From positions 1-64,000 of the forward strand of contig JACRCN010000101.1 of the NCBI GenBank assembly GCA_016219005.1: DNA of 64,000 nucleotides. The letters run 5' to 3'. Positions 1 through 64,000 of the stretch are shown here, in pieces (positions within the stretch are counted from its first letter, which is position 1; each line of letters begins with the position of its first letter). The stretch is from Deltaproteobacteria bacterium (GTDB lineage: Bacteria; Desulfobacterota; Desulfobacteria; Desulfobacterales; SpSt-501). The position numbers and the translations under genes are program-made. Under the pieces are notes generated by a model. That model searched no databases. It saw nothing but the letters and a program-made list of their open reading frames with translations, and had not been told where the DNA came from.

Positions 1-141
1 AGCATTCCATCGGAGCGTTCCAGGGCGAAGATTATGGATGGGTTCCGCTCCATCTCCCTTGCCCAGGTCAAGTGGTCCACGCCGATCTGTGTCAATGGAG
101 CCCTCCACTTTGCCACCGGCTTAAAACATTTGGTTGTTTAG
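1..141. other. Window-edge segment, possible IS21-type insertion-sequence end
   Basis: No convincing gene. One plus-strand frame is open from the window edge to a TAG at 139-141, but its translation resembles nothing I know. On the minus strand, motifs of the TGGAGGGCTCCATTGACA and GTGGACCACTTGACC type recall the ends that follow istB in some IS21-family elements. A transposon end that continues outside the window is therefore possible. This rests on resemblance only; no transposase is visible. Confidence 0.2.
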
Positions 142-213
142 CAGGGTAGAGGTTAAGTACCGCGCCGGGGCCATAATGGATCGTGGAGAAAATACCCTAT
201 AAGGAGAATCCAC

Positions 214-564
214 ATGACAGCTCGACAAGAGGTTTACAAGAATGGAATAGGGCTTGTTTGTCGATACAGCGGTATTCAGATGCGTTTGGAAGCCGTCGCC
301 CGGAAAATAGCAAGCCTCCAGGAATTTCTCGCAAAAAGGTGCAATGATGCGAGGGTTGCAACGGCCGTCTGTCGGAAGAAATCGGGACCCCAATGCGTAT
401 TCGAAATCATACAAGAGTCGGAGAAAGGTGTTGATCCTTTGTATATAAAACAGGTGACAGGCTTCAAGGAGCAAAAGATCGCTAAAATTCTTTATAAATT
501 GTTCAAATACGGGGAGATAAGGATCGAACCCGGTGGACTCTACGTTGCAGTTGCCGGTCGATGA
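214..564 (+). CDS. Small protein of unknown function with a C-terminal winged-helix-like segment
   Basis: I do not recognise the family. The 116-residue product has a basic N-terminal half, then a helix-turn-helix-like stretch (about residues 73-95, DPLYIKQVTGFKEQKIAKIL) and a beta-wing-like end (EIRIEPGGLYV). This resembles a winged-helix DNA-binding domain, so a small regulator is possible. The start is well supported: AAGGAG lies at 201-206, 7 bases before the ATG. The gene stands alone between a possible IS end and tRNA-Gln. A longer minus-strand frame over the same DNA (121-681) has no ribosome binding site and a composition typical of a shadow. Confidence 0.6.
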   Translation: MTARQEVYKNGIGLVCRYSGIQMRLEAVARKIASLQEFLAKRCNDARVATAVCRKKSGPQCVFEIIQESEKGVDPLYIKQVTGFKEQKIAKILYKLFKYGEIRIEPGGLYVAVAGR

Positions 565-743
565 GGCCATGGAAGCATTGCGAAATGCCGGGTCCGGGTA
601 AAGGGCCGGCTCCGATTCATGTGCATTCGACCCCTGCATTGCCTGCGCCGCGCACGTCATCGAACCGCAGGAAGATTGCACTTCTTATACAATCAGGGCT
701 GAATAGATCCGGTTCCATGACCTTCCCGGCCGGTTCAATACGA

Positions 744-777
744 AAAAAGGGCTGACGGTATTCCGTCAGCCCTTTTT
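744..777. terminator. Bidirectional intrinsic terminator
   Basis: A perfect 15-bp stem (AAAAAGGGCTGACGG, loop TATT, CCGTCAGCCCTTTTT) with A/T runs on both sides. It can end transcription from the small plus-strand gene and from the minus-strand tRNA-Gln. Confidence 0.9.
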
Positions 778-785
778 GGCGTGGT

Positions 786-859
786 TGGCTGAGGGACTAG
801 GATTCGAACCTAGGTTAACGGGGCCAGAACCCGTCGTCCTGCCGCTAGACGATCCCTCA
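786..859 (-). tRNA. tRNA-Gln, anticodon CUG
   Basis: A 74-nt cloverleaf on the minus strand. The acceptor stem TGAGGGA pairs with TCCCTCA, followed by discriminator G and an encoded CCA. The anticodon stem ACGGG/CCCGT closes the loop TTCTGGC, so the anticodon is CTG and it reads CAG. The T arm contains GGTTCGAATCC. It is bounded by its own promoter upstream and a strong terminator downstream, so it is a single-tRNA transcription unit. The glutamyl-tRNA synthetase gene lies just upstream on the same strand. Confidence 0.97.
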
Positions 860-871
860 GTGAATTATGAT

Positions 872-900
872 AAAATAACCGACGCTGTTTTTAGAGTCAA
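872..900 (-). promoter_or_regulatory. Sigma-70-type promoter of tRNA-Gln
   Basis: On the minus strand, TTGACT (895-900) and TATTTT (872-877) are separated by 17 bp. The -10 box ends 12 bp before the first tRNA base, which fits a very short 5' leader as is usual for tRNA genes. Confidence 0.65.
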
Positions 901-1026
901 GTCTATTTTGAGTTCAAGCCTTGGAAGTTACAGCGGGTGCCTGCGCCGATGCGGAAATTCGTTGACGCGTGAGCAGATACAAAGCGTTCCGGCGGGTTCA
1001 TGATGATATGTCACTAATGAACCCGA

Positions 1027-2436
1027 TCAGGCAATCCCCTTCTGTTCTATATACGCCATCGCCTTGCGCAGCCGCGCGAGAACGCGTTCTTTTCCGATGA
1101 TGGCGGTGATCTCGAAAATGCCCGGGCTGGCCGTCCGGCCGCTCAAGGCGACACGCACGGGCTGAGCGATTTTGCCGAGCTTCAGGCCGGTCTCCTCTGC
1201 CACGGCCTTGAATACGGCCTCTATGCTCGGCTCCGAGTAGTCCTCGAGGGCCTCGAGCCTGGCGGTCACGGACTGGAGCGGCGCCAGGGCTTCGACCGTC
1301 AGGACCTTGCGGGCGGCATCTTCCTCGTAGACGATCTCCTCCTGATAGTAGAAGAGGGCGCTCTGCGCCATTTCCAGCAGGGTTTTGCTGCGGGCCTTCA
1401 GGGTGGCAATGACCTTCTCGGTTTTCGGGTCGCCCTCGATGTCGACGCCCGTCTCGCGCAGGAACGGCGCCAGGGGCTCGACCAGCCGGGCCGCGGGGGC
1501 GGCCTTGATGTGATCGGCGTTCAGGGCCAGGAGCTTTTCCATGTCGAAGACGCCGGCGGCGCGGCCGATATTCTCCAGGTTGAACACCTCGATCAACTCA
1601 TCCTTGGTGAAGAACTCCTGGTCGCCGTGGGACCATCCCAGCCGCACCAGGTAGTTGATCAGGGTCTCCGGCAAAAAACCCATGTCGCGGTAGGCGGTGA
1701 CCGAGGTGGCGCCGTGGCGCTTGCTCAGGCGGGCGCGGTCCCGGCCGAGCACCATGGGTACATGGCCGAACAGGGGCAGAGGGCAGCCGAAGGCCTTGTA
1801 GAGCTGGATCTGCTTGGGGGTGTTCATCACGTGGTCGTCGCCGCGGATGATGGTGTTGACCCCCATGGTGATATCGTCCACCACCACCGCGAGGTTGTAG
1901 GTGGGGCTGCCGTCGCTGCGGCATATGACAAAGTCGTCCAGCTCATCGTTCCGGAAAACGATGTTGCCCTTGACGACATCTTCCAGCACGGTGGTGCCGG
2001 CAAGCGGGGCCTTGAAGCGCACCACCGCCGTGTCGCCGGGGGGCAGGTTCTTGGTGCGGCAGGTCCCGTCATACTTCGGTTTGCCGCCGGTGGCCAAGGC
2101 CTTCTGGCGCATCTGCTCAACCTGCGCAGGCGAGCAGGTGCAGTAATAGGCGTGGCCTGTGTCCAGCAGTTTCTGGATGTGCTCCCGGTAGACCGGGAAG
2201 CGCCGGGTCTGGTAGTAGGGCCCGTCGTCCCAGTCCAGGCCGAGCCACTCCAGGGCTTCGAAGATGGCATCGACCGAGGCCTGGGTCGAGCGTGCCGTGT
2301 CCGTGTCTTCAATGCGCAGGACGAACTTGCCTTTCATGCGGCGGGCGTAAAGCCAGTTGAACAGGGCCGTCCGTGCCCCGCCGACGTGCAGATAGCCCGT
2401 CGGGCTCGGGGGAAAGCGTGTCACGACGTGTGTCAT
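1027..2436 (-). CDS. gltX: Glutamyl-tRNA synthetase
   Basis: Cytoplasmic class I aminoacyl-tRNA synthetase that charges tRNA-Glu; in species with a GatCAB amidotransferase it may also charge tRNA-Gln. The 469-residue length is normal. The N-terminal Rossmann fold carries the HIGH-type signature in PPSPTGYLHVGG (residues 9-20) and the KMSKS-type loop is RLSKRHGA in the middle. The C-terminal third is the helical anticodon-binding region. The start follows GGAGATTCC. Position next to tRNA-Gln suggests that a non-discriminating enzyme is possible, but the sequence alone does not decide this. The gene is divergent from the rpmF-fab operon. Confidence 0.95.
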   Translation of the reverse strand: MTHVVTRFPPSPTGYLHVGGARTALFNWLYARRMKGKFVLRIEDTDTARSTQASVDAIFEALEWLGLDWDDGPYYQTRRFPVYREHIQKLLDTGHAYYCTCSPAQVEQMRQKALATGGKPKYDGTCRTKNLPPGDTAVVRFKAPLAGTTVLEDVVKGNIVFRNDELDDFVICRSDGSPTYNLAVVVDDITMGVNTIIRGDDHVMNTPKQIQLYKAFGCPLPLFGHVPMVLGRDRARLSKRHGATSVTAYRDMGFLPETLINYLVRLGWSHGDQEFFTKDELIEVFNLENIGRAAGVFDMEKLLALNADHIKAAPAARLVEPLAPFLRETGVDIEGDPKTEKVIATLKARSKTLLEMAQSALFYYQEEIVYEEDAARKVLTVEALAPLQSVTARLEALEDYSEPSIEAVFKAVAEETGLKLGKIAQPVRVALSGRTASPGIFEITAIIGKERVLARLRKAMAYIEQKGIA

Positions 2437-2844
2437 GGAATCTCCTTTGAGCGCCGATCACCGTTATGGATTGCTAATATATTGCTATAATATAAGGCAA
2501 TTTCAGCGCCTGTCCGCTCGCCGCAGCAACCGCCGGACCGGCCGGCGCGGCCGCAAGGACCTCCGGCATGCTTTTTCCGCCACGTCGCCGTAAAAAAACA
2601 AGCCGGACGCTCTTGGCCATAAACATTTTATAAAATCAAATAGTTATATCAAAATTCGGCTGCGGCCGGGTTTTGCGGTAGTTCCATAACACAGAAAGCG
2701 ATCCGGTACAAGCGCCGGCGGCAGGCATTGTTTTTTCAAAAAAGCTTGACAACCCCCGGGATTTGAATTACTAATCTGCGAATTTGAAATTAGGAAGACT
2801 TTAAGTGGTTAATTATTATAACTCAAATAGTTAGGAGATTGCTA
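2437..2844. other. Divergent intergenic region gltX / rpmF
   Basis: About 400 bp without an ORF. The gltX side (2465-2505) is a run of TATA-rich sequence and probably holds the gltX promoter, although I cannot pick a clear -35/-10 pair. A GC-rich stretch follows, and the rpmF side holds the promoter listed separately. I see no recognisable structured RNA. Confidence 0.5.
2746..2774 (+). promoter_or_regulatory. Sigma-70 promoter for rpmF-fab operon
   Basis: A perfect -35 TTGACA (2746-2751) and TACTAA (2769-2774) separated by 17 bp. They sit about 70 bp before rpmF and leave a short AT-rich leader. It is the best consensus promoter in the first 10 kb. Confidence 0.7.
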
Positions 2845-3027
2845 ATGGGTCTACCCAAGCGAAGAACGTCCAAGTCCCGGCGGGACAAGCGCAGAACCGG
2901 CAAGCGCTTGTCGGCCCCCTCCCTGTCAACCTGCCCCGACTGCGGGGAGCCGGCCCTTCCCCACCACGCCTGTCCCAGTTGCGGTTCTTACAAAGGCCGC
3001 CAAGTGACCAGCGTCACAGAAGAATGA
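2845..3027 (+). CDS. rpmF: 50S ribosomal protein L32
   Basis: A 60-residue zinc-ribbon ribosomal protein. The basic N-terminus MGLPKRRTSKSRRDKRR is followed by two CxxC pairs (CPDC and CPSC) that bind zinc. The ATG at 2845 is preceded by TAGGAG; a TTG two codons earlier is less likely. L32 heads many fatty-acid synthesis operons. The usual upstream yceD-like gene and downstream plsX, fabH and fabD are missing here. Confidence 0.95.
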   Translation: MGLPKRRTSKSRRDKRRTGKRLSAPSLSTCPDCGEPALPHHACPSCGSYKGRQVTSVTEE

Positions 3028-3061
3028 TGCCAACCCGCTTGTTTGAGGAAGGTCGTTGCAT

Positions 3062-4729
3062 ATGAATTCCCAAGGCGTTTCCCCCGACCGGACGCTGGCC
3101 GGGCTGGACGCCGAGTCCCGGCAGATGGTTCTGGACACGGTGGCCCAGCTGAAAAAACGGCTGTTGACCAAGGAAAAAATTCTCGAGTTCGACCGCAAGG
3201 AAATCTTCCCGGAGGAAGCCATCCGGGAAATGCTGGGCCCCGAGATCGGCTTGCAGTTGCTGATGATCCCGGAGGCTTACGGCGGCCTGGGCGGTGGGGC
3301 GCGGGACAGTTGCGTGGTGACAAGGGAGATGGCCAAAATCTGCCTGGGGATCACCACCGCCTTCTTCGCCATCCAGTTGGGGGCCGACCCCATAATGGTC
3401 GGCGCCACCGAGGAGCAGAAAAAGAAGTGGCTCGGCAAGATCGCCGCCGGCGAGGCGCTCGTGGCTTACGCGGTCACCGAGCCCGACGCGGGCAGCAACG
3501 TCGCCGCCCTCAAGACCAAGGCCGACCCCGTGACCGACGGTTCCGGCAGGATCACCGGCTACCGCATCAACGGCGCCAAGCAGTTCATCTCGACCGGGGG
3601 CTACGCGGATTTCATCACCGTTCTTGCCATCGCGCCGGAGGGCCCCACCTTTTTCATCGTGGAAAAGGGGACCCCCGGCTACCAGCGCGGTAAGGGCGAA
3701 GAAAAGCACGGGATCCGCGACTCCAACACCTCGCCCTTGACCTTCAACGACGCCTTTGTGCCGGTGGAGAACCTGATCGGCGGGGTGCCCGGACAGGGGC
3801 TGAAGCAGGCCAACGAGGTTTTCGGCTACACCCGGCTGATGGTGGCCGCCATGGGATTGGGCGCCGGGGAGTCCGCGCTCGAAATTGCGGTCGCCTACGC
3901 CAAGGAGCGCATCCAGTTCAAGACGCCGCTCTCCGAGAAGCAGGGATACGCCCACAAGCTGATCGTACCGAACGTGGTGCGCCTCGCGGCGGCCGAGGCC
4001 TATATCGACGAGGTGGCCGAGCGTCTCGATGCCGGGGAAAAAGACCTGGAGGTCGAGGGCTCCATCGCCAAGTTCTATGCCACGGAAGCAGGCAACCGCG
4101 CGGCGGAGGACAGCATTCAAGCGCTGGGCGGCTACGGGTACATCACCGAGTACAGGGTCGAAAAAATCAAGCGCGACGTGCGCATCACCACCATTTACGA
4201 GGGCACCAGCGAAATCCAGCAGAACATCATCAGCACCTTCCGCTGGAAGAAGTCCCGCAAAACCAAGGGGGAATTTTACGGCGCCATGGCGGCCGAGATG
4301 GAGCATTTGGCCGAGGCGCTCCCTGACTGCGGCAGCCGTTACGCCGGGTTGGCCGCGCGCGCGCTCAACCACATGATCGCTTTTGCCGACACCCGGCGTC
4401 TGACCCGGCAGCAGATCATCATGTTCGACCTGGCCGACATGATGATCCACGTCGAAATCGGCGCGGCCACCGCCCGCAGGGCGGCGGCCCTGGCCCCGGC
4501 CGGCGGCCCTCCGGCGGAGCGGGCGGCACTCGTCTCCCGGCTGTTCGCCGATGCGATGTGTCAGGTCTTCACCCGCAACATCCCGCGCATCCTGACCGGA
4601 ACGGGCGAGATCGAGCCGGCAACGGTTGCCGAATCGCTGGCGAAGACGAAGTACCACGAGTTTGGCGGCGGTTGCCGGAACGTGGTCAAGGATATGGATC
4701 GGCTCGCCGACATGGTTTTCGGGCGATGA
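3062..4729 (+). CDS. Acyl-CoA dehydrogenase family flavoprotein with C-terminal extension
   Basis: An FAD enzyme that forms or reduces a 2,3 double bond in acyl thioesters. The 555-residue product has the three-part ACAD fold in about residues 1-400: the flavin-contact motif YAVTEPDAGSN, the GGYGYITEYRVE segment, and the catalytic base Glu380 in IYEGTSEIQ. About 150 extra helical residues follow, as in long ACADs of anaerobes. The start is ATG 3062 after GAGGAAGG. It lies between rpmF and fabG, where plsX, fabH and fabD are normally found. That context suggests a role in fatty-acid synthesis, for instance as an enoyl-thioester reductase. This is inference; beta-oxidation or a branched-acyl substrate remains possible. 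Confidence 0.88.
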   Translation: MNSQGVSPDRTLAGLDAESRQMVLDTVAQLKKRLLTKEKILEFDRKEIFPEEAIREMLGPEIGLQLLMIPEAYGGLGGGARDSCVVTREMAKICLGITTAFFAIQLGADPIMVGATEEQKKKWLGKIAAGEALVAYAVTEPDAGSNVAALKTKADPVTDGSGRITGYRINGAKQFISTGGYADFITVLAIAPEGPTFFIVEKGTPGYQRGKGEEKHGIRDSNTSPLTFNDAFVPVENLIGGVPGQGLKQANEVFGYTRLMVAAMGLGAGESALEIAVAYAKERIQFKTPLSEKQGYAHKLIVPNVVRLAAAEAYIDEVAERLDAGEKDLEVEGSIAKFYATEAGNRAAEDSIQALGGYGYITEYRVEKIKRDVRITTIYEGTSEIQQNIISTFRWKKSRKTKGEFYGAMAAEMEHLAEALPDCGSRYAGLAARALNHMIAFADTRRLTRQQIIMFDLADMMIHVEIGAATARRAAALAPAGGPPAERAALVSRLFADAMCQVFTRNIPRILTGTGEIEPATVAESLAKTKYHEFGGGCRNVVKDMDRLADMVFGR

Positions 4730-4755
4730 ATTAGTTTTCGCCGAAGGAGAAAATA

Positions 4756-5487
4756 ATGCGGTTCAAAGACAAAGTCGTGATGGTCACGGGCGGGGCGGCC
4801 GGTATCGGCCGGGTGACGGCCGAGGCGTTTGCCCAGGAGGGCGCCAAACTGGCGATCTGTGACGTCAACCCGGAGGCCGGCGAGGCCGCCGCCAAGGCGC
4901 TCGGGCCGGAGGCCTCGTTCCAGAAGGTGGACGTGTCGAACGAAACCGCCGTGGCCGAGTGGGTAGGTCAGGTAGCCGCGCGCTACGGCCGGATCGACGT
5001 CCTGGTGAACAACGCCGGCATCACGCGCGACGCTCTGCTCCTGCGCATGAAGGAATCGGACTGGGACCTCGTGATGGCTATCAACCTCAAGGGCGCTTTC
5101 CTGTGCACCAAGGCAGTGGTCCGGGTCATGGCCCAGCAGCGCGCAGGAAGGATCGTCAACGTGGCCTCGGTGGTCGGGGTCGTCGGCAACGTCGGTCAGG
5201 CCAACTACGTGGCTTCAAAGGCGGGGCTGATCGGACTGACCAAAACGGTCGCCCGCGAGTTCGCGGCCCGCGGCGTCACCGTCAACGCGGTGGCCCCCGG
5301 TTTCATCGAAACTCAGATGACCGCGGTGCTGAGCGACAAGGTCAAGGAGCTGTTCCTGGCCCAGATCCCGCTCGGCCGGGCGGGATCCCCCGCCGACGTG
5401 GCCGCGGCGGTGACGTTCCTCGCCTCCGATCAGGCGGCCTACCTCACCGGTCAGGTCATCCACGTGAGCGGCGGGATGTATATGTGA
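4756..5487 (+). CDS. fabG: 3-oxoacyl-ACP reductase
   Basis: A short-chain dehydrogenase that reduces 3-oxoacyl-ACP with NADPH in the elongation cycle. The 243-residue product shows the cofactor motif TGGAAGIG near residue 10, NNAG, and the catalytic triad Ser138, Tyr151 and Lys155. The C-terminus VIHVSGGMYM is typical of FabG. The ribosome binding site GAAGGAGA precedes ATG 4756, 26 bp after the acyl-CoA dehydrogenase. Its position just before acpP and fabF supports the assignment over other SDR roles. Confidence 0.93.
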   Translation: MRFKDKVVMVTGGAAGIGRVTAEAFAQEGAKLAICDVNPEAGEAAAKALGPEASFQKVDVSNETAVAEWVGQVAARYGRIDVLVNNAGITRDALLLRMKESDWDLVMAINLKGAFLCTKAVVRVMAQQRAGRIVNVASVVGVVGNVGQANYVASKAGLIGLTKTVAREFAARGVTVNAVAPGFIETQMTAVLSDKVKELFLAQIPLGRAGSPADVAAAVTFLASDQAAYLTGQVIHVSGGMYM

Positions 5488-5488
5488 T

Positions 5489-5512
5489 GAAGCTGGAAGC
5501 TCGAAGCTGAAG
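5489..5512 (+). repeat. Degenerate GAAGCT-type dispersed repeat
   Basis: AGCTGGAAGCTCGAAGCTGAAGG, followed by two AACCCTAA units at 5520-5537, fills the fabG-acpP gap. Related purine-rich AGCT/GAAGC strings lie in many other gaps of this window: 9584, 9955, 15606, 15876, 34209, 57941 and 58041. Confidence 0.6.
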
Positions 5513-5585
5513 GTAAAATCAAACCCTAAACCCTAAACGCACCATCAACCCAGCACGAATCAAACGAGCGCATGGAGGAATAAAC

Positions 5586-5822
5586 ATGTCGGAAAGCATC
5601 GAAGACAAAGTCAAGAAGATCATTGCCGAGAAACTGAGCGTGGACCTGGCGGAAGTCAAACCGGAAGCCTCTTTTGTGGACGACTTGGGCGCGGACTCCC
5701 TCGACCTGGTCGAGCTCATCATGTCCATGGAAGAGGAGTTCGGCGTTGAGATCTCCGACGAGGATGCGGAGAAGATTGTCACCGTGAAGGACGCGATCAG
5801 CTACGTCGGCACTAAAAAGTAG
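5586..5822 (+). CDS. acpP: Acyl carrier protein
   Basis: A 78-residue acidic four-helix carrier. The 4'-phosphopantetheine attachment site is Ser38 in GADSLDLVE. The start follows ATGGAGGAATAAAC. It lies between fabG and fabF, the standard order in fatty-acid synthesis operons. Confidence 0.97.
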
Positions 5823-5854
5823 GCCGGTTCCGAGCGATGCATAAAGGAGGCCAT

Positions 5855-7105
5855 TTGGATAGGCGGGTTGTTATCACGGGTCTGGGCCTGGTATGCCCGG
5901 TGGGCATCGGGGTGAGGGAAAGCTGGGCCGCGCTGTGCGCCGGAAAGTCCGGCGTGGGGCGGATTTCGCGGTTCGATGCCAGTCGCTTCGAGACCCAGAT
6001 CGCGGCGGAAGTCAAAGGGTTCAATCCCGAAGACTGGATGAGCAAGAAAGAGGCCAAGCGGTTTGAGCCTTTCATCTCCTATGCCGTGGCGGGGACCCGG
6101 ATGGCGCTGGACGACTCGGGGCTCAGGATCAGCGACGAGAATGCCAGCCGGGTGGGAGTGATCACCGGTTGCGGCCTGGGCGGCCTGCGGTTCATGGAAG
6201 ACACCATTTTCCAGCTGAGGCAAAACGGCCCCAAGCGCGTGAGCCCATTCTTTATTCCGCTGATGATCGGCAACATGGCCCCCGGGATGATTTCGATCAT
6301 GTTCGGCGCCAAGGGCCCCAACTTGTCCATTGCCACGGCCTGCGCGGCTGGAACCCACGCCGTGGGGGATTCGTTCAAGCTCATCCTGGAAGGCCGGGTG
6401 GACGCCATGATCACCGGCGGGACCGAGGCCGTGATTTCGCCTAGCTGCATTGCCGGGTTCAATGCCATGAAGGCCCTTTCCACCCGTAACGCGGAGCCGG
6501 AGCGGGCCTCGCGGCCGTTTGAGCGCGACCGGGACGGTTTTGTTCCAGGCGAGGGGGCCGGGATCCTGATCCTGGAGGAGCTCGAACACGCCCGGCAGCG
6601 CGGGGCCAGGATCTACGCCGAGATGGTCGGCTACGGGCTCACCGGCGACGGGTATCACATGACCTCGCCACCGCCGGACGGAAGCGGCGCGGCCCGCTGC
6701 ATGCAGATGGCCCTGGATGATGCCGGGGTTCGATACGACCAGGTGAACTACATCAACGCCCACGGCACCTCCACCGAGCTGAACGACCTCTACGAGACCC
6801 GGGCCATCAAAACCGTTTTCAAGGAGCACTCCCGCAAGGTTCCGATCAGCTCGACCAAATCCATGACCGGACACCTGTTGGGCGGCGCCGGCGGCGTCGA
6901 GACCGTTTTTTCGACGCTGGCGGTTCACGACGACATCATGCCGCCCACGATCAACTACGAAAACCCAGCCGAGGAACTGGACCTGGACTACATTCCGAAC
7001 ACGGCCCGCAAGGCCACGGTCAACTACGCCATGTCCAACTCCTTCGGTTTCGGCGGCACCAACGCGTCGCTGCTCCTTAAAAAATATAAGGAGACGAAAG
7101 TTTAA
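5855..7105 (+). CDS. fabF: 3-oxoacyl-ACP synthase II
   Basis: The condensing enzyme that elongates acyl-ACP with malonyl-ACP. The 416-residue product shows the thiolase fold with nucleophile Cys163 in ATACAAGTH, the first His in NAHGTSTELND, and the second in KSMTGHLLGGAGG. I chose TTG 5855 because AAAGGAGG (5843-5850) stands just before it, and because this start puts the nucleophile at residue 163, as in E. coli FabF. The upstream in-frame ATG at 5837 would place the ribosome binding site inside the gene. It is the last gene of the rpmF-fab operon. Confidence 0.93.
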   Translation: MDRRVVITGLGLVCPVGIGVRESWAALCAGKSGVGRISRFDASRFETQIAAEVKGFNPEDWMSKKEAKRFEPFISYAVAGTRMALDDSGLRISDENASRVGVITGCGLGGLRFMEDTIFQLRQNGPKRVSPFFIPLMIGNMAPGMISIMFGAKGPNLSIATACAAGTHAVGDSFKLILEGRVDAMITGGTEAVISPSCIAGFNAMKALSTRNAEPERASRPFERDRDGFVPGEGAGILILEELEHARQRGARIYAEMVGYGLTGDGYHMTSPPPDGSGAARCMQMALDDAGVRYDQVNYINAHGTSTELNDLYETRAIKTVFKEHSRKVPISSTKSMTGHLLGGAGGVETVFSTLAVHDDIMPPTINYENPAEELDLDYIPNTARKATVNYAMSNSFGFGGTNASLLLKKYKETKV

Positions 7106-7141
7106 AGCGGAAAGCCCAAATAAATGACGCAAGGCATTGGC

Positions 7142-7207
7142 CGAAGAGCATCGTGCTGAGAGCAAGGGGCTTCGAAATTTTCCCTCTGCCATGCGAGGTG
7201 CTCTTCG
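7142..7207 (+). terminator. Possible long-stem terminator after fabF, in the fabF-deaminase gap
   Basis: CGAAGAGCA (7142-7150) pairs perfectly with TGCTCTTCG (7199-7207), and GTGTTTTTGG follows. The inner part is only weakly paired. The gap 7106-7377 otherwise holds an AT-rich stretch (7280-7330) with a TATACT hexamer that could belong to a promoter for the next gene. Confidence 0.35.
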
Positions 7208-7377
7208 TGTTTTTGGCACGGTCTTGTCCCGCTGCCTTCGGGTCTCGGATAAAACTTTTCTCTTGCGGTAGCTCGAGTTGCCGTATACTATATCTGGATA
7301 TGCCCATATTATCTTTATTGAAATCCTCCTTTTCACATAATTTGAAACGCAACATGCAACCCGGTTTCGTTTGACAT

Positions 7378-7917
7378 ATGCAAAGCGGTAGCCGCCCCTC
7401 CTGGGAAACCTATTTCATGGACATCTCGTCCCTGGTGGCCAAACGCGCAACCTGCCTGCGGCGTGCGGTGGGGGCCGTGATCGTCAAGGACAAGCGCATC
7501 CTGGCCACCGGCTACAACGGGGCACCGTCCGGAGTCCGGCACTGTGCCGATGTCGGCTGCCTGCGGGAAAGGCTCAAGGTCCAATCCGGAATGCGCCACG
7601 AGCTCTGCCGTGGCATCCACGCGGAACAGAACGCCATCATCCAGGCGGCCTTGCACGGGGTATCGGTGAAAGGTGCCGACCTTTTTTGCACCAACCAGCC
7701 CTGTTCCATCTGTGCCAAAATGATCATCAATGCCGGAATCGCCAGGATCTACTACCGTTCCGGGTATGCGGACGAACTGGCGCGGGACATGCTCGCGGAA
7801 GCGCGCATCGACATGATCCAGATCCTCGCCTCCGAGTCCGATGAAAAGCTCGAAGGGCAACGTTCGGCGGGGGAGAGCAGCAACGAATCCATCCATTCAG
7901 GCGGTGGAGGGGGATGA
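7378..7917 (+). CDS. Deoxycytidylate (dCMP) deaminase family protein
   Basis: A zinc hydrolase that converts dCMP to dUMP, feeding thymidylate synthesis. The 179-residue product has the cytidine-deaminase zinc signature: HAEQN, with the catalytic Glu, and PCSICAK. It also has the extra N-terminal segment with [12 protein letters not shown], typical of the dCMP deaminase/ComEB type. The acidic C-terminal tail ends in a glycine run. It sits 3 bp before nrdR, so nucleotide-pool genes are grouped. A ribosome binding site before ATG 7378 is not obvious. Confidence 0.88.
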
Positions 7918-7920
7918 GGA

Positions 7921-8424
7921 ATGAAGTGCCCATACTGCAGTGAGATCGAAAACAAGGTGATCGACTCCAGGTTGAGCAAGGATGCCAGCGTCATCCGCCG
8001 CCGCCGCGAATGTTTGACGTGCAACCGGAGGTTCACGACCTACGAGCACATCGAAGAAATCCCGATCATGATTATGAAGAAGGACGGGCGGCGCGAGCTT
8101 TTCAGCCGCGAGAAGGTGCGTTCGGGCATGCTGAAGGCCTGTGAGAAGCGCAACATCAGCATGAACAGCATCGAGGAGTTCATCGACGAGATGGAGCGGG
8201 ACCTGCGCGAGTCCGAAGAGAAGGAGATCCCGGCTTCGGTGGTCGGCGAAAAGATCATGGCAAAGCTTCACGAACTGGACGACGTGGCCTACGTGCGGTT
8301 TGCCTCGGTCTATCGGGAATTCAAGGATGTCAACGATTTCGTGGCCGAGTTGAAGAAGCTGCTGAGCTCCGAGAAAGCCGGCAAGGCGGCGACCCCGGGA
8401 GATGAGCTGAAATCTCAAAGCTGA
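7921..8424 (+). CDS. nrdR: Transcriptional repressor NrdR
   Basis: A zinc-ribbon plus ATP-cone regulator of ribonucleotide reductase genes. The 167-residue product has the zinc ribbon MKCPYC...CLTCNRRF (residues 1-36) and the ATP-cone domain from about residue 49 (KKDGRRELFSREKVRSG). It overlaps functionally with the deaminase in front, and nrdR-ribD linkage is common in bacteria. The last codons run into an AGCTGAAATCTCAAAGCTGAAA string that resembles the dispersed repeat of this window. Confidence 0.96.
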   Translation: MKCPYCSEIENKVIDSRLSKDASVIRRRRECLTCNRRFTTYEHIEEIPIMIMKKDGRRELFSREKVRSGMLKACEKRNISMNSIEEFIDEMERDLRESEEKEIPASVVGEKIMAKLHELDDVAYVRFASVYREFKDVNDFVAELKKLLSSEKAGKAATPGDELKSQS

Positions 8425-8484
8425 AAATCCATTGCCCGCATTCACCCCGGTCGCTTTTCCCGGTCAGCGTTTTGAACTGAATCC

Positions 8485-9585
8485 ATGGACGACCTCCGTT
8501 TCATGCAGATGGCCCTCGACCTGGCCGCGCGGGGCCGGGGGTTCACATCCCCCAACCCGCTGGTGGCGGCCGTGGTGGTGAAAGACGGTGAGGTCGTCGG
8601 TCAGGGTTACCACCAGTTTGCCGGCGGCCCCCATGCCGAGGTCTACGCCATCGACGCCGCCGGCGCGCAGGCCCGCGGGGCCACATTATACGTCAACCTC
8701 GAGCCCTGCAATCACACCGGCCGCACGCCGCCCTGCACGCTGAAGATCGTCGAGGCCGGCATCCGGCGGGTCGTCGTCGGCATGCAGGACCCCAACCCGG
8801 CCGTAACCGGCGGCGGGGCCGATTTCCTGAAGCAACGGGGGATTGAGGTCACCCTGGGGGTTTGCGGGGAAGCAGCCGAGGCGCTCAACGAGGTTTTTAT
8901 CAAGTTCATCCGCACCCGGCGGCCGTTTGTTATCGCCAAGTGCGCTGCCACGCTGGACGGCCGGATCGCCACCCGGACCGGAGACTCGAAATGGGTCACC
9001 GGGGAAGCCGCCCGGGCCTGCGTGCACGAGTTGCGGCACGCGGTGGATGCCATCCTGGTCGGTGTCGGCACCGTCGCGGCGGACGACCCGCAGTTGACCA
9101 CGCGCATCGCCGGCCGCGAGGTCAAGGACCCCGTGCGGGTCATCCTTGACACGCACGCGCGGATTCCGCCTTCGGCCCGCGTGCTGCGCCACGCCTCCGG
9201 GGCCGACACCATCGTCGTAGCCGGTCCGGCGGCGGCCGCCGACGCGCAACGCCGCATCGCCGGGAAGGGTGTGCGGGTGATCGAAGCCGTCACCCGCGAC
9301 GGCCGGATCGACCTGCCCGCGCTCATGGGCCAGCTGGGTGGCATGGGGATCACCAGCATCCTGATCGAGGGCGGAAGCCGGGTGCTGGCGTCGGCTTTCC
9401 GGGCCGGGGTCGTGGACAAGGCCTGTTTCTTTTTTGCACCGCTGATATCCGGCGGCGACGACGGCGTGCCGATTTGCAGCGGCCCTGGGCCCGACCGGAT
9501 GCGGGACTGCATCCGCCTGGCTCGGATCCAAACCCGGCGCTTTGGCGACGATGTGATGATCGAGGGGTATGTAACAGGGGCTTGA
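8485..9585 (+). CDS. ribD: Bifunctional riboflavin deaminase/reductase
   Basis: Converts the first GTP-derived pyrimidine of riboflavin synthesis by deamination and then reduction of the ribosyl chain. The 366-residue product has an N-terminal deaminase domain (residues 1-145) with HAEVYAID and the zinc-binding PCNHTGRTPPC. The reductase domain (about 150-366) contains KCAATLDGRIATRTGDSKWVTG. It belongs to the rib cluster but is cut off from ribE by a 400-bp insertion-rich gap. Confidence 0.96.
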   Translation: MDDLRFMQMALDLAARGRGFTSPNPLVAAVVVKDGEVVGQGYHQFAGGPHAEVYAIDAAGAQARGATLYVNLEPCNHTGRTPPCTLKIVEAGIRRVVVGMQDPNPAVTGGGADFLKQRGIEVTLGVCGEAAEALNEVFIKFIRTRRPFVIAKCAATLDGRIATRTGDSKWVTGEAARACVHELRHAVDAILVGVGTVAADDPQLTTRIAGREVKDPVRVILDTHARIPPSARVLRHASGADTIVVAGPAAAADAQRRIAGKGVRVIEAVTRDGRIDLPALMGQLGGMGITSILIEGGSRVLASAFRAGVVDKACFFFAPLISGGDDGVPICSGPGPDRMRDCIRLARIQTRRFGDDVMIEGYVTGA

Positions 9586-9610
9586 AGCGGGAAGCTGGAA
9601 GCGCGAAGCA
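9584..9610 (+). repeat. Degenerate GAAGC-type dispersed repeat after ribD
   Basis: GAAGCGGGAAGCTGGAAGCG plus CGAAGCA starts within the ribD stop codon and directly abuts the MITE-like element. It is the same kind of string as at 5489 and 15606. Confidence 0.5.
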
Positions 9611-9615
9611 GGAAT

Positions 9616-9761
9616 AGAAGCTGTCTCAAAAATGCATCTGACAGTCGCTGGCGGCGTGGCCCACCTCTGAAAAATGCTCACGACCTGACGCGGTGGTGGC
9701 ACTTTTTTTATCGGCGTGCGCCTGCCCTCGGCTGTGATCTGCTTTTTTTGAGATGGCTTCT
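9616..9761 (+). mobile_element. MITE-like non-coding element, copy 1
   Basis: A 146-bp non-coding element with terminal inverted repeats: AGAAGCTGTCTCAAAAA on the left and TTTTTGAGATGGCTTCT on the right. TA flanks both ends (ATAGAAGC...GCTTCTAT), consistent with a TA target duplication. A second copy in inverted orientation at 15701-15841 shares the ends and much of the inside, for example ATGCATCTGACAGTCG, CTGAAAAATGCTC and ATCGGCGTGCGCC. No protein is encoded, so mobilisation would depend on a transposase elsewhere. It separates ribD from ribE. Confidence 0.75.
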
Positions 9762-9991
9762 ATCAAGAAAGCGTGCAGCTTCAGGCAACAAATCGTTCTG
9801 TCCTGCTGGAGAGAAACGGGTGATGCAACCGGTTTAACCCTGTAGTGAAGCGCTGGCACGCGGTGCGGCTTGTTTAAGTGAATGATCAACCCTATCTTCT
9901 GGTCGACGAGTCAGGTTCGACGGCAATGCGATGAACTCTCTTTTTAATCCTTTCAGCTTGGCGCTTCGCGCTTCGAGCTTGCCTTGAAACG
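9762..9991. other. ribE upstream gap
   Basis: 230 bp without a gene. I searched for the conserved FMN-riboswitch (RFN) core (GGGGCAGGGTGAAATTCCC and ACCGGCGGTA types) and did not find it. An inverted GAAGC-type repeat lies at 9955-9980 (AGCTTGGCGCTTCGCGCTTC and onward) just before the ribE start. I see no clear promoter. Confidence 0.5.
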
Positions 9992-10651
9992 ATGTTTACT
10001 GGAATCATAGAGGGGTTGGGCGCCATTTCGGCCATCCGGCCATCCGGGCAAGGCCGCCGACTCACCGTTGACGCCGATTTCGAGCTGGCCGGCAGTAAGG
10101 TCGGCGACAGCATCTCGGTCAGCGGCGCCTGCCTGACTGCGGTCCAGATTGCCGGCCGGCGCTTTGACGCGGACGTCTCCCCGGAAACTACCGCCAAGAC
10201 CACCTTCGGCGCGGCCCGGGTCGGCGAGCGCGTGAACCTCGAACGCGCGATGCGCCTGTCGGACCGGATCGACGGCCACCTCGTCTCGGGGCACATCGAC
10301 GGCACCGGCGTGATCGAATCCCGCGAGGCGGTCGGCAACGTCCTTGTCGTCACCATCGGTGTCCCGGAGGAGCTCGCACCCTTCATGATCGTCAAGGGGT
10401 CGGTGGCCGTGGACGGCATCAGCCTGACCATCAACACCCTTGAACCGGGCCGGTTTTCGGTTTGCATCATCCCGCACACGGCCGGGCTGACCACGGTTGG
10501 CTTCAAGCCGAAGGGCGAGCGCGTCAACATTGAGGCCGACATGATCGGCAAATACGTGGAACGGTTTCTGTCCGCCCGGCAGGGCCCCGCCGCCGCCCCG
10601 CCGCCCGGGGTGACGGTGGAGATGCTGGCGCGGGCGGGGTTTATGAAATAA
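9992..10651 (+). CDS. ribE: Riboflavin synthase, alpha chain
   Basis: Dismutates two 6,7-dimethyl-8-ribityllumazines to riboflavin. The 219-residue product is two tandem lumazine-binding barrels: MFTGIIEGLG opens the first and HIDGTGVIESREAVGN the second. The pair SGACLT / VDGISLTIN marks the duplicated substrate site. It is followed closely by ribBA and ribH. In the literature the symbol for this enzyme is ribE or ribC depending on the species. Confidence 0.95.
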   Translation: MFTGIIEGLGAISAIRPSGQGRRLTVDADFELAGSKVGDSISVSGACLTAVQIAGRRFDADVSPETTAKTTFGAARVGERVNLERAMRLSDRIDGHLVSGHIDGTGVIESREAVGNVLVVTIGVPEELAPFMIVKGSVAVDGISLTINTLEPGRFSVCIIPHTAGLTTVGFKPKGERVNIEADMIGKYVERFLSARQGPAAAPPPGVTVEMLARAGFMK

Positions 10652-10763
10652 CGTGTCAGGTGTCCGGCAAGGGCCGATACCCCATCGAATAAGATCCCCG
10701 TCCTTCGCCTCAAACCGGACCCTTGAGACCTGCTACCTCGAACCGGAAGGAGCTTTTACTCCT

Positions 10764-11978
10764 GTGGCACATTTCACGATCGAACAGGCGATAGAAGACA
10801 TCAAACAGGGCAAAATGATCATCCTCGCCGACGGCAAGGACCCCGAAAACGAGGGCGATTTCTGCATGGCGGCTGAGATGGTGACGTCCGAAGCCGTCAA
10901 CTTCATGGCCAAGCACGGCCGGGGCCTGATCTGCCTGTCGCTGTCGCGGCAGAAAGCGAAGGAACTCGACCTGCCGCCCATGGTGGGCAACAACACCTCC
11001 CGCTACGGCACCGGTTTTACCGTGTCGATCGACGCGCGCCACGGTGTCGCCGGCGGGGTTTCCGCCGCCGATCGGGCGACGACCATCCGCACGGCCGTGG
11101 CCGACCATGCGAAGCCCCAGGACCTCGTGCGGCCCGGGCACGTGTTTCCGCTGACGGCCCGGCCGGGCGGGGTGATCGTGAGGACCGGTCAGACCGAAGG
11201 CTCCGTGGACCTGGCCCGCCTGGCGGGTCGGACGCCGGCCGGCGTCATCTGCGCCATCATGGACGAAGACGGTTCGATTGCGAAGATCCCGGCGCTCGAG
11301 ACCATCAGCGACCGGCACGGCATCGGCATCTGCACCATCCCCGACCTGATCGAATACCGCATGCGGACCGAGTCCTTCGTCCACCGGGTCGCCGAGGCCG
11401 TGATCCCCACCGCCGTCGCCGGCGAGTTCAAAGCCATCGTGTATGAAAACGACGTTGATGACCTGCTGCATTTCGCCATGGTGAAGGGGACCATCGACCC
11501 CGAGAAGCCGGTCCTGGTCCGGGTTCATTCCGAGTGCCTGACCGGCGACATCTTCGGCTCCTTGCGCTGTGACTGCGGGCCGCAGCTGCACCGGGCGCTG
11601 GCCATGATGGAGGCGGAGGGCTGCGGCGTGCTGCTCTACATCCGGCAGGAAGGTCGCGGCATCGGCCTGGTGAATAAGATCCGGGCCTACGCGCTCCAGG
11701 ACCGGGGCCTGGACACGGTGGAGGCCAACGTAATGCTGGGGTTTGAGCCGGACATGCGCAGCTACGGCATCGGCGCCCAGGTGCTGGCGGACCTCGGCGT
11801 GCGCCGGATGCGGCTGCTGACCAACAACCCCAAGAAAATGGTCGGCCTGCAGGGCTACGGCCTGAGCCTCGTCGACCAGGTTCCGATCGAGGTCGAACCC
11901 AACGAGTTCAACCAGTGCTACCTCGAGTGCAAGAAGATCAAGATGGGGCACCTGCTGAGCCTGGAGAAAACACCGTAG
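10764..11978 (+). CDS. ribBA: Bifunctional DHBP synthase / GTP cyclohydrolase II
   Basis: Makes both early riboflavin precursors: 3,4-dihydroxy-2-butanone 4-phosphate from ribulose 5-phosphate, and the pyrimidine from GTP. The 404-residue product has RibB in about residues 1-205, with the acidic motif DPENEGDF and [11 protein letters not shown]. RibA follows, with zinc ligands in [17 protein letters not shown] and the catalytic [12 protein letters not shown] start it at GTG 10764: AAGGAG stands 11 bp upstream and this gives the normal family length. The upstream in-frame extension to 10653 looks non-coding. Confidence 0.94.
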
Positions 11979-12049
11979 CCGGCTGTCCGTTTTTGAGCAG
12001 CCGGCCGCTATAAGGTGACCGAGCTAACCAAATAGAAAGAGGAGCCAGA

Positions 12050-12514
12050 ATGCCGAAGATCGTCGAGGGGAAACTCAACGCGGAAGGGAAGAAGTTCGCC
12101 ATCGTGGCCAGTCGCTACAACGATTTCATCACCGAAAAGCTGGTGAGCGGGAGCCTGGATGCGCTGACGCGCTGCGGCGCCAAGGACAAGGACATCGAGG
12201 TGTTCAAGGTGCCGGGCGCCTTCGAGATCCCGCTGGTCGCCAAGCGAGTGGCCCAGACCCAGCGCTTCGACGCCGTCATCTGCCTGGGGGCGGTGATCCG
12301 CGGGGCGACCCCGCATTTCGACTTCGTGGCGGCCGAGGCCTCCAAGGGGATCGCCGCCGTCATGATGGAGACCGGCCTGCCGGTGATTTTCGGCGTGATC
12401 ACCGTGGACACCATCGAGCAGGCGATCGAACGGGCCGGCGCCAAGCTGGACAACAAGGGGTTCAGCGCCGCCATGGCCGCCGTGGAGATGGTGAACCTTT
12501 TCGATGCCGTGTGA
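12050..12514 (+). CDS. ribH: 6,7-dimethyl-8-ribityllumazine synthase
   Basis: Condenses the RibA/D pyrimidine with the RibB product. The 154-residue product matches the family length and forms icosahedral or pentameric shells in relatives. Seen motifs are VASRYNDFI near the start, VPGAFEIP, the active-site segment [15 protein letters not shown], and [18 protein letters not shown]. The start is preceded by AAAGAGGAG. The stop codon overlaps the possible GTG start of nusB, so translational coupling is likely. Confidence 0.97.
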
Positions 12515-12519
12515 GCATC

Positions 12520-13149
12520 ATGGGAACCCGGCGCAAGGCGCGTGAGCTGGCGATGCAGGCGCTCTTTTTCATGGACGTGCGCAGTGATTTTTCGGAGGAA
12601 ACCTTCGGCCGGTTCTGCGCCAACTTTGCGCCCAAGCCGGACGTCCGGCCGTTTTTCCTGCGGCTGGTCCGCGGGGTGCTGCGGTCCCAGACCGAACTGG
12701 ATGCCCTGATCGAGCGCTTTTCGGAGAACTGGAGCCTGGGGCGGATGTCCGGAGTGGACCGTAACGTCATGCGCATCGCGGTCTACGAGATGGTGTGCTG
12801 CCGGGACATCCCCGCCAAGGTCAGCATCAACGAAGCGGTCGACATCGGCAAGAAGTTCGGCACCGAGGAGTCCGGCGCCTTCATCAACGGAATCGTGGAC
12901 AGCATCCGCGCCGCGGTCGAGGCAGGCGCGCTGCCGCTGCCGTGCGGCGACCTCGCGGCTCCCCCATCGGCGCTCGAAGCGCAAGATGAAGAAGGCTTGG
13001 ATCCGGCGGCCGAGAGCGCAGCCGAAGACAGCGCGAAGGAACGCCCGACGCCAACGCCGGGCAGGTCGAAGGAAAAGAAGAAAGCGGTTAAGAGTTCAAA
13101 GCTGCTGGTTAAAAGGAAAAGGAAGGAACAGCTCCCACCGGAGGAATGA
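12520..13149 (+). CDS. nusB: Transcription antitermination protein NusB with basic C-terminal tail
   Basis: An RNA-binding helical protein that works with NusE/S10 at boxA sites in rRNA operons. Residues 1-140 show the NusB fold: GTRRKARELAMQALF at the start, and VDRNVMRIAVYEM...SINEAVDIGKKFG near the end of the core. About 70 further residues follow, first acidic and Ala/Pro rich, then very basic (KEKKKAVKSSKLLVKRKRK), which most NusB proteins lack. ATG 12520 was preferred to GTG 12511. The ribH-nusB order is the common one. Confidence 0.93.
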   Translation: MGTRRKARELAMQALFFMDVRSDFSEETFGRFCANFAPKPDVRPFFLRLVRGVLRSQTELDALIERFSENWSLGRMSGVDRNVMRIAVYEMVCCRDIPAKVSINEAVDIGKKFGTEESGAFINGIVDSIRAAVEAGALPLPCGDLAAPPSALEAQDEEGLDPAAESAAEDSAKERPTPTPGRSKEKKKAVKSSKLLVKRKRKEQLPPEE

Positions 13150-13150
13150 G

Positions 13151-13786
13151 ATGATCATCAAAACCCTGGCGGTAGGCCCCATTATGGCCAACTGCTTCAT
13201 CGTCGGCTGCGAGCAGACGCGCGAGGCGGCCGTCATCGACCCGGGCGACGAGGCGGACCGAATCCTGCTCACCCTGGCCGAGACCAAGCTGACCGTTACC
13301 CAGATTCTCAACACCCACGGGCATTTCGACCACGTCGGTGCCAATAAGCGCATGAAGAAAGCCACCGGCGCACCGATCCTGATCCACGCGCTGGACGCCC
13401 CGATGCTGCGCATGCTCTCGCGCAGCGCCGCGGCCTGGGGCATGTCGGCCGAAGATTCGCCGGCCCCGGACCGCACCATCGACGAGGGCGACACCGTTAC
13501 CGTCGGCACGATCACGTTCAAGGTCTTCCATACCCCCGGCCACACTCCCGGCGGGGTCTCGCTGCTCGCGGACGGCCGCCTGTTCGTGGGCGACACGCTT
13601 TTCGCCGGCTCCGTGGGGCGTACGGACTTCCCGGGGGGTGACTTCGACGCGCTCAAATCCAGCATCCAGAAGAAGCTCTTCGCGCTGGCGGATGACGTGC
13701 AGGTATTCACCGGGCACGGCCCGGAAACGACCATCGGCGAGGAGAAACGCCACAACCCGTTCGTGGGGATGGGGGAGCGGTCTTAA
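13151..13786 (+). CDS. Metallo-beta-lactamase fold hydrolase, glyoxalase II-like
   Basis: A 211-residue MBL-fold enzyme with the zinc motif THGHFDHVG (about residue 57), a second His in HTPGHTPGGVS, the bridging Asp in FVGDTLFAGSVGRTD, and a final His in FTGHGPETTIG. This is the YcbL/small glyoxalase II-like type that hydrolyses thioesters such as S-lactoylglutathione in relatives; the substrate here is unknown. GGAGGAATGAG precedes the ATG. It immediately follows nusB and may be co-transcribed. It converges on the next gene with a 4-bp overlap of the 3' ends. Confidence 0.88.
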   Translation: MIIKTLAVGPIMANCFIVGCEQTREAAVIDPGDEADRILLTLAETKLTVTQILNTHGHFDHVGANKRMKKATGAPILIHALDAPMLRMLSRSAAAWGMSAEDSPAPDRTIDEGDTVTVGTITFKVFHTPGHTPGGVSLLADGRLFVGDTLFAGSVGRTDFPGGDFDALKSSIQKKLFALADDVQVFTGHGPETTIGEEKRHNPFVGMGERS

Positions 13787-14223
13787 AAGGCCCCCAGCTG
13801 ACAGGGCTTGATTTTGATCTGCATGGCCTCGCAGGCGGCGCTCACCGCCATCTTGGGGACTTGGAACGCCACGGCGATCTCCCAGGCGAGACGGCAGGCA
13901 AGCCTGCCATCCTTGAGTTTTTCACGGATAGCGGTTTCCATGGCCGGGTCTGCCGCCGGGGCCGCCCGCACGATCTTTTTTTCGGGGGAGTACCCGAAAA
14001 GGCCGAGCTGGCATTTTACTAGCCGGATGCCGAGCAGGTCGGCGGCCTCGCCGATGTCGGCCGGCGGCCGGCCAAGGTCGGAGGCCAGCTTGAAAGCTAC
14101 GGCACACGGCAGCTCGCCCTCCCGCGTCTGCCGCTGCAGCGCGTCCTTGAGAGCTGCGTCCATCGGGGCAGGGGACTTGCCGGCATGCTTGTGGACACCT
14201 TTCTTTCCAAGATCAGCCTTCAT
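13783..14223 (-). CDS. Unknown protein made of two copies of a CQLGxF-ending module
   Basis: I do not recognise the family. The 146 residues contain an internal duplication. Module 1 (about 24-79) runs from ALKDALQRQTREGELPCAVA to VKCQLGLFGY; module 2 (about 92-146) runs from AMETAIREKLKDGRLACRLA to KPCQLGAF. Each has a helix ending in a conserved Cys (PCAVAFKLA / ACRLAWEIA), a helix resembling an HTH (IGEAADLLGIRL / VSAACEAMQIKI), and a terminal KCQLG. Paired cysteines in each copy could bind metal or form a redox pair, and the helical pattern could also bind nucleic acid. A Lys/His-rich N-terminus precedes. GGAGGCTGCG stands before the ATG. Confidence 0.75.
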   Translation of the reverse strand: MKADLGKKGVHKHAGKSPAPMDAALKDALQRQTREGELPCAVAFKLASDLGRPPADIGEAADLLGIRLVKCQLGLFGYSPEKKIVRAAPAADPAMETAIREKLKDGRLACRLAWEIAVAFQVPKMAVSAACEAMQIKIKPCQLGAF

Positions 14224-14529
14224 CGCAGCCTCCTCGATCCGTGCGCACTTGATGAAACCCGCAGTGTCTGATAGGTATTCAAGTTCAGGTGTTCAGGGAA
14301 CTTTCCGCGCCCGCGTCAAACCGGAGTGTGTGCCGTGGCGTGAGCCGCAGCGTGGCCCTGAGGCCCCTGGACCAGCGAAAGAAGCAAGCGGGGCATAACG
14401 TACCATAGGGAGAGGGTATTGGCAACCTCACCGCCCAGCCCGGACAAGCCGGAAGCAAATTTGAAATCCGAAGCGCGAAACTCTAAAAAAAGTCAAATGC
14501 TCAAAGGGACTATCGCATCCCAGGATCCG

Positions 14530-15636
14530 ATGCACGACCTCATGGCTCAATCGCATCGGCGTAAACCCACGCGGCAGATCAAGGTCGGAAGTGTCTCCGT
14601 CGGCGGCGGATCCGTGATTTCGGTGCAGTCGATGACCAACACGCCCACCGCGGATGTCGCGGCAACCGTGTCCCAGATCCGGCGGTTGGAGGAAGCGGGC
14701 TGCGACATCGTGCGGGTGGCGGTGCCGGATGAGGAGTCGGCCGCCGCCCTGGCGCGCATCAAGCCCCGGATCGGGATCCCCCTCATCGCGGACGTCCACT
14801 TCGACCATCGGCTGGCGATCGCCGCCGCGCGGGCCGGGGCCGACGGCCTGCGGATAAACCCCGGGAACATCGGTGCGGCTAAAAAGGTCAAGGCCGTGGT
14901 GGAGTGCGCCAGGGAGCGCGGAATCCCCATCCGCATCGGTGTCAATGCGGGGTCACTTGAAAAGGACATCCTCAAAAAATACAATGGCGTTACCCCCGAG
15001 GGCATGGTCGAGAGCGCGCTGCGCCACATCGAGCAGCTGCGTGCCATGGATTTCCACGCCGTCAAGGTGTCGCTGAAGGCCTCCGACGTCCGGCGCACCT
15101 TGGCCGCCTATCGCCTGCTCTCGCGCCGCACGGACCTGCCGCTGCACCTCGGCGTGACCGAAGCCGGCACCCTGTTTTCGGGGATCGTCAAGTCCGCCCT
15201 CGGGATCGGCATGCTCCTGGCCGAGGGGATCGGGGACACCCTGCGTGTGTCGTTGACCCGGGACCCGGCCGAAGAAGTCCGGGTGGGCTTCGAGATCTTG
15301 AAGGCGCTCGACATCCGCCGGCGCGGCCCCGAGATCATCGCCTGCCCTACCTGCGGCCGCACCCGGATCGACCTCTTCGGGATCGTCGAGCGGGTGGAAG
15401 AGGCCCTGGCCACATCGACCCTGCCGATCAAGGTCGCCGTCATGGGCTGCGTCGTGAACGGACCGGGCGAAGCGCGGGAAGCCGACGTGGGGATCGCCGG
15501 CGGAGAGGGCGTCGGCATCCTGTTCCGCAAAGGCAAGGTGGTCAAGAAGTTCCCGGAAGACAAACTGGTCGAGGTGCTGCTGGCCGAGGTGGATCGATAT
15601 GAAAAGAGCTGGAAGCTGGAAGCTCGGAGGTCGTGA
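14530..15636 (+). CDS. ispG: 4-hydroxy-3-methylbut-2-en-1-yl diphosphate synthase
   Basis: A [4Fe-4S] enzyme of the MEP isoprenoid pathway that converts MEcPP to HMBPP. The 368-residue product shows the TIM-barrel start RQIKVGSVSVGGG and the cluster ligands in CPTCGRTRIDL and MGCVVNGPGEA. I chose ATG 14530, which gives the normal length. An in-frame TTG at 14419 with a GGGAG box would add 37 residues, but that DNA reads like the GAAGC-type repeat. The last codons (KSWKLEARRS) are encoded by a repeat copy, so the natural C-terminus has been replaced or extended. Confidence 0.94.
   Translation: MHDLMAQSHRRKPTRQIKVGSVSVGGGSVISVQSMTNTPTADVAATVSQIRRLEEAGCDIVRVAVPDEESAAALARIKPRIGIPLIADVHFDHRLAIAAARAGADGLRINPGNIGAAKKVKAVVECARERGIPIRIGVNAGSLEKDILKKYNGVTPEGMVESALRHIEQLRAMDFHAVKVSLKASDVRRTLAAYRLLSRRTDLPLHLGVTEAGTLFSGIVKSALGIGMLLAEGIGDTLRVSLTRDPAEEVRVGFEILKALDIRRRGPEIIACPTCGRTRIDLFGIVERVEEALATSTLPIKVAVMGCVVNGPGEAREADVGIAGGEGVGILFRKGKVVKKFPEDKLVEVLLAEVDRYEKSWKLEARRS
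15606..15629 (+). repeat. GAAGCT-type dispersed repeat overlapping the end of ispG
   Basis: GAGCTGGAAGCTGGAAGCTC plus GGAG forms the last codons of ispG. It is close in sequence to the copy after fabG at 5489. A further inverted string, TCTTCCAGCTTCGAGCTGG, lies at 15876-15894. Confidence 0.6.
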
Positions 15637-15700
15637 CAAAGAATAAGGATTCAACCGCCACCGGGTCGCTGATCCGGCGGGTGGGCGCCCGATTGGCTAT

Positions 15701-15841
15701 AAGCCATCTCAAAAATGGCAGATCACAGCCGAGGGCAAGGCGCACGCCGATCAAAAGGCGTAGCCGCGGCGGGTTGCGAGCATTTTTCAGGGGCGCGCAA
15801 CGCCGCCATCGACTGTCAGATGCATTTTTGAGATAGCTTCT
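15701..15841 (-). mobile_element. MITE-like non-coding element, copy 2
   Basis: A 141-bp relative of the element at 9616-9761, inserted in the opposite orientation between ispG and proS. Ends are AAGCCATCTCAAAAATGG and CATTTTTGAGATAGCTTCT. Read on the minus strand, the inside aligns along its whole length with copy 1: ATGCATCTGACAGTCG, GGCGGCG, CTGAAAAATGCTC, ATCGGCGTGCGCC and CCCTCGGCTGTGATCTG. The two copies differ by scattered substitutions and small indels, so they are not a recent duplication. Confidence 0.75.
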
Positions 15842-15875
15842 GATTTGTGTTGAGGGAAGGTGCTTTTGGCATTGA

Positions 15876-15894
15876 TCTTCCAGCTTCGAGCTGG
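15876..15894 (-). repeat. GAAGCT-type repeat upstream of proS, inverted
   Basis: TCTTCCAGCTTCGAGCTGG, the reverse complement of the GAAGCT strings seen elsewhere. It lies between MITE-like copy 2 and the AT-rich proS leader (15895-15915). Confidence 0.45.
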
Positions 15895-15931
15895 CAATTT
15901 TTTATACTTATAGAGAGGACACGCTACAGAA

Positions 15932-17449
15932 ATGGGTAAACAGCCGAAATCCGCGATCTCACCGACACGCGCCGAGGATTACCCCGAGTGGTACCAGCAG
16001 GCGATCAAGGCATCGGACATGGCGGAACGCTCGCCGGTGCGGGGCTGCATGGTGATCAAGCCCTGGGGGTATGCCCTGTGGGAGAACATCGTGCAGGCCA
16101 TGGACGCCATGTTCAAGGAGACCGGGGTCAAGAACGCCTACTTCCCGCTCTTCATCCCCCTGAGCTTCATGCAGAAGGAAGCCGACCATGTCGAGGGTTT
16201 CGCCAAAGAGTGCGCGGTGGTCACCCACCACCGGCTCGAGAAGGACGCCAGCGGCGCGCTGGTGCCCGCCGGCCGCCTGACGGAGCCCCTGGTGGTACGG
16301 CCCACTTCGGAGACCATCATCGCGGATGCGTTCTCGAAATGGATCAGCAGCTACCGGGACTTGCCGATCCTGCTCAACCAGTGGGGCAACGTCGTGCGCT
16401 GGGAAATGCGCACGCGCATCTTCCTGCGCACGAGCGAGTTCCTGTGGCAGGAGGGCCACACGGCTCACGCCACCCAGGCCGAAGCGTTGGAGCGGACCCA
16501 TTTGATGCTGGACATCTATGCGCGGCTGGCGGAGGAGGTCCTGGCGATGCCGGTCATCAAGGGCGCCAAGACCGCTGCCGAGCGCTTTCCAGGGGCGGTG
16601 GATACCCTGTGCATCGAGTCCATGATGCAGGACTGCAAGGCGCTCCAGGCCGGGACGTCCCACTTTCTCGGGCAAAATTTCGCCCGCGCCTCCCAGATCA
16701 AGTTCCAGACGGCCGACGAGCAGGAGGAGTATGCCTGGACCACTTCGTGGGGCGCCTCCACCCGACTGATCGGCGGCGTGATCATGACCCACGGCGATGA
16801 CGACGGCGTCATCATGCCGCCGCGGGCGGCCTCGGCCCACGTCGTGCTGCTGCCGATATTCAAGAAGGAGGACGAACGCCAGGCGGTGATGGCTTACACG
16901 GATGGACTGGCCCGGGAGCTTAGATCCCGGGCCTATTACGGCCGGCATCTGGTCGTCGAGGTCGACCCGCGCGAGATCGGCGGGGCGCGGGGATGGGAGT
17001 GGATCAAGAAAGGGATTCCGTTGCGGGTTGAGATCGGCGCCCGGGAGATCAAGGAGAACACCGTGTTTCTCGGGCGTCGGGACAAGCCCCACACCGAGCG
17101 CTCCGCATTGAAACGGGAGGCGTTCGTGGCGGAAATTGCCGGCATACTCGACGACATCCAGAACACGCTGTTCGCCCGGGCGGCCGCCTTCCGCAAGGAC
17201 CACACGGTGGAAATCGCCGACAAGGGGGATTTCTACGACTTCTTTACGCCGCGCAACCTCGAAAAACCCGAGATCCACGGCGGGTTTGCCATCTCCGGCT
17301 GGTGCGGGTCGGCGGCGTGCGAGGCGCGGATCAAGGAAGAGTTGACGGTCACCATTCGCTGCATTCCGTTCGAGCCGACGGGCCGGCAGGAGGCTTGCAT
17401 CGGCTGCGGCAAGCCCGGCACCTGCGTCGTGTTCGCGAAAGCATACTGA
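15932..17449 (+). CDS. proS: Prolyl-tRNA synthetase, short (archaeal/eukaryotic-like) form
   Basis: Class II synthetase that charges tRNA-Pro. At 505 residues it lacks the inserted editing domain of the long bacterial type. Seen motifs are the class II motif 2 region RWEMRTRIFLRTSEFLWQEGHT, the proline-pocket HFLGQNFA, and a C-terminal zinc-type domain ending in CIGCGKPGTCVVFAKAY, with the terminal Tyr typical of this form. AGAGAGGACACG precedes the ATG at moderate distance. It is 10 bp before relA/spoT and probably co-transcribed. Confidence 0.95.
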   Translation: MGKQPKSAISPTRAEDYPEWYQQAIKASDMAERSPVRGCMVIKPWGYALWENIVQAMDAMFKETGVKNAYFPLFIPLSFMQKEADHVEGFAKECAVVTHHRLEKDASGALVPAGRLTEPLVVRPTSETIIADAFSKWISSYRDLPILLNQWGNVVRWEMRTRIFLRTSEFLWQEGHTAHATQAEALERTHLMLDIYARLAEEVLAMPVIKGAKTAAERFPGAVDTLCIESMMQDCKALQAGTSHFLGQNFARASQIKFQTADEQEEYAWTTSWGASTRLIGGVIMTHGDDDGVIMPPRAASAHVVLLPIFKKEDERQAVMAYTDGLARELRSRAYYGRHLVVEVDPREIGGARGWEWIKKGIPLRVEIGAREIKENTVFLGRRDKPHTERSALKREAFVAEIAGILDDIQNTLFARAAAFRKDHTVEIADKGDFYDFFTPRNLEKPEIHGGFAISGWCGSAACEARIKEELTVTIRCIPFEPTGRQEACIGCGKPGTCVVFAKAY

Positions 17450-17459
17450 AGCTCGAAGA

Positions 17460-19601
17460 ATGATCCGTATCAACGACATCCTCGACAAAATCACCGGGTA
17501 CCACTCCGATGCGGATCTGGATATCGTCGAGCGCGCCTATGTCTATTCCGCGCGGGTTCACGCAGGGCAGGTACGCCTGTCCGGCGAGCCCTACCTGATG
17601 CACCCCCTCGAGGTGGCCAACATTCTCGCCGACATGCGGCTGGACGTCGTCAGTGTCGCCGCCGGCATCCTGCACGACGTTCTCGAAGACACCCGCGCGG
17701 AGCCGGAGGACCTCCGGAAGCTTTTCGGCCCGGAAGTTCTGAACATCGTCTCCGGCGTGACCAAGCTGAGCAACATGCCCACCTCCAGCACCCAGGAGCG
17801 GCAGGCCGAGAACATCCGCAAGATGTTTCTCGCCATGGCCGACGACATCCGGGTCATCCTCATCAAGCTCGCCGACCGGCTTCACAACATGCGCACGCTG
17901 CGCTTCCACTCGCCGGAGCGCCGTCGCGCGATCGCCCAGGAAACCCTGGACATCTACGTGTCGATCGCCGCCCGCCTGGGCATCTACTGGATCAAGACCG
18001 AGTTGGAGGAAAACGCCTTCAAATACATCAACCCCGAGGAATACGCGCGCATCGAAAACCTCGTCGCCAAGTCTCGGGCGGAACGCGAGCAGTACATCGG
18101 AACGGTCAGGGACACGCTCCGGAAGACGATGCAGGCGGCGGGCCTGAAGGCCGAAGTCCTCGGGCGCAGCAAGAACTACTTTAGCATCCATTCCAAAATG
18201 CAGGCCCAGAGTCTCACCTTCGAGCAGATCTACGACCTCATCGCCTTTCGCATCATCCTAGACACGGTGAGCCAGTGCTACGAGGCCCTGGGGCTGATCC
18301 ATTCCCTGTGGAAGCCGATCGATCACAAGTTCAAGGACTACATCGGCCGTCCCAAGCCCAACATGTACCAGTCGCTGCACACGACCGTCATCGGGCCCGT
18401 CGGGGAGCGGATCGAGATTCAGATCCGAACCTGGGAGATGGACCGGGTGGCCAAGTCCGGGATCGCCGCGCACTGGAGCTACAAGGAAGGCCATCGCATC
18501 GATGAAAACATCAGCAAGAAGTTCGCCTGGATCCAGGACCTGGTCGACAACCAGGAGAGCTTCCGGGACCCGGGCGAATTCCTGGAAAACGTCCGCATCG
18601 ACCTCTTCCCGGACGAGGTTTACGTCTTCACGCCCAAGGGCGACATCCGGGCTCTGCCCAAGGGGGCGACCCCCGTGGATTTCGCCTACCTGATCCACAC
18701 CGAGGTCGGCCAAAAGTGCGTCGGCGCCAAGGTCAACGGCCAGATGGTGAGCCTGCCGTACGAGCTGCGGACGGGCGACATCGTCGAGATCGTTACCGCC
18801 AAGAACCACACCCCCAGCAAGGACTGGCTCAAGTTCGTCAAGACCATCAAGGCGCGCTCCAAGATCCGCCAGTGGATCAAGGCGCAGGAGAAGGATCGCA
18901 GCATCAGCCTCGGCCGGGAGATGCTGGAGAAGGCTTTCCGCAAGGAGAAGCTGAATTTCATCACGTTGTCCAAAACGGACCCGATGAACGCGGTGGTGGA
19001 ATCGCTGGGGGTGAAAACGCTCGACGACCTCGTTGCCAACGTGGGCTATGGGAAGCTCACGCCGCTGCAGGTGCTGCGGCCTTTCATGGCCAAGCCCCAG
19101 ACGGAGGAAAACAGGGCGTCGTTGCTGGAAAAGCTGATCAGCCGGGTCCGCAAGAAGAAACCGCGGGCCGGTGTTCTCGTCAAGGGGGTGGAGGACATTC
19201 TCATCAAGTTCGGCAAGTGCTGCCAGCCGGTGCCGGGGGATGCGATCATCGGCTACATCACGCAAGGCTACGGTGTCACGGTCCACCGCGCGAGCTGTGT
19301 GAACGCCTTGCGTGCGAGCCCGGAACGGCAGATCGAGGTCGAATGGAGCACGGAGTCCGCCGAGCGGTATCCGGTGAAAATTCAGATTCTATCTTTAGAC
19401 CGGGTGGGATTGCTGGCCGACGTGGCGAGCAGCATCAGCAAATTCGGCGCCAATATCCTGAACGCCAGCTCCGAAACCAAAGAAACCCAAATGGTCGAAA
19501 GCTTTTTCACCATCAGCGTCGGGGACAAGGAGCACCTCGAAAAAATCCTCTCCGCTGTCAAGAAGGTAAAGCACGTGCAGGATGCGCGACGGGTGGGATG
19601 A
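17460..19601 (+). CDS. spoT: Bifunctional (p)ppGpp synthetase/hydrolase
   Basis: Makes and degrades the stringent-response alarmone. The 713-residue product shows an HD hydrolase domain (HPLEVANIL and HDVLEDT, about 43-80; FLAMADDIRVILIKLADRLHNM), the synthetase domain (YFSIHSKMQ and the GRPKPNMYQSLHTTV loop, about 240-310), a TGS domain (VFTPKGDIRALPKG, about 390-450), and a C-terminal ACT domain (from about 640). The intact HD motif argues for a bifunctional Rel/SpoT enzyme. It is the only Rel-like gene in the window. Confidence 0.95.
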   Translation: MIRINDILDKITGYHSDADLDIVERAYVYSARVHAGQVRLSGEPYLMHPLEVANILADMRLDVVSVAAGILHDVLEDTRAEPEDLRKLFGPEVLNIVSGVTKLSNMPTSSTQERQAENIRKMFLAMADDIRVILIKLADRLHNMRTLRFHSPERRRAIAQETLDIYVSIAARLGIYWIKTELEENAFKYINPEEYARIENLVAKSRAEREQYIGTVRDTLRKTMQAAGLKAEVLGRSKNYFSIHSKMQAQSLTFEQIYDLIAFRIILDTVSQCYEALGLIHSLWKPIDHKFKDYIGRPKPNMYQSLHTTVIGPVGERIEIQIRTWEMDRVAKSGIAAHWSYKEGHRIDENISKKFAWIQDLVDNQESFRDPGEFLENVRIDLFPDEVYVFTPKGDIRALPKGATPVDFAYLIHTEVGQKCVGAKVNGQMVSLPYELRTGDIVEIVTAKNHTPSKDWLKFVKTIKARSKIRQWIKAQEKDRSISLGREMLEKAFRKEKLNFITLSKTDPMNAVVESLGVKTLDDLVANVGYGKLTPLQVLRPFMAKPQTEENRASLLEKLISRVRKKKPRAGVLVKGVEDILIKFGKCCQPVPGDAIIGYITQGYGVTVHRASCVNALRASPERQIEVEWSTESAERYPVKIQILSLDRVGLLADVASSISKFGANILNASSETKETQMVESFFTISVGDKEHLEKILSAVKKVKHVQDARRVG

Positions 19602-19607
19602 CCCGTT

Positions 19608-19799
19608 TTACGGCGCCTTTTGGATGCGACCGGATTTGATGCAGGCGCAGCAGACCACCATGGTTTCGGGCTGGCCGTCGCGCAGCGCCCGGACGCGCTG
19701 AAGGTTGGGGTTGAAGCGGCGTTTGGTCACGTTGTGGGCATGGCTGATGCGGCTGCCCACTATCGGTTTTTTCCCGCAAATTGCGCACATCTTGGACAC
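19608..19799 (-). CDS. rpmB: 50S ribosomal protein L28
   Basis: A 63-residue zinc-ribbon ribosomal protein with cysteine pairs in MCAICGKK and CCACIKSG and the basic core NVTKRRFNPNLQRVR. I start it at GTG 19799, which has AAGGAG at a suitable distance on the minus strand; an upstream in-frame ATG would add an unrelated N-terminus. It ends 6 bp from the convergent spoT stop. Confidence 0.95.
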   Translation of the reverse strand: MSKMCAICGKKPIVGSRISHAHNVTKRRFNPNLQRVRALRDGQPETMVVCCACIKSGRIQKAP

Positions 19800-19952
19800 G
19801 GCGGCACACTCCTTGTTACCTAAATTCACGAACTGCTCTATATACACCAGCCGCATGGAAAAAATCAAGCATTTTCTGACCCGCACGGCGCCGCCCCGGC
19901 TTTTTCGCGGTCACCCGGTGGGCTCCCGGCACCGGTTACCCGAGCCGAATCG

Positions 19953-20729
19953 TTAGCCGCTGCCCGGCGTGTCCCGCGCGGGAGCGTCCGGGGCTTCCTT
20001 TTCCGGCACACCCTCTTCGGCCAACTTCTTCTCGCTGCGGACAATATATTCCAGCGCCGGCTGATGGTAGCCGACATCGGGATACTCCGTCACGACAGAG
20101 CGGAACCGGCTGAGGGCTGCCTTGTAGTGCTTGGACTTGTAGTAAAACACCCCGATGCCGAACTCATTGCCGGCCAGGCTCTTGTAGCATGCCACGACAT
20201 GATCGGCGGCGCTGCGGGCATAGAGGTCCCGGGGATACTGCTTGATGAGCCGTTGGAAGGCCTCCAGTGCCTTGCGCGCGGTGTTCTGGTCCCGGTCCGG
20301 GGTGGTGACGCGGTCGAAATAGCACCGGCCGATCTGGTAGATTACGTAGGGGATCGCCTCGTTGCGGGGGTGAAGCTTTTCGAATTCCTCGTAGGCGAAT
20401 ATGGCGTCGTCATACTCCTCGAGACGGTAGTGGGCATCGCCCAACTTCAACTCGGCCAGCATGGCGTATTTTGAGAACGGGTAAATATCCTTCAGCCGCT
20501 GGAAATGGTCGATCGCCTTCCTGTATTCGCCTTCGGTGTAATAATCCATTCCCGCCAGCGCCAGTTCCTCGGCGGTCTGGTTTTCATCCGACCCCCCGAA
20601 CAAGCTGCTGATGGAACTTTTAAGGTCGCTCGCCGTTTCCCGGATGGTCGCACAACCGCAAACCAGCAGCCACACGGCCAGACCGAGCGAAAGGCCCCGA
20701 ATCGATTTCACACTCATGGCGACCCGCAT
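19953..20729 (-). CDS. bamD: Outer membrane assembly lipoprotein BamD
   Basis: A lipoprotein of the BAM complex that folds beta-barrel proteins into the outer membrane. The 258-residue product has a signal peptide and lipobox (LLVCGC, lipidated Cys about residue 26), then TPR-like helix pairs: YYTEGEYRKAIDHFQRL, LAELKLGDAHYRLEEYDDA and YKSKHYKAALSRFRSV. Ala/Pro-rich residues end the protein. An alternative start 4 codons downstream is equally possible. It lies 9 bp after trxA on the same strand. Confidence 0.92.
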   Translation of the reverse strand: MRVAMSVKSIRGLSLGLAVWLLVCGCATIRETASDLKSSISSLFGGSDENQTAEELALAGMDYYTEGEYRKAIDHFQRLKDIYPFSKYAMLAELKLGDAHYRLEEYDDAIFAYEEFEKLHPRNEAIPYVIYQIGRCYFDRVTTPDRDQNTARKALEAFQRLIKQYPRDLYARSAADHVVACYKSLAGNEFGIGVFYYKSKHYKAALSRFRSVVTEYPDVGYHQPALEYIVRSEKKLAEEGVPEKEAPDAPARDTPGSG

Positions 20730-20738
20730 CCGTTCGAC

Positions 20739-21065
20739 TTATAGGAGCTTCTGGAGGGCTTCCTCCAGCTTGGATTTGGCGACCATGCCGGTGATCTGGT
20801 TGACAACGCCGCCGGACTTGAAGAAAATGAGCGTCGGAATGGCCTTGATGCCGTACTTGCTGGGGATGACGGGGCTGTTGTCCACGTTGCACTTGGCGAA
20901 TTTGATTTTGCCGCTGAAGCTTTTGGCCAGGTCTTCGACGACGGGGGCGATCGCCTTGCAGGGTCCGCACCAGGGAGCCCAGAAATCCACGAGGACGGGT
21001 GTATCGGACTTTAATACCTCGGCCTCAAAACTACCATCGTCGACTTCAATGATCCCATCTGCCAT
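20739..21065 (-). CDS. trxA: Thioredoxin
   Basis: A small cytoplasmic disulfide reductase. The 108-residue product has WAPWCGPCKAI with redox Cys33 and Cys36, and the cis-Pro segment GIKAIPTLIFF. ATG 21065 is preceded by AAAGGATTGGC; the longer reading frame upstream is not needed. Both active-site residues are cysteine codons, so this is not one of the selenoproteins. It forms a short operon with bamD and is divergent from purN. Confidence 0.96.
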   Translation of the reverse strand: MADGIIEVDDGSFEAEVLKSDTPVLVDFWAPWCGPCKAIAPVVEDLAKSFSGKIKFAKCNVDNSPVIPSKYGIKAIPTLIFFKSGGVVNQITGMVAKSKLEEALQKLL

Positions 21066-21179
21066 GATGCCAATCCTTTCTTGGGTGAAGTGATCTGTGA
21101 TAATAGATTCAAAGCCTATGGATGTCAACCAGGACCGGTGTTAGATGATCACTGGTTCCAAAACCTCGGGGAGGTGGTG

Positions 21180-21983
21180 ATGGTGAGGAAAATCCGTCTG
21201 GGCGCGCTCGTTTCGGGCGGCGGCACGAATTTGCAGGCCATCATGGACGCCTGTGAAAGCGGCGGGCTGGAAGCCGGGATGGCGTTTGTCGGCTCCGACA
21301 ACCCGGATGCGTTCGCCTTGAAGCGGGCCGCAGAACGCGGCATCCCGACCTTCGTCGTCGATTACCGGGCGGTCATCCGCTCATTCCGGGCAAACCCGCA
21401 GGGGGCCGAGCTGCCGCCGGACTTCCGGATCGAGGCGGTACGTGCGAAGCAGGGCCTCCTGCCTCGGGACGCGAACCCCGAGGAATTGGCCCTGTTTCTG
21501 AAGACGCGGGCGGTCGCCGAGGCCGGGCTGATCGAGGCGATGCGCCCGTATCCGTTCGATCTGCTGATCCTGGCGGGTTTCATGCGCAACTTGACCCCAT
21601 ATTTCATCGATCGGGTGAGCCCGGATCGCACGCGGCCGCGTATCATGAACATCCATCCGGCGCTGCTGCCCGCCTTCCCGGGCACCGACGGCTATGGCGA
21701 CACCTTCCGCTATGGCTGCAAAATCGGCGGCTGCACCGTCCACTTCGTCGACTACGGCGAAGATTCGGGCCCGATCATCGGTCAGCGCGCCTTTGCGATC
21801 CACGCCGACGACACCATCGAGGTTGTCCGCAAACGGGGACTGGAGCAGGAGTGGCAGCTCTACCCCGAATGCATCCAGCTCTTCGCCGAAGGGCGCCTCA
21901 AGACGGTGCGCATGACCCACGAACTTCCCGGTGGAAAAGTCTTCGAGCGGGCTGTGGTTAAAATACTGCGGGAGAAAGGATGA
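21180..21983 (+). CDS. purN: Phosphoribosylglycinamide formyltransferase, enlarged PurN
   Basis: Transfers a formyl group from 10-formyl-THF to GAR in purine synthesis. The 267-residue product has the Rossmann start LGALVSGGGTNLQAIMDA, the catalytic Asn-His in NIHPALLPAFPG, and TVHFVDYGEDSGPIIGQ. It is longer than the usual 200-220 residues. The extra part lies mainly after VVDYR (about residues 62-108) and contains a Pro/charged loop and an added helix before DLLILAGFMRNL. GGGGAGGTGGTG precedes ATG 21180. Confidence 0.88.
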   Translation: MVRKIRLGALVSGGGTNLQAIMDACESGGLEAGMAFVGSDNPDAFALKRAAERGIPTFVVDYRAVIRSFRANPQGAELPPDFRIEAVRAKQGLLPRDANPEELALFLKTRAVAEAGLIEAMRPYPFDLLILAGFMRNLTPYFIDRVSPDRTRPRIMNIHPALLPAFPGTDGYGDTFRYGCKIGGCTVHFVDYGEDSGPIIGQRAFAIHADDTIEVVRKRGLEQEWQLYPECIQLFAEGRLKTVRMTHELPGGKVFERAVVKILREKG

Positions 21984-22055
21984 ACCCGATGATTCCCTTT
22001 TATGTTGCAAACCGGTTGAAGTCTGGAATATCCGACGTATCGGCTAAATGTCATG

Positions 22056-22078
22056 TCTGAAATACTTATTTGCGAATT
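22056..22078 (+). promoter_or_regulatory. Shared AT-rich motif, copy 1
   Basis: TCTGAAATACTTATTTGCGA and onward to ATT, upstream of the LacI-family gene. A nearly identical string (TCTGAAATAATTATTTGCGA) lies at 39310-39331, upstream of the DinG-like and sigma-54 regulator genes. The function is unknown; it could be an operator or chance. Confidence 0.25.
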
Positions 22079-22172
22079 ATCCCAAAGCGTGATTGACCTA
22101 CCGATCCCGCAGGGCTGCACCAAATCTGCAGTTTGCTAAACCTGCATCTTCCATCCTTGCTTGAAAAAAAAG

Positions 22173-22201
22173 TTGACAGGATGTTTTGTGGGGTGGTATT
22201 G
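22173..22201 (+). promoter_or_regulatory. Possible promoter of the LacI-family gene
   Basis: TTGACA (22173-22178), 17 bp, GTATTG (22196-22201). The position would make the transcript start only a few bases before ATG 22211, giving a nearly leaderless message. Either that is real or this box pair is fortuitous. Confidence 0.3.
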
Positions 22202-22210
22202 GAAATTCCC

Positions 22211-23248
22211 ATGGGAAAACGATTGCCCATCCCATCGACTCTCAAAGACGTCGCGAATTCGGCAAACGTCAGCATCCCGATCGTTTCCAGGGTGCTATCC
22301 GGGAATCCTGAAGTACGGGTCAGTGCGGATACACGTCAACGAATCCTCAAAGCGGCCAAAAGCCTTTCCTACCATCCCAACGCGTCAGCCAGAAGTCTTA
22401 AAGCCAAACGAACATACACCTTGGCCCTTTTCGTGCCTGACGTTGGAAATCCGGTGATTCCGGAAATCATCCGCGGCGTCGAAGCCGGTGCTCAATCGGC
22501 AGGATATGCAGCTTTCGTGAGTCACCTCGACGAAAAGGCGGTGTCCGAACAGCGCTATCTTACCTGGCTCCAGGAGGGACGTTTCGACGGTCTCATTCTG
22601 GCAACCGCTCGGCTCGAAGACTCCATCGTAGAAGATCTGGTCAGATCCCGCCGCCCCTTTGTGTTGGTTAACCGCCGGGAATCCTCAACCAACATGCACA
22701 TCACTGTCGACGATGCGGCCGGTGCCCGGATAGCGATAAACCATCTGGTTGAACTCGGGCATCGCAGGATTGCACATCTGGCGGGCCCATTGATGTTTGA
22801 CACTTCCCTGCGACGCCTCCAGGGATACCGCCAAGAACTGGATGCCCATGGGATTGCCTACGATTCTTCCCTGGTGCAGGAGTATTCGTGGCAAACCTGG
22901 GAGGGGGGGAAGGTGGCGATGAAGCGCCTGCTCCAGGGAAAAAAGCCTCCTACTGCAGTTTTTGCCAGCAATTTCATGGGTGCGGTTGGTGCGTTAGGTG
23001 CCCTGAAAGAATTCGGATTGAAAATTCCGGAAGATTTTTCTCTAGTCGGGCTCCACGATTCCCCGATTGCCGAGGTTATCGACCCACCCCTGACGGTTGT
23101 CAAAATGCCCTTGCATGAGATGGGGAGACGTGCGGCCGAGATTCTCATCAACATTCTCGAAGACAGACCCTGCGTGATTCCACAGGTTCTGACACCCGAA
23201 GGCTTGGTTATGCGGAAATCGACAGCCCCGTGTCGCTGCCTATCATGA
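22211..23248 (+). CDS. LacI-family transcriptional regulator
   Basis: A sugar- or acid-responsive DNA-binding regulator of 345 residues. The N-terminal HTH is TLKDVANSANVSIPIVSRVL (about 10-30), followed by the hinge helix YHPNASARSLKAKRT, then a periplasmic-binding-protein-like effector domain (from about 65) with the family phrases GVEAGAQSAGY, HLVELGHRRIAHLAG, and PPLTVVKMPLHEMGRRAAEIL. It lies directly upstream of the TRAP transporter on the same strand, with clearly lower GC than the flanks. I infer that it controls the TRAP and methyltransferase genes. No matching operator palindrome was assigned with confidence. Confidence 0.92.
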   Translation: MGKRLPIPSTLKDVANSANVSIPIVSRVLSGNPEVRVSADTRQRILKAAKSLSYHPNASARSLKAKRTYTLALFVPDVGNPVIPEIIRGVEAGAQSAGYAAFVSHLDEKAVSEQRYLTWLQEGRFDGLILATARLEDSIVEDLVRSRRPFVLVNRRESSTNMHITVDDAAGARIAINHLVELGHRRIAHLAGPLMFDTSLRRLQGYRQELDAHGIAYDSSLVQEYSWQTWEGGKVAMKRLLQGKKPPTAVFASNFMGAVGALGALKEFGLKIPEDFSLVGLHDSPIAEVIDPPLTVVKMPLHEMGRRAAEILINILEDRPCVIPQVLTPEGLVMRKSTAPCRCLS

Positions 23249-23302
23249 GTACGGTTTTTTTTGTAAGAAGTTGAGCAAACGTTTAACCAAAAGGAGGAAA
23301 AA

Positions 23303-24286
23303 ATGGCTAACAGGAAGGTTTTCAAGATTTTTCTGGTACTCAGCTTGATGTTGATTTTGGTGCTTCCAGCTAACGCCGCTCGAACTCTCAAATACGGCCA
23401 TAACACCAAGGAGAATCAACCGACAGGCAGGGCCGCATTATTGTTCGCAGATCTCGTCCAGAAGAAGACTAATGGAGAGATCGTGGTCCACGTCTTTCCA
23501 AACAACCAACTGGGAAACAACAAACAGATGGTGGACAATCTCAGGATGGGGGCTCTTGATCTGTGCACAACCGGGCTCGGCATACTATCCTATCTCAACG
23601 ATGCCTTCATGATCATGCAGTTGCCATATGCCTTCCGATCGCAGGAACACATTCACAGAGTGGTGAAGGGTGGGATCGGACAAGAGCTGAAAGCGGACTT
23701 AGCTCAGAAGCAGGGGATAGTGATGCTTGCTCAGGATTGGGACCGGATGCCCAGGCACATCGCCGGCCGCAAGCCTATCAAAACGCTTGATGATTTTAAA
23801 GGCTACAAGGTCCGATGCGGCGGCCTGTCAGCGATGGCCGGATTTAAGGCACTTGGCGCAAGCCCCGTGGATATCCCTTTGAACGAAATGTACCTTGCTC
23901 TGCAGCAAGGGGTTACGGATGGCGCCGAGCTGCCGACGGATTACATCGCCGAATATTCCGTTTTTGAAGTGAGCAAGTACTACAACCAGACTTATCACAC
24001 CTATGGGACTCAATTTCTTGGCATCAACAAACGGGTGTGGGATTCGTTGAAACCCGAACATCGGAAAGCCATCCAAGCCGCAGCTGATGAGGCCGGGTTG
24101 TACAATAACAAATTAGATGCCGAGTTGTATAACGATTACATCGAAAAACTAAAGAAGGGCGGCATGGAATTCATTAATACCGATGTGGAGTCTTTCCGTA
24201 AAGCCACCCACGAGAAGATTAACGAAATATGTAAAAACTGGACAGGCGGAGAGAAGTTATTCGAAAGAATTCAAGCGGTCAAGTAG
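23303..24286 (+). CDS. dctP: TRAP transporter substrate-binding protein
   Basis: Periplasmic receptor of a tripartite, ion-driven uptake system. The 327-residue product has a signal peptide with cleavage after about residue 24 (PANA-ARTLKYGHN). The DctP fold shows FADLVQKKTNGEIVVHVFPNNQLG and the core ligand motif DDFKGYKVRCGGLSAMAGFKALGASP, where the Arg in KVR normally binds a carboxylate. DctP7/DctP-type receptors bind small organic acids, so the ligand is probably an acid. AAGGAGGAAAAA precedes the ATG. It is first of the dctP-dctQ-dctM set. Confidence 0.94.
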   Translation: MANRKVFKIFLVLSLMLILVLPANAARTLKYGHNTKENQPTGRAALLFADLVQKKTNGEIVVHVFPNNQLGNNKQMVDNLRMGALDLCTTGLGILSYLNDAFMIMQLPYAFRSQEHIHRVVKGGIGQELKADLAQKQGIVMLAQDWDRMPRHIAGRKPIKTLDDFKGYKVRCGGLSAMAGFKALGASPVDIPLNEMYLALQQGVTDGAELPTDYIAEYSVFEVSKYYNQTYHTYGTQFLGINKRVWDSLKPEHRKAIQAAADEAGLYNNKLDAELYNDYIEKLKKGGMEFINTDVESFRKATHEKINEICKNWTGGEKLFERIQAVK

Positions 24287-24351
24287 AGCCGGATTGGGGA
24301 TGAGTGAAAGTCTTACCACTTTAGTTTTCCAAGAAAATATGGGAGCAAAAG

Positions 24352-24858
24352 ATGACTACATTGGATCGCCTTCTTGAGGAATTAGAGCGAGTTCTCAAGT
24401 GGATTTGCGTGGCTCTGGTGGTCGGCCTTTCCGTTCTCGTCTTCCTTTCTGTGTTTCTAAGATATTTGTTCAACAGCCCATTGGAGTGGGCCGATGAGGT
24501 GGTGGGTTTTTTCATCCTGGGTTTGACCTATTTCGGATCTGCGGTAGCATGCGGTCGCAGGTCTCAAATCTATGTTGAGCTGTTGGAGTCCTTTCTCAAA
24601 AAAAAGCCGGGCGCGTTGCGGTGGGTCAGAGTACTCACAGATGGTGTCGTGATGATCGCTCTGGTCCTCATGGTATTAGTGGGACTCCAGCTTTGCGTAG
24701 ATTGTCGGACCCAGAAGACCGGAATTTTGATGCTCAGCTATTTCTGGGTTTACATGATTATGCCTGTGGGAGTCGCCTTTATGCTCCTCATGATGGTTAA
24801 GCGGCTGAAATTTGACCTGCAACGAGGATTCGTGACGGATAATTCAGCCGCTCATTGA
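24352..24858 (+). CDS. dctQ: TRAP transporter small permease
   Basis: The four-helix membrane subunit of the TRAP system. The 168-residue product shows hydrophobic segments at about 17-37, 50-70, 93-113 and 127-150, and the family phrase NSPLEWADEVVGFF after the first helix. GGAGCAAAAG precedes the ATG. It pairs with the large permease downstream. Confidence 0.92.
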   Translation: MTTLDRLLEELERVLKWICVALVVGLSVLVFLSVFLRYLFNSPLEWADEVVGFFILGLTYFGSAVACGRRSQIYVELLESFLKKKPGALRWVRVLTDGVVMIALVLMVLVGLQLCVDCRTQKTGILMLSYFWVYMIMPVGVAFMLLMMVKRLKFDLQRGFVTDNSAAH

Positions 24859-24942
24859 CCCGACAGGCACCGCCCTTTAAGCGCCTGGTCGCTCTAGGGA
24901 TCTTACCGTTGAGGTACACTTTTCTTCCAGGAGGATACCACC

Positions 24943-26226
24943 ATGGTGACTTTGTTGGTTGGAGGGCTCCTTTCTTTGATGGCCACGGGTATACCGATCG
25001 CCATCTGCATGCTCATCATCGGCATCGCATACATGATTCATGAAGATATCCCCATGATGGTGGCTGCCCAGTACATGACTGAAGGCGCCATGCTCAATGT
25101 TCTCATTGCCATTCCGCTTTATCTGTTGACCGGGGTGTTGATGAACGAGGTCGGCATGAGTCATCGCGTCGTGCGGCTCTGCAATGCGGTGGTCGGGCAC
25201 GTCAGGGGAGGCTTGGCCGTAGTGAATGTCATGGCCTGCATGATATTCGCCGGGATGACCGGGGAAGCAGTTGCTGAGACAGCCGGTCTCGGGTCGGTAA
25301 TGATTCCGGCGATGGAAAAAGACGGCTACGACAAACCGTTTGCTTCCGCTCTAACCGTCACGGCGGCTGTGATAGGACCGATCATTCCCCCGTCGGTTCC
25401 CATGATCATCTGCTCAGCCCTGGCATCCCTGAGTGTGGGGCGGATGTTCCTGGGAGGCATGATCCCTGGCATTCTTTTCGGCCTTTTTCTCATGGGGCTG
25501 AGTTATTTTTTTGCAATAAAAAGGAATTATCCCATCAAAGCCAAGACCGCGAAGGGTGAATTCTGGCCCGCTCTTAGGGACGCCAGCTTCGGCCTCTTAA
25601 CCATCTTCATCATCCTGGGAGGCATCTTTACCGGTGTGTTCACACCGGTGGAGGCCGCCGGCATCGCAGCGGTCTATAGTTTCCTGGTGGGGCTCTTCAT
25701 CTATAAATCGCTTGACCTGAAGAAAGTTCCTCAAATGTGCCTCAGTGTGGCGGTGAGCACCGGTGTCATCATGTTCATCATTGCCATGGCAGGGCTATAC
25801 ACTTTCGTGCTGACGCGTGCGCAGATTCCTCAGGAGGTGATCAAGCTGGTCATGGGAGTCAGCCATAACCAGACGGTTCTCCTGCTCATGGTCTGTATCG
25901 GTCTTTTTATTCTGGGGTGTTTCCTGAGCACGACCCCGGCCTTGCTGCTCGTGGTTCCAGTGCTGACGCCTTTGGTGCAGCAAGCGGGGTTTCATCCCAT
26001 CCATTTCTGGGTCGTGATCGTGCTTGCGCTGCTTCTGGGCACCCTCACCCCTCCCGTGGGAATCAACCTCTATCTTGTCACCAGCATATCGGGGGTCGGA
26101 ACCGGCCGCCTGATCAAAGAATTGCCGCCCTTTTATTTGGTGCTCATTTCGGTCATTTTTGTTGCCATTTTTGTACCTTGGATCGTCACAGCTCCCGGGG
26201 ATTGGATTTACGGCACCCGGATGTAG
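24943..26226 (+). CDS. dctM: TRAP transporter large permease
   Basis: The multi-helix (about 12) transport subunit of the TRAP system. The 427-residue product has typical DctM phrases: GGLAVVNVMACMIFAGMTGEAVAETAGLGS, TAAVIGPIIPPSVPMI, GIFTGVFTPVEAAGIAAVYS and GTLTPPVGINLYLVTSI. AGGAGGATACCACC precedes the ATG. The next gene, a methyltransferase fusion, starts 27 bp later and is probably in the same operon. Confidence 0.95.
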   Translation: MVTLLVGGLLSLMATGIPIAICMLIIGIAYMIHEDIPMMVAAQYMTEGAMLNVLIAIPLYLLTGVLMNEVGMSHRVVRLCNAVVGHVRGGLAVVNVMACMIFAGMTGEAVAETAGLGSVMIPAMEKDGYDKPFASALTVTAAVIGPIIPPSVPMIICSALASLSVGRMFLGGMIPGILFGLFLMGLSYFFAIKRNYPIKAKTAKGEFWPALRDASFGLLTIFIILGGIFTGVFTPVEAAGIAAVYSFLVGLFIYKSLDLKKVPQMCLSVAVSTGVIMFIIAMAGLYTFVLTRAQIPQEVIKLVMGVSHNQTVLLLMVCIGLFILGCFLSTTPALLLVVPVLTPLVQQAGFHPIHFWVVIVLALLLGTLTPPVGINLYLVTSISGVGTGRLIKELPPFYLVLISVIFVAIFVPWIVTAPGDWIYGTRM

Positions 26227-26253
26227 GGAATAAGGAAAGAAAGGAGATTGGGT

Positions 26254-28023
26254 ATGAACTCAAGGGAACGGGTCCTCGCAGTGCTCAACGGAGAGATTCC
26301 AGACCGGGTTCCGTGGATAGAAAACTATGTCTCAAACGAAGTAATGGCAGGGTTGCTGGGGCACGACAATTTTCTGCACGCCACCTATTCCCAGAAGATA
26401 GAGCATCCCGGGATGATCAGGGTTTCGCCGGAGATATGCAAACTGGTTCCCATCGACAATATCAGCTATGACATGGCACCGCCCCGGTTTGCGAAAACGG
26501 AGCGAATCGGGGGCCATGACCACATCACCGAGGGGCTCATCAAGGAAAAAGAAGATCTGCGGTTGCTTGACTCGCTTCCGGATCCCGATGACGAATCCCT
26601 GTATCAGCCCGCAGAGGAGTTTCTGGAACGGTACAAGGGGGATCTGGCTGCCATTGCTACAGTTCGAACCGGGCCGGGCAATACATACCTGTCGATGAGC
26701 ATCGAGCGGTTCTGCACCAAGATCGTGACCGAACCGGACCTTGTAAAAGAGGTACTTTGGCGCTTCAGCAACTGGAGCCGCCGGGTGGCCAAAAACTTAC
26801 AGGAATTGCCTTTCGATCTATTTTTCATGCCGGACGACATCGGATTCGGGCATGCCCCCATGATTTCAGCCCAACACTTCCGCGAGTTCTGCGTTCCAGT
26901 CATGCGAAACGTCATTGAGGTAATGAAACTACCCTGCATCTACCATAGCGACGGCAATATCATGCCCCTCATGGAGGAAATCATCGGGCTGGGAGTAGAC
27001 GGGATTGCGAACATGGAACCCGGCCCGATGGATATCGACGAAGTCAAGCGGCTTTACGGTGACCGAGTGACCATCGTTGGAAACATAGATCTGCACTACA
27101 CCCTGACGAAGGGAACCCCTGCCGAGACTGCCGAAGAGGTAAGGAAAAGAATCGAGTCGCTCGCTCCTGGAGGCAGATACATCCTCTCGAGTGCGAACTC
27201 TCTGCCCAACTACGTGAAGCCCGCCAATGTGCGCGCCATGGGTGAGGCATTGCTCAAATACGGTGTTTATAAAGATGCGGACAGGAAGCGGGGAAAGAGG
27301 CCAGCTGCTCGGTCCGCGGTGCAACCGCTGAGCCCCGAACCTGAAAAAGGAGAAGAAAAGGCACCGGACAAACAGGCCAGGGCACACCAGGGCGATCCGA
27401 TCCGGAGCATCAAGGACGCTGTGAATCAACTCAAGCAAGGTGAGATCGCAGGGTTGGTGCGCGACGCCTTATCCGCAAACCTCGACCCCTTGGTGATTAT
27501 CAACGATGGACTGATCAAGGCCATGGATGAGGTCGGTAAAAATTTTGCAGCCAACAAGATATTCGTTCCCGAAATGATGGTCTCGGCCATGACCATGAAG
27601 ACCGGGCTTGACCTGTTGAAGCCTTTGTTAAAGGGCGGTGGGTCCTTTTCGCGGGGGCGTGTTGTGATCGCTACGGTTAAGGGAGACCTACACGACATCG
27701 GCAAGAACATTGTCGCGATGATGCTGGAAGGATCGGGATTTGAAGTGATCGATCTGGGGATCAACGTGAATGGTTCTGTCATACTCGAAAAGATTCGCGA
27801 GGCCAAACCCAGCATTTTGGGGCTTTCCGCGCTACTCACCACCACCATGCCCGAAATGGAGCGAGTCGTGCAGCTCTTGAGATCTGAAGGCCTCAGGGAT
27901 AGTGTAAAAGTCGTGGTCGGTGGTGCTCCCCTGAATGCCAGGTTTGCGGAGGAGATTGGAGCGGATGGGTATGGGGCAGACGCTGCTTCGGCGGTTGACC
28001 TTTGCAAACGGCTGGTGGCGTAA
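26254..28023 (+). CDS. UROD-type methyltransferase fused to a cobalamin-binding corrinoid protein
   Basis: The 589-residue product joins two halves of a methyl-transfer system. Residues 1-345 are a uroporphyrinogen-decarboxylase-fold methyltransferase (MtaA/CmuA/MtvB superfamily): RERVLAVLNGEIPDRVPW, YHSDGN at 230-235, and VGNIDLHYTLTKGTP. A Lys/Glu/Pro linker (345-375) leads to a helical cap (about 378-465) and a B12-binding Rossmann domain with the base-off motif Asp478-x-His480-x-x-Gly483 (GDLHDIGKN). The His-x-Cys zinc motif of MtaA/CmuA is replaced here by His-Ser-Asp. AAGGAG precedes ATG 26254. The fused order resembles CmuA. I infer demethylation of a substrate imported by the adjacent TRAP system. 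No THF methyltransferase or corrinoid activator is nearby. Confidence 0.85.
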   Translation: MNSRERVLAVLNGEIPDRVPWIENYVSNEVMAGLLGHDNFLHATYSQKIEHPGMIRVSPEICKLVPIDNISYDMAPPRFAKTERIGGHDHITEGLIKEKEDLRLLDSLPDPDDESLYQPAEEFLERYKGDLAAIATVRTGPGNTYLSMSIERFCTKIVTEPDLVKEVLWRFSNWSRRVAKNLQELPFDLFFMPDDIGFGHAPMISAQHFREFCVPVMRNVIEVMKLPCIYHSDGNIMPLMEEIIGLGVDGIANMEPGPMDIDEVKRLYGDRVTIVGNIDLHYTLTKGTPAETAEEVRKRIESLAPGGRYILSSANSLPNYVKPANVRAMGEALLKYGVYKDADRKRGKRPAARSAVQPLSPEPEKGEEKAPDKQARAHQGDPIRSIKDAVNQLKQGEIAGLVRDALSANLDPLVIINDGLIKAMDEVGKNFAANKIFVPEMMVSAMTMKTGLDLLKPLLKGGGSFSRGRVVIATVKGDLHDIGKNIVAMMLEGSGFEVIDLGINVNGSVILEKIREAKPSILGLSALLTTTMPEMERVVQLLRSEGLRDSVKVVVGGAPLNARFAEEIGADGYGADAASAVDLCKRLVA

Positions 28024-28124
28024 GAACCAAGAACTGTGATCCGGGGCTGCCGACAGAAGTTATTGGTTAAGCACCCATCGAGGGGATTGATAGACCCGCT
28101 TCGCGCCAGACAAGGACAGGTACC

Positions 28125-28373
28125 ACGAAAATTACTTCGATTAAGGAAGAAACCGTATCTATTACTTCATCGATCAAGAACGCCTACATCGATTTTAGCA
28201 AGATGACGGTGTCGGTTTTGGCTCTGGAAACCGATTTCGTCCGCGACGGCCGCCCGGTGGTGGGCTATGGGTTCAATTCGAACGGCCGTTACGCCCAAGA
28301 GGCTCTTTTGCGGGAACGGTTCATCTTACATTATAGATATGACCGAGCGCCGAGATATCGCGCCCGAAAGTAG
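28125..28373 (+). pseudogene. Truncated D(-)-tartrate dehydratase-like (enolase superfamily) remnant
   Basis: The frame from 28125 encodes the first about 67 residues of an enolase-superfamily acid dehydratase: TSSIKNAYIDFSKMTVS, then VRDGRPVVGYGFNSNGRYAQ, the characteristic N-terminus of TarD-like D-tartrate dehydratases. The position of the start codon is ACG rather than ATG. Similarity stops at about 28325 (LLRERFI), and the frame then runs unrelated to a TAG at 28371. The barrel domain with the catalytic Lys and metal ligands is gone. It follows the methyltransferase fusion and abuts the convergent NlpC/P60 gene, so it marks the broken edge of the AT-rich island. Confidence 0.7.
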
Positions 28374-29119
28374 TCGCTGGATAGAGAAGCCACCTGAATG
28401 GTATTCCCGCGGCCGGGCGCGTGCAGGAAGGCGTCGCCGCCCGTGTAGATCCCCACGTGGGAGACTTTATTCCCGCCGCGGGTGGCGAAAAAAACCAGGT
28501 CGCCGGCCCTCAGTTCCTGGGAGGGGATCGACCGACCCGCTTGCCACTGCTCCCCGGAGGTGCGGGGCAGCTCCAAGCCGTTCAGCTGGTAAACCACCAT
28601 CGCCAAGCCGCTGCAGTCAAATCCCGATACGCTGGACTCCCCGGCCCACTGGTAGGGCACTCCGATGAAGCGCTCGGCGGTCCGGACGATCTCCTGGCGC
28701 AGCAGGCCTTCGTGGGTGCGGTCGGATTTCGCGGCGGCATAATCGCCCGGCGCGACGATGAAGTACTCGTCGATGACCCGGGCGGCCTTCAACCGCTCGG
28801 CGCGCTCGACGGCCTCCTCCCGGCTGGGAAAGTTGCCGATGCGGACCTTGTAGAACCCCGAGTCGTCAATGAAGTGGTAGGCGAAAAGCTTCTGGGCGAG
28901 GAGCTTCTGGGTAAGGCGGACCGCGTTGGTGATGTCTTTGAAGGCACCGGCCTGGACCGTGTAGCGCATGCGCGGGAGCACCGGCTTGGCCCGTGGCGTC
29001 AGCGGCTCCTCGGGCGCCCGGCTCTGACCCCCGCAGCCGGCAATCAGAACCAGCATGCCGACGGCCGCCAAGACCGATTTCAGGGCGGAAGCTCCCGTCG
29101 AGACTCGAACGAAAATCAT
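28331..29119 (-). CDS. Lipoprotein with SPOR and NlpC/P60 peptidase domains
   Basis: A cell-wall hydrolase of 262 residues. The signal peptide ends in the lipobox LIAGC (Cys about 29). The SPOR-like peptidoglycan-binding domain covers about 50-125 (RYTVQAGAFKDITNA...FYKVRIGNFPSREEA). The NlpC/P60 domain (about 140-262) has catalytic Cys in FDCSGLAMVV, His in KVSHVGIY and a third polar residue in FLHAPG. It likely trims peptide crosslinks in the periplasm from the inner face of the outer membrane. Its 3' end meets the tartrate-dehydratase remnant. Confidence 0.9.
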   Translation of the reverse strand: MIFVRVSTGASALKSVLAAVGMLVLIAGCGGQSRAPEEPLTPRAKPVLPRMRYTVQAGAFKDITNAVRLTQKLLAQKLFAYHFIDDSGFYKVRIGNFPSREEAVERAERLKAARVIDEYFIVAPGDYAAAKSDRTHEGLLRQEIVRTAERFIGVPYQWAGESSVSGFDCSGLAMVVYQLNGLELPRTSGEQWQAGRSIPSQELRAGDLVFFATRGGNKVSHVGIYTGGDAFLHAPGRGNTIQVASLSSDYFRARYLGARSYL

Positions 29120-29167
29120 GGCAAGTTCAGATTGAAATTAAAATTGTCTCCATAAATGGACCGTCTA

Positions 29168-30346
29168 TTACTGCGTTCCGCCCAAAAGCACCCGCACGAT
29201 GACCGGGAAGGCGACCAGCGTCCCAAGGGAGGCCCCGAGATTGACGAAGGCGACGACCAGCAGAATGCGGGTCACGTTGTTGCGCCAGAAACCGCGGACC
29301 GAGAGGATGTCGTCCGGCAGGCTCTCCAAATCCTTCACCTTGGGCTTGCGGGAGGAGGCTTCCACCAGTCCGGAGATCCAGCCCGCCGCGATCAAGGGGT
29401 GCAGCGTGGTGAACGGTGCCACGAGGGCCGATGAAATGATGGTGGCCGGATGGGCGAACGCCAGGGCGGCCCCGAGTCCGGCCAGGACCCCGGTGCACAG
29501 GCTCCAGAGCAGGATCATGTCCTGGCCGGCCTTGCTGCCGCCGTAGAAGAACCCGGCCGCAAAGAGGGCCACGATGCTCCCGGGGATGCCCCACTTCAAG
29601 ATGGCGGCCCAGCGGCCCGGCGGCGGGAGTTGCTCCAGGGCGGGCAGGTCGGCGGCCGCACCCCAGTGTGCCTTGATTCCCGGGACGTGGCCCGCGCCCA
29701 CTACGGCCACGGTCTTCCGGCCGGGGGACTGGCGGATTTTCTCGGCCAGGTACCGGTCGCGTTCGTCGATCAGAATGGACTTGAGCGCCGGCATGGATTG
29801 ACCGACCTCGGACAGCAGCGCTTCCAGCACATCCTGCTGCTTCATGCGCTCGATGTCCGTCTCCGTGATGTCATCGGTCTGACCCATGGCGAGCAGCAGC
29901 TGCGCGAGCAGTTTTATGCGGCTCCACCACCCCATGGCGTGCCAGGCGCGCGACAGAGTGGTGCGGATGTCCCGGTCCGCCAGGCAGATGCCGGCGCCCA
30001 CGGCATCGGCGCACTCCACCGCCTTGAGCATCTCCGCTCCCGGCGGCACGTCCATTTTCCGGGCAATCCGCTTTTGAAAGGAGGCGAGCAGGAGGTTGGA
30101 CAGCAGCAGGAAGGCCTTCTTGTCCTTGATGACCTTGATGATGTCCATGTCCCGCCAACGGTCTTTCTGGCGCAGCGCCTGGTAGCGGGAGGAGCACAGC
30201 TCGATGCAGACGGTGTCGGGCTTTTCGCTGGCGATCACCGCTTCGACCAGCAGGACGCTTTCGCGGGAAACGTGAGCCGTGCCGATCAGGATGATTTCCT
30301 TGTCCGCGGCGGCGAGCCGGTGAATCATGTTGCTGTCGTGTGCCAT
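29168..30346 (-). CDS. TraB/PrgY-family membrane protein
   Basis: A 392-residue protein with the TraB/GumN-type motif IILIGTAHVSRESV at about residue 17, followed by VCIELCSSRY, and a second conserved segment VAVVGAGHVPGIK near 225. The C-terminal third holds three to four membrane helices (from about 255). The family is thought to contain metal-dependent hydrolases or peptide-pheromone-inactivating proteins; the substrate here is unknown. I start it at ATG 30346, since the GTAHVS motif is normally close to the N-terminus. It lies divergent from the MoxR-VWA pair. Confidence 0.85.
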   Translation of the reverse strand: MAHDSNMIHRLAAADKEIILIGTAHVSRESVLLVEAVIASEKPDTVCIELCSSRYQALRQKDRWRDMDIIKVIKDKKAFLLLSNLLLASFQKRIARKMDVPPGAEMLKAVECADAVGAGICLADRDIRTTLSRAWHAMGWWSRIKLLAQLLLAMGQTDDITETDIERMKQQDVLEALLSEVGQSMPALKSILIDERDRYLAEKIRQSPGRKTVAVVGAGHVPGIKAHWGAAADLPALEQLPPPGRWAAILKWGIPGSIVALFAAGFFYGGSKAGQDMILLWSLCTGVLAGLGAALAFAHPATIISSALVAPFTTLHPLIAAGWISGLVEASSRKPKVKDLESLPDDILSVRGFWRNNVTRILLVVAFVNLGASLGTLVAFPVIVRVLLGGTQ

Positions 30347-30475
30347 AAAATTGTATAAGGAACCTCGGTGCGGGTGTACGGCCGGTGCCGCCGGACCCTT
30401 AGATTTGACGAACATTTATTAATCACTCAGCATATCGCATCCGACCAGGCATGGCAAGGTAAACGGGAAGGCGTG

Positions 30476-31288
30476 ATGATGACGACGTCAAGCGATCTGG
30501 GAGGCTACCGCATTCTGGACGAACCCTACTATCTGGAGACCGGTGGCGAGGCGGTCGTTTTTGAAGCCGCCTGCCACGCCCGGCTGCCGGTGATGCTCAA
30601 GGGACCCACCGGCTGCGGCAAGACGCGCTTCGTGGAACACATGGCCTGGCGGCTCAAAAGGTCCCTCATCACCGTGGCCTGCCACGAAGACTTGTTCGCA
30701 TCCGACCTGGTCGGTCGTTATCTGCTCAAAGACGACGAAACCGTCTGGATGGACGGTCCGCTGACCCAGGCGGTGCGCGGCGGCGCCATCTGTTACCTCG
30801 ACGAGATCGTCGAGGCGCGCAAGGACACCACCGTGGTGGTCCACCCCCTGACGGACAACCGCCGCCGGCTTTCCATCGACAAGACCGGCGAGTGCATCCC
30901 GGCCCATCCGGATTTCATGATGGTGATCTCCTACAACCCCGGTTACCAGTCCATTCTCAAGGACCTCAAGCCGAGCACCCGCCAGCGGTTCGTAGCGCTC
31001 GAGTTCGATTACCCGGCCCGGGACCAGGAGGCGGAGATCGTCGCCCATGAGGGCCGCCTTGACACCCAATCCGCACTGAAATTGGTGACGCTGGCCGGGA
31101 AGATCCGGAACATCCGGGAACAGGGGCTGACCGAGGGCGCCAGCACCCGGCTTCTCATCCACGCTGCCCGGCTGCTCGCGCAAGGTGTTCCCGAAAGGCA
31201 AGCCCTGCGCACCGCCATATGCCTGCCCCTGAGCGATGATGAGCGGCTGCTGGAGACGCTTGACGATCTGATCGAGGATGTCTTTTGA
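30476..31288 (+). CDS. MoxR-type AAA+ ATPase, CbbQ/NorQ subgroup
   Basis: A hexameric AAA+ ATPase that remodels or activates a partner metalloenzyme. The 270-residue product has Walker A GPTGCGKTRF, Walker B CYLDEIVEA and a sensor region VISYNPGYQSILKDLKPSTRQRF. The phrase YYLETGGEAVVFEAA is typical of CbbQ/NirQ/NorQ. Its partner VWA protein follows with a short overlap. No Rubisco or nitric-oxide reductase genes are nearby, so the client protein is unknown. Confidence 0.9.
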   Translation: MMTTSSDLGGYRILDEPYYLETGGEAVVFEAACHARLPVMLKGPTGCGKTRFVEHMAWRLKRSLITVACHEDLFASDLVGRYLLKDDETVWMDGPLTQAVRGGAICYLDEIVEARKDTTVVVHPLTDNRRRLSIDKTGECIPAHPDFMMVISYNPGYQSILKDLKPSTRQRFVALEFDYPARDQEAEIVAHEGRLDTQSALKLVTLAGKIRNIREQGLTEGASTRLLIHAARLLAQGVPERQALRTAICLPLSDDERLLETLDDLIEDVF

Positions 31289-34028
31289 TCCACGTTCACT
31301 TTTTTTTCAGATGAACCCCATCATTCCACACGCCTTGGAACCCTTGTGCAGAGCCGACCCGGAGTTGGCGGCCCGCGTGGCGGAGCGGCTGGCGCGCAAC
31401 CCTGGGGTGCCGGACCCGGCGCTGCTCGACCGGCTTGCCTCTGAAACCATCTGGGCCCTGGGGGTGGAGGTCTCCTTCGGGCAGGCAGTGGCTGCGGGCT
31501 TGGCCGAGCTGGTCGGTGAGGCAGCGCCCGACGGCCTGGATGTGTTTTGCCGCCATGTCCGGGATGCCGCTCATGCCGGGCCCACCCAGGGTCGGATCAT
31601 GGCCGAGCGCCTGCCCGCCGTCCTGCAATGCGGCGATGCGAACGTCCTGGACGGATTCCTAAAGGCTTGGCGCGCTATGGCGCGGAAGGGCAGCCACACG
31701 CTGGGGGAGCCGCTGCGGGCGCTCGGTTGCCTGTTGGCGGCGGGCGACCGGCCCGGCGCGGCGGTCTACCTCGGGCTTCTCCATGAGACCTTCACACGCG
31801 ATCTCACCTATGAGGAGGGCCGGTCTCTCAGCCGCGCCTTGCCCCGCATGGCGCTCGGGCTCGCTTTGGAGCGACGGGCGTGGCAGCTGGCCGAGCTGTG
31901 CCGCGTGATCCGCACGGACCACCGTCTGGCCGAGCCCTTCCTGACGGCTCTCGGCAAAGGGCTTGCGCTCTTGTCGGAGAACGCCTTGAAGGACTTCGTC
32001 TCCGGCGCGCTCGCGCGCTACCGGCGCAACCCCGGTCTCGGCACGCGCCACCTGGCCTTGGAATCGCGGGCCGGGCAGGAGCACTTTGCCACCCTGCAGG
32101 TGAGCGTCGGCTTTGCCCAGGTGCGAGACCGCCTGCAGCGCTATCTCCAGGCCCGCACCGGGCTGGCCCTGGCGCTGCGGCCGTTGCCCGAGGTTGCGGT
32201 CGCACCCGGCCTTGCACCCGGCGCGCTGGTATGCTCGGACGGACACGCCATCTATCTGCCCGTGGAGATCGGCCGGTTCGCCCGCAGGCAGGACAATCTC
32301 GCGCTCTACACGCTGCTGGTCCGGCTGGAGGCCTGCTTTCACGAGTTCGGCACCGTCGATTTCGATCTGGAAAAAGCCCTGGAACGCTGCCGTCCTTACA
32401 TGGGCGGCGCTGCCCCCGCGGATGGGGAGGCGGGCGATCTGAGCCGCTTTCTGGGGATGTTCCCGGACAAGCCGCTGGCGGCGGATCTCTTCACCGTGTT
32501 CGAGCTGGGGCGGATCCGGAAACGTCTCGTCCGGCACTACCCGGGAATGGTGCGGCGTCATTACCCGCTGCTGCGGCGGGAGGCCCTGGCGGATTCGGGG
32601 CCTGGCGCCGGCGCTTTTCTGGCGTGTCTCTTTTTACGCCTTGCCCTGGGCCTGCCGGAAGAGGACTGCCCCGGCGCGGACGGCGCCGAAACCGCCGCGC
32701 TCGCAACCATCACTGCCGCATTCGAAGCCGCCCTCGCCGCCGGCAGCCCGGTGGAGGCGTCCGCCGAGCTGACCGCGCGTTTTTTCGATGTAGCCCTGTT
32801 ATCATGCCGGATGGGGGGTGTGCGCCGTGAGCCCACCGCCGGACCGTACCGGCCGACTCCCTTCGGTTGGCGCCCCTGGCCGAACCCCGCTACCTCTGGC
32901 GGTCTGCCGTTCGGGTCTTTGGCGTATTCGATCCGGGCAGCCCTCGCGCAGAAGGGGCTCAAGGCCTACGCCACGGATATCCGCCGGCGCCTGGCGGCAA
33001 ACGCCGGGGGGCTGTCGGCCCGGGATGTGCGCGAGCTCTGCGGTGCGGCCGATCTGTCCGGGGTCGAGGTGGACGAACTCCTGGGTTCCAACGGCCTGTC
33101 CCCCCCGGCGAGTCCGGACGAGTCCTCGGAGAACGACCCGGTGTTCTGGTACCCGGAATGGGATGAGGCGCTTGGCGACTACCTCCCGCAGCACGCGCGC
33201 GTGCGGCAGAGAACCGTCGCGGCGGATGGGGGCGGGTTCTATGTCGATGTGCTGCGGCGGTATCACGCGCTGGTCGCGCAGACCCGCCGGGCGTTCGAGC
33301 GTCTGCGGCCGGAGAGCCTCAAACGGTTGGGGCAGTGGGTGGATGGCGACGAGTTCGACACCCGCAAGCTGATCGATCTGGCCGTCGACCGCAGAACCGG
33401 GCAGGTTCCCTCCGAGCGAATTTACACCAAGCGCGTGAAGGACCGGCGTGAGGTGGCCGCCCTGCTGCTCGTGGACATTTCCCGGTCGACCGCGAACAGC
33501 GTGCCCGATTCCGGTGCCGCGGTGCTGGATGTCGAAAAGGAGGCGATCGTCATCCTGTGCGAGGCCCTGCATGCGCTCGGAGACGGCTTCTCCGTAGCCG
33601 GCTTCTCCGGGGCTGGTCGGCTGGGAGTGGACTATTTTCGGATCAAGGGCTTCGAGGAGCCCCTGTCGGAAGAGGTCAAGGGGCGGATCGGCGCAGTGCA
33701 GCCTCAGCGCAACACGCGCATGGGGGCCGCCATCCGGCACGCCGGCAGGGAGTTGGAGGAGACACCGGCAAGGGTTCGGCTGCTGATGGTGCTGAGCGAC
33801 GGATTCCCCAACGATACCGACTACCGGCGTCATTACGCCGTCGCGGATACGCGCAAGGCGGTCTCGGAGCTGAGCGCGCGGCACATCCGCTTCCACGCCC
33901 TGACGGTGAATCTGCCCGCCGACCCCCGGTTGGACGAGATTTATGGCAAGGCCCGGCACCACGTGATTTCGGAGGTAACCGAACTGCCGGGACGGTTGCT
34001 GAGGGTCTACAGTGCGCTGACTCGATAG
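31278..34028 (+). CDS. Large VWA-domain protein, CbbO/NorD-like
   Basis: Partner of the MoxR ATPase: in relatives it bridges the ATPase to the client enzyme. The 916-residue product has a long helical N-terminal region with no motif I know. The C-terminal von Willebrand A domain (about 725-916) carries the MIDAS Asp733-x-Ser-x-Ser (LLLVDISRSTAN) and VLSDGFPND. ATG 31278 overlaps the ATPase gene, which favours translational coupling; a second ATG at 31311 is possible. It is longer than typical NorD (about 600-650), mostly in the N-terminal half. Confidence 0.85.
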   Translation: MSFDPRSLFFQMNPIIPHALEPLCRADPELAARVAERLARNPGVPDPALLDRLASETIWALGVEVSFGQAVAAGLAELVGEAAPDGLDVFCRHVRDAAHAGPTQGRIMAERLPAVLQCGDANVLDGFLKAWRAMARKGSHTLGEPLRALGCLLAAGDRPGAAVYLGLLHETFTRDLTYEEGRSLSRALPRMALGLALERRAWQLAELCRVIRTDHRLAEPFLTALGKGLALLSENALKDFVSGALARYRRNPGLGTRHLALESRAGQEHFATLQVSVGFAQVRDRLQRYLQARTGLALALRPLPEVAVAPGLAPGALVCSDGHAIYLPVEIGRFARRQDNLALYTLLVRLEACFHEFGTVDFDLEKALERCRPYMGGAAPADGEAGDLSRFLGMFPDKPLAADLFTVFELGRIRKRLVRHYPGMVRRHYPLLRREALADSGPGAGAFLACLFLRLALGLPEEDCPGADGAETAALATITAAFEAALAAGSPVEASAELTARFFDVALLSCRMGGVRREPTAGPYRPTPFGWRPWPNPATSGGLPFGSLAYSIRAALAQKGLKAYATDIRRRLAANAGGLSARDVRELCGAADLSGVEVDELLGSNGLSPPASPDESSENDPVFWYPEWDEALGDYLPQHARVRQRTVAADGGGFYVDVLRRYHALVAQTRRAFERLRPESLKRLGQWVDGDEFDTRKLIDLAVDRRTGQVPSERIYTKRVKDRREVAALLLVDISRSTANSVPDSGAAVLDVEKEAIVILCEALHALGDGFSVAGFSGAGRLGVDYFRIKGFEEPLSEEVKGRIGAVQPQRNTRMGAAIRHAGRELEETPARVRLLMVLSDGFPNDTDYRRHYAVADTRKAVSELSARHIRFHALTVNLPADPRLDEIYGKARHHVISEVTELPGRLLRVYSALTR

Positions 34029-34152
34029 ACGGCTTCGCCCAAAGCCCACCTTCGGCGTTGCGCGGCGCCTCGCGGGCCCTGCGGCGTACGGAAAGTACGC
34101 CTCGGTCCGCGAGGCTTGCGCGCCTTGAAGCTGGGCTTTGGGCGAAGCCGTC
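34028..34152. repeat. 125-bp inverted-repeat element
   Basis: GACGGCTTCGCCCAAAGCCC at the left end is matched by GGGCTTTGGGCGAAGCCGTC at the right end, giving a perfect 21-bp inverted repeat when the next A/T pair is included. Inside there are further nested complements: GCGCGGCGCCTCGCGG with CCGCGAGGCTTGCGCGC, and GCGTACGG with AAGTACGC near the tip. The whole unit can fold as one long hairpin. It begins at the stop codon of the VWA gene. A partial echo (CCGAAAGCCCACCTTCAG) follows at 34165-34182. It could be a MITE or REP-like element, or a terminator. Confidence 0.75.
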
Positions 34153-34208
34153 GGCCGGTTTGCCGAAAGCCCACCTTCAGCCTGTCGTCCAGAGTAGTTA
34201 CCTTATTC

Positions 34209-34227
34209 CTTCGAGCTTTGAGCTTCG
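34209..34227 (-). repeat. GAAGCT-type repeat, inverted
   Basis: CTTCGAGCTTTGAGCTTCG, a copy of the dispersed GAAGCT strings in reverse, just before the start of the next gene. Confidence 0.45.
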
Positions 34228-34239
34228 TTTGGGGTACCC

Positions 34240-34680
34240 ATGCTCATCCACGACGGTCTTTACAGCTGGGAAGGCTTCGGTGGCAAGCTCAAGCTGGCCA
34301 GTGGCCAGTGCCGGCTGAGGATATACGACCTCACCCGGGACGCCTCCCGGGGCTTGGCGCACCTGCGGCCCGTCGTCGTGATCGTCTCCGATGTGCCCGG
34401 CCGCCGCATCTCCGTACGCAGCTGTGCGGGGCACGTCGCCACCTCGGTGGCACGGAACTTCAAGATCGATCCCCTTCGCATGATGTTCATCGAGTATTAC
34501 CCCGAGAGCGTTTACGGCGAGCACCAGGACCACGTCATCCCGGAGAGGTACGAGGCGGTCGACTTCAACTGGACCGAGGCCGGTGCGATCCAGCCCCGGT
34601 GGCGTGCGCTCCGGCCGCCGCTGGTGGATGCGATTCGGGAGATGGTCGATGCGGAGAAAAACGCCCTCCGAGGACGGTGA
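34240..34680 (+). CDS. Conserved-looking protein of unknown function
   Basis: I do not recognise the family. The 146 residues look like a single compact alpha/beta domain: YSWEGFGGKLKLASGQCRL at the start, a hydrophobic strand RPVVVIVSDVP, and MMFIEYYPESVYGE with HQDHVIPERYEAVDF. There is no signal peptide or membrane segment. Codon use matches the neighbours. A weak GGGGTACCC stands before the ATG. It is isolated between the inverted-repeat element and the convergent CPBP gene. Confidence 0.65.
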   Translation: MLIHDGLYSWEGFGGKLKLASGQCRLRIYDLTRDASRGLAHLRPVVVIVSDVPGRRISVRSCAGHVATSVARNFKIDPLRMMFIEYYPESVYGEHQDHVIPERYEAVDFNWTEAGAIQPRWRALRPPLVDAIREMVDAEKNALRGR

Positions 34681-34758
34681 TGGCGGTGCTTCGGGGACTC
34701 TGGGAGGCCGAAAAGCTCTTTGCTTTCCGGCGTTCAAGCCTCCCGGCCAGGCAGTGGC

Positions 34759-35385
34759 TTACCGCATCGGAAACACCGCAAAGATCACCGCGCTCCAGAC
34801 GGAATGCGAGACGATGACCGGCGCGAGGTTTCCGCAGCGCGCATACATGGCGCCCCAGAAGGCGCCGGCCACGGCCGCGGCGCCGACGAGCATGAAGTTT
34901 AGGGAGCAGACGTGCACGCCGGCATAAACGGCTGTCGCTAGAGCGCAGCCCGGCCAGCGGCCGAAGCGTTTCATCAGGTGGCGCTGCAGATACCCTCTCC
35001 AGAAAATCTCCTCGCTCGGGCCCGTCACGAAAAACAACAGCAGCGCAATGACTCCCATGGGCACCCCCGTTGCCTTGGTGTAGATGCCTCCGATCTGCCG
35101 GCCGGCAAAATCAAACAGGGTGGTGCAAACGGCCTTGCCGATCCAGAAGACCAGATACAGTGCTGCCGCTGCGGCCAGGCCGAGCGCTACCGCGCGGGCG
35201 TCGAACCGGAATTCCTCCCGGTGCGGCGGCTGGAGAAAAAAAGACAACCCCGCCAGGGACGCGGCGGAAATGGATATCTTGGCCCAAAAGGAGATCCCCC
35301 CGAGGGCAAAGGTGATGAACCACAGCAGGGACGCCAGCAGCACCGTGCCGATCAGAGGCGCGGGAGGCAAGTGCCTGTCTTTCAC
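34759..35385 (-). CDS. CPBP-family intramembrane glutamic endopeptidase
   Basis: A membrane protein of 208 residues with about six hydrophobic helices and the CPBP/Abi signature: SEEIFWRGYLQRHL (paired Glu and Arg) and a later His in VIVSHSVWSAVIF. Related proteins cleave within membranes; the substrate is unknown. The GTG start at 35385 overlaps the menA stop by 4 bases, so translation is coupled with the prenyltransferase. The annotation often links such proteins to CAAX processing or bacteriocin immunity, which the sequence does not prove here. Confidence 0.85.
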   Translation of the reverse strand: MKDRHLPPAPLIGTVLLASLLWFITFALGGISFWAKISISAASLAGLSFFLQPPHREEFRFDARAVALGLAAAAALYLVFWIGKAVCTTLFDFAGRQIGGIYTKATGVPMGVIALLLFFVTGPSEEIFWRGYLQRHLMKRFGRWPGCALATAVYAGVHVCSLNFMLVGAAAVAGAFWGAMYARCGNLAPVIVSHSVWSAVIFAVFPMR

Positions 35386-36269
35386 ACCATGGCCTCCAGA
35401 ACGAGGGAGATCACCAGCAACAGGCCGAAGGCCGTGTCGAGCTTGGCGGTCTGGGCGTCGGCATCCAGCGGGATGTCGGCCGCCATCTGGCGCAGGAGTT
35501 TCACCGCCAGCGGTGTTGACAGCAGCACGATCAGGGACCATGGGGGCAGCGGCCCGAACATGGCCATTCCCACGACGGCAGCGTAGGCCGCCACGATGAG
35601 CGCCAGGTAAAGAGTGAGGCCCTGGCGCTGCCCGAGCACGATCGGCAGGGTGAAGATGCCCTTGCCGCGGTCGTAGCTGACATCGCGGATGTTGTTGGCG
35701 AGCAGGACGAGTGCTACCAGCACGCCGAAGGGCAGGGAGACGAGAACGGCGTTGGTGCTGATGGATTGGCGCTGGACGAAATAGGCGCCGGCCACCATGA
35801 GCGGTCCCCACATCAGGAACACCGAGATTTCTCCGAGCGCCCGGTACTTGTACTTGAAGGGATCGCCGGTGTAGGTGATGCCGGCGGCGGTGCCGACCAG
35901 GCCGATCCAGAACACCGGCCAGCCCCGGGTCGCCGTCAGGAAGAGGCCGATCACGGCCGCCAGGCCAAAGAGGCAATAAGCGGTCGCGCGTACGTGAACG
36001 AGTGCAAGCCTGCCGGTCATCAGCGGGTGCGGCCGGTAGCGCGCCGTGGGCACCTCCGGGCTGTCCACCCCGTGGCGTACATCGTCATAGTCGTTGATGA
36101 AGTTGCTCGCTGCGTGCATCAGCACGGCGCCGATGAGCGCGAGGAAATACAGCGGCCAGGAGAAGCCGCCGTCCAGGGCCGCCATGGCACTGCCCACGCT
36201 CACCGAGATGGCCGTCATTGAAAACGACCACGGCCTGCTGGCCAGGAACCAGTCACGACAGACATGCAT
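35382..36269 (-). CDS. menA: UbiA-family prenyltransferase, MenA-like
   Basis: A membrane enzyme that attaches a polyprenyl chain to an aromatic ring; MenA makes demethylmenaquinone from 1,4-dihydroxy-2-naphthoate. The 295-residue product has eight to nine hydrophobic helices, the first Asp-rich motif NFINDYDDVRHGVD, and the second, NNIRDVSYDRGKG. The opening DWFLASRPWSF is typical of MenA. AAAGGTGACACGC precedes ATG 36269. Menaquinone is the expected quinone for an anaerobe of this type. Other ring acceptors cannot be excluded, since no other men genes are present. Confidence 0.85.
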   Translation of the reverse strand: MHVCRDWFLASRPWSFSMTAISVSVGSAMAALDGGFSWPLYFLALIGAVLMHAASNFINDYDDVRHGVDSPEVPTARYRPHPLMTGRLALVHVRATAYCLFGLAAVIGLFLTATRGWPVFWIGLVGTAAGITYTGDPFKYKYRALGEISVFLMWGPLMVAGAYFVQRQSISTNAVLVSLPFGVLVALVLLANNIRDVSYDRGKGIFTLPIVLGQRQGLTLYLALIVAAYAAVVGMAMFGPLPPWSLIVLLSTPLAVKLLRQMAADIPLDADAQTAKLDTAFGLLLVISLVLEAMV

Positions 36270-36339
36270 GCGTGTCACCTTTGAACCGCGGGGCGTGCGA
36301 TCCGGACGGGGATTGGGACGCCGGCGGACGGAAGCGGGA

Positions 36340-36867
36340 TCATGGTTGGGGTCGCTGGGGTTGCCCGACCGCTGTGCGGGCCTCCTCGGACAGGGCTCTG
36401 GCCCTTTCAACGGCGCGCTGCGCCTCCGCCTGGGCCTGAATCGCCTTTTCCTCTTCCGCGCGGATCTTGTATTTGAACTCCTGCCGGCGGGAAGGTGTGT
36501 TGCCGAAGCGTTTGCGGTAGTCCAGCGCCTGCTGGGTCTGCTCTTCGGCGCGCTGCACGGCCGCTCGGGCCTGGTCGTCGGCCTCGCGCGCCCGGCGCAG
36601 CGCCTCTTCCATTTCGATTCGCTGCTGCGCGTCCTGGCGGGCTTCGACCCGCCGCTGCGGCTGGTCCTGCGGTGGCCGGGCCTTGGCCGGCGCCGGCTCC
36701 GTGTGCTCGACCACGTCTTGGATTTTCGCTTCCGGCGGCGGAAGAGTGTCCGTGATGTGCACACGGCCCTTGGCGTCCGTCCAGGTGTAGAGCGTGGTCT
36801 GAGCGTTCAGCGGCGATAGGGTGGTGAGCAGCAACACGACCCCCGCGGCAGACAGAAGGTGTTTCAT
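36340..36867 (-). CDS. Secreted DUF4124-domain protein with coiled coil
   Basis: The 175-residue product has a signal peptide (cleavage near LNAQ, about residue 23), a short DUF4124 domain (TTLYTWTDAKGRVHITDTLP) and a long charged coiled coil from about 60, rich in Arg, Glu and Gln. DUF4124 is common in exported proteins of Gram-negative bacteria and its function is not known. GGAGGCTTGG precedes ATG 36867. A second DUF4124 protein lies at 43770-44303. Confidence 0.82.
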   Translation of the reverse strand: MKHLLSAAGVVLLLTTLSPLNAQTTLYTWTDAKGRVHITDTLPPPEAKIQDVVEHTEPAPAKARPPQDQPQRRVEARQDAQQRIEMEEALRRAREADDQARAAVQRAEEQTQQALDYRKRFGNTPSRRQEFKYKIRAEEEKAIQAQAEAQRAVERARALSEEARTAVGQPQRPQP

Positions 36868-36954
36868 TCCAAGCCTCCGTGTTAGGGCATTATATGAAAT
36901 TATATGGAAAAAGCGAGGGACTGTCAATTTGCTTGCCGGGTGGTTTCGGCGGCG

Positions 36955-39291
36955 CTATCGATGGCCCCAAAACGACTGCAGCTCCCGGCAGAACTCGTCA
37001 TGACCCCGGATCGTCACGGGGTTCCAATGGTGCGGCAGCAGCGAGTGATAGGGGTGGGTGCCGTAGCGCTGATCGATCAGCACCACCACCCCCCGGTCGG
37101 TCTCGGTGCGGATGACGCGGCCGGCAGCCTGGAGCACGCGGTTGATGCCCGGGTACACGTAGGCGTACTCGAAGCCCTGGTCCAGGCGGGCGGCGAAGAC
37201 CTCGCGGATCAGCTCCCGTTCCAAACAGACAGCCGGAAGTCCTACCCCGACGATGACGGCGCCCGAAAGCCGCGTGCCGACCAGATCGATCCCCTCCCCG
37301 AAAATACCGCCCATGACCGCGAAGCCCACGAGGCAGCGCGGGGTGTCGGTTTCGAACTGTGCCAGAAACGCATCCCTCCGGGCCTCGGACATCCCCGGTT
37401 CCTGAACCAGCGTGGTCGCACCGGGGTGCGCGGCGCGAAAGGCGTCCAAAACCAACCGCATGTAGGCATAGGAGGGGAAGAAAAGCAGGCTGTTTCCGCG
37501 CGTGTGATCCACGAAGGTTCGCAGGATCCGGGCGATTTCGGTCTTGGTCCGGTCGCGGTGGCGGTAGAGGGTTGAGACGCGATCGCAGACAAACACCCCC
37601 AGGTTTTCAGCCGGAAACGGCGACGGCAGGATCAGGTCGTCGGCGCGGTCACAGCCCAGCATTGTCTTGAAGTAATCCATCGGTGCGAGGGTCGCGGAGA
37701 AGAACACGGCCGATCGGCAGCGGTTGATCGCCTCCCCGATCTGCCGGGAAGGGTCGATGCAGAATAGCTTGAGCCGCAGGTCTTGCAGGGGCGCCTCGCT
37801 GCAGGTGGCGTAGGCCTCGTCGAACTGATCGGCCACCCGCAGAAAGTTGCCCGCCGCGAAATAGAACTCCAGCAGCGCCTCCCGGAAAGCGGATTTTACA
37901 TTCTTTTCGAGCCACTGCTCGGCGGCCTGCAGAAACTCCCGCAGCAGGGGCAGGAGTTCCTCGGGCGGCGCGCGGTCGGCGATCGGTGCTGCGGCCTCCT
38001 CGCATCGCTTGCGGGCGGCGAGCATCCAGCGGTTGATTCGGCCCAGGCGCCGATATAGAGCGGGCAGGGCGTCTTTGACGGCTCGGCGCAGGCCGAGGAC
38101 CGGCTGCTTGCCGAGTTCGGCCGAGAACATCTCCCGCGCACGCTCGACCAGGTTGTGGGCTTCGTCGACCAGGAAGGTGTACGCAGCGGTCTCTTCCAGG
38201 AAGAAGCGCCGCAGATACGCCTGCGGGTCGAAGGCGTAGTTGTAGTCGCCGATCACCGCATCCGCCCACAGCGACAGGTCCAGGGAAAATTCGAACGGGC
38301 ACACCCGGAAGCGGCGCGCCGCTGCGGAAACGGCTTCCCGCGTCCAGGCGTCCTCCTGGAACATGGCGCAGCGGGCCTCCGGGAGACGGTCGAAATGGCC
38401 CCGGGCGTAGTCACACTCCTCGGGGTTGCAGGCACCGTCCGGCGTGAAGCAGATCTTCTCCTTGGCGGTCAACGTCAGGCTTTTCAGGTGCAGTCCGCGG
38501 GTGCGCAACTCGTCCAGGGCCTTTTCGGCCGCCAGCCGGCCGGTGGTGCGGGCCGTGAGATAAAAAATCTTGGCGGTGCCGCCATCGGCGATGGATTTCA
38601 CCGCCGGGAAGAGCACCGCCATGGTCTTGCCGATGCCGGTGGCGGCCTGGATGAACGTGCGGCCTGCCTCCCGGATCGTACGGTCGACCGCCTGCGCCAT
38701 ATCTTCCTGGCCCGGGCGGTAGGCCGCGTACGGAAAGGACAGATCGCCAAGGGAAATATCGCGCTCACGGCGCCACCGGGTGATGGTGGAAGCCCATCTG
38801 AGATAGCGCGCCACCAGTTCGTCGAAGAACGCCGCCAGTTCGGCGAGCGTGAACTGGCGGCGAACCTCGCGGGTGGCGCCGGTGTCGAGCCGCGCATAGG
38901 TGAGTTGGACCCCAATGTCGCCGATGCCTCGGTCGACACCGTACAGGAAGGCATAGGCCTTGGCCTGGCCCCAGTGCAGCGGGTTGTCGCTGCGGACACT
39001 TTCCTCCAGGCTGCCCCGGGTGGTCTTGATCTCCTCGATCACCGGCCTGCCGGGGCCGGCGAACACTCCGTCGATCCGGCCGCCAATCTCAAGAACGAAA
39101 TCTTCGGTCTCGACCCGGCGCGATACTGAAACCTCAGGCAAGTACCCGTCGGGCCGGGAATACTGGATCCTCTGGTGGATGCGGACGGCCTCCGCGGCGC
39201 GAGAGGAGCCGGTGAACTGCATCGCCAGGTCCCCGCTTCGCAGCACATGCTCCACCAGTTCGCGCACGCCGACTGCCAATTGTGTTTTCAT
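36955..39291 (-). CDS. PD-(D/E)XK nuclease fused to a DinG/XPD-like helicase
   Basis: The 778-residue product combines an N-terminal nuclease-like domain (about 1-190) with a superfamily 2 Fe-S helicase. The nuclease part shows IGGRIDGVF, then VIEEIKTTRGS, matching the D...ExK active-site pattern, and a YAFLYG helix. The helicase has Walker A ATGIGKT, a four-Cys Fe-S cluster set (CFTPDGACNPEECDYARG...CAMF), the VDEAHNL box and motifs V-VI near the C-terminus (AAGRVIRTETDRG). It probably unwinds and cuts branched or damaged DNA, like DNA2-type enzymes. The start ATG 39291 is the first plausible one. Confidence 0.85.
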   Translation of the reverse strand: MKTQLAVGVRELVEHVLRSGDLAMQFTGSSRAAEAVRIHQRIQYSRPDGYLPEVSVSRRVETEDFVLEIGGRIDGVFAGPGRPVIEEIKTTRGSLEESVRSDNPLHWGQAKAYAFLYGVDRGIGDIGVQLTYARLDTGATREVRRQFTLAELAAFFDELVARYLRWASTITRWRRERDISLGDLSFPYAAYRPGQEDMAQAVDRTIREAGRTFIQAATGIGKTMAVLFPAVKSIADGGTAKIFYLTARTTGRLAAEKALDELRTRGLHLKSLTLTAKEKICFTPDGACNPEECDYARGHFDRLPEARCAMFQEDAWTREAVSAAARRFRVCPFEFSLDLSLWADAVIGDYNYAFDPQAYLRRFFLEETAAYTFLVDEAHNLVERAREMFSAELGKQPVLGLRRAVKDALPALYRRLGRINRWMLAARKRCEEAAAPIADRAPPEELLPLLREFLQAAEQWLEKNVKSAFREALLEFYFAAGNFLRVADQFDEAYATCSEAPLQDLRLKLFCIDPSRQIGEAINRCRSAVFFSATLAPMDYFKTMLGCDRADDLILPSPFPAENLGVFVCDRVSTLYRHRDRTKTEIARILRTFVDHTRGNSLLFFPSYAYMRLVLDAFRAAHPGATTLVQEPGMSEARRDAFLAQFETDTPRCLVGFAVMGGIFGEGIDLVGTRLSGAVIVGVGLPAVCLERELIREVFAARLDQGFEYAYVYPGINRVLQAAGRVIRTETDRGVVVLIDQRYGTHPYHSLLPHHWNPVTIRGHDEFCRELQSFWGHR

Positions 39292-39309
39292 GGGTGGGTG
39301 ACCACTATA

Positions 39310-39331
39310 TCTGAAATAATTATTTGCGATT
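39310..39331 (+). promoter_or_regulatory. Shared AT-rich motif, copy 2
   Basis: TCTGAAATAATTATTTGCGA and two more T, nearly identical to the string at 22056-22078. It lies in the divergent gap between the helicase fusion and the sigma-54 regulator pair. Confidence 0.25.
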
Positions 39332-39399
39332 TGCAATAAAAACTGGTATCAGAAAATTGTCTGTAAAGCCACTGCGACATTAACCCGGGAAAGAATCCC

Positions 39400-40437
39400 A
39401 TGAGCAGTTCGAACGGCACGCTCAGCAAGATCATCCCCATCAGCGTCCCCTCCCAGACCGCGTTCAAGGACATCATCGGCCTGAGCCCCTCCATGAAGAA
39501 GATCTTTCGCGTCGTGGAAAAAGCCGCGGTCAGCAACACGACGATCATGTTGAACGGCGAGACCGGCACGGGCAAGGGCGTGATTGCCAGGGCCATTCAC
39601 GAGTGCTCCTCCCGCCGAAGCAAGCCGTTCATCCAGATCAACTGCGGCGCGACGCCGGAGGGCCTGCTGGAGAGCGAATTTTTCGGCTACCGCCGCGGGG
39701 CGTTTACCGGTGCGGTTTCGGACAAGCCGGGGAAATTTGAAATGGCCAACGGCGGCACCATCTTCCTGGACGAAATCGGGGATATGAGCGCGGATCTCCA
39801 GGTGAAAGTGCTGCGGGTGCTGGAGGAGGGCGAGTTCGAGCGGGTCGGCGGCCACGAGACCATCAAGGCTGATGCGCGCTTCATCGCTGCCACCCACCGG
39901 GACCTCGAGGAGGAGGTCCAGAAGGGCAACTTCCGGGAAGACCTGTTCTACCGGCTGTATGTGATTCCCATCCTGCTGCCGCCGCTGCGGGAGCGCAAGG
40001 CCGACATCCCGTTTCTGCTGTCTCACTTTTTCGAGGAGTTTGCGCACAAGAACAACAAGCCGGTGATGAAGGTGGCGCCGGAAGCCCTGCAGATGATAGT
40101 GAAGCACCCGTGGCGCGGAAACGTGCGCGAGCTCAGGAACCTGGTTGAACGCATCGTCGTTTTGAAGGACGGGGACACCCTTGTGCCGGAAGACCTGCCG
40201 CTGAAGATGCGGATTCTGGAAGGCGAGGACGGCCGCCGCCTGGAGGCGGCCCCGGCCGATGCGGACATCCCCTTCCAGGCGGCGGTGTCCGAGTTTGAAA
40301 AAAAACTGATTTTAAACGCCCTGGAAAAAACCGGCTGGGTGAAAAACCGCGCGGCCGACCTGCTCAAGATCAAGCGCACCACCCTGGTTGAAAAGATCAA
40401 GCGCTACAATCTGGAAAAGCCGGGCGACGATTCGTGA
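39400..40437 (+). CDS. Sigma-54-dependent activator without receiver domain
   Basis: An enhancer-binding protein of 345 residues. The AAA+ domain (about 22-265) is complete: Walker A GETGTGKG, the sigma-54 contact loop GAFTGA ([13 protein letters not shown]), Walker [13 protein letters not shown], and an arginine-finger region. A Fis-type HTH closes the protein ([34 protein letters not shown]). There is no sensory domain, so control must come from another protein. The neighbouring response regulator, 22 bp downstream, is the natural candidate. Confidence 0.93.
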
Positions 40438-40459
40438 ACGCGCTGAGCGGAGGTTTTCG

Positions 40460-41617
40460 ATGAACGTTGCGGACATCCTCTTCGTGGACGACGATCGCGC
40501 CATATTGGAGATCGTCCGGGAATATCTCACGGAGACCGGCTACCGGGTCGATGTAGTGGACAACGGGCTGGCGGCCCTGGAGCGGATCAAGGACAAGCCC
40601 TACCATATCGTTTTCACCGACATCAAGATGCCGGACATCGACGGCTTGGAGCTGCTTTCGGCCATCAAAGAATACCGTCCCGAGACCGAGGTGATCATCG
40701 TGACCGGTCACGGGTCCATGGAGTCGGCTATCCAAGCCATGAAGTACGGCAGCTACGACTACCTTCAGAAACCGTTCAAGCTGAACGTGCTGAAGATCAT
40801 CATCGACCGAATCCTCGACGAGAAGAAGCTCAAGCAGGAGAAGATCGTCCTGAAGACCCGGGTCAAGGACCGGCATCGTTACGACGCGCTGGTGGGTGTC
40901 AGTCTCCGGATGCAGGAGATTTACGACACCATCGAGCGCATGCGGCAGGCCAGCCCGAACGTTCTGATCGAGGGCGAGAGCGGAACGGGCAAGGAACTCG
41001 CCGCCCACGTCATCCACCGCACCAGCGATCGCAGCCAGAATCCGTTCGTGACCGTTACCTGCCAGAGCATCTTCAAACACGTGGCGCCCGATCGCTATGG
41101 TGAACGGATTCGCGAGCTTTTGGGCTCGGCCCGGGAGGGCGCCCTGTTCCTGGACGAGGTGTGCGAACTGCCGGTCGAGGCCCAGGCCGAACTTACGGCC
41201 ATCCTGCGCGAGCAGGTCTTACGCCAGGGAGTCGACCGCAGCCGGTCCGTGCGGATCATCGCCGCTACCAACCGGTCGGTCAAAGAGGCCGTTGCCAGGG
41301 GCAGCCTCGCGAAGGACCTCGGCCCCGGCTTGCACCAGGTCTTCATCCAGATGCCCTCGCTCAAGGACCGCAAGGAGGACATTTGCCTGCTCATCAACCA
41401 CTTCCTGCACCAGTTCAACGCCCGCAGCCCGCATAAGGTGCTGGCCGTCGCCCCGGAGGCCATGGACTACCTTCTCGGCTACCACTGGCCGGGTAATGTC
41501 ATCCAGCTGGAAAACGTGATCGAACGGGCCTTTGCCCTGGGCGTGGAGTTGGTCATCCAGATCGATGATCTCCCGGCTGAAATCCGCACGGCGGGTGAGA
41601 TTCACCGCATGAGCTGA
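40460..41617 (+). CDS. Response regulator with degenerate sigma-54 AAA+ domain
   Basis: The 385-residue product begins with a receiver domain (1-120; phospho-acceptor Asp54 in FTDIKMPDIDG, conserved Lys in YLQKPFK). The AAA+ domain keeps Walker A EGESGTGKE and Walker B GALFLDEVCEL. The region that should hold GAFTGA (SIFKHVAPDRYGERIRELLG) has no such loop, and no Fis HTH follows the AAA+ domain. It therefore cannot contact sigma-54 or DNA in the usual way. I infer that it forms mixed rings with the intact activator encoded just upstream and feeds a phosphorylation signal into it. GAGCGGAGG precedes ATG 40460. Confidence 0.88.
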   Translation: MNVADILFVDDDRAILEIVREYLTETGYRVDVVDNGLAALERIKDKPYHIVFTDIKMPDIDGLELLSAIKEYRPETEVIIVTGHGSMESAIQAMKYGSYDYLQKPFKLNVLKIIIDRILDEKKLKQEKIVLKTRVKDRHRYDALVGVSLRMQEIYDTIERMRQASPNVLIEGESGTGKELAAHVIHRTSDRSQNPFVTVTCQSIFKHVAPDRYGERIRELLGSAREGALFLDEVCELPVEAQAELTAILREQVLRQGVDRSRSVRIIAATNRSVKEAVARGSLAKDLGPGLHQVFIQMPSLKDRKEDICLLINHFLHQFNARSPHKVLAVAPEAMDYLLGYHWPGNVIQLENVIERAFALGVELVIQIDDLPAEIRTAGEIHRMS

Positions 41618-41719
41618 CGGCTTCAATCCTGAGGCATCGGATTTACTCTCGGCTGACTCACAGGCGGATGGGGTCGTGTGTTGGCATGCCTCCATTCCGG
41701 CGTGCCGGGGTGGCAACGC

Positions 41720-41760
41720 GGAGCCCGGGAGTCCGCCTTGGATCTGGGTTCCCGGGCTCC
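41720..41760. terminator. Stem-loop between the regulator pair and hsp20
   Basis: GGAGCCCGGGA (41720-41730) pairs with TCCCGGGCTCC (41750-41760) around a 19-base loop. It sits between convergent genes and lacks a clear T run. It probably ends or stabilises transcripts from both sides. Confidence 0.45.
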
Positions 41761-41778
41761 CGATCGCCGCGTAATCCC

Positions 41779-42183
41779 TTAGCCGGCCGTGATGGCGATC
41801 TTTCGGGGAGCCGCCTTGGCAACCTTCGGCAGGCTCAGCCGCAGAACGCCCAGGTTGAGCTTGGCGTCGATTTTCGTCTGGTCGATCACTTCCGAAAGCG
41901 TGAACTGCCGGTAGAAGCGTCCCGTCTCGTACTCCAAGGTGAGGAATTCCTCATCGGCGGCTTCCAGGCGGTCGACATCCCCGGTGATGGTCAGGATGTT
42001 GTCCCGTAGATCGATGTTCAGCTTCTCGGGCTTCACGCCTGGGATATCGGCCAGCAGCGTGATGGCCTTGTCGGTCTCGAAGATGTCCACCTCCGGTGTG
42101 AACACCAGGCCCGGGATGGTTTGCTCCGCCGGTGTCGTCACCTCCTGCTTCTCCTTGACTTTGATTTCCTTGCTGTCCGTCAT
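41779..42183 (-). CDS. Hsp20 small heat shock protein
   Basis: An ATP-independent holdase of 134 residues. The alpha-crystallin domain (about 28-130) has VDIFETDKAITLLADIPGVKPE and the conserved NLGVLRLSLPK near the end. The N-terminal arm is short and charged, and the usual IxI tail is KIAITAG. It lies 23 bp after a second Hsp20 gene on the same strand; tandem Hsp20 pairs often form mixed oligomers. Confidence 0.92.
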   Translation of the reverse strand: MTDSKEIKVKEKQEVTTPAEQTIPGLVFTPEVDIFETDKAITLLADIPGVKPEKLNIDLRDNILTITGDVDRLEAADEEFLTLEYETGRFYRQFTLSEVIDQTKIDAKLNLGVLRLSLPKVAKAAPRKIAITAG

Positions 42184-42206
42184 GGCTCATACCTCCTTGT
42201 CTCGGG

Positions 42207-42662
42207 CTAACGCACGCTGATCTGTCGCGGCATGGACGCTTCGGCCTTGGACACGATGATCGTCAGGATGCCGTTGACCAGGCTCGCCTGCACCTTGTCC
42301 GGATTGATTTCACCGGGCAGACTGATGACCCTCGAAAACCGGCCCGATTCCCGCTCGCGGCGATGGTACTTGGCCCCGCTTTTCTCCTCCGGGATCTTGC
42401 GGTCCCCGGAGAGCGACAGAGCGTTCGCGGTCGCCTGGATATCGAGCTCATCGGAGCTGACCCCCGGCAACTCGGCGCGGATCATGTAGCGGTCCTTGGC
42501 TTCCGTCAGGTTGATGAGCGGGAAAACACCGGCGGCCGGACGGGCATAGGGACTGATAAGCCCCTGGTACAGCCGGTCCACCTGGCGCCGCATGTTCTCG
42601 ATCTCTGAAAATGGATTTCTTGCCTCCCAGCCCGGGACTCCAAAGATGCGTCGGTAGATCAT
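42207..42662 (-). CDS. Hsp20 small heat shock protein, first of a pair
   Basis: The 151-residue product carries an alpha-crystallin domain (about 45-150): INLTEAKDRYMIRAELPGVS, FSRVISLPGEINPDKVQAS and LVNGILTIIVSK. The N-terminal arm has FSEIENMRRQVDRLYQG. AAAGGAGGCC precedes the ATG. It is first in a two-gene hsp20 unit with the promoter listed upstream. Confidence 0.92.
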   Translation of the reverse strand: MIYRRIFGVPGWEARNPFSEIENMRRQVDRLYQGLISPYARPAAGVFPLINLTEAKDRYMIRAELPGVSSDELDIQATANALSLSGDRKIPEEKSGAKYHRRERESGRFSRVISLPGEINPDKVQASLVNGILTIIVSKAEASMPRQISVR

Positions 42663-42712
42663 AGATTGGCCTCCTTTCTGTTTGATTGCATCAGGTCAGT
42701 ATTTTTGGAGCA

Positions 42713-42741
42713 AAATTTAAAACCAAACCAGTCCATGTCAA
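42713..42741 (-). promoter_or_regulatory. Putative promoter of the hsp20 pair
   Basis: On the minus strand a perfect TTGACA (42736-42741) is followed 16-17 bp later by an AT-rich TAAATT/AAATTT box. I do not see a sigma-32 type CCCAT -10 element or a CIRCE repeat. Confidence 0.45.
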
Positions 42742-42927
42742 GATGGTATTTTTTTAAAAATAAAAATTACGAATTATGAAATGATTGACAAGTAATGAAA
42801 TGACGCAGAACGGTGTCCGCTGGAGCCAATTGCGCGACCCGTGCGATAAAATCGCGCGGGCGGGCCAAGGGGTGGATAAGGGTATTTGCGGGAGGTATCC
42901 CGCCGGGTCGGGCAGGAGGGCTTCGGT

Positions 42928-43569
42928 TCAGTTTGCTTTCGCGGGGCCCAAGGCGAGCTTTTGACCGGGCCGGATCGGGTCTTTGGGCGATAGATGGTTG
43001 AGCTTGAAGAGCTGGTCTGCCGGAATTCCGTAGCGCCGGCTGATTCCGTAGATCGTCTCCCCCTTTTCGACCACGTGAACTTTCCCTTTGGAATCCTTCT
43101 CGGCTTTCGGGGAGGCGGGTGCGGATTTGGCAGGTGAGGCCTCCGGCCGGGGGATGGGGGCGCTTTCGGTTTTCGCCGACGCAGGTTCTTGTTTGGCCGC
43201 GGGTCTCACGGCCTCTTTGCCGAGTTGATCGATTCTGCGGTTCATGGAAGACTCCATCTGGGTCATCCGCTCCGCGAGGGCGGCAAAGTCCTTTTCTTTG
43301 CGGTCCAGGCGTGCCATGCCGCTGTCGATCCATTCGAGCTTGGCAAACTTTTCTTCGATCTGCTTCAGGCGGGTTTCAATGCTCTTGAGCTGGTCCTTGT
43401 CAGTGGACTTGGGGGAGGACAGGAACATCAACACGACGATGACGGCCACCAGCAGTCCGCCACCCGCGATCAGGACGGGTTTCAAGGATCGTTTGGCGAC
43501 GTTATCATCGCTCGCGCTGTACTCGTAAGGTTCTTCCCGCCCTTCACCGTTGTCATACTTGTTACTCAT
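42928..43569 (-). CDS. Membrane-anchored LysM protein
   Basis: The 213-residue product has a cytoplasmic N-terminus, one membrane helix (VLIAGGGLLVAVIVVLMFL, about 30-50), a coiled coil (about 55-110), an Ala/Pro/Lys linker, and one C-terminal LysM domain (HVVEKGETIYGISRRYG to RPGQKLALG). It probably holds the inner membrane to peptidoglycan. Two starts carry good ribosome binding sites: ATG 43569 (AAGAGGATTT) and ATG 43608 (AAAGGGAAAA); the longer form adds 13 residues. Confidence 0.85.
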   Translation of the reverse strand: MSNKYDNGEGREEPYEYSASDDNVAKRSLKPVLIAGGGLLVAVIVVLMFLSSPKSTDKDQLKSIETRLKQIEEKFAKLEWIDSGMARLDRKEKDFAALAERMTQMESSMNRRIDQLGKEAVRPAAKQEPASAKTESAPIPRPEASPAKSAPASPKAEKDSKGKVHVVEKGETIYGISRRYGIPADQLFKLNHLSPKDPIRPGQKLALGPAKAN

Positions 43570-43769
43570 GACGAAATCCTCTTTACGGGTGTCTTCACGT
43601 TCCGGCATGGTTTTCCCTTTTATGGTAGTTTTTTCAGTTCCACAAAATGCGGCGTTGGTATCTGTGAAACTGTCTATATATAGATACATTTTTTGTTAAA
43701 CGCAATAAAAAACTAAACCATAGGATTCTACGGGCCGGCAAATGTCGGTGGAGGTCACTTCCAGGCGGG

Positions 43770-44303
43770 TCAGTTGGACGGGCTTACATCGGGCACAGGC
43801 ACGTTGCCTTCGAACGGCTCCGGATTCTTGAAGTAATTGTCCGGGTCCGCCAGCAGCGACTGCAGTCGGTATTCGTAGTAGCCGATCCGCACGCGCTTGT
43901 TCTGCTGGGAGCCGAAATACTCCAGCGGTTTCTGTTGGAGTTCCAGGATCTTCTTTTCTAGACCTTCCTTTTCGCGCGTGATGATGTCCGCACTGGTCGG
44001 ATGGGCGGTTTTTTTCACCTCATCGGCCCGCTGGCGGTCCTCCCGTTCGCGTTGCAGGTCGTCTTCGAGTTCCTGGACGATGTCCTCGATGCTCTTTGCG
44101 TCGGGCTGCGGGGCGGGAGCTCCGGCGGCTGGACCGGAGCTGATCTCCTCGGAAATCACTTTCACATTCCGGGCATCGGACGGGATGCTGTTCCCGAAGT
44201 GGACCGTGCCCTGTTTGTCGGTCCACCGGTAGATATCCGCGCTGAGGAAGGACAGGCCGGGCAGGATGAAACAAACGGCGGCAATCAGAATTCGAAGTTT
44301 CAT
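43770..44303 (-). CDS. Secreted DUF4124-domain protein
   Basis: The 177-residue product has a signal peptide (cleavage near FLSA, about 22), then the DUF4124 start DIYRWTDKQGTVHFGNSIP, an Ala/Pro linker, a coiled coil (about 72-130), and a C-terminal part with QNKRVRIGYYEYRLQSLL. The overall plan matches the DUF4124 protein at 36340-36867. It is probably periplasmic; its function is unknown. Confidence 0.8.
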   Translation of the reverse strand: MKLRILIAAVCFILPGLSFLSADIYRWTDKQGTVHFGNSIPSDARNVKVISEEISSGPAAGAPAPQPDAKSIEDIVQELEDDLQREREDRQRADEVKKTAHPTSADIITREKEGLEKKILELQQKPLEYFGSQQNKRVRIGYYEYRLQSLLADPDNYFKNPEPFEGNVPVPDVSPSN

Positions 44304-44428
44304 TTCTTTTTTATTACCTCACATTCCTGGCGTGACTTAGCGGCCGTGAGCCGCCGGGCCCGGTAAATCCGGCAGGGCCGTGTTTAAAATCCTCAGGTTT
44401 AGCCCGAGGAGAAGCGCAACCAGCGGTA

Positions 44429-44980
44429 TCATCGCTCTTTGTCGATATAGTCCTTGATGGCCCGGCCCTCCGGCGGAGGCAAGCCCTCGAATTTTACCCC
44501 GAACCCTTGGGAACCGCTCCAGACGATCTTCCCGGGAACGGCTACGGGATGGGAGAAGCCCGGCAGCGTGAAGTTGAGCAGGATGGTTTCTCCTGCCGGG
44601 ACCCGTTCGCTGGTTTCAATGAACACGCCGCCGATGCTGATGTCGAGGATATAGCTTCGAAACCTGTTGCCCTTGATGAGGCAGTCCGCGTTTATCAGGC
44701 AGGGCCTGCGGGGGTTCTCCCGCATGGACGGTTCGGTTTCTTCCAGGCTCAGCGTCCGTTCCGGCACCTCCGTTTCCAGCGGATTGCCCAGCTGATCGAG
44801 CAGAAGCAGCTGTTGGTCTTCCGACATCTCGACGATCAGCTTGAAGAGCTGTCGGGTGACCCGTTCCCCCACCAGTTGTTTCAGGAGAATCACCTGCTGG
44901 GCCTTCGGCAAGTTGTGAATAAGGCTTAAGAGCCTGGCGGTGATGGCGTACTTTCCGGTCTGCGGCTCGGAGCCGACCAT
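44429..44980 (-). CDS. PilZ-domain protein
   Basis: A 183-residue protein. The C-terminal PilZ domain (about 85-183) has the c-di-GMP motif RENPRRPCLI, where RxxxR lies in the flexible loop, and DISIGGVFIET, the D/NxSxxG element. The N-terminal 80 residues form a helical domain (LLSLIHNLPKAQQVILLKQL) found with PilZ in Desulfobacterota-type proteins as far as I know. It likely reads c-di-GMP to alter motility or surface behaviour. GGAGGCACC precedes ATG 44980. Confidence 0.88.
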   Translation of the reverse strand: MVGSEPQTGKYAITARLLSLIHNLPKAQQVILLKQLVGERVTRQLFKLIVEMSEDQQLLLLDQLGNPLETEVPERTLSLEETEPSMRENPRRPCLINADCLIKGNRFRSYILDISIGGVFIETSERVPAGETILLNFTLPGFSHPVAVPGKIVWSGSQGFGVKFEGLPPPEGRAIKDYIDKER

Positions 44981-45125
44981 GGTGCCTCCGCGTTGGCGTC
45001 GGATATCCATCGGCCGGATGACGACACGATGGGTCCAGCCATTTTTCGACCATTATACACGGTCGGCCTGGAATAGTCAATATTCACATTTAAATTAAAT
45101 GGTTATGCTGATGTTTTTTTAGGAG

Positions 45126-45539
45126 TCATTTCTCCGGGAGGATTTCGTACTCGGTCGTGATCTGGGCCACTCCGCGGACCGTCGCGGCCACCGAACAATA
45201 CTTCTCCTGGGACAGATCGATCGCCTGCGCAACGGCTTTGTCCGTCAGGCCGCTGCCGCCCAGCCGGTATTTGACGTGGATTTTCTGGTAGGCCCAGGGC
45301 GGTTCCGGGTTGCGCTCTCCCGTGGTGATGACCTCCAGCAGCGAGAGTTTCAGCCGCTTTTTCTCGAGAATCTCCACCACATCCACCGATGAGCAGGCGG
45401 CCAAGGCGATCAGGAGCATTTCGGAGGGCTTGACGCCGATCCCATCCGCCTGCCCGGACAGCACCACCGAGTGATTACCGGAATCGATGCCGACGAAATG
45501 CTTGTCGCCGATCCACGTGAGGGTCGTTGTGACGGCCAT
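45126..45539 (-). CDS. OsmC-family protein
   Basis: A 137-residue OsmC-like protein. The family forms dimers with two cysteines that reduce hydroperoxides. Here one clear Cys lies in IALAACSSVDVVEILEKKR and the second in KYCSVAATV. Both are ordinary Cys codons, although some relatives in this phylum use selenocysteine. GGAGGCAAC precedes the ATG. It stands alone between the PilZ gene and the gcvT fusion. Confidence 0.88.
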   Translation of the reverse strand: MAVTTTLTWIGDKHFVGIDSGNHSVVLSGQADGIGVKPSEMLLIALAACSSVDVVEILEKKRLKLSLLEVITTGERNPEPPWAYQKIHVKYRLGGSGLTDKAVAQAIDLSQEKYCSVAATVRGVAQITTEYEILPEK

Positions 45540-45804
45540 GTTGCCTCCTGCCTGAATGGGGTTGAATGGTCGATTGGATTGTTTCAGTTCACCTGAGATA
45601 GTCCTTTGCAGGCCGTTGAGCCTCAGAAATATCTTTATCCCAAAGCAGCGCGCAAGTCGATAGCCGATCGCGCGGATTGACAGGAGTATGTTTTTTTAGT
45701 TTAACGAAGATCGCTTGTGAATCCTTGGGCGGTGCGGCCCGGAACGAGCGGGCGGCGGCTCCGCGGCCGATAGACTCAACACCTCTCTGGATAAGGAGGG
45801 CGCT

Positions 45805-48456
45805 ATGGCAGATTTGCTTCGAACCCCTTTGTATGGACGTCACCTCGGCCTGGGGGCCACCCTGGTGGATTTCGGCGGCTGGAACATGCCGGTTCAATAC
45901 CCCAGCGGGATAGTTCAGGAGCACCTGGCGACCCGCGCCCGCGCCGGCATCTTCGATGTCTCCCACATGGGCCGGTTCCGGGTGCACGGACGCGACGCGC
46001 TTGCCTTCTTCCAGCACGCGCTCACCAACAACGCGGCAGCCCTGGAGGTCGGGGAGGCCCAGTACACCATGATCCCCAACGAGGCTGGCGGCGCCCTGGA
46101 TGACGCCTACCTGTACCGGTTTTTTCCGGATGAATACCTGCTGGTGGTGAACGCCTCCAACCGCTCGAAGGATTGGGAGCACCTGCAGTCGCTGCGAAAA
46201 CGCTTTGCGGCCCTCGCGCTCGAGGACCTCACCGTCGCGATGGCCATGGTGAGCCTCCAGGGACCGGCCGCCCGGGACATTCTCTCGGCGATCGTGGGCG
46301 AAAACCTGCTGCCGGAGCCCGCCCGCAACCGGCTCGGACTCGCCGCCTTCGAAGGCGCGCGGCTCCTGCTCGCCCGCACCGGCTACACGGGCGAGCCGAT
46401 CGGCTTCGAGCTGTTCCTCGACAGCAACCGGGCCGCCGCACTCTGGGACCGGCTGATGGCGGAGGGCGGCCAGCCTGTCGGCCTGGGGGCACGGGACACC
46501 CTGCGGCTCGAGGCGGCGCTGCCCCTTTACGGCCACGAACTGGGAATGGACCCCGAGGGGCGCGAAATTCCCATCTTCGCCTGCAACCTGGCGCGGTTTG
46601 CGGTGAGTTTTTCGCCGCTCAAGGGCGATTTTGTGGGTCGGACCGCTCTCGCCCGGCAGTTCGAAGCCTACCGGCGCATCCTCAACCGGGACCACAGCCG
46701 CATCCGTGACCTGCCACGCATGATCCGGCCCATCGCCCTCGTGGACAAGGGCATTGCCCGGGCGGGGGCGCGGATCCTGCGGCAGGGTCAAGACGCAGGG
46801 TTCGTGACCAGCGGCACCATGGTCCCCTACTGGCAGAGCTCCGGCACCGGGATTGCCTCCGTTCAAACCGTTGAGAAAGGCATGCGCGCCATCGGTATGG
46901 CGCTGGTGGACAGCGACCTGATGCCGGAGGACGAGATCGACATCGACATCCGCGGCAGGATGACGAAGGCCGTGATCGCCCCCTATCACCTGCGCAACGA
47001 GGCCCCGCCCAAGGCCTGGGCCATCGCCTGGAACGAACTGCGCCAGGTGAAAAAGGCCGCACCCACCGAACCCCCGGCCCGGCGGGACGCCCGCGCGCTG
47101 GTGCAGAAGGCCGTCGCCAACACCGCCTGGCGCCAGAAGGAGTGCGTCAACCTGATCCCCTCCGAGCAGACCCCCTCGCCCATGTCGCGGCTGCTTTCGG
47201 TGATGGACCCGGCCGGGCGTTACGCCGAACACAAGCCGGTCAAGGCCTTCAAGGAGGTCGAAGTCTTCTACTACCAGGGGACGGATTTCATCTCCGAAGT
47301 GGAGCGCCTGCTGGTCGAGCAGTTAAAGCAGTTCCTGGAGTGCACCGAGGTGGAGGCCCGCCCGGTGTCCGGCCAGATGGCCAACATGGCCGTCTTCAGC
47401 GCGATGCTGGATCACATCAACCGGGCCGACCGCAAAAGCGAGCAGCGCCGGATGCGCAAGGTCATGAACCATCACATCATCAAGGGCGGGCACCTCAGCG
47501 CCCAGCCCATGGGCGCCCTGCGGGATTTCGTGGTCCGCGATGCGCGCTCGGAGAGGCCGGCCGTGGTGAACTTCCCGGTGCTTCCCGACAACCCCTTCCG
47601 GATCGACGTCGAGGCAACCCGGAAACTCGTGGCCGAGCACCGGCCGGAGCTCTTCATTCTGGGCAAGAGCATGATCCTCCATCGTGAACCGGTCCGGGAA
47701 ATCCGGGCCATGCTGGACGAGCTGCAGATCGACGGGGTCCTGATGTACGATATGGCCCACGTGCTGGGGCTGGTGGGGCCTCATTTTCAGCAGCCGTTCC
47801 GCGAGGGCGCCGACATCGTGACCGGCTCCACGCACAAGACTTTTTTCGGGACTCAGCGCGGCATTGCGGCGGCCGGGGTTACCCCGCAGGAGGCGCACTA
47901 CGAGCTGTGGGAGGCCATCCAGCGCCGGACCTTCCCGGGCAGTCTCAGCAACCATCACCTCGGGACCCTGCTCGGTCTGTTGATGGCCGCTTATGAAATG
48001 AACCATTTCAAGGAGCAGTACCAGCCGCGGGTCATTGCCAACGCCAAAGCCTTCGCCCGGACCCTGAAGGACTGCGGACTGGATGTGGCCGGGGACCCCG
48101 CCATCGACTACACCGAAACGCACCAGGTGATCGTGAAGGTCGGTTACGCCAAGGGGGCCGAGACCGCCCGGCGTCTGGAGGAAAACAACATCATCCTCAA
48201 CTACCAGGCTGCACCGGACGAAGAGGGCTTCACGGCCGCCGGCGCGCTGCGCCTGGGGGTGCAGGAGATGACTCGCTTCGGGATGGAGGCCGGCGATTTC
48301 GCGGAGGTGGCCCAGCTCATGGCCGACTGCATCCTGCGGGATCAGCCGGTGAAAGAAAAGGTGTGCCAGCTGCGCCGGCGTTTTTTAGACATGCGCTACT
48401 GCTTCGTCGGCACCGACATGGATACGCTGATCCAGCAGCTGCATCAGGCGATATAA
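45805..48456 (+). CDS. Aminomethyltransferase (GcvT) fused to serine hydroxymethyltransferase
   Basis: The 883-residue product joins two folate enzymes of glycine metabolism. Residues 1-405 are the glycine-cleavage T protein: VDFGGWNMPVQYPSG, RAGIFDVSHMGRF, RTGYTGEPIGFELF and GLGARDTLRLEAALPLYGHE. Residues about 435-883 are a PLP-dependent SHMT-like domain: NLIPSEQTPSPMSRLLSVMD, MYDMAHVLGLVG, and the Schiff-base Lys678 in GSTHKTFFGTQRG. Together they could release methylene-THF from glycine and use it to convert a second glycine to serine. The SHMT half diverges from GlyA in several places, so another aldol-type reaction is possible. AAGGAGGGCGCT precedes the ATG. No gcvH or gcvP is adjacent. 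Confidence 0.9.
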   Translation: MADLLRTPLYGRHLGLGATLVDFGGWNMPVQYPSGIVQEHLATRARAGIFDVSHMGRFRVHGRDALAFFQHALTNNAAALEVGEAQYTMIPNEAGGALDDAYLYRFFPDEYLLVVNASNRSKDWEHLQSLRKRFAALALEDLTVAMAMVSLQGPAARDILSAIVGENLLPEPARNRLGLAAFEGARLLLARTGYTGEPIGFELFLDSNRAAALWDRLMAEGGQPVGLGARDTLRLEAALPLYGHELGMDPEGREIPIFACNLARFAVSFSPLKGDFVGRTALARQFEAYRRILNRDHSRIRDLPRMIRPIALVDKGIARAGARILRQGQDAGFVTSGTMVPYWQSSGTGIASVQTVEKGMRAIGMALVDSDLMPEDEIDIDIRGRMTKAVIAPYHLRNEAPPKAWAIAWNELRQVKKAAPTEPPARRDARALVQKAVANTAWRQKECVNLIPSEQTPSPMSRLLSVMDPAGRYAEHKPVKAFKEVEVFYYQGTDFISEVERLLVEQLKQFLECTEVEARPVSGQMANMAVFSAMLDHINRADRKSEQRRMRKVMNHHIIKGGHLSAQPMGALRDFVVRDARSERPAVVNFPVLPDNPFRIDVEATRKLVAEHRPELFILGKSMILHREPVREIRAMLDELQIDGVLMYDMAHVLGLVGPHFQQPFREGADIVTGSTHKTFFGTQRGIAAAGVTPQEAHYELWEAIQRRTFPGSLSNHHLGTLLGLLMAAYEMNHFKEQYQPRVIANAKAFARTLKDCGLDVAGDPAIDYTETHQVIVKVGYAKGAETARRLEENNIILNYQAAPDEEGFTAAGALRLGVQEMTRFGMEAGDFAEVAQLMADCILRDQPVKEKVCQLRRRFLDMRYCFVGTDMDTLIQQLHQAI

Positions 48457-48486
48457 AGCTGGCTCAAGGCGGAATAAAGGGATCGC

Positions 48487-49398
48487 ATGGTCGACCGTCC
48501 CGTCACCACCGTCATCGACCGGAAGCGCTGCATCGGGTGCGGCGAGTGCGTACGAGTTTGCCCGTCGCAGACCCTTGAGCTGAAGGACGGCAAATCCGTA
48601 GTGACGGGCGCCCGCTCGCTCGGCTGCGGCCACTGCGTTGCCGTGTGCCCGGTGGAAGCGGTCCGGGTGGAGGCTCTCGATCCGCATAGTTTCCGGTTTC
48701 ACACCTTTGCCTGCCGAACGGACTGGATGCCCTACGGAGCCTTCGACGCCGGCGAACTGGTGCGGCTGATGGCCTCGCGGCGTTCCTGCCGCCACTTCAC
48801 GGGCCAGCCGGTGCCGCGTCCGGTGCTGGAGGACCTGGTCAAGATCGGCGCGACGGCCCCGTCCGGCACGAACAGCCAAGGCTGGACCTTTACGATCCTT
48901 CCCAGTCGCGCGGCGGTGATGAAGCTCGGCAGCGCCGTCGGCGCTTTTTTCAAGCGTCTCAACCGCATGGCCGAAAACCCGTTGCTGCGCCGCGGCCTGC
49001 GCCTCATCGGCCGGCCGGAGCTGGCGGGTTATTATCGGGATTACCATCAGAGTGTCGCGGAGGGCTTGGCCGATTGGGAAGAGCGCGGGCGCGACCGCCT
49101 GCTCCACGGGGCGCCGGCCGTCATCATCGTAGGATCGATCCCCGGAGGGAGCTGCCCGGTTGAAGATGCACTGCTCGCCACCCAGAACATCCTGCTCGGT
49201 GCGCACGCGCTGGGATTGGGCACCTGCCTGATCGGGTTCGCCGTCAGCGCCATGCAGAAAGACGGCCGGATAAAGGACCTGCTGAAAATCCCGCGAGAAG
49301 AAAACGTGCACGCCGTGATCGCCGTCGGCCACCCGGCGGTGGCCTACCAGCGGCTGACGGGCCGCAAAAAGGTCCTGTCGAGGTTCGTTGAGCCCTGA
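48487..49398 (+). CDS. Ferredoxin-nitroreductase fusion flavoprotein
   Basis: The 303-residue product starts with two 4Fe-4S sites (CIGCGECVRVCP and LGCGHCVAVCP, residues 15-65) and continues with an FMN nitroreductase domain (about 90-290: MASRRSCRHF, APSGTNSQGWTF, ATQNILLGAHALGLGTCLIG). The clusters can feed electrons directly from ferredoxin to FMN. The physiological substrate is unknown. The gene follows the GcvT-SHMT fusion by 30 bp and may share its transcript. Confidence 0.9.
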   Translation: MVDRPVTTVIDRKRCIGCGECVRVCPSQTLELKDGKSVVTGARSLGCGHCVAVCPVEAVRVEALDPHSFRFHTFACRTDWMPYGAFDAGELVRLMASRRSCRHFTGQPVPRPVLEDLVKIGATAPSGTNSQGWTFTILPSRAAVMKLGSAVGAFFKRLNRMAENPLLRRGLRLIGRPELAGYYRDYHQSVAEGLADWEERGRDRLLHGAPAVIIVGSIPGGSCPVEDALLATQNILLGAHALGLGTCLIGFAVSAMQKDGRIKDLLKIPREENVHAVIAVGHPAVAYQRLTGRKKVLSRFVEP

Positions 49399-49465
49399 TG
49401 TGTGCGGCCGGTCTGCGTCACATTGCCGGCAGTAAATGGGGCCGGAAGCGCTATCTCTATTGCCG

Positions 49466-50281
49466 TCAGCTTCTCTTAAAATGCTTCTTGCTGTAACCTG
49501 CCAACCCAACAAGACCAATTCCCAAAAGAAGCACAGTGGCGGGTTCCGGAACGGGAACACCGGCGCCGTTGTTTGATGCCAACGATATATTATCCAAATA
49601 GTTGGTTGGAGAGTTGCTATTTTCTTCGAATGGCCTAAAAAAGTTTATATCCAGAATACCGGAAGCTGCAGCCACAAATGAGGCGCTTAAAGTGGCATAT
49701 TCAAAGGTGTTGAGGGCAATTTCTCCAAAATCGTAACTGCCAATTGTCTTGCCGTCCAAAGTGACTGTTATGACCCCTCCTGAAAGGTTGTTTATAAAAC
49801 CCTCAGATGGAAAATAGGATGCGGCTATATTGGCAAAAAGTGTATATGCTCCACCGGTTACTAATTTAATGCTTTGAAGAATACTGACGGAACTCGTATT
49901 GGAGCCTCCGCCTGTCTTAACAAAAAAAGCCTCCGATGAGTTGAGTTGTCCAGGTCCATCGATGTCGACAACCGTAATACCAAACGGATGATTGTTGGGG
50001 TTATTGATCGCCCAAGCCGATAATCCATTAGCAAAATTACCATTCGTAATAACATTTGCGGCTGCGGATGAAGTCGCATGTCGGTCTTGCGGTTTATGCC
50101 GCCGGCGTTGCTGCGCAATCTTAGATCGCTTCAGGACGGGAGACGTTTGCTTATTGAATTTAGGGGGTTCTGAGACCAGGTTTTTTGCGATGTCTTCTAA
50201 ATTAATAATGGTTGAGTTCGCGGGCTCCAAAGACCCAAAAATCAATACGATCGCACATAACATCCCCCAAAACCTGTTCAT
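49466..50281 (-). CDS. PEP-CTERM sorted exported protein
   Basis: The 271-residue product has an N-terminal signal peptide (cleavage near PANS, about 23), a Lys/Arg/Gln-rich stretch, and then a beta-rich domain starting NGNFANGLSAWAINN that resembles carbohydrate-binding jelly rolls. The C-terminus is a PEP-CTERM tag: VPEPATVLLLGIGLVGLAGY followed by a basic tail. Such proteins are processed by an exosortase and usually linked to exopolysaccharide. Its base composition is much more AT-rich than the flanking genes. No exosortase or EPS gene lies in the window. Confidence 0.85.
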   Translation of the reverse strand: MNRFWGMLCAIVLIFGSLEPANSTIINLEDIAKNLVSEPPKFNKQTSPVLKRSKIAQQRRRHKPQDRHATSSAAANVITNGNFANGLSAWAINNPNNHPFGITVVDIDGPGQLNSSEAFFVKTGGGSNTSSVSILQSIKLVTGGAYTLFANIAASYFPSEGFINNLSGGVITVTLDGKTIGSYDFGEIALNTFEYATLSASFVAAASGILDINFFRPFEENSNSPTNYLDNISLASNNGAGVPVPEPATVLLLGIGLVGLAGYSKKHFKRS

Positions 50282-50443
50282 TTTGCCACCCCCGATTTAC
50301 TGTTTGTTATAAGGCCTCCAAGTTTCCGATTAGATGCTCATTTAAATATAGAAGTATGATTGACAAGGCAAGCTTATTAATCTGCCCCGTGCTCGATTCC
50401 CAGGGGTTCATTAAGGAGGGCGATCACCTTTATCGATCCTCTG

Positions 50444-51040
50444 TTAAATGTGCGCCGCGATCCTATCCTCGAGGGTTTTGAGGAACCCCGTGTAAAAGTG
50501 GTCAGCCCCGGGGATCACTTCAAAAGCGGCCTCGGGGTTCCAGGCGGATCGATACCCGGCGATCATGGCCGGAGGGGCGATCTCATCCCGGCCCCCGGTG
50601 ACGATCAGGCTGAGGCGCGCGATCGCAACAGGCGGGCCGAAGTCCATTAACGCCACCGGCGGCGACACCATGACCATGCGCCGGCAGCCGGCGGCTATGC
50701 CCGCGTTGACCCAGGCGCCGAAGGAATACCCCGCCAGATCGATGTCCGTCATGCCCAGGCCGGCCGTCCAGGCCAGGGCCGCCCGCACATCCGCGCGTTC
50801 TCCGACACCGTTGTCGAAGCACCCCGCGCTTGCGCCCACGCCGCGGAAATTGAAACGCAGCGTGCTGATACCCTGGTGAAGATACGCCTGCTGGATCGCG
50901 ACAACGACCGGGTTGTCCATGTCCCCGCCATAGAGCGGGTGGGGATGCGCGATGATGACACCCCGGCTTCCCGCCGCGCGCTCCAGCGCCCCCGCGAGCC
51001 TCAACCCGTCGGAAGTGAAGTAAATGACTTCTTCGGTCAT
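50444..51040 (-). CDS. Alpha/beta hydrolase
   Basis: A 198-residue hydrolase of the dienelactone/YpfH-like type with the oxyanion phrase AHPHPLYGGDMDNPVV, the FNFRGVGASAG segment, the nucleophile elbow GYSFGAWVN, Asp in VTGGRDEIAPP and His in PGADHFYTGF. It is predicted cytoplasmic; the substrate is unknown. The ATG overlaps the stop of rnd by 4 bases, so the two genes are translationally coupled. Confidence 0.88.
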   Translation of the reverse strand: MTEEVIYFTSDGLRLAGALERAAGSRGVIIAHPHPLYGGDMDNPVVVAIQQAYLHQGISTLRFNFRGVGASAGCFDNGVGERADVRAALAWTAGLGMTDIDLAGYSFGAWVNAGIAAGCRRMVMVSPPVALMDFGPPVAIARLSLIVTGGRDEIAPPAMIAGYRSAWNPEAAFEVIPGADHFYTGFLKTLEDRIAAHI

Positions 51041-52179
51041 TTTTTCAGGACGGCGACGATGTCTTTGCCGAAAACCTTGCGCTGCCACGGCCTCAGCTCG
51101 GCCACGTCCGTCAGGTCTTCCGGTTTGGCGGGCTTGCGCAGGGCGATGGCCATCATGGCGGCCTTGCTGCAGACGAGCGCCGGTTCGATCTTCAGGCGCC
51201 GGCCCTGGGTTTCGCGCCAGCGTCGCAGGCGCTGGATGCGCTCGGAGGCGGCGGCGGACACGGCCTGCGGTCTGCGGCGCGGATAGCGGGGCAGCTGGGC
51301 GGCCGGCAGGTGCATGGCCACCTTGACGGCGGACAGGATGTCCCGGCCGTAGCGTTCCATCTGGGCCGGGCTCAGGACCCCGGCCTTTTCGAGATCGGCC
51401 GCATGCGCAGGCCGGGCGTCCGCCAGAGCCAGCAGCGTCTCGTGGCTGAACACCTTGAACAGCGGCCGGTCTTTTGCGCGGGCGATGTCGCGGCGGAAGG
51501 CCAGCAGTTCCTCGAGGACGGCGAGCCCCCTGGGGTCCAGGCGCCCCGCCCCCTTGCAGTTCAAAAACAGCTGCGTCCCGTCCGAGACCGTCGGCCGCAC
51601 CTTGCTCAGGACCCGGCACTCCTCGACGACCCAGGCCAGCCGGCCCTTCTCCTGCAGCTCCTGCTCCAGTCGCTCCGCCAGGGGGGCCAGATAGCGGACG
51701 TCGGAGACGGCGTAGTCGAGCATGTCTTTCGGCAGCGGCCGCCGGGACCAGTCCTTGCGCTGGAATTTTTTGTTGAGCGTGACGGCGAACAGGTTCTTGA
51801 GCACCGCCTCGAGCCCGGTTTCGGTGAAACCGAGGAAGAGGCAGGCGAGCTGAGTGTCGAAGAGGTTGTTGATGCGAATATCGAAATCCCGGTAGAGCGA
51901 GCGCACGTCGTAGTCGGCGCCGTGGAATACTTTTTTGATCTGAGGATCGCGAAAGACCGATTTAAGCGCTGACAAATCGGGGAGTTTCACGGTGTCGACC
52001 ACGACATTTCTGCCGGGGATGGAGATCTGAAGCAGGCACACCCGCTCCTGAAAGTGGAACATGGAATCGGCCTCGAGATCCACGCCGATGACGGCCTCGC
52101 GCTCCAGTTTGTCCGCCAAGTCGTCGAGTTCGGCCGTGGAGGTGATGATGTCGTGGCGAAGAGATTCGTCTTTAGACAT
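51037..52179 (-). CDS. rnd: Ribonuclease D
   Basis: A 3'-5' exoribonuclease of 380 residues for tRNA and small RNA maturation. The DEDD exonuclease domain (about 15-190) has VIGVDLEADSMFHFQERVCLLQ, VFHGADYDVRSLYRDF, FDTQLACLFLG, and YAVSDVRYL. Two HRDC-like helical domains follow (about 215-300 and 310-370). It is translationally coupled to the downstream hydrolase and divergent from thrS. Confidence 0.94.
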   Translation of the reverse strand: MSKDESLRHDIITSTAELDDLADKLEREAVIGVDLEADSMFHFQERVCLLQISIPGRNVVVDTVKLPDLSALKSVFRDPQIKKVFHGADYDVRSLYRDFDIRINNLFDTQLACLFLGFTETGLEAVLKNLFAVTLNKKFQRKDWSRRPLPKDMLDYAVSDVRYLAPLAERLEQELQEKGRLAWVVEECRVLSKVRPTVSDGTQLFLNCKGAGRLDPRGLAVLEELLAFRRDIARAKDRPLFKVFSHETLLALADARPAHAADLEKAGVLSPAQMERYGRDILSAVKVAMHLPAAQLPRYPRRRPQAVSAAASERIQRLRRWRETQGRRLKIEPALVCSKAAMMAIALRKPAKPEDLTDVAELRPWQRKVFGKDIVAVLKK

Positions 52180-52416
52180 TTTTCTGCTTGACCCGCCCGT
52201 TCCTTTTTCCTAAAGTATCAAGTTCTTGCAGTGAATCCGTTCAGACGCCGCCGGCGGCGGTTGTCGAACCCGACGAATCGGTGTAACATGAACCCATCGG
52301 AATTCCGAAGGCCTGTCCGCGGGTGAGACTGCTCCTGGGTGCTCCGCGGCCCTTTTTCCGGGCTGAAGCGCGAACGGCTCAACCGCCATATTTCTTGCCC
52401 ACAGAAAGAGATTACA

Positions 52417-54336
52417 ATGATCAGCATAACACTTCCGGATGGTAACATAAAGAATTTTGAGCAGCCGCTGTCCGGGCTGGACCTGGCCGTGAGCATCTCC
52501 GAAGGGCTCGCCCGCAACTGTGTCGCGATGGAGCTGGACCAGCGGCTGGTGGACCTGAACGCGCGCATCGACCGTGATGCGGCCGTGCGTCTGGTCACCA
52601 CGAAGGACCCGGAGGCGCTTGCGATCATGCGCCACAGCGCGGCCCACGTCATGGCCCAGGCCATCCTGCGGCTCTACCCGGAGGCCAAGCTCACCATCGG
52701 CCCGGTGGTCGAAGAGGGCTTCTACTATGACATCGACATGCCGCCGGTGTCGGAGGAGGACTTTCCCCGCATCGAGGCCGAGATCCAGAAACTCATCAAG
52801 GCCAAGCTCCCGATCCGCCGCCGGGAAGTCACCCAGGCCGAGGCTCTGGCGCTCTACCAGCACGAGCCTTACAAGCTGGAGATGATTCAGGATCTGACGG
52901 AAGGCACCATCTCAGTCTACGAGCAGGGCGAATTCGCCGATCTGTGCCGCGGGCCCCATGTGCCCCACACCGGCTTCGTCAAGGCCATCAAGCTGCTCAA
53001 GGTGTCGGGCGCCTACTGGCGCGCCGACCCGTCCCGCGCCCAGTTGCAGCGCATTTACGGCACCGCCTACTTCGACAAGAAGGAGCTCGATGCCTACCTG
53101 CACTTCATCGAGGAGGCCAAGCGCCGCAACCACCGCAAGATCGGCCAGGCGCTGGAGTTGTTCAGCTTCCACGACGAGGCCCCGGGCATGCCCTTCTTCC
53201 ACCCCAAGGGGATGGTCATCTGGAATGCGTTGCTGGAGTACTGGCGCATGGAACACCGCGTCGCCGGCTACGTGGAGACCAAAACCCCGATCATGTTGAA
53301 CCGCGCTCTCTGGGAGCGCTCCGGCCACTGGGCGAACTATCGCGAGAACATGTACACCGCCATGATCGACGAGGTGGAGTATGCCATCAAGCCCATGAAC
53401 TGCCCGGGCGGAATGCTGCTCTACAGTTGCAGGCCCCATTCCTACCGGGACCTTCCGCTACGGGCCGCGGAGGTCGGGCTGGTGCACCGCCACGAGCTCT
53501 CCGGGGTGCTCTCCGGCCTGTTTCGGGTACGGGCCTTCCACCAGGACGACGCCCACATTTTCATGACCCCCACTCAGATCGAACAGGAGATCCTGGGGGT
53601 GCTGCGCCTCGTGGAGCGAATCTACAGCACCTTCGGCCTGGGTTTTCACCTCGAACTGTCCACGCGGCCCAAGAAATCGATCGGCACCGACGAGCAGTGG
53701 GAACTGGCTACCGGCGGCCTGAAATCGGCGCTGGCCGCCTACGGTCGGGACTGCAAGCTGAACGAGGGCGACGGTGCCTTCTACGGGCCGAAGATCGACG
53801 TCCACATAAAGGACGCCCTGGGCCGGACCTGGCAGTGCGGGACCATCCAGCTCGACATGTCGCTTCCGGAACGTTTCAACCTGCATTTCGTGGACAAGGA
53901 CAACGAGCGCAAGCGGCCGATCATGATCCACCGGGTCATCTACGGGTCGATCGAGCGGTTTCTCGGGATCCTTGTCGAGCACTTCGCCGGACGGTTCCCA
54001 CTGTGGATGACGCCGGTGCAGGCCGTGATCCTGCCCATGAACGACGAAATGGTCTCCTATGCCGAAGAGGTCAAGGCCCGGTTCGACGCGGCCGGCCTGC
54101 GCACCGAGGTGGACAGCCGCACGGAAAGTCTGAATAAAAAGGTGCGCGAGGCCCAGCTCGTCCAAACACCGCTCACCCTCACCATCGGCGCGAAGGAGAA
54201 AGACGCCGGGACGCTGGCGGTGAGGACTCTGGACGGCAAGGTGACCTACGGGGTTTCCCACCAGGGATTCATCGACGCCGTGCTCGACAACATCCGTCGG
54301 CGCGCGCTCACGCTGGATGTCTTCCCGACCGGATGA
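52417..54336 (+). CDS. thrS: Threonyl-tRNA synthetase
   Basis: Class II synthetase of 639 residues. The TGS domain opens (ISITLPDGNIKNFEQPLSGLDL), followed by the editing domain with HSAAHVMAQAI and the class II core: KPMNCPGGML, RVRAFHQDDAHIF and GDGAFYGPKIDVHIKD. The C-terminal anticodon-binding domain starts about residue 530. ATG 52417 follows AGAAAGAGATT. The leader 52180-52416 is GC rich with short hairpins; I see no T-box-like element. infC, rpmI and rplT, often downstream of thrS, are not here. Confidence 0.96.
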   Translation: MISITLPDGNIKNFEQPLSGLDLAVSISEGLARNCVAMELDQRLVDLNARIDRDAAVRLVTTKDPEALAIMRHSAAHVMAQAILRLYPEAKLTIGPVVEEGFYYDIDMPPVSEEDFPRIEAEIQKLIKAKLPIRRREVTQAEALALYQHEPYKLEMIQDLTEGTISVYEQGEFADLCRGPHVPHTGFVKAIKLLKVSGAYWRADPSRAQLQRIYGTAYFDKKELDAYLHFIEEAKRRNHRKIGQALELFSFHDEAPGMPFFHPKGMVIWNALLEYWRMEHRVAGYVETKTPIMLNRALWERSGHWANYRENMYTAMIDEVEYAIKPMNCPGGMLLYSCRPHSYRDLPLRAAEVGLVHRHELSGVLSGLFRVRAFHQDDAHIFMTPTQIEQEILGVLRLVERIYSTFGLGFHLELSTRPKKSIGTDEQWELATGGLKSALAAYGRDCKLNEGDGAFYGPKIDVHIKDALGRTWQCGTIQLDMSLPERFNLHFVDKDNERKRPIMIHRVIYGSIERFLGILVEHFAGRFPLWMTPVQAVILPMNDEMVSYAEEVKARFDAAGLRTEVDSRTESLNKKVREAQLVQTPLTLTIGAKEKDAGTLAVRTLDGKVTYGVSHQGFIDAVLDNIRRRALTLDVFPTG

Positions 54337-54340
54337 CCCC

Positions 54341-54577
54341 ATGTGCTCGCGTAAACCCAAAACCCAACAGACGCCCGCCAACGCCGGCGTCTCCACGAGC
54401 CGGATCCCCTTCTGCGATCTGCGCTGCACGTGCGCCGATTTCGCCCAGGCCACTGCGCTCGACGGCAGCTGCCGTACTTTCATGTCTCTGTGGTGTAAAA
54501 AACTCGGCCGGCACGTGACCAAGAACGCCCCGTGCGAGGCGCGTTTCGGCCGGCGCCGACCCACGACGGGGTTTTAG
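54341..54577 (+). CDS. Small cysteine-rich protein of unknown function
   Basis: 78 residues with seven cysteines: Cys2, then FCDLRCTCADF, GSCRTF, LWCKKLG and APCEARFG, with a basic, Arg-rich end. The spacing CxxxCxC...C...C...C suggests an Fe-S or zinc site. It begins 4 bp after the thrS stop and matches its codon use, so it is probably co-translated with thrS. I do not recognise a named family. Confidence 0.65.
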   Translation: MCSRKPKTQQTPANAGVSTSRIPFCDLRCTCADFAQATALDGSCRTFMSLWCKKLGRHVTKNAPCEARFGRRRPTTGF

Positions 54578-54634
54578 CGAGCTTGAACGCGCAAGGCCGA
54601 AAGCTCACACACGGGTAAGGGTGACAATCCAATT

Positions 54635-55045
54635 ATGCTGTCGCTACCGATGCACATGCTGCCGGACCTGGTCCCGCTCATCCTTTACTGCGTTTTTATC
54701 TATATCCAATCGTGCCTGCCGGCCCCGTTCGAGACGCCGGAAGCGTCGCATCTGGACAAACTGCTGCACCTCGGGGCTTATGGGGTGATGGCCGTTTTGT
54801 TCTATCGGACCTACCTGGCCGGCTGGCCCCGGGCGCTGAAGCGGACGCTGATGTGGGCCAGTGTGATCTCCACCGCACTCTACGGGTTGAGCGACGAGAT
54901 CCACCAGTATTTTGTGCCCGACCGCAGCGCGGATCCCCTCGACTGGTTGGCCGATGTCGTCGGCGGTGCCTTGGGGGCTGTCATTTACCAGCGGCTCTTT
55001 GATGCCGCCCGCAAAAGCCGGAAGTTCCATCCGCCTCCAAGCTGA
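54635..55045 (+). CDS. VanZ-like membrane protein
   Basis: A 136-residue protein with four hydrophobic segments and the VanZ-type phrases SHLDKLLHLGAYGVMAVLFYRT and ALYGLSDEIHQYFVPDRSADPLDWLADVVGGALGAVIY. The conserved acidic and His residues (D, K, H; SDEIHQ; DWLAD) are present. Its role is unknown in most bacteria. Confidence 0.88.
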   Translation: MLSLPMHMLPDLVPLILYCVFIYIQSCLPAPFETPEASHLDKLLHLGAYGVMAVLFYRTYLAGWPRALKRTLMWASVISTALYGLSDEIHQYFVPDRSADPLDWLADVVGGALGAVIYQRLFDAARKSRKFHPPPS

Positions 55046-55147
55046 TTGACAAAACTGACGGGTTCAGATAGAGAATCGTCTCAAGCTCAAGGTTTCAAGC
55101 GACAAATAGCCAAGGATAACGAAAACTTAAAATTTTTTGAAGGGCCT

Positions 55148-57928
55148 ATGACCGCGGAAGCGAACCCGAACACGATCACGATCAACGGCAGCGAGTTCAC
55201 CTTTCAACCCGGTGAAACCATTCTTGAAGTCGCCCGGCACAACGCTATCGACATTCCGACACTTTGTCATCTGAAGGCGGCGGACCCGACCGGCGCCTGC
55301 CGCGTGTGCCTGGTGGAGGTGCAGGGGGCGCGTTCGCTCGTGGCCTCCTGCGCCATGCCGGCCGCCCCCAGGATGGTGGTCCACACGGAGTCCCCCAAGG
55401 TGGTCACCGCCCGGCGGCTAGTGATCCAGCTGCTGCTGGCGTCGGGAAACCACAACTGCCTCGTGCAGGGTTCCGACGGCCGCAGTTTCGAAGAGTACGC
55501 GGCCCGGTTGCAGCATGCCGGCGGCGGCATCGAGCCCTGCCCGGTGTGGGGCGACTGCCGGCTGCAGGAGCTGGCCTGGCGCTACGGGCTGACCGGCGGT
55601 CGTTTCAGCCCCACCCCGGTCCGCTACCCGCTGGAAGACGTCAACCCCTTCATCGTGCGGGACTTTGCGCGCTGCATCCTTTGCGGCCGCTGCGTCCAGG
55701 CCTGCAACGAGGTCCAGGTGAACCAGGCCATCCACTTCGGCTACCGCGGCGCCAAGAGCAAGATCATCGCGGCCGGCGACCGGCCCTATCGCGACTCGGA
55801 CTGCGTTTTCTGCGGCGAGTGCGTCCAGGCCTGTCCGGTGGGGGCTTTGGTGGAAAAGGATGCCCGCGGAAAGGTCTGGCCGAGAGATGTCCAGAAAACC
55901 GTCCGCACCACCTGCACTTACTGCGGTGTCGGCTGCCAGACGCAGCTGCACATTAAGGACAACGGGGTGGTCAAAATCACCGGCGTGCAGGAAGTGGCGC
56001 CGAACTACGGCAGCCTGTGCGTCAAGGGACGTTTCGGCTTCGATTTCATCGGGTCGTCCGAACGCCTGAAGACTCCGCTGATCCGTGAGAAAGACCGGTT
56101 CCGGGAGGCCACGTGGGAAGAGGCGCTCGATCGGGTGGCACGCCGGCTGGGGGAGATCAAGGCCGCCGACGGGCCGGACAGCATCGCGGTCCTGACCTCT
56201 GCACGCATTACCAACGAGGAGAACTACATCGCCCAAAAGTTCACCCGGGCGGTGCTGCAAACCAACAACATCGACCACTGCGCCCGTCTCTGACACTCCT
56301 CCACTGTGGCCGGTCTGGCCGCAGCCTTCGGCAGCGGGGCGATGACCAACACCATCGGCGACATCGAGCAGTCCGACGTCATTCTGATCGCCGGCTCCAA
56401 CACCACCGAGAATCATCCCGTCATCGCGACCGTCGTCAAGCGCGCCGTGCACCTGAAGGGCAAGACGCTCATCGTGGTCGATCCCCGGCGCATCAAGATC
56501 AGCGACTTTGCCCACACCTGGCTCAGGCCCCACCTGGGAACCGATGTCGCCTGGATCAACGGCATGCTGCACGTGATCATCGCCGAGAACCTGCACTCCA
56601 AAGAATTCGTGGAAAGCCGCACCACGGGCTTCGAGGCGCTCAAGCAGGCCGTTGCCAGATACACCCCGGAGTATGTCGAAGCCATCACGGGCATCCCCGC
56701 CCGGGACCTGACCGAGGCCGCACGCCTCTTTGCAGGGGCTGAGCGCGGCAGCATCCTTTATTGCATGGGGATCACCCAGCACACCACCGGAACCGATAAC
56801 GTCAAGTCGCTCGCCAACCTGGCCATGCTCTGCGGCAACCTGGGGATCGCCGGCGGCGGGGTGAACCCCCTGCGGGGTCAGAACAACGTGCAGGGCGCCT
56901 GCGACATGGGCGGACTGCCGGATGTGTTTTCCGGTTATCAGAAAGTGGCGGACCCCCAGGCCCGCGCGCGCATGCAGGCGGCCTGGAACGTCGACCGTCT
57001 GCCCGAAAAGCCCGGGCTGAAAGTCACCGATATGTTGCCCGCCGCCCACGACGGGACGCTTAAGGCGATGTACATCATCGGCGAAAACCCACTGGTCTCC
57101 GACCCCGACCTGAACCATGCCGAAAAAAGTCTGGGCCATCTCGAATTCCTGGTGGTCCAGGACATCTTCATGACCGAGACCGCCGCGAAGGCGGATGTCG
57201 TGCTGCCCTCGGCCTGCTACGCGGAAAAAGACGGGACCTTTTCCAACACCGAACGTCGGGTTCAGCGCGTGCGCAAGGCGGTCGAACCTCCCGGCGATGC
57301 CCGCGAAGACTGGAAGATTATCTGCGCGATCGCCGGCCGCATGGGCTACCCTATGCCCTACGCCGACAGCCGGGAGATCATGGACGAGCTGCGCCGCGTG
57401 ACGCCGTCCTATGCCGGGATCAGCTACGAACGCATCGAACACGAGGGCATCCACTGGCCCTGTCCGAACGAAGAACATCCGGGAACGCCCATCCTGCACC
57501 GCGAGCAGTTCACCATCGGCCGGGGAATTTTCCACGCCATCGACTGGGTCCCTCCGGCCGAAAGGACCGACGTGGACTTCCCGCTTTATCTCACCACCGG
57601 CCGGGTGCTCTACCAGTATCACACCGGCACGATGACCATGAAGACCGGCGGTTTGAACGAGATCGCGCCGGAGTGCTTCGTCGAGATTTCCGCATTCGAT
57701 GCAAAGGCCAACGGGGTCCAGGAGGGCCATCTCGTCACCATCGCCTCCCGACGGGGGAGCATCCAGGCCCGTATCCGGGTCTCCCCCAAAGCGGTGGCGG
57801 GGACCGTGTTCCTGCCGTTCCACTACGCCCAGGCCGCGGCCAACCGTTTGACCAGCGACGCCCTGGACCCGGTCTGCGGAATCCCCGAGTTCAAGGTCTG
57901 TGCGGTGAAGCTGCAACGGGCCGCGTGA
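55148..57928 (+). CDS. fdhA: Formate dehydrogenase catalytic subunit with selenocysteine
   Basis: Oxidises formate to CO2, or the reverse, at a Mo/W-bis-MGD centre. With TGA 56291-56293 read as Sec382 the product is 926 residues. Domains: [2Fe-2S] ferredoxin (about 5-80; CHLKAADPTGACRVCLVEV), His/Cys 4Fe-4S motif (about 100-120), two 4Fe-4S sites (CILCGRCVQACNEVQ and CVFCGECVQACPVGA), a further 4Fe-4S (CTYCGVGCQTQ), then the molybdopterin core with CARL-U-HSSTVAGLA and the C-terminal MGD cap. The modular N-terminus is that of NAD- or ferredoxin-linked cytoplasmic FdhA/FdsA. No electron-transfer subunit is adjacent. GAAGGGCCT precedes ATG 55148. Confidence 0.95.
56304..56324 (+). promoter_or_regulatory. 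Bacterial SECIS element of fdhA
   Basis: Ten bases after the UGA, CUGUGGCC and GGCCGCAG form an 8-bp stem around the loop GGUCU. The same loop is found in the E. coli fdhF SECIS, where the Gs and U contact SelB. Spacing and loop both support Sec insertion. Confidence 0.9.
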
Positions 57929-57940
57929 ACGCGGGCCGGG

Positions 57941-57955
57941 TCGAAGCTCGAAGGA
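57941..57955 (+). repeat. GAAGCT-type repeat after fdhA
   Basis: TCGAAGCTCGAAGGA, with a mirrored CTTCGAGCTT at 58041-58050 on the other side of the terminator. It belongs to the dispersed family seen throughout the window. Confidence 0.45.
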
Positions 57956-58001
57956 AAAGCAGCCAGGCAGAGGGCATTGGGCATCGGGTCGCAACGAGAA
58001 T

Positions 58002-58039
58002 AAAAAAAGCAGGGCCGGAAATTCGGCCCTGCTTTTTTT
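58002..58039. terminator. Bidirectional terminator between fdhA and the Fe-S selenoprotein
   Basis: A 16-bp stem (AAAAAAAGCAGGGCCG with CGGCCCTGCTTTTTTT) around loop GAAATT, with A and T tracts on both strands. It serves the two convergent genes. Confidence 0.92.
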
Positions 58040-58052
58040 GCTTCGAGCTTTT

Positions 58053-59375
58053 TTATTCTTCCGCTTCCCGCGTCTCCGGCATGAGCAGTTCCGCCAGGTC
58101 CTCCCCGAGGTAGGTGCGTTCGTTCGGGCCGAGGATTCCCATGGCGAGACAGATCATGGTCCAGAGGTGGACCGTGTGATAGTGCCCCTCGAAGTGCTCG
58201 CTCAGGTCGTGGATCTGGGCGTGGCAGTTGTGGCAGGGGGTGATCGCGTAGGTGGCGCCTGTCGCCATGATTTGCTCGAACTTCAGCTTACCGTACTCGC
58301 GGCGCGCTTCCGGGAGCCCCGACTGCAGGAACCCACCGCCGCCGCCGCAGCAGTAGTTGTTGGAGCGGTTGGGGGTCATGTCAACGAAGTTTTCCTCGCC
58401 CACCACCGCTTTGACCACATAGCGCAGATCTTCGGCCACGGGATCGCCGAGACTTTTGCGCACCAGCTGGCAGGGGTCCTGGACTGTGAACTTGACCTTG
58501 AGGTCCTTGTTCCAGTCGGAGTTGACCTTGAGCTTGCCCTCGCGAACCCACTGGGCATAGAGCTGGATGATGCTCATGATTTCGAATTTGTGGGAGATGT
58601 TGAACTTTTTCAGTCCGGCCCGGACTGCGAAGAGTTCGTGCCCTCACTCCGTGTTGAGCCAATATTTGCAGCCAAGGTCGTCCACGGCCTTGGCCTTCAC
58701 CTCCACGATGTGTTTCCACGACTCGGTGTCGGCCATGAACATGCAGTAGTTCTCGGCGGCCCAGCCCTTGGTGCCGTAAGTCCAGTCGGCGCCGGCCAAG
58801 TGCAGGATCTTCCACAGCGGCACCATCTCGTCCGGCTCGGTGACCGGTTCGCGGGAGTTCTGGTTGAGGAAGTACATGGCACCCTGCTTGTTGACGGGCG
58901 CCTGGAGTTCCTCCCAGCCCACTTGGGTATTGCGAACCTCCTCGGCGACGTCTTCGACCACGAACTTGAAGTCCTCCTCGGAGGCACCCATGGCGCTGCA
59001 GGTGTCGTGTTTGAGGGCCATGTTGCAGGAGCCCAGGATCCCCTTGGGGCGCTCATCCCGCGGTCGGCTCCCCCGAACGTTGAACACCAGCTGGGGAATG
59101 TCGATTTTCATAGGGCAGACATAGATGCAGCGCTGGCACATGGTGCACATCCAGGCCCATTCCGATTTCAGGAGTTCCTCGTCCATGCCGAGGGCCGCCA
59201 TGCGCAGGAACTTGCGCGGGTCCATGCCCTCCAGACCGGTGGCCGGGCAGCCGGACGAGCAGGCGCCGCAGGTCAGGCAGAGGTTGAGATTTCCACCATC
59301 GGGCAGCAGCTGCTTCACTTTGTCGATGAACATGCTTTTCTTTTTACCGCTGATTTTGATCGCTTCTTCAGCCAT
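58053..59375 (-). CDS. HdrD/HmcF-like Fe-S protein with selenocysteine in a CCG domain
   Basis: Two reading frames in the same phase are separated by one TGA (58646-58644). Read as Sec244 the product is 440 residues. The N-terminal ferredoxin part has LCLTCGACSSGCPATG and WMCTMCQRCIYVCP (about 32-90). Two cysteine-rich CCG-type domains follow, as in heterodisulfide reductase subunits: the first holds CKYWLNTE-U-GHELFAVRAG, where the usual residue is Cys; the second has NYCCGGGGGFLQSG and TPCHNCHAQIHDL. CCG domains bind the non-cubane 4Fe-4S cluster of the disulfide site, so Sec probably ligates or tunes it. The protein is cytoplasmic or peripheral. The electron partner is unknown. Confidence 0.88.
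58611..58627 (-). promoter_or_regulatory. Candidate SECIS element of the HdrD-like gene
   Basis: On the minus strand, 16 bases after the UGA, CAGUCCG and CGGACUG form a perfect 7-bp stem with loop GGC, or a 6-bp stem with loop GGGCC. The G-rich tip fits bacterial SECIS elements; the spacing is slightly longer than in E. coli. Confidence 0.65.
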
Positions 59376-59484
59376 TCCAATTAACCTCCCCTGGAATTAT
59401 CAAGGCCAGTTGCTGGTATAAAGTCTGAACATACTAAATTGATGCAAAAACACAAGCGAAAAATGAAGGCGTGCGGGCCGGCCG

Positions 59485-60462
59485 TCAAACCGTAAACACC
59501 GAAGAGCCGGTGGTCTTGCGTCCTTCCAGGTCCCGGTGGGCGCGCGGGGCTTCGGCGAGCGGGTAGGTCTGGCGCACCGCGACCGTGACCGCCCCCTTCT
59601 GAACCACTTCGAAGAGGTCCCGGGCATGGGCCAGGAGGTCCTCCCGCCGGGCGGTGTAGGTCATGAGCGTGGGGCGGGTCAGGAAAAGCGATCCTTTTTG
59701 CGCCAGCAAAGCGGGATCGAAGAGTCCAATCGGCCCGGCGGACTGGCCGAAGGACACCAGCATGCCCATCGGCCGCAGACAGTCGAGGGACTTCAGGAAC
59801 GTGGTCTGGCCGACCGAATCGTACACCACGTCGACGCCCTTGCCGCCCGTGATGTCCTTGACGCGGGCGGCGAAGTCCTCCTTCGTGTAGAGAATCGGGT
59901 GGTGGCAGCCGTGGGCTTTGGCGATCTCGGCTTTTTCGGGGCTGCCCACCGTTCCGATCACGGTCGCGCCCAGATGCCGGGCCCATTGGCAGACGATGAG
60001 GCCGACGCCGCCGGCAGCAGCATGGATCAGCAGAGTCGTGCCGGGACCGACCGGCCAGCAGCCTTTCAAGAGATACCGCGCCGTCATGCCCTGGAGCATC
60101 ATGGCGGCGGCCTGCAGAGCGGATATGCCGGAGGGAAGCTGCACCAGCCGATGGGCCGGAATACGGCGCTTCTCGGCGTAGGCCCCGGGCGGAACGCCGG
60201 CATAGGCCACGCGGTCGCCCACGGCCACCTCGACAACCTCCGGGCCGATGGCCTCAACCACCCCGGCGGCCTCCAGGCCGGGGGTGGCCGGGAGGGTGGG
60301 CAGGGGGTAGAGGCCTGAGCGATGGTAGACGTCGATGTAGTTCAGGCCGACGGCCTCGTGACGCACGAGGGCCTCGCCGGGGCCGGGAGTTCCGGGGTCA
60401 ACATCTTCCCATCGCAGCACCTCGGGCCCGCCATGCTGATGGATGCGGATGGCTTTGACCAT
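59485..60462 (-). CDS. Zinc-independent MDR-family quinone oxidoreductase
   Basis: An NADPH:quinone reductase-like medium-chain dehydrogenase of 325 residues. The GroES-like domain has HQHGGPEVLRWEDVD and GLNYIDVYHRSGLYP. The Rossmann domain has the cofactor motif HAAAGGVGLIVCQWARHLGA. The catalytic zinc ligands of alcohol dehydrogenases are absent, as in QorA. GGAGGATAATTAT precedes ATG 60462. It is the first gene downstream (in transcription) of the FAD selenoprotein but 166 bp away, so an operon is uncertain. Confidence 0.9.
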   Translation of the reverse strand: MVKAIRIHQHGGPEVLRWEDVDPGTPGPGEALVRHEAVGLNYIDVYHRSGLYPLPTLPATPGLEAAGVVEAIGPEVVEVAVGDRVAYAGVPPGAYAEKRRIPAHRLVQLPSGISALQAAAMMLQGMTARYLLKGCWPVGPGTTLLIHAAAGGVGLIVCQWARHLGATVIGTVGSPEKAEIAKAHGCHHPILYTKEDFAARVKDITGGKGVDVVYDSVGQTTFLKSLDCLRPMGMLVSFGQSAGPIGLFDPALLAQKGSLFLTRPTLMTYTARREDLLAHARDLFEVVQKGAVTVAVRQTYPLAEAPRAHRDLEGRKTTGSSVFTV

Positions 60463-60627
60463 ATAATTATCCTCCTGCAATTCTCAAATTATTTGCATCC
60501 GCGCCCACTTGCGGCGCCGGTCGTCAACTTCGCCGTAGAATATCTGCTCCCATGGCCCAAAGTCAAGCCTGCCCCGGGTTACGGCGACCACCACCTCCCG
60601 GCCCATGACCCGGCGTGTCGCGTGAGT

Positions 60628-61968
60628 TTACATTTTTTTGAGCAGCTGGCCGGCACATGTCAGCATCGGGTCCCAGGCCGGGCCGAAAGGCGGTGCGTAG
60701 GCCAGGTCCGCCTGGAAGAACTGCGCCACCGTCAGCCCGGCATGCAGGGCCACGGCGGCGCCGTTGATGCGGTGGGCAGCCCCCTCGCGGCCGACGATCT
60801 GCATTCCAAGCAGGCGCCCCTTTTTCCGGTCGCCCACCGCACTCACCCACAGGGCCGAGGCCCCGGGGAAGGAGTGGGCCTTGGTGCTGGAGGTGATGGT
60901 TGCCTCCACCGGCTCGAAACCGGCTTCCCCGGCTTCCGCGATGTTGAGGCCGGTCCGCGCCACCTCGAGGCCGAATACCCGGAAAACCGCCGTTCCGGCG
61001 ACCCCGTGCAGCGCGACCGTTTCCCCGCAGACGTTGTCCGCCACGGCCCAGCCGGTGCGGTTGGCTCTCAGAGCGAGCGGGATCCAGGTTTTCCGGCCGG
61101 TGACGACATGGTAGGCGTCGGCGCAGTCGCCGGCGCCGAAGATGTCCGGGTCCGAGGTGCGCAAGGTGGGGTCCACGGCGATGGAATTGGCGACGCTGAG
61201 CGCCAGCCCGGCCTCCTGCGCCAGGCCGCTCCGGGGGGCGACGCCGACGGCAGCGAGCACCATCTGCCCGCTGAGCGTCGCATCGGGGCAGACCACCGCA
61301 AGCCCGCCGCCCGCGGCCTCGATGCGCTGCGGCCGGAGGCCGGTGTGAACCCCGATTCCGTTGGCGCCAAGCTCCGCGTGGACGACCGAGGCGAGCTCCG
61401 GAGCGAGCCAGGGCATGAAGGCCGGGCCGGGTTTGAGCATGTCCACTTCGATGTCGAGCGCCCGCAGGCTTTCGACCATCTCCATGGCGACGTAGCCCAT
61501 CCCGAGGACGATCACCCGTCGCACGCCGCCGCCGGAAAGCAGCGCTTTGATACGCCGCCCGTCCTCCAGCGTCTTGAGCCGATGCACCCCGGGCAAGTCG
61601 GCGCCCGGCAGCGCCGGATTCACGGCCGCGGCGCCGGTGGCGATCAGAAGCCGGTCGTAGGGCTGCGTGAAGCCTTGGCCTTCCCGGGTCGCGCCCTGCA
61701 CGACCCGGCGTTTGCGGTCGATTACTTCCACGCGGTGGCCGGTGCGCAGGTCGATGCCCTGCTTTGCGCGAAACGCCTCCGCGCGCCGTACCACCAGATC
61801 TTCGATGTCCCTCTCCGGCGCCGCCAGATTGTAGGGGAGATTTCAGGCGCTGTAGGAGACGTCGCGGGTCTGTTCGAACACGATCACGTTCAGGTCGGGC
61901 CGGTTGCGCTTGGCGCGGCTCGCGGCGCTCATGCCGGCCGCATCGCCGCCGATAACGACGAAATTCAT
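60628..61968 (-). CDS. FAD-dependent disulfide-reductase relative (NADH oxidase/CoA-disulfide reductase type) with selenocysteine
   Basis: Read through TGA 61845-61843 as Sec42, the product is 446 residues, the normal length for this family. The N-terminal FAD motif is VVIGGDAAGMSAASRAKR. The active-site phrase is SYSA-U-NLPYN, where the family has SYSACGLPYY with a redox Cys; thus Sec replaces the catalytic Cys. The NAD-binding motif VIVLGMGYVAMEMVESL and the second FAD motif SDPDIFGAGDCADAYHVVTG follow, then the C-terminal dimer domain. Family members reduce CoA disulfide, persulfides or O2; the substrate here is open. A GGAGCCGAACC precedes ATG 61968. It is divergent from hrpA. Confidence 0.9.
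61814..61828 (-). promoter_or_regulatory. Candidate SECIS element of the FAD oxidoreductase gene
   Basis: On the minus strand, 14 bases after the UGA, UCUGGC and GCCGGA pair (one G-U) around loop GGC. The stem is short and other foldings exist, so the element is less certain than that of fdhA. Confidence 0.45.
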
Positions 61969-62090
61969 GGTTCGGCTCCTTCCGGGGCGGTTCCAGGCCA
62001 CCTTGATTTTTCGAAATACTCCCGTTAATCTACTAAGTCAATCGCACGAAATTTTCAACCGCTGTCAGCCAGGATGAATCGGCCCATACC

Positions 62091-64000
62091 GTGACGAGCC
62101 TTCGTTTCAGAATACGTCGCATCGAATCGCAGCTGGCCGCGGCCATGGCCAAGGACCGTGAAGCAGTGGCCCTCAGCCTGGACCGGCTGCGGCGGGCTGG
62201 GGACCCGGTCCGGAGCGACGGCGCCATCGACCGGATCGAGGCGCGGCTGTCGGCGTCCATCGCCGCCAAGGCCCGCCGCCGGCAGAACATCCCGCCGCTC
62301 GCCTTCCCGGAGGCGTTGCCCATCACGGTGCGCAAGCAGGAAATCGTTGCCGCCATCCAAAAGCACCCCGTGGTGATCGTCTCCGGCGAGACCGGCTCGG
62401 GCAAGTCCACCCAGATTCCGAAGTTCTGCCTGGCCGCCGGCCGGGGCCTCGACGGAATGATCGGCCACACCCAGCCCCGACGGATTGCAGCCGTTGCGGT
62501 GGCCCAGCGGATCGCCGAGGAACTGGGACAGCCCCTCGGCGACGCGGTGGGCTACAAGATTCGTTTCAGCGACCGCACGGCCCGGGGCGCCTACATCAAG
62601 ATCATGACCGACGGCATTCTGCTTGCCGAGACCCAGGCCGACCGCCGGCTGTCTGCCTACGACACGATCATCGTCGACGAAGCCCACGAGCGCAACCTCA
62701 ACATCGACTTCATCCTGGGCTACCTCAAGCGGCTCGTCGAGCGCCGGCGGGATCTCAAAGTCGTGATCACCTCGGCCACCATCGACACCGAACAGTTTTC
62801 CAGGGCCTTCGGCGGCGCGCCGGTGATCAACGTGACCGGCCGGACCTTTCCGGTAGAGGTCCGCTACGCGGATCCGGGGACGGTCTCCGGGGACAACGGC
62901 GAGGTCAGCCACGTGGAGCTCGCCGTTCAGGCGGTCGCCGCCATCACGCGCGAACGCCGCGAAGGAGACGTGCTCGTCTTCATGCCGACCGAGCGGGATA
63001 TCCGCGATGCCTGCGAGGCCCTGGAAGGCCGGGCCGGCCGCCACGCGGTCATCCTGCCGCTCTTCGCGCGCCTGTCCGCCGCCGATCAGGCGCGCGTGTT
63101 CAAGCCCGCCGGCCGCCGCAAGATCATCGTGGCGACCAATGTGGCCGAGACGTCCATCACGATTCCCGGCATCCGCTACGTGGTGGATACCGGCTTGGCC
63201 CGGATCTCACGCTATTCCCCGCGCACGCGGACCACCGCGCTGCCGGTGGCGCCGATCTCGCGCAGCAGCGCGGACCAGCGCCAGGGCCGCTGCGGCCGCG
63301 TGGAACACGGGGTCTGCATTCGTCTGTACTCGGAGGAGGACTACCTGGCGCGGCCGCAGTACACCGCCCCCGAGATCCTGCGCGCCAATCTGGCCGAGGT
63401 CATCCTGCGCATGATCGCGCTCGGCCTCGGGGACGTGGCCGATTTCCCGTTTATCGACCGGCCGGAGCCCAAGAGCATCCGCGACGGCTTCAGCCTGCTC
63501 ACCGAGCTGGGCGCCATTGAGGAAGGGGGCAGAGAGAAGGCGGAGGAACGAAAGGGGAAAGGTGCGGGCGGAAGAGGGAAGTCGGAAGGGGGAAAGGACG
63601 GAAATAGCGTGCGGCTGACGGAGACCGGGCGGATGATGGCCCGGATGCCGCTCGATCCGCGACTGTCGCGGATGCTGATTGCGGCCCATCAGGAGGGCTG
63701 CGAAGCGGACATCGCCGTGATCGCCTCCGCTTTGAGCATCCAGGATCCGCGCGAGCGGCCGTCCGAGAAGTCGGCCGAGGCCGACCGCGCTCACGCCGCC
63801 TTCAACGCCCCGGCCTCGGACTTTCTGACCCTGCTGACCGTCTGGAAACGCTTCCGCCAGGCCCGCAGCGAACACCCGAGCCCCAACGCTCTCAAGCGGT
63901 TCTGCCGCGATCACTTCCTGTCCTTTCGACGCATGCGCGAGTGGGAGGACATTCACTCCCAGGTCACCGAAATCATGGCCGGGTTCGGCTGGCGCCGGCG
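62091..64000 (+). CDS. hrpA: ATP-dependent RNA helicase HrpA, 5' part
   Basis: A DEAH-box RNA helicase; the gene runs off the window end after about 636 codons, while full HrpA has about 1300. Walker A GETGSGKST starts at residue 99, then HTQPRRIAAVAVAQRIAEEL, the DEAH box IIVDEAHERNLNIDF, SATID, and the motif VI region SADQRQGRCGRVEHG. A 30-residue Gly/Lys/Glu/Arg-rich insert (about residues 477-506) splits the ratchet-like region just after LLTELGAIEE. GTG 62091 is the first usable start after an in-frame stop. Confidence 0.93.
   Translation, partial: MTSLRFRIRRIESQLAAAMAKDREAVALSLDRLRRAGDPVRSDGAIDRIEARLSASIAAKARRRQNIPPLAFPEALPITVRKQEIVAAIQKHPVVIVSGETGSGKSTQIPKFCLAAGRGLDGMIGHTQPRRIAAVAVAQRIAEELGQPLGDAVGYKIRFSDRTARGAYIKIMTDGILLAETQADRRLSAYDTIIVDEAHERNLNIDFILGYLKRLVERRRDLKVVITSATIDTEQFSRAFGGAPVINVTGRTFPVEVRYADPGTVSGDNGEVSHVELAVQAVAAITRERREGDVLVFMPTERDIRDACEALEGRAGRHAVILPLFARLSAADQARVFKPAGRRKIIVATNVAETSITIPGIRYVVDTGLARISRYSPRTRTTALPVAPISRSSADQRQGRCGRVEHGVCIRLYSEEDYLARPQYTAPEILRANLAEVILRMIALGLGDVADFPFIDRPEPKSIRDGFSLLTELGAIEEGGREKAEERKGKGAGGRGKSEGGKDGNSVRLTETGRMMARMPLDPRLSRMLIAAHQEGCEADIAVIASALSIQDPRERPSEKSAEADRAHAAFNAPASDFLTLLTVWKRFRQARSEHPSPNALKRFCRDHFLSFRRMREWEDIHSQVTEIMAGFGWRR

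Follow-up and report, generated by a model that had tools for sequence, protein, structure and literature searches.

The window, by which we mean the whole stretch of 64,000 nucleotides that was analysed, carries on its minus strand a gene for a HdrD-like Fe-S protein, and comparative evidence strongly supports that UGA at codon 244 of this gene is decoded as selenocysteine (Sec). The gene belongs to a selenoprotein family that has been published before; what can be sharpened is the view of which chemical role the Sec can have. Judged from sequences and a structural model, it is somewhat probable that Sec244 provides a lone selenolate facing a single non-cubane cluster, which would be fed by two cubane clusters. 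If this is true, the selenolate and the non-cubane cluster together would represent an active site of a new type.

Gene structure and domain layout

The minus-strand frame from 59375 to 58053 has 440 codons and, when the codons were re-read, was interrupted by one TGA only. This confirms the original prediction, which had placed a single TGA within one long frame at the cysteine of an E-C-G-H motif; the strand is to be given as minus. The best 80 of 260 relatives show 73-93% identity to the product, and most of them match it over the full length. The features of the gene and its surroundings are the following.

58053..59375, minus strand: gene of an hdrD-like Fe-S oxidoreductase ("GlpC-type"), 440 aa including Sec244
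59385..59391, minus strand: probable ribosome-binding site (GGGGAGG), 9 nt upstream of the ATG, read from the sequence
59375-59373, minus strand: start codon ATG, read from the sequence
59103..59288, minus strand: two [4Fe-4S] motifs, HdrC-like (Pfam Fer4 families, conservation, HdrC match)
58488..58880, minus strand: first CCG-type domain, residues 166-296 (fold match to HdrB chains, conservation)
58644..58646, minus strand: in-frame TGA, codon 244, the Sec244 codon, in the motif NTE-U-GH
58611..58627, minus strand: bSECIS-like hairpin, 7 bp, loop GGC, loop start 24 nt after the UGA
58212..58487, minus strand: second CCG domain, residues 297-388 (PF02754, full ligand set CX39CCX37CXXC)
58002..58039, minus strand: 16-bp terminator-like hairpin between the hdrD-like gene and the convergent fdhA (fold z -6.8)

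Pfam models placed ferredoxin-type motifs at about residues 30-91 and the CCG domain once, as PF02754 at 297-388; the first CCG-type domain (166-296) gave no Pfam CCG match. The cysteines of the [4Fe-4S] motifs are C33, C36, C39 and C43 for one, and C77, C80, C83 and C87 for the other.

An AlphaFold model was made with 34 sequences and with U entered as C (pLDDT 83.5, pTM 0.86). Its residues 165/166 to 425-431 align to whole HdrB chains, which points to two CCG-type domains in the fold. By VIA-align the best structural match of the model was EtfD (Z 24.5), and HdrB gave Z 20.4-21.3. Other fold matches were Helicobacter 3kwl (Z 20.4, 339 residues) and LutA 9a6l (Z 19.6), while CODH, racemases and periplasmic binding proteins had Z < 8 and were taken as common folds. 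A HdrD-like Fe-S protein, as had been predicted from the DNA, is supported at the level of the fold and of the succession of domains, in which two [4Fe-4S] motifs precede two of CCG type.

Decoding of UGA codon 244

Relatives were collected by a scan of genome contigs, and the best 80 of the 260 found were taken. They are mostly labelled as Desulfobacterales or other deltaproteobacteria, and some just as "Proteobacteria". TGA was present at codon 244 in 80/80 of them, among which are Desulfonema magnum (L051) and Desulfospira joergensenii (L083). The site was also read in 93 further loci, including four from the own genome, 29 from a search of the phylum and 60 fetched ones, with rows without a stop deliberately favoured; it held U in 64, C in 29 and no other residue. 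Six of the 93 were repeats of a gene, leaving 87 unique loci with 62 U and 25 C, numbers which describe a chosen set and are not frequencies. Some of the 62 duplicate genes among the 80 (in the tree, L058 is the same as L130, and L036 the same as L125).

Three weaker matches of the own genome were excluded from this count and showed other contexts aligned at the site: C in SPHCYH (L102), C in SPHCLN (L112) and S (L111). In the checked rows with an inner TAA or TAG (L167-L170, L172-L174, L188) the residue at the site is U or C, and their extra stops lie outside the alignment or 176-181 codons downstream of the site; this check leaves out rows of G225, G324 and G285:C122.

The G-tipped hairpin that had been proposed at a suitable distance after the TGA was borne out. 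The hairpin (58627-58611) has a minimum free energy of -15.9 kcal/mol and z -2.43, equalled by 4/200 shuffles, and the 57-nt stretch including the UGA reaches just z -1.61, equalled by 13/200 shuffles. For comparison among genes we used a criterion of our own, made after viewing the folds and distinct from the published bSECISearch: a stem of >=4 bp, a loop 3-14 nt long whose first base comes 14-38 nt after the UGA, and a G in loop bases 1-2. A bSECIS-like hairpin by this self-made criterion follows the UGA in 81/81 near Sec genes (window included) and 62/62 far Sec genes, together 143/143, and was found in 5/25 Cys genes; the background at other in-frame positions is 25-27%.

Covariation was measured in 50 sequences chosen from the 143 Sec genes. 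There were 46 double-change cells against 17.4 in shuffled data (0/500 shuffles as high), and 89.7% of the cells were paired, falling to at most 51.7% once the partner was slid. Of the five measures of covariation, two gave weak results, namely the pairs altered on both sides (5/7 stem pairs, 32/500 shuffles as high) and further pair types (23/500 shuffles as high). The stem codons V251, R252, G254 and L255 take ranks 1-4 of 333 informative codons for synonymous conservation in 81 sequences. The folding energy lies within the best 5% windows of the own gene in 18/81 near Sec, 5/62 far Sec and 1/25 Cys genes, a test in which the site is misplaced in at least one Cys row (L165). The folding energy is weak alone; the hairpin argument is carried by position and covariation.

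The TGA might also be a true stop, which means a pseudogene, a sequencing error or two genes. The stop codon itself is all that speaks for this, together with an internal ATG at 58577. However, the same codon is kept throughout the best 80 relatives, the peptide between the TGA and the internal ATG is conserved, and the hairpin covaries. Homologues do not split into two genes at this point either: the frame of the 25 Cys homologues is open through the site, and the 50 aligned Sec sequences have no gap downstream of it. We therefore rejected a true stop, pseudogene or split gene as hardly credible.

The source genome has the genes that had been named for a check of the Sec machinery: selA, selB, selC and selD are all present. 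We identified selA on contig C55, two selB (C89:33315-35207 and C100:12853-14739), tRNA-Sec directly before the C100 selB, and two selD (C100:18958 and C79:14164), each with its own TGA. A second match of the tRNA-Sec model (C4:411-495) had 47.1 bits, barely above the cut-off of 47. With a completeness of 98.5% and a contamination of 4.7% for the source assembly, one selB/selD set could be foreign. The presence of two selB and two selD, with one set beside tRNA-Sec, is either a real duplication or contamination.

As a discriminator of Sec and Cys genomes selB was useless, since 64/66 chosen genomes were over the cut-off, including 54/56 with the TGA form and 10/10 taken as Cys-only from the rows listed. 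The two TGA-form genomes below the cut-off, G265 and G031, are assemblies of about 740 and about 290 contigs.

From the comparative evidence, SelB and tRNA-Sec would act with the downstream hairpin to decode UGA 244 as Sec. The predicted Sec at the E-C-G-H cysteine is matched with TGA in all of the best 80 relatives, with U or C alone in the 87 further loci, with the hairpin and with the Sec machinery. An annotation taking the UGA as a stop would split such genes in two.

Paralogues and exchange of Sec and Cys

The own genome encodes a Cys paralogue on contig C73, with ECGH at the site and 65% identity, beside the gene for MvhD (FlpD). It also has a second Sec paralogue (L213:7400-8533, equal to C11:32399-33532) with PEUGH and 34-36% identity, which stands behind genes with FAD-type and Fer4-FlpD domains. 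An HmcF-type protein (L100) and a TmcB-type protein (L101) of the same genome have Cys at the site, in ECGH. An assignment of L101 as DsrK from its motif was ruled out, as L101 proved to be TmcB-like and L100 HmcF-like.

In a quick tree built from 121 selected rows, 96 with Sec and 25 with Cys, there are at least 13 undirected label changes, of which 12 are forced by well-supported branches; the tree carries a long-branch warning. It means that Sec and Cys swap at least 12-13 times and that Sec is not indispensable. Two Cys forms, L145 and L148 (genomes G243 and G201), have ECAH and not ECGH, and lie on a fairly long branch within a Sec clade; a recent Sec-to-Cys change with a relaxed loop is possible.

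Readthrough could mainly be a selenium-dependent switch between the Sec enzyme and the C73 Cys paralogue. Such a switch is suggested by the presence of this paralogue at 65% identity in one and the same genome, and PMC2702500 suggests replacement under selenium limitation in its organism. But the Sec and Cys copies differ in their neighbours, the Cys copy adjoining the MvhD gene, and we consider a switch as the main role very improbable.

Gene neighbourhood

Upstream on the same strand, after a gap of 109 bp, is a NADPH:quinone reductase gene at 59485-60480 (371.4 bits, cut-off 348). On the other side is the convergent fdhA on the plus strand, whose frame ends at 57928. It scored 867 bits with TIGR01591 against a cut-off of 666, in a profile scan started at 55151, which is not a start codon. 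An in-frame TGA of fdhA is at 56291-56293 in the context HCARLUHSSTV, and the fold downstream of it is unremarkable (z -0.40, single fold). Two Sec genes, hdrD-like and fdhA, thus end at one shared terminator-like hairpin. A pattern scan for this hairpin gave one site, where the shuffled region gives a mean of 2.1 by that loose pattern.

Neighbours were counted in those 44 of the best 80 relatives which had at least 4 kb on both sides. HdrA/MvhD genes were within 4.5 kb on the same strand in 25/44 and absent nearby in 19/44; MetV and MetF were also near in 16/44, and MvhG or MvhA in 7/44, all within the 25, in a count where one representative was named per neighbour cluster, so that single loci may be mislabelled. 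At L029:1355-9057 and 15 further loci, genes for HdrA, MvhD, the Sec HdrD-like protein, MetV and MetF are clustered in Desulfobacterales-type genomes. This suggests that the Sec module belongs to a methylene-THF reductase complex at these loci. Already described are syntrophic sulfate reducers that have HdrABC next to metF, and the MetFV-HdrABC of Moorella (PMC10553843).

The window copy has no link with HdrA, MvhD or MetVF, its neighbours being the quinone reductase gene and the convergent fdhA. Such an unlinked copy would pair with HdrA-type partners encoded elsewhere.

Proposed active site and role of Sec244

Conservation was examined in an alignment of 20 diverse family members. In the first CCG-type domain, residue 244 alone is of cysteine type throughout (20/20). 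Cys was found at C211 in 8/20, at C236 in 13/20 and at residue 247 in 0/20, which leaves no second first-domain ligand common to the family. In the second CCG domain, C302, C342, C343, C381 and C384 are Cys in 20/20. H246 is kept in 19/20, and the ferredoxin cysteines vary little or not at all. Within the clade of the window, C117 and C211 do not vary, and C236 hardly does.

By profile alignment to EtfD, U244 corresponds to Cys581, G245 to Pro582, H246 to His583 and residue 247 to Cys584. According to PMC13083937, Cys503, Cys538, Cys581 and Cys584 of EtfD hold a linear [3Fe-4S] cluster (D1), His583 completes the non-cubane cluster of the second domain, and this histidine renders the cluster non-catalytic. 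With U-G-H aligned to C581-P-H583, this loop is expected to sit above the cluster of the second domain.

Sec244 could be a permanent ligand of a non-cubane or linear cluster in the first domain, paired with the second-domain cluster as in HdrB. It does align with Cys581, a ligand of D1, and C117, C211 and the near-invariant C236 of the window's clade could be further ligands. Yet across the diverse members Cys is kept at C211 in under half, at C236 in 13 of 20, and never at the residue matching EtfD Cys584. In a first domain with a lone invariant Cys/Sec, the Sec is unlikely to be a ligand of paired non-cubane clusters, the role which the original prediction had given to it and for which we found no support; on the whole we regard a permanent first-domain cluster as unlikely.

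The arrangement that we favour is a lone selenolate at a single cluster. The protein would be a soluble HdrC+HdrB-type module, in which, as the ligands and the HdrB/EtfD fold suggest, two cubane [4Fe-4S] clusters would hand electrons on to a single non-cubane [4Fe-4S] cluster bound in the second CCG domain. The first CCG-type domain would build no cluster, and its U-G-H loop would pack over the single cluster, with H246 at the position of the cluster-ligating histidine of EtfD and Sec244 two residues earlier. The selenolate of Sec244 may then attack its substrate (a disulfide, trisulfide or persulfide), with the electrons coming from the cluster; alternatively, Sec244 may reversibly bind the open iron of the cluster.

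It may also be that Sec244 is non-catalytic and that the protein only relays electrons, a role proposed for EtfD, with Sec just tuning or protecting the site. EtfD is presented as an electron wire whose cluster is fully ligated and takes no part in catalysis (PMC13083937), and because the EtfD histidine makes its cluster non-catalytic, H246 could equally indicate such a relay. The repeated exchange of Sec and Cys is in line with it. On the other side, Cys or Sec is retained in 87/87 further and 80/80 near loci though the other ligands of the domain are lost, and Sec is found in 96/121 tree rows, which were a chosen set. We consider a pure relay doubtful, though far from negligible.

In the wider sense, we tentatively suggest as a possibility that in this family the two-cluster site of HdrB has been cut to one non-cubane cluster plus a selenol (U-G-H) for disulfide, trisulfide or persulfide chemistry, and that in part of the Desulfobacterales this module replaces HdrBC in HdrA-MvhD-MetVF complexes.

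Comparison with known families

Reference 12 of selenoprotein reviews is reportedly Kryukov and Gladyshev 2004. A "Fe-S oxidoreductase-like protein" (PTHR43551) with the motif UGH is listed as a prokaryotic selenoprotein in PMC13188914, and the same family appears as COG0247 (GlpC), there without a motif, in PMC9312934. We liken our protein to this family (GlpC, COG0247, PTHR43551) by the UGH motif common to both and by the descriptions. The family is reported as deltaproteobacterial and in operons with hdrA and frhD (PMC1794560), which resembles the HdrA/MvhD genes beside 25/44 loci here, whereas the window copy is unlinked. In a marine deltaproteobacterium, too, a Fe-S oxidoreductase is named as a Sec protein (PMC8318568). 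For Desulfococcus multivorans, PMC5109826 lists five Sec genes, none of the Fe-S oxidoreductase-like family, which argues against every relative having it.

The subgroup had been expected to be rare compared with FdhA. In a search of 395 genomes of the phylum, 112 had a match at E <= 1e-60, and at least 94 of the 395 (at least 94 of the 112 with a match) had an in-frame TGA inside it by hand count, the TGA position being verified just in the 93-locus set. Such genes are common in the phylum, and the family is a published one; FdhA is outside this count. Thus the earlier interpretation stands for the Sec at ECGH and for the HdrD-like protein, but not for the paired non-cubane ligand or for the rarity.

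The name GlpC misleads, because the protein scored 30.4 bits with TIGR03379 (anaerobic GlpC), far from the curated cut-off of 279.9. HdrD4 of Desulfobacterium autotrophicum HRM2 is described in PMC2702500 as Sec-containing, and by this description it is likewise a soluble HdrC+HdrB fusion with Sec. The same paper places the HRM2 HdrD type closest to Firmicutes proteins, which argues against orthology.

Among the titles listed by literature searches on DsrK structures, on selenocysteine with DsrK or HdrD, and on selenocysteine with noncubane or CCG, none dealt with a CCG domain carrying Sec. The passages covered likewise mention neither a MetVF setting for a Sec HdrD-like module nor the single-selenol argument, and this does not prove their absence from print. 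Searches of PDB sequences gave no DsrK structure among the matches listed, and no DsrK was identified in the source genome.

HdrB has two non-cubane clusters (PMC13083937), while in the window protein the ligand set of the second domain alone is complete; of the two complete CCG motifs that mark the paired clusters of HdrB/HdrD, only the second was found. EtfD, with a linear [3Fe-4S] and a non-cubane cluster (same source), is a membrane protein, whereas the window protein is predicted to be soluble. The useful point of the comparison is that this CCG domain is degenerate, with the Sec as its lone invariant cysteine-type residue, and that the Sec stands two residues before the place where EtfD has a ligand of its non-cubane cluster.

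The best curated-family scores were 177.7 bits for HmcF, 152.8 for TmcB and 118.3 for DsrK, far below the cut-offs of 750, 735 and 400, respectively. The domain order of these three is as in the window protein, and the HmcF-type and TmcB-type proteins of the own genome differ from it in having Cys in place of the Sec. As they carry Cys at this site, the Sec form could reveal the role of the E-C-G-H cysteine there, and 77Se in the Sec form would be a spectroscopic probe for a wider group of sulfate-reducer proteins.
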